A DNA stretch of 21,272 nucleotides from a virus, in IMG/VR virus record IMGVR_UViG_3300020141_000103, positions 1 to 21,272 of that record. One strand, written 5' to 3'. Each line of letters opens with the position of its first letter. The stretch's first letter is position 1. Of the stretch, positions 1 to 21,272 are shown one piece after another. The position numbers and the translations under genes were made by a program. Below the pieces are notes generated by a model, which saw only the letters and a program-made list of their open reading frames with translations, did no database searches and was not told the origin of the DNA.

Positions 1-387
1 ATGCTTGTGGTACGTAGTGAGCTTCGCAGTATGTGCAGTCATCACCACCAACCTGTCAGTGGCGTTGCTTATATCGGGATTATTGCCGCTCAAAAGCTCA
101 TTGGCCTTAGCAAGTACACTCGTATTGCTCAGTGGTGTGCTCGTCGTGGTACGCTACAAGAAGAACTCTGCAATGACATAGCCCGCGAAATTAGCAAGGC
201 AACAGACAGTGAAAACGTAGCAGTCTATGTACAGGCAGTACATGGATGCTGTGAGAATCGTGGCATTATGGCACACTCTAGTCTTACACAGACTACAGTA
301 TTGAAAGGTGCTTTCAATACTGACCCACATACAAAGAAAGAGTTCTTTGACAATATTAAACTACAACAAGAGTTTGCACCGCGATGA
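1..387 (+). CDS. folE: GTP cyclohydrolase I (FolE), C-terminal part, cut by window edge
   Basis: Converts GTP to 7,8-dihydroneopterin triphosphate, the first step toward folate and toward queuosine/7-deazaguanine. The visible 128 residues match the C-terminal catalytic half of the family. The zinc-binding pattern is present: C12 and H15 in an SMCSHHH motif and C83 in an HGCCENRG motif, followed by the usual RG(I/V) segment. Family members are about 180-220 aa, so some 60-90 N-terminal residues lie upstream. The ATG at base 1 is probably an internal codon, because homologous residues continue right up to it. The stop overlaps the next small ORF by 4 bases (ATGA). QueE about 1.7 kb downstream supports a deazaguanine role rather than folate supply; that is inference. 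Identification is firm. Confidence 0.93.
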   Translation: MLVVRSELRSMCSHHHQPVSGVAYIGIIAAQKLIGLSKYTRIAQWCARRGTLQEELCNDIAREISKATDSENVAVYVQAVHGCCENRGIMAHSSLTQTTVLKGAFNTDPHTKKEFFDNIKLQQEFAPR

Positions 388-497
388 AATACATTACTAA
401 CAAGTTTGATAGTGTTCGCTTGCCTGTGGAAGAGGGCTTGTTAGAATGGTTGCAGGAAAAGTATCCTGCATCAAAATACTTTATTAAGGAGACCTAA
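384..497 (+). CDS. 37-aa small hypothetical protein
   Basis: A short ORF starting MKYITNKFDSVRLP and ending YFIKET. Its ATG overlaps the folE stop as ATGA, and its stop lies one base before the next ATG, so it fills exactly the gap between two genes. The translational coupling at both ends is the main reason to accept it. The sequence is mixed charge with no membrane segment or recognised motif. No function is assigned; it could be a real phage microprotein or a chance ORF. Confidence 0.5.
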   Translation: MKYITNKFDSVRLPVEEGLLEWLQEKYPASKYFIKET

Positions 498-498
498 C

Positions 499-912
499 AT
501 GGCAATTTGGATACTTAAAACACTACATAAGAAAAATGCTGTTGAAAAACAGTTCTGGTATAAAGACGGTAAAGTTATTATTCGCGAAGAAGGTTATCGC
601 TGGGGCGAGTTCTATTGTGAAAGTGACGAACAACCAGAGATTGACCTAGACAATGAAGATGGTTATAATCTAAGCGAAAGTGACTATGATTGGGAACTAA
701 CAAGTCTCGATGATGGGTGTTGGGCTGATTGGACTTTTCCAGAAGACATGACAGAAGAAGAACAAGCAGAGATTGAATCAGCTTGGGAAGAAGACTATTT
801 TGAAGGCATGGAAGAATTAGGCTGGAGCCAGGATGATACAGAGTACATCCTACAAGGTCCATTAGAATTATCCGACGAAGATGGTACAGTAATAGCACAA
901 GGTGAAGAATAA
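499..912 (+). CDS. Highly acidic hypothetical protein, paralog of the 1082-1561 product
   Basis: A 137-aa protein preceded by an AAGGAGA Shine-Dalgarno sequence about 8 bases upstream. It is strikingly acidic: about 42 Asp/Glu overall, and from residue 35 to the end there is no Lys or Arg at all. Tryptophan and tyrosine are frequent. It shares a YRWG motif (33-36), a W-x-(F/S)-D/E-D-(M/I) segment and a near-C-terminal (S/C)-(D/E)-EDGTVI motif with the protein two genes downstream, so the two look like diverged duplicates. The stop overlaps the next start (TAATG). No known family is recognised. The charge pattern would suit a DNA-mimic or a partner of a basic protein, but that is speculation. 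Confidence 0.85.
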   Translation: MAIWILKTLHKKNAVEKQFWYKDGKVIIREEGYRWGEFYCESDEQPEIDLDNEDGYNLSESDYDWELTSLDDGCWADWTFPEDMTEEEQAEIESAWEEDYFEGMEELGWSQDDTEYILQGPLELSDEDGTVIAQGEE

Positions 913-1085
913 TGGATAAGTTTTTTGAATGGTTTGGTCGGCATCGTAAAACGATCGGCTATGTAGTTGGTGGTGCTAACATAGGTTCGGGCATTGTACA
1001 AATTGCTAGTGGACATTTTTGGCCTGGCATAGTATGGTTAGTCTTAGGGGCGTCAATAATTTTAGATACAAGGATGTTCAAATGA
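912..1085 (+). CDS. 57-aa predicted membrane microprotein
   Basis: A small ORF coupled at both ends: its ATG shares a base with the preceding TAA, and its TGA overlaps the following ATG by 4 bases. The protein begins MDKFFEWFGRHRKT and then has two hydrophobic stretches, roughly residues 15-32 (GYVVGGANIGSGIVQIA) and 36-52 (FWPGIVWLVLGASIIL), with a short polar tail. This is the pattern of a two-pass or hairpin inner-membrane protein. It lies between the two acidic paralogs, so it may be part of the same unit. Function is unknown. Confidence 0.72.
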   Translation: MDKFFEWFGRHRKTIGYVVGGANIGSGIVQIASGHFWPGIVWLVLGASIILDTRMFK

Positions 1086-1561
1086 CTGTGTACGTAATCA
1101 AACCACTGGAAAAGAAAAGCATTGTCTATCATGTAGAAATGTTTAGAGAAAATGCAGACGGTAGCATTAGTTCTTTTACCATTGACGAAACTTACCGCTG
1201 GGGTCAAGGGTTTGTTGAAGGTGATTTAGACTGCAATCTTCCCTGGGAAGGAGATGAGGTTGCCTATGCTAGAACAGATGCAGGCTGGGGCTGTGAGTTC
1301 GATGACAGCATCAGCATTGAATGGGAGTTCAGTGACGACATTGACGAAATGGAACAACAAGAACTCAGAGAACTCTACTACGAGGGTGGTGCAGGTTGGC
1401 TCTACGACGGTGAACATGATTGGCAAGAAGAAGACTGTGCTGTACATATCATTGCTCCATATCAAGTAGATTTGTGTGAAGAAGATGGCACAGTCATTGA
1501 AGAGAACGTAAAACTAAAGACACGCCCAGATCCAAGCAATTCTTGGCCTTTTCCAAATTAA
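1082..1561 (+). CDS. Acidic hypothetical protein, second paralog
   Basis: A 159-aa protein. An upstream in-frame ATG at 1019 exists, but the start at 1082 is preferred because it overlaps the preceding stop as ATGA and gives an N-terminus (MTVYVIKPLEKK) alignable with its paralog. Shared features are the YRWG motif near residue 39, a WEFSDDID-type segment and a CEEDGTVIEE motif near residue 140. It is acidic (about 39 Asp/Glu) but keeps some basic residues, and carries a Pro-rich C-terminal tail absent from the 137-aa copy. No family is recognised. Confidence 0.85.
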   Translation: MTVYVIKPLEKKSIVYHVEMFRENADGSISSFTIDETYRWGQGFVEGDLDCNLPWEGDEVAYARTDAGWGCEFDDSISIEWEFSDDIDEMEQQELRELYYEGGAGWLYDGEHDWQEEDCAVHIIAPYQVDLCEEDGTVIEENVKLKTRPDPSNSWPFPN

Positions 1562-1569
1562 GGAATATT

Positions 1570-1785
1570 ATGAATTCAGTTGATATGGCTAATGATCTAA
1601 TTTTTCGTGCAAAGAATTTAAATGAATTTACTGTTACTACAGAAGTTCCAGATGAATTTCGTTTTAATGGTGAGATTCCATTTGACATGCAGATTAAAGA
1701 TAGTATAATAACAGCTAAAGTGTGGGCAGTTGACTTCAATGAGGCTGCAAAAAGATTAGATGATTTTTTAGGAACATGTAAATGA
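1570..1785 (+). CDS. 71-aa hypothetical protein
   Basis: The start at 1570 is chosen over the ATG at 1543 because the latter lies inside the preceding gene, and an AAGGAA ribosome-binding sequence ends 6 bases before 1570. The protein has an alternating beta-like middle (FTVTTEVPDEFRFNGEIPF) and an amphipathic C-terminal helix. The last bases overlap the next gene as ATGA. No motif is recognised and no function is proposed. Confidence 0.75.
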   Translation: MNSVDMANDLIFRAKNLNEFTVTTEVPDEFRFNGEIPFDMQIKDSIITAKVWAVDFNEAAKRLDDFLGTCK

Positions 1786-2072
1786 AATGGTTTAAAAAAC
1801 TAGTTGCCGGTTGGGCAAGAGAAGGTAGAAATTATGAAGAAGATTGTGTAACGCCTAGTAGATTAATCAGTACTGCTGAATGTGCCTCAATAAATGACGA
1901 TCCAGTATTAAACTTTAAAGTCTATACAGCAGTAGGTGGCAAGGTTGTAGAGTTTAGACGCTATGATCGAAAGAGTGATCGCAATGACTCTACTACTTAC
2001 ATTATTACTAATGATCAAGACTTTGGTGAACGAATTAGTAAAATTGCAACAATGGAAAAATTAAAGTTATGA
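1782..2072 (+). CDS. 96-aa conserved-type phage hypothetical protein
   Basis: A 96-aa protein with a basic N-terminus (MKWFKKLVAGWARE) and a central block that reads VVEFRRYDRKSDR followed by TYIITNDQDFGE. From memory this block resembles a small hypothetical protein common in marine T4-like phages, where it often sits near nucleotide-metabolism genes; this was not checked. It overlaps both neighbours by 4 bases, including queE downstream, so it is likely co-translated with queE. Function is unknown. Confidence 0.8.
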   Translation: MKWFKKLVAGWAREGRNYEEDCVTPSRLISTAECASINDDPVLNFKVYTAVGGKVVEFRRYDRKSDRNDSTTYIITNDQDFGERISKIATMEKLKL

Positions 2073-2923
2073 GCAAAATTAAAATTGCAGAGCTGTTTTA
2101 CAGCATACAAGGTGAAGGACGCTACATGGGTGTACCTTCTGTTTTCTTACGTACATTTGGATGTAATTTTAAATGTGAAGGCTTTGGTATGCCGCGTGGG
2201 CAACTGAGTATGGAAGCAACGGACATTGCAGCTACACATACTATGATTACTCCGTTTACAAAATACGAAGACTTGCCGTTAGTTAGTACAGGTTGTGACA
2301 GCTACGCTAGTTGGCATCCTGACTTTAAAGAACTTAGTCCAATGCTTACTAGTGAAGCTATTGTAGATCGAATTATGGAAATCATTCCCTACAATGAATG
2401 GAAGGATGAACACTTGGTTATCACAGGTGGTGAGCCATTACTAGGATGGCAACGTGCTTATCCAGATTTGTTGAATAATCCTAAGATGCGTGACTTGAAA
2501 GAGATTACATTTGAAACTAACGGTACTCAGAAGCTTACTCCAGAATTTAAAGAATACTTGAGAAAGTGGAACAGTGAAGTAGGCAAAGAACTTACATTTT
2601 CAGTAAGTGCTAAACTTCCGTGTTCAGGTGAAAAGTGGGAAGATGCTATTTGTCCAGAGATTGTACGTGAGTATGAGGAAGTCGGTACAGCCTACTTGAA
2701 ATTTGTTATTGCTACTGAAGATGATTTTGATGACGCAGTCACTGCGGTACTTGAATTCCGCAAAGCAGGATTTAAAGGACATGTGTATCTAATGCCAGTG
2801 GGCGGTGTTGAAAGCGTTTACGCACTAAACAATCGAACAGTCGCAGACTTGGCTATGAAGCATGGCTTACGCTATAGCGATAGATTGCAAGTGCCATTGT
2901 TTAAAAATGAGTGGGGTACATAA
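2069..2923 (+). CDS. queE: 7-carboxy-7-deazaguanine synthase (QueE), radical SAM enzyme
   Basis: QueE rearranges 6-carboxy-tetrahydropterin into 7-carboxy-7-deazaguanine, the step that commits to preQ0 and thus to queuosine or deazaguanine DNA bases. The 284-aa protein starts with the family signature ELFYSIQGEGRYMG (residues 8-21) and FLRTFGCNF. Cysteines C32 and C36 are followed not by a nearby third cysteine but by about 39 residues before C76 (TGCDSYASWH), so the Fe-S cluster loop carries a large insertion. The SAM-binding ITGGEP motif is at 118-123 and ETNGT at 149-153. It overlaps the preceding gene by 4 bases and the following one by 1. FolE upstream supplies the pathway; QueD and QueC are not in the window. 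From memory phage QueE proteins often have this cluster spacing. Confidence 0.93.
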   Translation: MSKIKIAELFYSIQGEGRYMGVPSVFLRTFGCNFKCEGFGMPRGQLSMEATDIAATHTMITPFTKYEDLPLVSTGCDSYASWHPDFKELSPMLTSEAIVDRIMEIIPYNEWKDEHLVITGGEPLLGWQRAYPDLLNNPKMRDLKEITFETNGTQKLTPEFKEYLRKWNSEVGKELTFSVSAKLPCSGEKWEDAICPEIVREYEEVGTAYLKFVIATEDDFDDAVTAVLEFRKAGFKGHVYLMPVGGVESVYALNNRTVADLAMKHGLRYSDRLQVPLFKNEWGT

Positions 2924-3387
2924 TGATCAAGAAACTATTTGAAAAGATCACTGGCATAGATAAAATACGTGCCAAAAGTCAAGCTGAGGCCGATGCGGCT
3001 GTAAAGGCTGCTGAGGAATCTGCGGCTATAGCCAAGTTAGCGTTAGATGCGGCAGAGGCTGCTACCAAAGCAGAAGCACTTGCTAAAATGACTCCCAAGG
3101 AACGTGCAACTGCCAAAGGCGAACCTTGGGTGGCTGTACTAGATACGCATGTCAATAAAGATAATGTTCGAAACGGCTTTTTTGAACTTGACTGGAATGA
3201 CTTATTTGTGTTACAATTGAAACAAGCTGGATACGGATTTGATGGTGATCCAGATGAAGAAATTGTAGATCGTTGGTTCCGTGATTTGGCTAGAACTATG
3301 CTAGGCGAAGACGGGCAAGACACTACACGGGGTGCAGGTTACATTAACGTGGTTCCGATCACAAAAGATAAATCAGAGGTTTCATGA
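2923..3387 (+). CDS. Hypothetical protein with Ala-rich helical N-terminus
   Basis: A 154-aa protein. The ATG at 2923 shares its A with the queE TAA stop and is preferred to an upstream GTG at 2911 inside queE. Residues about 18-65 are almost all Ala, Glu, Lys and Asp in a heptad-like pattern, suggesting a long helix or coiled coil. Residues about 68-150 form a conserved-looking domain beginning GEPWVAVLDTHVNKDNVRNG and containing FFELDWND and a C-terminal GAGYINVVP. That domain resembles a hypothetical family of marine T4-like phages (memory only). It overlaps the exonuclease start by 4 bases. Function is unknown. Confidence 0.82.
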   Translation: MIKKLFEKITGIDKIRAKSQAEADAAVKAAEESAAIAKLALDAAEAATKAEALAKMTPKERATAKGEPWVAVLDTHVNKDNVRNGFFELDWNDLFVLQLKQAGYGFDGDPDEEIVDRWFRDLARTMLGEDGQDTTRGAGYINVVPITKDKSEVS

Positions 3388-4376
3388 CATATATTTTAGT
3401 TGACACTGCTAACACATTCTTTCGTGCTAGGCATGTAGTAAGAGGCGATGCTGATATTAAACTCGGTATGGCCTTACATATTACATTTAACAGTGTTAAG
3501 AAAGCATGGCAAGACTTTGGAGGTAAACATGTAGTGTTCTGTCTTGAAGGTCGCTCGTGGCGCAAAGACTTTTACAAGCCTTACAAGGCCAATCGTAAAG
3601 AAACTCGCGATGCAATGACTGTTCGAGAACAAGAAGAAGATAAACTTTTTTGGGAAACGTATGATGCATTCACAGAATTTGTTAAGACTAAGAGCAACTG
3701 TACAGTCTTACAACATAAGCAATTAGAAGCAGATGATTTAATTGCAGGGTTCATACAAGCACATCCTAATGACGATCATGTGATTATCTCGACAGATAGC
3801 GATTTTCACCAACTGATTGCACCTAACGTAAAACAGTTTAACGGTGTTGCAGAAACACTTACTACTATCGAAGGCATCTTTGATAAAAAAGGTAAACGTG
3901 TAAAAGATAAGAAAACTGGCGAAGATGTTGTGCCACCTAATCCGCCGTGGATTCTTTTTGAGAAGTGTATGCGTGGCGACTCAAGTGACAACGTCTTTAG
4001 TGCATATCCCGGTGTGCGTGTTAAAGGCACTAAGAATAAAACAGGCCTAACTGAAGCATTTGAAGACAAAGGCAAGAAGGGCTGGGCGTGGAACAATGTC
4101 ATGCTTCAGCGTTGGGTTGATCATGAAGGTGTCGAACACAAGGTCTTAGATGATTATAATCGCAACGTAACACTAGTTGATTTAACTGCACAACCTGCAG
4201 ACATTAAAGAACTTATTGTTGAGACAATTACTACTAATGCCGTTCCTAAAGATGTAACACAAGTTGGTATTAGACTATTAAAGTTCTGTCAACTATATGA
4301 CATGAAACGAATGATGGATAGTATTGAATCGTTTGCGCATCCATTCCAAGCAAGATATCCCGAGGTAACTAAATGA
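3384..4376 (+). CDS. 5'-3' exonuclease / flap endonuclease (T4 RNase H type)
   Basis: A structure-specific nuclease that removes RNA primers and 5' flaps during lagging-strand synthesis. The 330-aa protein shows the family's ordered acidic metal-binding motifs: D7 in ILVDTAN, E55 in FCLEGRSWRKDFYKPYK with the basic substrate-binding stretch after it, E115-D117-D118 in LEADDLIAG, D138 and D140 in ISTDSDFHQL, and D199/D202 in RGDSSDN. The first three motifs resemble the PIN-like 5'-nuclease domain, and the last opens the helix-hairpin-helix region. E55 sits where many homologs have Asp. Length is close to T4 RNase H (about 305 aa). No polymerase domain is attached. It lies in a string of genes coupled by 4-base overlaps. 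Confidence 0.9.
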   Translation: MTYILVDTANTFFRARHVVRGDADIKLGMALHITFNSVKKAWQDFGGKHVVFCLEGRSWRKDFYKPYKANRKETRDAMTVREQEEDKLFWETYDAFTEFVKTKSNCTVLQHKQLEADDLIAGFIQAHPNDDHVIISTDSDFHQLIAPNVKQFNGVAETLTTIEGIFDKKGKRVKDKKTGEDVVPPNPPWILFEKCMRGDSSDNVFSAYPGVRVKGTKNKTGLTEAFEDKGKKGWAWNNVMLQRWVDHEGVEHKVLDDYNRNVTLVDLTAQPADIKELIVETITTNAVPKDVTQVGIRLLKFCQLYDMKRMMDSIESFAHPFQARYPEVTK

Positions 4377-4849
4377 ATTTAAAAGCAAAACCCATTGTTG
4401 ATGGTAAATTTTGGATTGTAGAAAATGACGGTGAAAAAGTAGGTATTCTACATAAAAAAGAGAATAACAAATTTATGTTAAGCTCTAAAGATGGGGAAGC
4501 ATACTTTAGCAAAAAAGATGAGCTAACTAAAAGATTTGGCAAGGATTTCTTTCTAGTAAGTAATAAAGTAAAAATTACACATGAAGAAGTTAGGGATGTA
4601 TACGAGTACCCTACTAGCTGTCGTCCATATAATCCACTTTTTAACGTACAACGTAAGCTGCCGCTTTTTACAAAAAGTCAAGCAAGTAAAAGTTTATATT
4701 GTGCAGGTTATTACACAATTAAATTTGACAAAGGTTGGGTTAAATCATTTTGTCCCAAACTAATTACTATTGAACGATATCCCTATAAAGGACCGTTTAA
4801 AGATGAAATGGAAATGAAACAGGTGCTAGCAAATGCAAAATCCGATTAA
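4373..4849 (+). CDS. 158-aa conserved-type phage hypothetical protein
   Basis: A basic 158-aa protein overlapping the exonuclease stop as ATGA. The N-terminal half looks like a small beta-rich domain (FWIVENDGEKVGILHKKE), and the C-terminal half carries the distinctive string NVQRKLPLFTKS, SLYCAGYYTIKFDKGW and CPKLITIERYPYKGPF. I recall this C-terminal block from hypothetical proteins of T4-like marine phages, next to replication genes. Two cysteines (in LYCAGY and SFCPKL) could be structural. No enzyme motif is seen, and the position next to the exonuclease only hints at a DNA role. Confidence 0.84.
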   Translation: MNLKAKPIVDGKFWIVENDGEKVGILHKKENNKFMLSSKDGEAYFSKKDELTKRFGKDFFLVSNKVKITHEEVRDVYEYPTSCRPYNPLFNVQRKLPLFTKSQASKSLYCAGYYTIKFDKGWVKSFCPKLITIERYPYKGPFKDEMEMKQVLANAKSD

Positions 4850-5075
4850 TACTACGCCTATCCAGCAGTTTATGCAACAGGTAAAGGCTGCTGATCTCAC
4901 GCAACAACGTGAAATCAAATTAGATATTAAGTCTGCAAAAGCACTAGCCTATTGCCTAGGCGAAGTTAGTGCAAAACTACTAGAAGACTACGATATATTG
5001 TTTAAAAGATTAGAATCTAGTACAGGAGCGGCAGTTACAGTACAAATGGACGGCGGTGGCTTTTCTACCAAATAA
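4833..5075 (+). CDS. 80-aa hypothetical protein
   Basis: A small protein beginning MQNPINTTPIQQFMQQVKAAD and ending in a Gly-rich tail (QMDGGGFSTK). It overlaps the preceding gene by 17 bases in another frame. The middle (REIKLDIKSAKALAYCLGEV) is predicted helical. Similar short proteins are familiar from marine T4-like phages, but no function is known to me. It is the last gene before a 39-bp gap with regulatory-looking structure. Confidence 0.75.
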   Translation: MQNPINTTPIQQFMQQVKAADLTQQREIKLDIKSAKALAYCLGEVSAKLLEDYDILFKRLESSTGAAVTVQMDGGGFSTK

Positions 5076-5078
5076 CTG

Positions 5079-5085
5079 ATAAATA
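5079..5085 (+). promoter_or_regulatory. Possible T4-like late promoter (ATAAATA)
   Basis: The heptamer ATAAATA, preceded by G and followed by T, matches the core of T4-type late promoters (TATAAATA) read by the phage late sigma factor. It lies 30 bases before the ATG at 5115 in one of the few plus-strand gaps. A late promoter in an otherwise early-looking block would be odd, and a 7-base AT-rich match is weak, so this is tentative. It overlaps the left arm of the hairpin at 5084. Confidence 0.3.
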
Positions 5086-5114
5086 TATGCGTACTTAACA
5101 CAAGGACGCATATA
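5084..5114 (+). promoter_or_regulatory. 9-bp inverted repeat with the ribosome-binding site in its loop
   Basis: Arms TATATGCGT (5084-5092) and ACGCATATA (5106-5114) are perfect complements around a 13-base loop that contains AAGG, the core of the Shine-Dalgarno sequence for the ATG at 5115. The right arm abuts the start codon directly. As RNA this would be a hairpin presenting or masking the start region; as DNA it could be an operator. If the late-type promoter at 5079 is used, the left arm may not be transcribed, so the two readings partly exclude each other. Confidence 0.5.
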
Positions 5115-5399
5115 ATGTCAAGACCAAAACCTAAAGTTCTCTTAGAATACATAAACAAGAAGAACTACAAAAGCGAGCAGATTTTAGAAGCTGAGGCTAT
5201 TTGGGCTGTCTTTTATAAAAAAGCTCCTTTTAATTTAAAATCAGCAAGTAGTATTACCAGCTACCCTGGACCTAAATACAAAAAAGTGTCATTTAGTAAT
5301 CCAGGACATGCCCACAATCTCGCAAAAAAACTCAACCAAATGTTTAACTGTGACGAGTTTGAGGTAGTCGAACTTACTAGCGGCAAGTTCATTAAATGA
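5115..5399 (+). CDS. 94-aa conserved-type phage hypothetical protein
   Basis: A basic 94-aa protein with a start fixed by the AAGGA sequence 9 bases upstream. It contains LLEYINKKNYKSEQILEAEA, then YPGPKYKKVSFSNPGHAHNL, then NQMFNCDEFEVVEL. The central SNPGHA string is a distinctive mark that I recall from hypothetical proteins of marine T4-like phages. It may be a small alpha/beta fold. Its stop overlaps the next gene by 4 bases (ATGA). No function assigned. Confidence 0.84.
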   Translation: MSRPKPKVLLEYINKKNYKSEQILEAEAIWAVFYKKAPFNLKSASSITSYPGPKYKKVSFSNPGHAHNLAKKLNQMFNCDEFEVVELTSGKFIK

Positions 5400-5803
5400 T
5401 ATCAAAAGAAACTTACACTAAAATTTTCCTGCAACAAAAGGAAAAAAGTGTAGATAGCGCCAATATCAAGCATCATATGTACAAATGGTGGCAAAGTCAT
5501 AGAAGTAAAGAGTCGGGCGGGCTACGTCTGAGCGATGAAGGCTTTGAGTTTTTAACAAGTGAATTGGATTTGAAAAGTTATGAAATTCCGTTTACAGAAC
5601 CAATCGAATTAAGTCCCCAAACTATCATATTTTTTGATAGGACAATGGATGGGCCGTATTACCTCACAAACCAAAGTATTACAGTATTTTCCGAGCGCAA
5701 ATCTTTTGAGCTGTACATGTTTTCGGACGATATCCGAAAGTACGGGTTAGTTAAAGCAATGAATGCCCAAAACAAAGATAGCCAAACGGACGAAAACTCC
5801 TAA
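5396..5803 (+). CDS. 135-aa conserved-type phage hypothetical protein
   Basis: A 135-aa protein translationally coupled to the preceding gene. It includes HMYKWWQSHRSKESGGLRLS, then DEGFEFLTSELDLKSYEIPF, and later IIFFDRTMDGPYYL and MFSDDIRKYGL. The WW and GGLRLS..G(F/Y)EFL strings resemble a hypothetical family I associate with marine T4-like phages (not checked). The C-terminal 15 residues are polar and likely disordered. It is the last gene before a strong promoter, so it probably ends one transcription unit, although no clear terminator hairpin follows. Confidence 0.8.
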   Translation: MISKETYTKIFLQQKEKSVDSANIKHHMYKWWQSHRSKESGGLRLSDEGFEFLTSELDLKSYEIPFTEPIELSPQTIIFFDRTMDGPYYLTNQSITVFSERKSFELYMFSDDIRKYGLVKAMNAQNKDSQTDENS

Positions 5804-5810
5804 AAATCTG

Positions 5811-5839
5811 TTGACGTGACTGCTGTTAGGTTGTATAAT
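5811..5839 (+). promoter_or_regulatory. Near-consensus sigma-70 promoter for the AAA ATPase gene
   Basis: TTGACG at 5811-5816 (5 of 6 consensus) and TATAAT at 5834-5839 (6 of 6) are separated by exactly 17 bases. Transcription would start near 5846, giving a leader of about 43 bases with an AGGAG ribosome-binding site at 5879-5883 before the ATG at 5889. It lies just 8 bases past the previous stop codon. This suggests use of unmodified host RNA polymerase and therefore possible early expression (inference). Confidence 0.85.
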
Positions 5840-5888
5840 AGATACATAGACAGTTAAACTTAAACGCTTTTTTAACCCAGGAGTATAT

Positions 5889-6986
5889 ATGAGCGAGATC
5901 CTTTCACGTACAGTTGGCCCTAAGGCAGCAAAAAAATCCCTTCGCCGTGCTTTTAAAGCCAAGCGTCCATTGTTCCTGTGGGGTCCTCCAGGCATTGGCA
6001 AGTCGGACATTGTTAAGCAAATGGGCGTTGAGCTCGAAGCTCACGTGATTGATATCCGTTTGAGCTTGTGGGAACCTACCGATATTAAAGGTATTCCGTT
6101 CTTTGACTCTAATAACAACAAGATGTCATGGGCTCCTCCGATTGAGTTACCTGATGCAGAAATGGCAGCAAAGCATAAACAAATTATCCTGTTCTTGGAT
6201 GAAATGAACAGTGCGGCGCCTAGTGTACAGGCAGCGGCTTATCAGTTGGTTTTGAACCGTCGTGTTGGTACTTACTACTTGCCAGATAATGTCCTAATTG
6301 TTGCCGCAGGTAACCGTGAAACTGACAAGGGTGTTACTTATCGTATGCCTGCTCCGTTGGCTAACCGTTTCGTTCACTTGGAAATGAAAGTTGACTGGGA
6401 AGATTACTTTGGTTGGGCTGTTGACAACAAGATCCATAAGGACGTAGTTGGCTTCTTGACCTTCTCTAAGAAAGACCTGTACGACTTTGATCCTAAGAGT
6501 GCGTCACGTGCCTTTGCTACTCCACGTAGCTGGTCATTTGTATCCGAACTGTTGTTTGATGACGACGAAGATACTGACACATTGACTGACTTGATTTCGG
6601 GTGCGGTTGGTGAAGGTCTTGCAGTTAAGTTTATGGCTCACCGTAAGATTAGCTCAAAGTTGCCTGATCCTACAGACATCTTAGCTGGCAAGGTTAAGAA
6701 GATGGACACTAAAGAAATCAGTGCTATGTACTCTTTGACTGTGTCATTGTGTTATGAATTGAAAGATGCCGCTGACAAAAACGACAAGAAGTTTAACGAC
6801 AAAGTTAACTACTTCTTCCAGTTTATGATGGATAATTTTGAAACTGAATTGGTTGTAATGGGTACTAAATTGGCGTTGACACAATATCAATTGCCATTGG
6901 ATCCAGATGAGATCAAGTGTTTTGATGACTTCCATGCCAAATATGGTAAGTACATTGCGGCAGCTACTGAAAAGCATTCACGCTAA
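5889..6986 (+). CDS. MoxR-like AAA+ ATPase
   Basis: A 365-aa AAA+ ATPase. Walker A is GPPGIGKS at residues 32-39, Walker B is ILFLDE at 100-105, sensor 1 is N142 in VAAGNRETDKG, and a likely arginine finger is R160 in APLANRF. The DxxxxDIKG-type loop (about 60-68) and the LPDN..IVAAGN layout fit the MoxR/CbbQ/NorQ branch. These proteins typically pair with VWA-domain partners to remodel or metallate target proteins. The adjacent 389-aa VWA protein is such a partner. The C-terminal 150 residues are an AAA lid plus a helical extension of unknown role. By eye, codon use (more AAG, GGT, CGT, AAC, GAC) is less AT-biased than in neighbouring genes, which fits high expression. The natural target in the phage is unknown. 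Confidence 0.92.
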   Translation: MSEILSRTVGPKAAKKSLRRAFKAKRPLFLWGPPGIGKSDIVKQMGVELEAHVIDIRLSLWEPTDIKGIPFFDSNNNKMSWAPPIELPDAEMAAKHKQIILFLDEMNSAAPSVQAAAYQLVLNRRVGTYYLPDNVLIVAAGNRETDKGVTYRMPAPLANRFVHLEMKVDWEDYFGWAVDNKIHKDVVGFLTFSKKDLYDFDPKSASRAFATPRSWSFVSELLFDDDEDTDTLTDLISGAVGEGLAVKFMAHRKISSKLPDPTDILAGKVKKMDTKEISAMYSLTVSLCYELKDAADKNDKKFNDKVNYFFQFMMDNFETELVVMGTKLALTQYQLPLDPDEIKCFDDFHAKYGKYIAAATEKHSR

Positions 6987-7002
6987 TTTGAGCTGGTGCC
7001 AG

Positions 7003-7031
7003 TTGACAGGAGCTTCGGCTCCTGTTATAAT
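7003..7031 (+). promoter_or_regulatory. Perfect consensus sigma-70 promoter for the VWA gene
   Basis: TTGACA at 7003-7008 and TATAAT at 7026-7031 both match the consensus at all six bases, with a 17-base spacer. The start would lie near 7038, followed by an AGGAG site at 7053-7057 and the ATG at 7064. The spacer and the end of the -35 box form a perfect hairpin (see the terminator entry), so promoter and terminator share the same bases. Confidence 0.9.
7006..7031 (+). terminator. UUCG-tetraloop hairpin, probable terminator of the AAA ATPase transcript
   Basis: Arms 7006-7013 (ACAGGAGC) and 7018-7025 (GCTCCTGT) pair perfectly over 8 bp around a TTCG loop closed by C-G, an exceptionally stable RNA tetraloop. 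The bases after it (TTATAATATAT) are AT-rich but not a clean T-run, so termination may be partial. It lies 19 bases after the ATPase stop codon. It doubles as the spacer of the following promoter. Confidence 0.6.
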
Positions 7032-7063
7032 ATATACATACAGTAAATATTTAGGAGCAGAAA

Positions 7064-8233
7064 ATGTCAAATTATTTAGATCCAATTGTTGATAAAATCA
7101 TTGTAGCACGAGTCGGCCTGCTACTGCGCCATCCGTTTTTTGGCAATATGGCTACTCGTCTTAAAATTGAAGACGCTACAGACTGGTGCGCTACTGCCGC
7201 AACTGACGGTCGCCATTTGTATTACAATCGAGACTTTTTTGCAGACTTGACTACCAAGCAGGTTGAGTTTGTTGTTGCACACGAAATCCTTCACAACGTT
7301 TTTGAGCACATGCTCCGTGTAGAAGGTCGTGATCGCAAAATTTGGAACATTGCCGCTGACTATTCAGTTAACGGCACATTGACACGTGACCGTATTGGTG
7401 AAGTTCCTCCTAAGATTAAAATCTTCCACGACACTAAGCACTACGGCAAAAGTTCAGAACAGATCTATGATGAGATCTATGAGACAATGGATGATGAAGA
7501 ATTGGATGCACTTGGCCAGTTATTAGACGAGCATATTGACTGGGAGAAGGAAGGCAAGGGTCGTCCTGCATACAGTAAAGAAGAGCTCAAGCAAATCCGT
7601 GATGAGATCAAAGAAGCTATGATGACAGCGGCTCAGGCGGCGGGTGCGGGAAATGTGCCTGCAGAGATCGGACGCATGATCAAAGAGCTTACAGAGCCTA
7701 AAATGAACTGGCGTGAAATCCTGCGTCAACAGATTCAGAGTACAATTAAAAACGACTACACCTTTATGCGTCCTAACCGCAAGGCTTGGCACATGAGTGC
7801 AATTTTGCCAGGTACTAATTACGACGAGACAATTGATATCTGTATTGCTATTGACATGTCTGGTTCAATTGGTGATGAACAGGCTAAGGACTTTATTAGC
7901 GAAATTAAAGGTATCATGGACGAGTACAAAGAGTACAAGATCAAATTGTGGTGCTTTGACACTAAGGTATACAATGAACAAGACTTTGACGGCTACGGTT
8001 CCGATATTATGGAATACGAAGTTAAAGGCGGCGGAGGTACCGAGTTTGATGCCAATTGGAATTACATGAAAGAGCATGATATTAATCCTAAGAAGTTCAT
8101 CATGTTTACAGACGGTTATCCTTGGGGTTCGTGGGGCGATGAAAATTACTGCGATACAGTATTCATCATCCACGGCAATAACACTATTGTTCCGCCATTC
8201 GGTGCTCACGCATACTATGAATTTAAAGATTGA
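7064..8233 (+). CDS. Metallopeptidase-like / VWA-domain protein, partner of the MoxR-type ATPase
   Basis: A 389-aa two-domain protein of the DUF2201 type. The N-terminal domain has an HEILH zinc-binding motif (H73-E74-H77) followed by WNIAADYSVN (94-103), the arrangement of putative metallopeptidases. A charged helical linker spans about 132-210. The C-terminal VWA-like domain has a complete MIDAS metal site: D264, S266 and S268 in DMSGS, T326 in GGGGTEF, and D350 in MFTDGYPWG. Such VWA proteins act with MoxR-family ATPases, here the upstream gene. Whether the HExxH site cleaves protein is not known. It has its own perfect promoter. The 3' end overlaps the next gene by 17 bases. Confidence 0.9.
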   Translation: MSNYLDPIVDKIIVARVGLLLRHPFFGNMATRLKIEDATDWCATAATDGRHLYYNRDFFADLTTKQVEFVVAHEILHNVFEHMLRVEGRDRKIWNIAADYSVNGTLTRDRIGEVPPKIKIFHDTKHYGKSSEQIYDEIYETMDDEELDALGQLLDEHIDWEKEGKGRPAYSKEELKQIRDEIKEAMMTAAQAAGAGNVPAEIGRMIKELTEPKMNWREILRQQIQSTIKNDYTFMRPNRKAWHMSAILPGTNYDETIDICIAIDMSGSIGDEQAKDFISEIKGIMDEYKEYKIKLWCFDTKVYNEQDFDGYGSDIMEYEVKGGGGTEFDANWNYMKEHDINPKKFIMFTDGYPWGSWGDENYCDTVFIIHGNNTIVPPFGAHAYYEFKD

Positions 8234-8777
8234 TAGTGATGCATTTTCAGCAGGTCAGATTGAAAGTAAGATATGGGCCGCTGATGAATTAGAAAAAATA
8301 GCGTCTCATATTCATATACTTAGAATTACAATTCTAGGAGGTTGGTATGGGCTTCTTCACTTTATTCTCAAGTCGCGTGGTCGTCAAATGATCGAATGGT
8401 GTCGTAGTTACGATTTTGATGCGAGTGCGTGTTCTGTGGCAAATGTCCTTAATAACACTTGGGAAATGGATGATTGGAAGTTTAAAGCAATACCTAAAGA
8501 TGCTAACACACTAGCATATGATGACGGTACTAATTGCATTGTAAATACTGCAACAGAGCATTTTGACAGTCAAGAATGGTTTAATAACATACACGAAGGT
8601 ATGCTATGCGTACTTCAAGGCAACGATTTAGACATAGACGATCACGTCAATAAACCTTCTAGTTTAGAACACTTTAAAAAAATGTACCCGCTTTCGGTGC
8701 CGTTGTTCGAAGGCACTAAAGAATTTAATTTCCCAAGCGGGTCCTTTACACGATATATGATTATAGGTCACAAATAA
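8217..8777 (+). CDS. Possible SAM-dependent methyltransferase-like phage protein
   Basis: The start at 8217 (MNLKIDSDAFSAGQIESK) is chosen because upstream in-frame codons only shadow the VWA gene. It gives 186 aa and a 17-base overlap with that gene. Residues 37-47 (ITILGGWYGLL) look like a nucleotide-binding motif I, and D66/D68 in RSYDFDA could be the acidic end of strand 2, as in class I methyltransferases. NCIVNTATEHFD and MLCVLQGNDL resemble later core strands. The GGWYGLL loop lacks the full GxGxG pattern, so methyltransferase activity is a guess. Similar proteins occur in marine T4-like phages as hypotheticals (memory). It ends with a 1-base overlap with the next ATG. Confidence 0.8.
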   Translation: MNLKIDSDAFSAGQIESKIWAADELEKIASHIHILRITILGGWYGLLHFILKSRGRQMIEWCRSYDFDASACSVANVLNNTWEMDDWKFKAIPKDANTLAYDDGTNCIVNTATEHFDSQEWFNNIHEGMLCVLQGNDLDIDDHVNKPSSLEHFKKMYPLSVPLFEGTKEFNFPSGSFTRYMIIGHK

Positions 8778-9055
8778 TGGCGTTAAAAAACGGAAAAGTT
8801 AATGCGCTAAATGCACTTGATTTAAGGAAAGTTAATTTTCCTGCACAACATTTTCACTATACACTGTTGTCAAAATATACACCTACATTTCATAAAACAG
8901 TAGATGCATGGATTTACAGTAATTTAAATAGTCGCTATTATATAGGACAAGCTGTAGATCTAGTAGATAACACAATAGTGTACGTTACTAAAATTGGATT
9001 CGAGCAAGAAAAAGAACTTAGCTTTTTCAAACTTGCATGTCCACATTTAAGCTAA
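8777..9055 (+). CDS. 92-aa conserved-type phage hypothetical protein
   Basis: A small protein starting MALKNGKVNALNALDLRKVN whose ATG shares a base with the preceding stop. It contains HFHYTLLSKYTPTFHKTVDAWIYSNLNSRYYIGQ and a FEQEKELSFFKLACPHLS tail. Aromatic and histidine residues are frequent, but no metal-binding pattern is clear. It resembles small hypotheticals of T4-like phages. No function is assigned. Confidence 0.78.
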   Translation: MALKNGKVNALNALDLRKVNFPAQHFHYTLLSKYTPTFHKTVDAWIYSNLNSRYYIGQAVDLVDNTIVYVTKIGFEQEKELSFFKLACPHLS

Positions 9056-9086
9056 CAGATAATTAATATACATATATAACTTATAC

Positions 9087-9094
9087 AAGGAGGT
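9087..9094 (+). promoter_or_regulatory. Strong Shine-Dalgarno AAGGAGGT
   Basis: An 8-base match to the anti-16S sequence, 5 bases before the ATG at 9099. It is one of the two strongest ribosome-binding sites in the window, the other being GGAGGT before the minus-strand gene at 16080. It ends a 43-bp AT-rich gap in which I see no convincing promoter. Confidence 0.75.
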
Positions 9095-9098
9095 CATT

Positions 9099-9317
9099 AT
9101 GACTGAAGAAACTAAAGTAGAACAACCTGCAGAAGCTGCACTACAAGAAACCAACGATTTAACCATCAACGATCTTAACGCAATGAGAACTATTATTGAT
9201 ATTGCTAGTTCACGTGGCGCTTTTAAACCAAACGAAATGGTAGCAGTTGGACAAACATACAATAAACTATCTACATTTTTAGACGCTGTAGCAAAGCAAC
9301 CAAAGCAAGGAGCATAA
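9099..9317 (+). CDS. 72-aa conserved-type phage hypothetical protein
   Basis: A small acidic protein: a disordered N-terminus (TEETKVEQPAEAALQE) followed by a helical block DLTINDLNAMRTIIDIASSRG and FKPNEMVAVGQTYNKLSTFL. The second half resembles short proteins of marine T4-like phages sitting just upstream of the same 215-aa family found next here (memory). One base separates it from the following ATG. The strong Shine-Dalgarno sequence suggests abundant product. Function is unknown. Confidence 0.82.
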   Translation: MTEETKVEQPAEAALQETNDLTINDLNAMRTIIDIASSRGAFKPNEMVAVGQTYNKLSTFLDAVAKQPKQGA

Positions 9318-9318
9318 T

Positions 9319-9966
9319 ATGCAATCCTTAAAACATGTAGGCAGAATTAAAGCAACTGGCCGTAGATGCATGGTAGTGTTTAGGACATTACCCGGGGATG
9401 CATTTAACTGCTTAGTCATCCAATCAGATACTCTTGAGCCGAGTTATCACGATCAACTTATTAGTCTTGTAGAATCAAATGCTGCTCAATCAGCAAATGA
9501 ATTTAGTGAAGTACTTGCCCGCGGTGTGTTTTCAGATGGTAGCACTATGTTACCTAGTTTACACGTTAAAGGTCTACTTACTAAGGTTCCAACTGATGCT
9601 GTAGAAATGGTTCCTAATATGCAGACTACTATCCTGTTGTCAGAACTCAATCAAGTTATTGCACAACAAGCTGGTGTTAGCGTACAGGATCTTGCTATTA
9701 AACCAAATGCAAATCAGAACGTTGAAATTCAAGAACTTGCAAGAGTTAAAGATATTAGTCCCAAAACTGGCAATACAGATCCAATCGGTGATCAAGACTT
9801 TGGCCGCACTACTAGTGCATCAGTTAATGAAGAACCATTAAGTGACGAAGCGATTGCTAAAAAATTCCGTAGCGATGCAGATCGTTTGAGCAAAGAGGCT
9901 GCTGAACTTCGTCGCCAAGCTGAAGAACTTGTACCTACAAAGAAAAAAGTTGCTGTTAAAGAGTGA
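9319..9966 (+). CDS. 215-aa conserved-type phage hypothetical protein
   Basis: Residues 1-125 form a compact domain: MQSLKHVGRIKATGRRCMVV, VFRTLPGDAFNCLVI, DQLISLVES, and LHVKGLLTKVPTDAVEMVP. This resembles a hypothetical family of cyanophages and pelagiphages (memory). The remaining 90 residues look like a linker (NPNANQNVEIQE-like polar sequence) and a charged helix near the C-terminus (KKFRSDADRLSKEAAELRRQ) that could form a coiled coil, ending in a Lys-rich tail. It overlaps the next gene by 4 bases (GTGA). No catalytic motif is seen. Confidence 0.84.
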   Translation: MQSLKHVGRIKATGRRCMVVFRTLPGDAFNCLVIQSDTLEPSYHDQLISLVESNAAQSANEFSEVLARGVFSDGSTMLPSLHVKGLLTKVPTDAVEMVPNMQTTILLSELNQVIAQQAGVSVQDLAIKPNANQNVEIQELARVKDISPKTGNTDPIGDQDFGRTTSASVNEEPLSDEAIAKKFRSDADRLSKEAAELRRQAEELVPTKKKVAVKE

Positions 9967-10283
9967 ACAAGGGAAAAGTCTTTCCCAAGGATGTAGTCGA
10001 ACACTGGCCTGAAGTATTTGGAGAAATTACATTAAATGTAGTTCCTCTAAAATACTTAGACTCGATTACTGTTGTTTTTAAAAACAAAAAAGTTTGGGAA
10101 ATTAAAATTGCATCAAAGCAGGCACAGGAAGATTGGGATTCATTTGAAGTGAATCTTAAAGAAATGCTTGCCTCTTACGAAAGTGAAATTGATAATGTTG
10201 ATTTTAAACTCGATACAGAACGAGTTAAAAAAGACATGATTACATACACTAATAAATTTTTAAAGAAAAGAAAATTAAAATGA
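9963..10283 (+). CDS. 106-aa conserved-type phage hypothetical protein, GTG start
   Basis: Begins at a GTG overlapping the previous stop; no nearby ATG would keep the conserved-looking N-terminus (FPKDVVEHWPEVFGEITLNV). That string, with VVPLKYLDSITVVF and KKVWEIKI, resembles a small family of T4-like marine phages. The C-terminal half is helical and charged and ends in a very basic tail (KKRKLK), so nucleic-acid contact is possible but unproven. The stop overlaps the oxygenase start by 4 bases. Confidence 0.82.
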   Translation: MNKGKVFPKDVVEHWPEVFGEITLNVVPLKYLDSITVVFKNKKVWEIKIASKQAQEDWDSFEVNLKEMLASYESEIDNVDFKLDTERVKKDMITYTNKFLKKRKLK

Positions 10284-10849
10284 TTTCTAATTCAATTGTT
10301 GATGCTAACGGAAATCCTATTTTTATTTTTGATGATGTGTTTAATTCACAAGAAAATTTAGAAATATATTCTACTGTAAATCAATCGTTATTTTCAAGGA
10401 GTCATTTAGACTTAGATTCTAGATTTTTTAATTACAATCAGACAATTGTAAAATGGGTTAATAACATTGATTTTAACGATACATTCCATAAAATACTAAT
10501 ACAGAAATATATAGCTGCCATTACACACGTTAATTGGGATGAAGCTATTATTACTAGACAGTATATTAATTACAGTGATGCAACAACTTCTGATTTAATA
10601 CATACTGATTGCAACTCTTTGCAAAAAAATTCGTTCACACTGTTACATTATGCAAATTATGAATGGCATCCAAACTGGCACGGAGAAACTATGTTTTATT
10701 CAAATAACTGTTTAGATGTATTATCTGCGGTAACAGTGCGCCCAGGACGTCTAGTATTATTTGACTCAAATTTACAACACTCTGCAACTGCTCCGTCAAG
10801 CATTGCAAATTTTCCCCGATATACTATTGCAACCAAAATAAGATTTTAA
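10280..10849 (+). CDS. 2-oxoglutarate/Fe(II)-dependent oxygenase
   Basis: A 189-aa protein of the prolyl-4-hydroxylase-like superfamily, which uses 2-oxoglutarate and O2 to hydroxylate protein, nucleic-acid or small substrates. The iron facial triad is visible: H108 and D110 in LIHTDCNS and H167 in LQHSATAPS. R180 in FPRYTIATKIRF fits the 2-oxoglutarate-binding arginine, 13 residues after the distal His. The core strands WHGETMFYSNN and VRPGRLVLFD match the family. It is notably more AT-rich than the ATPase genes. Substrate is unknown; it sits directly before thyX with one base between, and such phage enzymes are common in marine viruses. Confidence 0.85.
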   Translation: MISNSIVDANGNPIFIFDDVFNSQENLEIYSTVNQSLFSRSHLDLDSRFFNYNQTIVKWVNNIDFNDTFHKILIQKYIAAITHVNWDEAIITRQYINYSDATTSDLIHTDCNSLQKNSFTLLHYANYEWHPNWHGETMFYSNNCLDVLSAVTVRPGRLVLFDSNLQHSATAPSSIANFPRYTIATKIRF

Positions 10850-10850
10850 A

Positions 10851-11516
10851 ATGAATGTAAAACTTTTATCACACTCGCAACCTACTGAAGAATTTGTAAA
10901 TCAAGGAATTGATGATGCACAAGAATTAATTGCATACTGTGCAAGAGTAAGTAATCCTAGCAATCAGTTTAATACAGAAACTAGTGAAAAGCTAATTAAG
11001 TATTTGGTTAAACATCAACACTGGTCGCCGCTTGAAATGGTCAGTGCTTGCATTGAAATCACAACTACACGTGATATTGCTCGTCAAATTTTACGTCATC
11101 GTAGTTTTAGTTTCCAAGAGTTCTCTCAACGCTATGCTGATCCAACAAAGGATCTAGATTTTGTATTGCGAGAGGCCCGACTTCAGGACACTAAAAATAG
11201 ACAAAATAGTATAGAGGCAGACGATGAAGATTTAAAGGCACGATGGGATCTTATGCAGCAACGTGTGATCAACGAGGCCAAATATGTATATCAATGGGCG
11301 ATTGATCAAGGCATTGCTAAAGAACAAGCTCGTGCAGTATTACCAGAAGGCAATACAGTTAGTCGTTTATATATGAACGGCACCCTACGTAGTTGGGTGC
11401 ATTTCATTGAACTACGTAGTGCTAACGGTACACAAAAGGAACATCAAGAAATTGCTAAGGCGTGCGCTTCTGTAATTTCAACAGTATTTCCAATGGCAGC
11501 AGATTTAGTTTCTTGA
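10851..11516 (+). CDS. thyX: Flavin-dependent thymidylate synthase (ThyX)
   Basis: Makes dTMP from dUMP using FAD, NADPH and methylene-tetrahydrofolate, supplying thymidine for phage DNA. The 221-aa protein has the diagnostic RHRX7S motif at 82-92 (RHRSFSFQEFS) followed by QRY, plus HWSPLEM (57-63), in which the HWSP string corresponds to the family's conserved H-x-S/T-P segment, and a late block LPEGNTVSRLYMNGTLRSWVHF that provides substrate-binding Arg and Asn residues. Length is normal for the family. It is the last plus-strand gene; its final 73 bases are also the 3' end of the opposing glycosyltransferase gene. Confidence 0.96.
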   Translation: MNVKLLSHSQPTEEFVNQGIDDAQELIAYCARVSNPSNQFNTETSEKLIKYLVKHQHWSPLEMVSACIEITTTRDIARQILRHRSFSFQEFSQRYADPTKDLDFVLREARLQDTKNRQNSIEADDEDLKARWDLMQQRVINEAKYVYQWAIDQGIAKEQARAVLPEGNTVSRLYMNGTLRSWVHFIELRSANGTQKEHQEIAKACASVISTVFPMAADLVS

Positions 11517-12568
11517 TCTAAGAACATTTCTGGGGGGAACATTTTGATATGTGCTTCAAATTGTTCTCTTAGCCATTCATAATCATTAATCATAGCAAGG
11601 GCATTTTTATCGCCCTTGTATGTTTTTCCATACCATTCTCCTGCACTGGCACCCCCTTTTACATATTCGCCCAAAGGTCGGCTTCCGCCTTTTGATGTCC
11701 AAGCTGCAAGACGCTCGTCCGTTTCTTCTTGAACTTGTCTGTCAATAACACCCGATGCCAGTTTAACACATTCTCTGAATGCACCTCTCCATGCATTAAA
11801 TGGACTTGTTGCAAAATTGTTAATGTTTGATATTTCATCTATTATCTTAATGTTTGCACCGATGCTGGTAGTAATGTCAACTGCTGTGTCTTCGTCAGCC
11901 ATTAAAATTAAATGCTTAGGAATTAACTTTACACCACTATGTCCATATTCAAGTTGATTGATAGGGTTAACACTTTTCCAAATATGCACTACATCAAAAT
12001 CCCATTCTGGAACTGTATAATGAAAATCAAATGCGTCTATTACTGTAGCATCTGCGTCTACTACCCAGAAAAAGTCTGTATTCGATTGTTTAGCTGCTTC
12101 TAAATGTGCGTTAAAAATACCCTTAACACCCGATATAACTTTTACATCGGGTTGCTTTTCTTTTAAATATCTCAAATTTTTATTAGCATTATTTTCATCA
12201 TACTGAATAAAAAATACATCATACGCAGGGTACGATATAGTATCAGTATACACAAACTTCTTATCTAATTGATCGATTGATGTATTTTTAGGAGTTAGAT
12301 AAATTTTAGCAGTTTTAGATTCAAATACGTGAAAATACTTTTTGTCCCATTCTTCAACTTTATAATCAATTAATTTTTGCCAGCCTTGTATCTCAATATC
12401 TATTAACCATACCATTGAGGTTGTAAATGTTACATTTTCAGGTAACGATTCTATCGAACCAGTATGCTTTTTAAATTTTGCATAAGAATGAGTAACTGTT
12501 AATTCAGAAATTAATCTTCTAACATTGTCAGTTTTATTTTTATAGTAGAAAATAATATCGTTGTTCAT
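11444..12568 (-). CDS. GT-A-like glycosyltransferase with N-terminal extension
   Basis: A 374-aa protein. Residues 1-115 form an extra domain (DIIFYYKNKTDNVRRL; VWLIDIEIQGWQKL) absent from its neighbour. From about 116 it aligns with the neighbouring 304-aa protein: YDVFFIQYDENNANKN, GVKGIFNAH, then the DAD metal-binding motif at 171-173, YGHSGVKLIPK, and SPFNAWRGAFRECVKLA. This layout matches a glycosyltransferase-like family of T4-like marine phages (memory). The acceptor may be DNA, virion protein or surface glycan. The gene overlaps the upstream paralog by 4 bases. Its last 23 codons are antisense to the end of thyX, an uncommon convergent overlap. Confidence 0.83.
   Translation of the reverse strand: MNNDIIFYYKNKTDNVRRLISELTVTHSYAKFKKHTGSIESLPENVTFTTSMVWLIDIEIQGWQKLIDYKVEEWDKKYFHVFESKTAKIYLTPKNTSIDQLDKKFVYTDTISYPAYDVFFIQYDENNANKNLRYLKEKQPDVKVISGVKGIFNAHLEAAKQSNTDFFWVVDADATVIDAFDFHYTVPEWDFDVVHIWKSVNPINQLEYGHSGVKLIPKHLILMADEDTAVDITTSIGANIKIIDEISNINNFATSPFNAWRGAFRECVKLASGVIDRQVQEETDERLAAWTSKGGSRPLGEYVKGGASAGEWYGKTYKGDKNALAMINDYEWLREQFEAHIKMFPPEMFLDQETKSAAIGNTVEITEAHALAIS
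11596..11627 (+). terminator. Candidate terminator for the plus-strand block, inside the opposing gene
   Basis: CAAGGGC (11596-11602) and GCCCTTG (11612-11618) form a 7-bp stem with a 9-base loop, followed after four bases by five T residues on the plus strand. It lies about 80 bases past the thyX stop, where plus-strand transcription needs to end. It sits in the coding region of the minus-strand glycosyltransferase, whose own sense strand has no T-run here, so termination would act only on plus-strand transcripts. A single modest hairpin, so tentative. Confidence 0.35.
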
Positions 12569-13479
12569 TCTTTATCCAGGAAACCTGTTCCTGCCCTATA
12601 TTGTTGTATGTGTACTGCTTTAAAAAATTTACTAGCATCTGCATGTGGTTCTGCTATTTCAAGGTCGAGTGCGTTTTTTAGCTCTGTTCCGTAATAAGAA
12701 ATTTTAGAATCTAAATCTGTAATTTCCTCTACTTGATCTTTCCATAACTGTGTCAGATAATCAAAATCTCTAACTTGTACATAATCCCAGTCAGTACAGT
12801 TGGTCATATAACAGCCGTGTCTAGCACCTAGTATAGCCCATAAGCCATTTTCTACGTCTGCACCTACATTAAGCCATACACGCAGTCGATCTAAATTTTT
12901 CCAATGAATTTCTTTCTTAAATTCTTTATTGGATGTCTTAACTCCGCGGTCAAGTGACATCTTAACACCTTCTCGGAATCCAGCTCTCCATGCTTGGAAT
13001 GGACTTGCATTATTATAGACATCACTAAAGCATCGATTCATTTGTATGTATTCAGCATCCCAGCAAAAATCTACCTGTGCATTGGGATCATCTGCAGGAG
13101 CGTTTTCATGTGTTTTCATGTCTAGCACATACTGTTTAGGCCATAGTTTTAATCCGCCGTTGCCATACATAAGTCCATTAACTACGTTAAAGCCTGCCCA
13201 AGATATAACACATTTTGACAAATCTTTATATGCTTCAAAGTCAACTTCTTGGTTAAGAAAATCTTCACGCACAATGTTGTCACCGTCTACAGTAACAAAT
13301 CTGTCAGTGTCACTTAGTCTAGCACATGCCTTGTGTGCTTCGTCGCTGCCTTTAACACCGTGTACACGTTTAGCCCACGGCACCTTGTTTAATAAATCAG
13401 CATAATTTTTTTCAGCGTTTGGTTCGTCATAACTAAGATAGATAATATCGTAGTCTAAAATTTTAACTGTTTGTGTCAT
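12565..13479 (-). CDS. GT-A-like glycosyltransferase, shorter paralog
   Basis: A 304-aa protein paralogous to the next gene downstream in transcription. Shared strings are YDIIYLSYDEPNAEKN (near residues 10-25), HGVKGSDEAH, the DGD motif at 65-67 that would bind the metal-nucleotide sugar, YGNGGLKLWPK and SPFQAWRAGFREGVK. It lacks the 115-residue N-terminal extension of the paralog and has a longer helical C-terminus. The overlap is 17 bases with the gene before it and 4 with the gene after. Donor and acceptor are unknown. Confidence 0.83.
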   Translation of the reverse strand: MTQTVKILDYDIIYLSYDEPNAEKNYADLLNKVPWAKRVHGVKGSDEAHKACARLSDTDRFVTVDGDNIVREDFLNQEVDFEAYKDLSKCVISWAGFNVVNGLMYGNGGLKLWPKQYVLDMKTHENAPADDPNAQVDFCWDAEYIQMNRCFSDVYNNASPFQAWRAGFREGVKMSLDRGVKTSNKEFKKEIHWKNLDRLRVWLNVGADVENGLWAILGARHGCYMTNCTDWDYVQVRDFDYLTQLWKDQVEEITDLDSKISYYGTELKNALDLEIAEPHADASKFFKAVHIQQYRAGTGFLDKE

Positions 13480-14089
13480 ATAATATTTGATATCCTATTG
13501 TTGAGAAAAACTTTCTCACAAATATTCTGTTTTCAGTGTTTGCTTCTCTAGAGGTAGTGTGTGCTACATATAGTCGATTAGTATTAATTAATTCACTTAG
13601 TGACATCTTAATGCTTCTAATTAGCATGTTGTTATTGTTTTTATCAACTACAAAAACTTCAAATGTAGTATTAAGATTATGCGATTGTAGTGTGTCTCGT
13701 TGATCTGGTCTTAACTGAAATCCCCATTGCTCCAGCAAAGGATAATTTTCAATAGTAAACATACTATCCCAGTTATCTACCAAAGATACTTGCTCAATCG
13801 AAGCTAACTTAACATCACCTTCTGATTTAGAAACAATAGTTGGAGTAGTTTGATCAGCAAATACAATCTTATAATTAGACGATTGTTTTTTACCAATTAA
13901 AAATGGTCTGACTATTGCGTATTCAACATCTATAGAATTAGTAAATTCCAAATTTTCTTCGTTGGTTATTGACAGTATATCCCCAGTATCTTTGCTAAAA
14001 TATACTTTATAGATATCTGGCACATTGCTTATTGCAAGTGCTTGGGCCAGTAGCTCAGGTGGGATAATATCTTCTTCTGGATTATACAT
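13463..14089 (-). CDS. 208-aa protein of unknown function among glycosyltransferases
   Basis: Not recognised. The N-terminus is acidic and proline-bearing (NPEEDIIPPELLAQALA), followed by a beta-like stretch (YKVYFSKDTGDILSITNEEN) and a region with many hydrophobic-alternating segments; the C-terminal quarter is mixed. There is no signal peptide, no membrane segment and no DxD motif. It overlaps both glycosyltransferase-type neighbours by 8 and 17 bases, so it is co-translated with them and may be a scaffold, acceptor or structural protein. That role is only inferred from position. Confidence 0.78.
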   Translation of the reverse strand: MYNPEEDIIPPELLAQALAISNVPDIYKVYFSKDTGDILSITNEENLEFTNSIDVEYAIVRPFLIGKKQSSNYKIVFADQTTPTIVSKSEGDVKLASIEQVSLVDNWDSMFTIENYPLLEQWGFQLRPDQRDTLQSHNLNTTFEVFVVDKNNNNMLIRSIKMSLSELINTNRLYVAHTTSREANTENRIFVRKFFSTIGYQILYDTNS

Positions 14090-14906
14090 TTAATTTCTTT
14101 ATAATTTCGTCAGTTAAGAATGTATCTTCCACATAATGGAATACTCCATATTGTTTAAAATTATTTAAGTACAATTCTTGAGTATCAGTAAAGTTAACTA
14201 ACAACTGACTAAAGCAGGATTCAGGGATAGGATCCCATCCTTGTAATGCTGGCTTCATATGCGTAAACGTAAACGGAGAGTTGGCATTTGTTATGATATC
14301 GTCAATACCTAAAATTTTAGCAGCAATCGATACTGTCACATCCATACTAAAAAACTTTTGAGAATTTTTAGGAGCAATATCATAATAAATTCGTTGCCAG
14401 TTATTAGTAATAAACTCTACTAATCTAAAAAATTCCAAGGCGCTGTCTGATTTTTTAAAATAAAACATGCCGCAGTATAAATTTGGCAAGGCATTTTCAA
14501 CAAACATTTTTCTGTAAGTAGTATCAGTTATTATGCGCTGTTTGTAATCAGTAACATGACTGGTGAAAAATAAATCTCTATCTTTAACCCAATTCCATGC
14601 TTGTTCAATATTATCTAAAACCAACATGTCAACATCTAATACAACAGTTTCATCGTAGGGACTAGCATGATATAATTTCCATCTATTCTCAACTTTCCAT
14701 TCGCTTGCACTAGCAGAGTCCCCAAACGGAATAGGAATAATTTTATCAAATACGGAAAGATATTGTTCAGGAACAACATCGTCAGTTACAAGACTAATAT
14801 TATTAATATTAGGTTGTGTTGCTTTAATACTCAACGCTAATACATACGCCTGACGTACATAATCAGTAGTATTGTTCTGCGCTATAACTAAGTAACCCTG
14901 TGTCAT
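14082..14906 (-). CDS. GT8-like glycosyltransferase
   Basis: A 274-aa protein beginning MTQGYLVIAQNNTTDYVRQA, with a SLVTDD segment near residue 38 and the DVD motif at 91-93 in ETVVLDVDMLVLDN. This order (small-residue N-terminal strand, T-D, then DxD about 50 residues later) fits GT-A fold retaining glycosyltransferases of the GT8 kind. A second block NLYCGMFYFKKSDSALEFF is shared with the paralog upstream. It overlaps that paralog by 4 bases. The sugar and acceptor are unknown; T4-like marine phages often carry such genes beside tail modules. Confidence 0.82.
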   Translation of the reverse strand: MTQGYLVIAQNNTTDYVRQAYVLALSIKATQPNINNISLVTDDVVPEQYLSVFDKIIPIPFGDSASASEWKVENRWKLYHASPYDETVVLDVDMLVLDNIEQAWNWVKDRDLFFTSHVTDYKQRIITDTTYRKMFVENALPNLYCGMFYFKKSDSALEFFRLVEFITNNWQRIYYDIAPKNSQKFFSMDVTVSIAAKILGIDDIITNANSPFTFTHMKPALQGWDPIPESCFSQLLVNFTDTQELYLNNFKQYGVFHYVEDTFLTDEIIKKLNV

Positions 14907-15736
14907 AAAACTGTCTCAATGTATCGAGTTAGACTATATTTGTTCATCACATGCATATCTAAGTTATTTGTTTTTGTAGCAACATACTCACCGGAATAGT
15001 TTTTCTTTTCTACTAAAAACTGTAATGCGCTATCTTTTATATCAACTAACACATCTCTATCTAGAGTGTAATTCATTTTGCCAGGCAAAGGTTTAACAAA
15101 TTCTTCTCCCATCATATGTATTGCTATACTAAATGCAAAATCATTTCTAAATACTACAGAATCGATATTATACAATGATCTATAATAACTCCAATTAGAC
15201 TTAATATATTTTACGATATTAAAGAACGCTTGGTTAGCTGTAGATTTTTTAAAGTAAAATGCCGTAGCCCAATAAAACGGAATAGAAGTTTGATTTAAAT
15301 ATTTGAAGCTACTATCATCTCTCCATTGAGCTAGATCAAAACTATCCTGATAAATTAAAAAATCATTGGCATTGTTCCATATTTTTGATAGTGTGTTACT
15401 ACTAATAATATAATCACTGTCAATTACTAATGTTTCGTCGTATGGTGTTAGATCATAACAATCAGATCTACTTAAATTTTTCCACGTTAATGTTTTAGAT
15501 GCTAGTGTACCGTCATAAAATTTCTTTGTTTGACTAGTATCTGCATTAATAGTTATGATTTTATCAAAGACAGTTTTAGCTGACGGCTGACTTTGTAGCA
15601 ACCAATCTTTACTGTCAGTAACAAGACTAACTGGGACGTTTAAGTATTGTTCTACTCGTTGAGCAGCATATAGTGAAATCTTTGCATAGTCAATTTCAGT
15701 ATTATTTTGTGCAAAAATTAATACACCACGTGTCAT
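14903..15736 (-). CDS. GT8-like glycosyltransferase, paralog
   Basis: A 277-aa protein starting MTRGVLIFAQNNTEIDYAK, nearly the same opening as the following gene. It has SLVTDS near residue 37, the DSD motif at 106-108 in DETLVIDSDYIISS, and TAFYFKKSTANQAFF, matching CGMFYFKKSDSALEFF in the paralog. The two therefore arose by duplication and diverged strongly elsewhere. It is very AT-rich. Coupled by 4-base overlaps on both sides, it lies in the operon that begins at 16080. Confidence 0.82.
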   Translation of the reverse strand: MTRGVLIFAQNNTEIDYAKISLYAAQRVEQYLNVPVSLVTDSKDWLLQSQPSAKTVFDKIITINADTSQTKKFYDGTLASKTLTWKNLSRSDCYDLTPYDETLVIDSDYIISSNTLSKIWNNANDFLIYQDSFDLAQWRDDSSFKYLNQTSIPFYWATAFYFKKSTANQAFFNIVKYIKSNWSYYRSLYNIDSVVFRNDFAFSIAIHMMGEEFVKPLPGKMNYTLDRDVLVDIKDSALQFLVEKKNYSGEYVATKTNNLDMHVMNKYSLTRYIETVL

Positions 15737-16080
15737 AGCTCGACTAATCCCTCAACACGGCGTTTTGATTTTATATCACCGTATTTGGCTAGATATGCAT
15801 TAGTAGCCAAGCCGTATACGTTTAGAATACTGTTAAGAAATTCTTTTAAATTTGTAATATTTAGAGGTATACTGTTGTCATCTAAAATAATCGACTCGGT
15901 ATTTCCAAGTTCAGTTAATGTGTGTACAAACACTATTAGTTCTCGAGAAACAGTAAAGCTCGATCCTTGGAAATAATATACTAGACTTTGTTTATATTCT
16001 TCTAGTGCAGTCTTTCTAAGATTGCTTAGTGTAGCCATAAAATTGGCTGTTTGAAATGCTTTTTCTATTCGTTCGTCCAC
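15733..16080 (-). CDS. 115-aa conserved-type phage protein, GTG start
   Basis: The first gene of the glycosyltransferase operon. The GTG at 16080 is preceded by a GGAGGT ribosome-binding site 4 bases upstream and a promoter 20 bases upstream. The protein is MDERIEKAFQTANFMATLSN followed by KTALEEYKQSLVYYFQGSSF, SRELIVFVHTLTELG and a C-terminal DIKSKRRVEGLVEL, largely helical. I recall close relatives in marine T4-like phages near tail genes. No enzymatic motif; possibly a structural or assembly factor. Confidence 0.82.
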   Translation of the reverse strand: MDERIEKAFQTANFMATLSNLRKTALEEYKQSLVYYFQGSSFTVSRELIVFVHTLTELGNTESIILDDNSIPLNITNLKEFLNSILNVYGLATNAYLAKYGDIKSKRRVEGLVEL

Positions 16081-16094
16081 AGGTACCTCCAGAG

Positions 16095-16119
16095 TAACTA
16101 CTATACTGTATAGTAGTTA
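16095..16119. repeat. 25-bp palindrome over the -10 box, probable operator
   Basis: Arms TAACTACTATA (16095-16105) and TATAGTAGTTA (16109-16119) are perfect 11-bp inverted repeats around CTG. The left arm contains the minus-strand -10 box (16105-16100), and the right arm lies inside the spacer, so a dimeric protein bound here would block RNA polymerase. No regulator gene is visible in the window. It could also form an RNA hairpin only if transcription started upstream. Confidence 0.6.
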
Positions 16120-16128
16120 TCTTGTCAA
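16100..16128 (-). promoter_or_regulatory. Sigma-70-type promoter for the glycosyltransferase operon
   Basis: On the minus strand TTGACA (16128-16123, 6 of 6) and TATAGT (16105-16100, 5 of 6) are spaced by 17 bases. Transcription would begin near 16093, just before the GGAGGT site and the GTG at 16080. It lies in the 60-bp gap between the tail genes and the 115-aa gene, so it can drive that operon separately from the late tail genes. Confidence 0.8.
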
Positions 16129-16140
16129 GAGGTATGGGGA

Positions 16141-17034
16141 TTAGAATCCTGACTGCGTAGCAGTTGGACTTGGCACAGATACGTTTGAGCCGCTTGGGCG
16201 GTATTGTGCAATAACGCTGTTTAATGTAGGTTGTACATCTTCGTCAGTTTGTGTGTCGCCGACGTCGTTATCTTGGAATTCGATTGTTAGGATAAGCTGC
16301 GTAGCAGTTTTTCTTGCTCGTATTAAATAAAGATTTTCAGCATAAGAACCCGACGGTGCTGCTTTTTGTCCGATAACCTGATTAGATGCAGTTAGATCAT
16401 CGTAACCTATTCCGGAACCTGTTGCACTAGAACCAGTATAGGTAGTTGAAGTATAGTCCATTACAAATTCACCCATTTGAGTAAACATAGTATTCCATGT
16501 ATTATTCTTACTTGTACCAGTTGTAATATTTGCCGAAATTCTAATCTTTCCGCCAGCATTAAAATAATACCGTGGGTGATTGGCATCTGAGAAAGTAATA
16601 GTTACAGTGTTAGTAAGTGTTCCGTTCCACGAAGAGCTACGTGTACCAGTAACTAATCCTTCAGCAGAAAATTGTCCGCCTACTGCATCAGTATCAATTG
16701 TTCGTTGATTAGAACTAATTGTAGTAGCAAACGAACTAAATTGTGCTCGTAGTGATTCAGTAATTGTTAATCCACTAGCAGGTAATAATAAGTTTCTACC
16801 ATCCGTTGCAGATGAAGATCCTACAGCCGATCCTATTTGATGTTGTCTTGCTTTTACCATATCAGTGCGCAAGTTAAGCCATTGAACTGCTGTAATAGTC
16901 GCACCTTGACTTACATCAGATGATGCTAACGTTTGGCCGTACCCGCCAGTACCTGTACCCATTACAGAATCAACCACTGTCCTAATGGAATTGTAATCGG
17001 TATTCTGTATTAATTGACCTTGACCTGCTGCCAT
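16141..17034 (-). CDS. Tail-associated structural-like protein
   Basis: A 297-aa protein rich in Thr, Ser, Gly and Asn with few charges, as in virion fibre and decoration proteins. It opens with GQLIQNTDYNSIRTVVDSVM, then GGYGQTLASSDVS and ITAVQWLNLRTDMVKARQHQ, a block I recall at the start of putative tail fibre or structural proteins of marine T4-like phages. The remainder is beta-rich (VTITFSDANHPRYYFNAGG) and ends in a Pro/Ser tail. It has an AAGGAA ribosome-binding site and follows the collar-linked genes by 9 bases. Its exact location in the tail is unknown. Confidence 0.8.
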   Translation of the reverse strand: MAAGQGQLIQNTDYNSIRTVVDSVMGTGTGGYGQTLASSDVSQGATITAVQWLNLRTDMVKARQHQIGSAVGSSSATDGRNLLLPASGLTITESLRAQFSSFATTISSNQRTIDTDAVGGQFSAEGLVTGTRSSSWNGTLTNTVTITFSDANHPRYYFNAGGKIRISANITTGTSKNNTWNTMFTQMGEFVMDYTSTTYTGSSATGSGIGYDDLTASNQVIGQKAAPSGSYAENLYLIRARKTATQLILTIEFQDNDVGDTQTDEDVQPTLNSVIAQYRPSGSNVSVPSPTATQSGF

Positions 17035-17043
17035 GTTTTTTCC

Positions 17044-18183
17044 TTATAGTACCAATGCTTCGATTGTTTTCGGACTTTCATCGTCACTAGATTCTAGTGC
17101 AACTGCAAATACACCGCTTGCGTGTGGAACTGCTTTCATAGCACATCCGTCATTTGCTGCAATTAACTCGTCGCCTTTGTTAACGCGGCCAATTACTTTA
17201 ACTGGAACACGCCCTTTAAGTGCAATATATGTGCCGCCTTCTAATTCGCTATTCATTTTAAATGCCGGATTTGTACTTACAACTCCAATAGCACGTTTAC
17301 CCCATGTAGATGCGGTAACTTCTTTATCACCGCCAATCATAACAACTGTACCTGGAGCATATTCTGCATCTGCTAGATATTTTTCTGCCAAGTCAGCAAA
17401 TTGTGCGCTGGACGCAACTCCACGAAATATTGTAGCATATATGTCGCCTGCGCTATCTCGAGCTGCTAATGTATTTGCAGTGTTAGCAGTAGTTGCTAAT
17501 CTATAACTGCCGTCAACTTTAGTTGAATCAGCTTTTAAAGAATTACTTGCAGTACCCCAAAAACGATGTGTTGTTGAAGTAACCCCAGTCGATGGAGTAT
17601 TAGCTAGTGTAGTACCTTTCTTAATGTCAGCAAAACCAATAATTTCATTGACTCCGCTATCAAGTGTAAATTCATCTGAAGAAATAATCTGCACCGTTGC
17701 ATCATCTACAACAGCTTCAATAATTGCATGAGGATCACCATTTACGTCAATAACAGTTCTTGACTTTAATTCTGTCGCGCCTAGTCCAGCAGCAGTTTGT
17801 GGGCCAATTAATACAAATTCGCCACTGGCTGCTTTGGCATATAATTGATTATTAGTGCTATCAAACCAGAAATCACCTGTAGATAATCCAGTTGGCTCTC
17901 CTCCGCCGATTTCTGCGCCACCAGTAGTTCTCCAATTATTGTTTTTATCAAAGAACTTTAATTTATTAGTAAAACTGTCAAACCAAATTTGGCCACTTAT
18001 AGGGCGAGGAGGTGCAGATGTGCTAGAGAAATGTTCCAGCATATGCAAGAAATTCTCATTTTGTACTTCACCGTAACCAGCATAATTCTTGCCGACTAAT
18101 TTAATATCGAAAGTACTGTTAATTGTACCGTCTTCTACTACTACTGGTGATGTACCACTATATCTATCAATATTATATGGCAT
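17044..18183 (-). CDS. Tail fibre-like protein with shared GQIWFD module
   Basis: A 379-aa protein. Its N-terminus (DIKLVGKNYAGYGEVQNENF, then PISGQIWFDSFTNKLKFFD and STGDFWFDSTNNQLY) matches the N-termini of the next two tail genes upstream, a module of about 170 residues also including VIDVNGDPHAII and a HRFWGTASN string. The C-terminal half has FADLAEKYLADAEYAPGTVV and ends with a beta-rich domain (KGRVPVKVIGRVNKGDELIA). The ADLAEKY string recurs in phage tail proteins. It probably builds a fibre or baseplate-attached part of the tail. The gene starts 57 bases after the upstream gene ends. Confidence 0.82.
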   Translation of the reverse strand: MPYNIDRYSGTSPVVVEDGTINSTFDIKLVGKNYAGYGEVQNENFLHMLEHFSSTSAPPRPISGQIWFDSFTNKLKFFDKNNNWRTTGGAEIGGGEPTGLSTGDFWFDSTNNQLYAKAASGEFVLIGPQTAAGLGATELKSRTVIDVNGDPHAIIEAVVDDATVQIISSDEFTLDSGVNEIIGFADIKKGTTLANTPSTGVTSTTHRFWGTASNSLKADSTKVDGSYRLATTANTANTLAARDSAGDIYATIFRGVASSAQFADLAEKYLADAEYAPGTVVMIGGDKEVTASTWGKRAIGVVSTNPAFKMNSELEGGTYIALKGRVPVKVIGRVNKGDELIAANDGCAMKAVPHASGVFAVALESSDDESPKTIEALVL

Positions 18184-18203
18184 TCCGTTCTACCCCTTAA
18201 CTT

Positions 18204-18215
18204 ATTATATTTAGT
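18204..18215 (-). promoter_or_regulatory. Weak promoter-like sequence before the 379-aa tail gene
   Basis: In the 57-bp gap the minus strand reads ACTAAATATAAT. It includes a perfect TATAAT, but no -35-like hexamer sits 17 bases upstream (GATATC there). ACTAAATA is also one or two mismatches from the T4 late element TATAAATA. Either reading is weak, though a late promoter would fit a structural gene. AT-richness alone could produce it. Confidence 0.25.
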
Positions 18216-18240
18216 TTAAAATACATGATATCTATTCTGC

Positions 18241-19332
18241 TCAATGTAAATCAACCCACACACCTGCTGCATAGGTCTGCACAGTGTCTGTTGTGGTGTT
18301 ATATATTAATTCACCGTTGTTTGCAGAAGTTAATGTTCTTGCATCTCTCTCAGCATCACTATACTGAGGCAATTTAAATTGTGTAGTAGCTCTAAAGCTA
18401 CCTGTAACATCTAGCGTATAGCTAGGAGAATCGTTAAAAATGCCCACACGCTGAGTAAGACTCTTAACTGTAATTGCATCCTTAGTTCCGCCACTATTTT
18501 TAACTCTAATCTTGTAATCTTGACCAGAATTATTACTAGTAATAGTAAGTGCGGCAGAAGTAGCGGCAATTTCAAAGTTCTGATTAGCACCCAATATTAA
18601 AGGAAGCGCATTCTGAATAGTAAGTGTTCCAACTGAACTATTATCGTCTGTTCTGCTCATAAATGCATCAGCATTTTTTAAGGCACCTTGCGAGTCGGCT
18701 AGTGTATCTGCTGAACTTGCTCTAACATTAAACTTCATTCCGGATAATATACCAGCAGTAAATCCAGGCTTAATTGTATCAGTAAATCCTGGAATTGCTA
18801 CTTTTGGTGTAAACGCAGTAGTGCTCTTACTAAAAATACCTAAAAGCATATTAGATACCCATAGATAAACAACATGCTGTAGACTATTATTAGTATCATA
18901 TAAAGATACTACTTCAACTCCTGATTTGCCCTGACTGTCATTCCAAATCTTGCTAGCTTCGTATCTATTGTTGGCACTAGTATAAAAATATAAACGATTT
19001 TCTAAACTATCAATCCACATATCGCCTTGTACTACATTACGTGGAGCAGTACCCTGCACAATTGGACCGCTACCGATTCGGAATCCGTTGCCGTCATATA
19101 CTTTTAATCTATTAGTTGCGGTGTCAAACCATATCTGGCCAGTAATAGGACTGTTAGGCTCTGAGGTATTTGCAAAATTTTCTAGTAATTTTACTAAATT
19201 TTCGTTAAAAAATTCACCGTAGCCTGCTACGTTTTTACCAATAAGTGTAAGATCTGTAGTAACTTGATCAACGGAACTATCAACTATCTCTGCTAGTAAT
19301 GTGCCGTCTGTTTTATTAATTTTATAAGTCAT
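18241..19332 (-). CDS. Tail fibre-like protein, second copy of the module
   Basis: A 363-aa protein with the shared N-terminal module: LTLIGKNVAGYGEFFNENLV, PITGQIWFDTATNRLKVYDG, VQGDMWIDSLENRLYFYTS, VVSLYDTNNSLQHVVYLW and SKSTTAFTPKVAIPGFTD. Beyond about residue 215 it becomes a beta-rich Asn/Thr/Ser fibre-like region (TLTIQNALPLILGANQNFEI), and near the C-terminus has SPSYTLDVTGSFRATTQF, a repeat type seen in fibres with C-terminal chaperone or trimerisation domains, although no such peptidase domain is visible. The start codon overlaps the upstream gene's stop by 1 base. Confidence 0.83.
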   Translation of the reverse strand: MTYKINKTDGTLLAEIVDSSVDQVTTDLTLIGKNVAGYGEFFNENLVKLLENFANTSEPNSPITGQIWFDTATNRLKVYDGNGFRIGSGPIVQGTAPRNVVQGDMWIDSLENRLYFYTSANNRYEASKIWNDSQGKSGVEVVSLYDTNNSLQHVVYLWVSNMLLGIFSKSTTAFTPKVAIPGFTDTIKPGFTAGILSGMKFNVRASSADTLADSQGALKNADAFMSRTDDNSSVGTLTIQNALPLILGANQNFEIAATSAALTITSNNSGQDYKIRVKNSGGTKDAITVKSLTQRVGIFNDSPSYTLDVTGSFRATTQFKLPQYSDAERDARTLTSANNGELIYNTTTDTVQTYAAGVWVDLH

Positions 19333-21272
19333 TATTCGATCCTACCAGTAAAGATTATGTAGTTAATTGTTAAGTAAGGATTCATAACGTTCATCGGTAC
19401 GTCAATCTGAGTAGACAATACATTACCAGCTGATGGTAGCAATCTTGAAAATCCTTCAGTTAATTGTGACTCTCGGCCTACTGCATTAGTATCTGTAATA
19501 TCTACAGATCCTGTAGTATCAACTGTAGCAGCATAAAACTGTGTGCCATTATCTCCAGTTAAATCATGAGTATGTTCAGGTAAGTTTTTAGTTAAAATAG
19601 TTTTTTCTTCGTTACCGCTGTACAAGCCCTCAGTGTCGGCCGTTACATCAGTGACTCGATTGGCAGCAGAATTAACAGTAGTTCCGGCCGTTGCGCCATC
19701 GGGTAGTAATGGAACTGCTATTCCATTATTCATAGAGTCCTTACCCAAAGGAAAACGTCCTCTTAGGTCTGGTAATCTAAATGTAGCAAGTCCAATATAT
19801 GGTTCAGGACCTTTATATGTATTTCCTAAAACTGAAAATAGTTCAGGATACATACTAATTAACACTTCAGCCCCGTCACATAACAAATATCCGTTAGGCA
19901 AAGATGTACCTGCAAATGACATCATTGATCCAATCGGCACTGTAGCCACGTTAGCTAAAAAAGTTGTCTTTGTAATTTTTCTTAAACCGCTGCCAAGGCC
20001 AATACCAGCCCTGTTAATTAAAATTTCGTCGCCAGCTAATGAGTCATATGCTTGATCTTTAGCAGCAATAACGTCAGGACTCAGTGCAGTAATAAATGTA
20101 GCAGGGTCGCCGGCACCGTTAAAGTTTATAGTATTACTAGTAATATCACCCGTTAACTCAAAAGGTATAGCGGTAGTTAGTCTTGATGCAGTTCCAGTAA
20201 CAGAGCCGTTAAATGATCCGTTAAATTCTCCGTAGAATTGTGTTTCGCCTGCTATGCCTACTGTGTTTGCATATATTCTTTTAAATCTTGCGCTGTTAGT
20301 ACCTAAATCATAAAGGTTATTTGAGGCAGGTGAAATTCTATTAGTTGTCATATCACCTGATATGACAGCACCTACTCCAACACGAAGAGTTTTTGCAATG
20401 CTTGCTCCGCCAGCAGTTGTTATACTACCATTAGTTAAATTAGTCGATTCTGTTACTGATGTAACTATTATTCCATCACTAACTTTAATTTTACCATTTA
20501 TATCCAACGCCTCTGTTGGATTTGTTTTGTTTAATCCAACTGTTGTTCCTGTAATAGTTAATACATCTTGTTCAGTACCACTTTGATTAACTCTAATATA
20601 AATGCTTGATCCTTCTGTCTTATTATTAAGTACAGTTGCACCATTTATCGTATTGGTTAATGAAGTATTTAAATCTGCACCAATTACTAATCCAGTATTA
20701 TTTCTAATGTTGATACCAAAATTAGTAGTATTAGCAATATCAGTTCTTAAAAAGCTGTTTGCATCTAATCCTTCTGCAAAGCCTGAGACTACTAATTTAG
20801 TTGCCTTATCTGCTGTTCCCCAAAATTTATTTAGAACAACGCCGTCAAGATCAAAGTCTTTAGTTGATAAATTAATTCCCTGATTAATCTCTAAAAACCC
20901 GTCAACTGCTGCTTTAGGTACAAATCCATCTTTACTTATAATTGCAACCGTTTGCCCGCTTACAATAAAACTTAAAATGGTATGTTGTACATTTAATGTA
21001 TCATAGATTGTTTCAACTTTTGGACCTGACTGTGCGCCTTCACTAAATTGAGGACCAACAAGTATCCAGTTAGATCCCGACCACAAATATAGCTGTTGAT
21101 TTGAGGTGTCTACCCATAAATCTCCAATAACAGCAGTAGTCGGGCGTACTAATTTTTTAGTGACATTGCCTGCTGCAACCCATCCGGTACCATCCCATAC
21201 TTTTAATTGCGGTTGTGCCGGGTTATTAATTATGTTAGTATCATACCATAACTGACCTATTACAGGGTTAGC
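19332..21272 (-). CDS. Tail fibre protein with collar domain, 5' end cut by window edge
   Basis: The reading frame stays open to the right edge, so at least 646 residues are present and the start is outside; a TTG at 21086 is internal. The visible N-terminal part holds NPVIGQLWYDT, LKVWDGTGWVAAG and VIGDLWVDTSNQQLYLW, then VETIYDTLNVQHTI, KDGFVPKAAVDGF and LNKFWGTADKATKL, the same module as the two genes below. A fibre region with FGINIRNNTGLVIGADLNTS and LDINGKIKVSDG follows. Near the C-terminus is a phage collar domain (PF07484 type): GSMMSFAGTSLPNGYLLCDG, FSVLGNTY and FRLPDLRGRFPLGKD (coded about 19735-19945). The last part has a PEHTHDL string. It is likely a short or side tail fibre. Confidence 0.87.
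   Translation of the reverse strand, partial: ANPVIGQLWYDTNIINNPAQPQLKVWDGTGWVAAGNVTKKLVRPTTAVIGDLWVDTSNQQLYLWSGSNWILVGPQFSEGAQSGPKVETIYDTLNVQHTILSFIVSGQTVAIISKDGFVPKAAVDGFLEINQGINLSTKDFDLDGVVLNKFWGTADKATKLVVSGFAEGLDANSFLRTDIANTTNFGINIRNNTGLVIGADLNTSLTNTINGATVLNNKTEGSSIYIRVNQSGTEQDVLTITGTTVGLNKTNPTEALDINGKIKVSDGIIVTSVTESTNLTNGSITTAGGASIAKTLRVGVGAVISGDMTTNRISPASNNLYDLGTNSARFKRIYANTVGIAGETQFYGEFNGSFNGSVTGTASRLTTAIPFELTGDITSNTINFNGAGDPATFITALSPDVIAAKDQAYDSLAGDEILINRAGIGLGSGLRKITKTTFLANVATVPIGSMMSFAGTSLPNGYLLCDGAEVLISMYPELFSVLGNTYKGPEPYIGLATFRLPDLRGRFPLGKDSMNNGIAVPLLPDGATAGTTVNSAANRVTDVTADTEGLYSGNEEKTILTKNLPEHTHDLTGDNGTQFYAATVDTTGSVDITDTNAVGRESQLTEGFSRLLPSAGNVLSTQIDVPMNVMNPYLTINYIIFTGRIE

Follow-up and report, generated by a model that had tools for sequence, protein, structure and literature searches.

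The gap between the ATPase and VWA genes

The window, which is the whole 21,272-nt stretch of viral DNA analyzed here, carries an AAA/MoxR-type ATPase gene followed by a gene for a protein with DUF2201 metallopeptidase and VWA-like domains (the VWA gene), and the gap between them contains the element described below (Table 1). The family of the VWA gene is named "HNH endonuclease" by PHROG 1314, and this name has been copied into phage records; given the Pfam domains, it is probably wrong. Elsewhere in the window, a perfect 12-bp inverted repeat, CAGTATTGAAAGGTGCTTTCAATACTG, was noted at 296–322, within the ORF at 1–387.

Table 1. Coordinates of the features in the ATPase–VWA region of the window
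Feature	Positions	Strand	Remarks
Sigma70-type promoter of the ATPase gene, TTGACG-N17-TATAAT	5811–5839	+	Ordinary, without conserved spacer hairpin; internal control
AAA/MoxR-type ATPase gene	5889–6986	+	Upstream transcript; phrog_1297, E = 1e-100; Pfam AAA, AAA_3
-35 hexamer TTGACA	7003–7008	+	ACA forms the first three stem bases
8-bp hairpin ACAGGAGC(TTCG)GCTCCTGT	7006–7025	+	Probable 3′-end or terminator hairpin of the ATPase message, from covariation and strand-specific YNMG loops
Promoter spacer GGAGCTTCGGCTCCTGT	7009–7025	+	17 nt
Extended -10, TGT-TATAAT (TGTTATAAT)	7023–7031	+	TGT (7023–7025) forms the last three stem bases
-10 hexamer TATAAT	7026–7031	+
Tail TATAATATATAC, 3′ of the stem	7026–7037	+	Conserved, A+T-rich; the -10 hexamer occupies the usual place of the U-tract
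Shine-Dalgarno sequence AGGAG of the VWA gene	7053–7057	+	Conserved in the gaps of relatives
DUF2201 metallopeptidase/VWA gene	7064–8233	+	Downstream transcript; Pfam DUF2201 metallopeptidase and VWA-like domain

The sequence of the gap contains, exactly as the first-pass annotation had described it at 7003–7031, a perfect TTGACA-N17-TATAAT promoter in which an 8-bp hairpin with a C(UUCG)G loop spans the spacer and the ACA of the -35 hexamer. The stem is perfect, with ACAGGAGC (7006–7013) pairing with GCTCCTGT (7018–7025) around the loop TTCG (7014–7017), and in RNA it could be extended by two further pairs, G-U and U-A. The predicted promoter is of the extended -10 sigma70 type, as it has a -35 hexamer, a spacer in the range of 16–18 nt and a TGN in front of TATAAT; this extension, the TGT at 7023–7025, was absent from the earlier description. 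Two perfect consensus promoters were found in the window, while 0.06 would be expected. The ACA at the end of the -35 hexamer is complementary to the TGT at the start of the extended -10, so that the promoter consensus by itself supplies the three outermost stem pairs; with a random spacer, a consensus promoter would have an 8-bp stem with a probability of ~0.0011 (~1 in 900). The fold of the 80-nt ATPase–VWA gap had a z score of -2.5 as RNA and -2.9 as DNA. Of the two parts of a canonical intrinsic terminator, the stem is present and the U-run is not. The consensus terminator scan of the window did not have this hairpin among its matches, which is explained by the fact that TATAATAT, the eight bases after the stem, contains only four T.

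Conservation and covariation of the spacer hairpin

To compare this gap among relatives, two protein searches of viral contigs were used, which yielded 152 loci with both the ATPase and the VWA gene, and two more locus sets were added. The relatives that carry the element are a family of freshwater phages. The data showed that the spacer hairpin was present in all 138 distinct ATPase–VWA gaps of relatives with VWA proteins at least 71% identical. Among 52 distinct elements, the -35 hexamer, the 17-nt spacer length and the TGT were nearly invariant, nearly all had TATAAT or TATACT as the -10 hexamer, and 99.8% of the stem cells were paired. In the same set five pairs, located in the inner stem, were altered on both sides, and the covariation score was 0.504, versus 0.124 ± 0.018 for shuffled data; in slid control alignments pairing dropped to 60% or less. 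The inner stems seen in relatives included GGAGC, GGACC, CCTCC, CCGCC, CCACC and GGGTC, among others. The alignment of related gaps, which the first-pass annotation had proposed as a check, hence gave the predicted outcome, with the hexamers retained and the stem kept by compensatory changes. At least 55 changes of stem type were counted on a VWA tree of 169 tips, which indicates that either compensatory change or exchange of the whole element is frequent. The hairpin form of the full pattern occurred once per record and in the same gap each time (16 of 16 relative records, up to 165 kb). The spacer hairpin is not a result of chance. In one locus (L038) a gene of ~600 bp (2374–2994), judged by eye to be 2OG-Fe(II) oxygenase-like, is inserted and separates the hairpin promoter from the VWA gene.

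Other promoters served as controls. The promoters of the ATPase genes of the same phages had equally good hexamers, and a conserved spacer stem was absent from them. Among 87 distinct TTGACA-N14-TGTTATAAT sites in viral contigs, chosen regardless of structure, 77 had no hairpin. A second palindromic promoter was noted on the minus strand of the window at 16095–16128, where TTGACA-N17-TATAGT overlaps a perfect 11-bp stem, TAACTACTATA(CAG)TATAGTAGTTA. It was not retained as another example, as the palindrome is found only in close relatives and is gone elsewhere though the promoter persists; this distribution suggests that it could be an operator or a recent hairpin. Further hairpin-promoter matches near the VWA genes of relatives were discarded as chance matches. 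Four loci in which the promoter has no hairpin (L214, L280, L258 and L381) were dismissed as counterexamples, each of them having a separate terminator.

Separate terminators in sister clades and other relatives

To see how this gap is arranged outside of the element-bearing group, 112 distinct gaps from two sister clades, with VWA proteins at 52–57% and 59–66% identity, were compared to shuffled gaps as a baseline. A terminator consisting of a stem and a U-tract was found in 91 of the 112 gaps, versus 0.5–3% of the shuffled ones, and in 89 of these 91 it was followed, mostly 9–12 nt on, by a TTGACA/TATAAT promoter. Only 1 of 106 sister-clade promoters had a stem in its spacer. The relative L425, a jumbo-phage locus on a 372-kb contig with a VWA protein at 70% identity, has in this gap a stem of the same kind followed by a U-tract, TGACACCGCC(GAAA)GGCGGTGTCG-TTTTT, and no consensus -10 hexamer, and is thus a natural case in which the stem was kept and the promoter lost. 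Terminators were also present in the ATPase–VWA gap of Erwinia phage pEa_SNUABM_12 and Klebsiella phage W12-3. With terminators present in all these groups, a terminator between both genes is thus the usual state. In the clade of the window the terminator presumably shares its bases with the promoter, and this fused state would be derived.

Strand specificity of the loops

YNMG is a family of stable RNA tetraloops, of which UUCG is a member. On the plus strand, the loops of 44 of the 52 distinct VWA-linked hairpins had the YNMG form, versus 1 in 16 expected by chance, and this form was absent from the loops of the complementary strand. The ratio of G-U pairs to A-C mismatches, which was ~6 to 1 in distinct GC-rich elements from all contexts, favors RNA weakly. 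The strand specificity of the tetraloops suggests that selection probably acts on plus-strand RNA, that is, on read-through transcripts coming from the ATPase gene.

A probable fused terminator–promoter and alternative explanations

From the sequence comparisons, the 29 bp appear likely to be a fused terminator–promoter, which combines the end of the ATPase message with the start of the VWA gene. In its DNA form the element would be a strong extended -10 sigma70 promoter driving the VWA gene, and transcription would begin downstream of the -10 hexamer, so that the VWA message would not contain the hairpin. A polymerase reading through from the ATPase gene would generate the tetraloop-capped hairpin in the nascent RNA, which would end the ATPase message or define its 3′ terminus; we infer that it does so by terminating transcription. 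Such a fusion could be possible because the ACA at the end of the -35 hexamer and the TGT of the extended -10 are already complementary at 17-nt spacing. As these ends are fixed by the promoter, only the inner 5 bp and the loop are free, and those covary. The dual use of the same bases proposed in the first-pass annotation is consistent with the order of separate terminator and promoter in the sister-clade gaps and with the RNA-type loops. Its further proposals, termination at the hairpin and a link between the two genes, are not supported to the same degree, as the stem is not followed by a U-tract. As to such a link, a polymerase that pauses or terminates at the hairpin might occupy the downstream promoter, so that ATPase transcription and VWA initiation would exclude each other or be handed over, which we consider a speculative and rather unlikely extension. 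If it were true, the ratio of ATPase to VWA would be set by this element, and the overlapping switch would have been selected over a two-part terminator and promoter.

Some of the observations could also be explained without termination at the hairpin. It could be an RNA 3′-end protector or a processing stop, with the polymerase continuing, exonucleases trimming the RNA back as far as the stable tetraloop hairpin and the promoter being functionally separate. Stable, strand-specific tetraloops and a stem without a U-tract would be expected for such a role, but canonical U-tract terminators are located at the equivalent position in the sister clades, and L425 combines a stem of this kind with a U-tract, which makes this explanation unlikely, though it deserves consideration. 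Alternatively, the element could be a mobile cassette of the type described below for T4-like phages (PeSL), kept mainly as a site at which different phages recombine homologously, its regulatory role being secondary. The scatter of stem types over the VWA tree fits the exchange of whole elements, and the inserted gene of L038 lies directly behind the element; however, each record of a relative has a single copy, found in this gap every time, and hence no second copy for recombination inside a genome, and this origin seems quite improbable.

The fact that the stem is placed exactly between the hexamers, together with the z score of the DNA fold, could point to an inverted repeat that works as DNA, either as a cruciform or as a palindrome bound by a repressor, and switches the VWA promoter. 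However, the arms vary freely with pairing retained, while a protein-binding site would keep its sequence; the loop is non-palindromic and of the strand-specific YNMG type, including T/G ends that are unpaired in DNA; and a cruciform of 8 bp would be short. A role as DNA is accordingly very improbable. A chance palindrome in an ordinary promoter could profit from the complementary ends that come with the promoter consensus, but it is refuted by the conservation in every gap of the close relatives and by the covariation, which leaves it a negligible probability. Overall, the data support a real, conserved composite terminator–promoter, in which termination at the hairpin is putative and any coupling of the two genes hypothetical.

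Relation to known promoter and stem-loop units

T4-type phages carry promoter-early stem-loops (PeSLs), which are composite promoter/stem-loop cassettes (PMC4503421; PMC3950731). The element studied here resembles them in that a strong sigma70-like promoter and a conserved stem-loop are joined between genes. The stem-loop of PeSLs acts as a terminator; here the stem has no U-tract, and the comparison with the sister clades and L425, which have terminators in the same gap, would favor such a role. Further differences are the UNCG-like loops and the extended -10 of the element, and its single copy at a fixed gap, while PeSLs occur as many scattered copies of mobile cassettes in plastic regions. 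No T4 core marker genes were found among the proteins scanned in the window, the record being a 21-kb fragment. The genome of phage RB49, in which PeSLs were reportedly defined, was examined directly, and ~ten promoters with a stem inside the 17-nt spacer were found there (for example 43031-, TTGACAGGGGATCGGTGATCCCCTATACT). Hence a hairpin filling the spacer is not as unusual as the first-pass annotation had supposed. RB49 also has separate terminators followed by promoters (47732-, 45322- and 34481-); as in the sister clades, the position and the order of functions are the same as here, but the two elements lie side by side, have a real U-tract and share no bases.

The TTGACA-stem(UUCG)-TGTTATAAT layout was also found in other viral contigs, in front of gp44-like, gp32-like and other genes. 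Hairpin-in-spacer promoters with gp44/gp32-like genes downstream were seen in L179, L191, L209, L229 and L239, and in L189, L197, L198 and L245, where the identities of the clamp loader gp44 and the single-stranded DNA-binding protein gp32 were read by eye. The layout of these cases is the same, while the downstream genes are unrelated and the phages are different, so they are presumably independent, which suggests that spacer-hairpin promoters arose repeatedly before replication genes. In the archaeal virus HGTV-1, a motif of a TATA-like box and an inverted repeat is described as repeated before genes (PMC3950731); by this description, a promoter is combined with an inverted repeat as here, but the promoter is of the archaeal type. 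A literature search for spacer-embedded terminators gave no match. The architecture is thus already known, or at least recurrent, and is a compact form of the T4-type promoter-plus-terminator unit. What differs here is a single-copy, positionally fixed and strictly conserved element, in phages that may not be of the T4 type.

Implications

In these phages the same bases would be read under two codes, one for DNA recognition, held in the fixed hexamers, and one for RNA structure, held in the covarying stem. The sister clades represent the unfused state, against which the costs and benefits of overlapping can be tested. The data also suggest that such elements in phage genomes escape terminator searches in which a U-tract is required.
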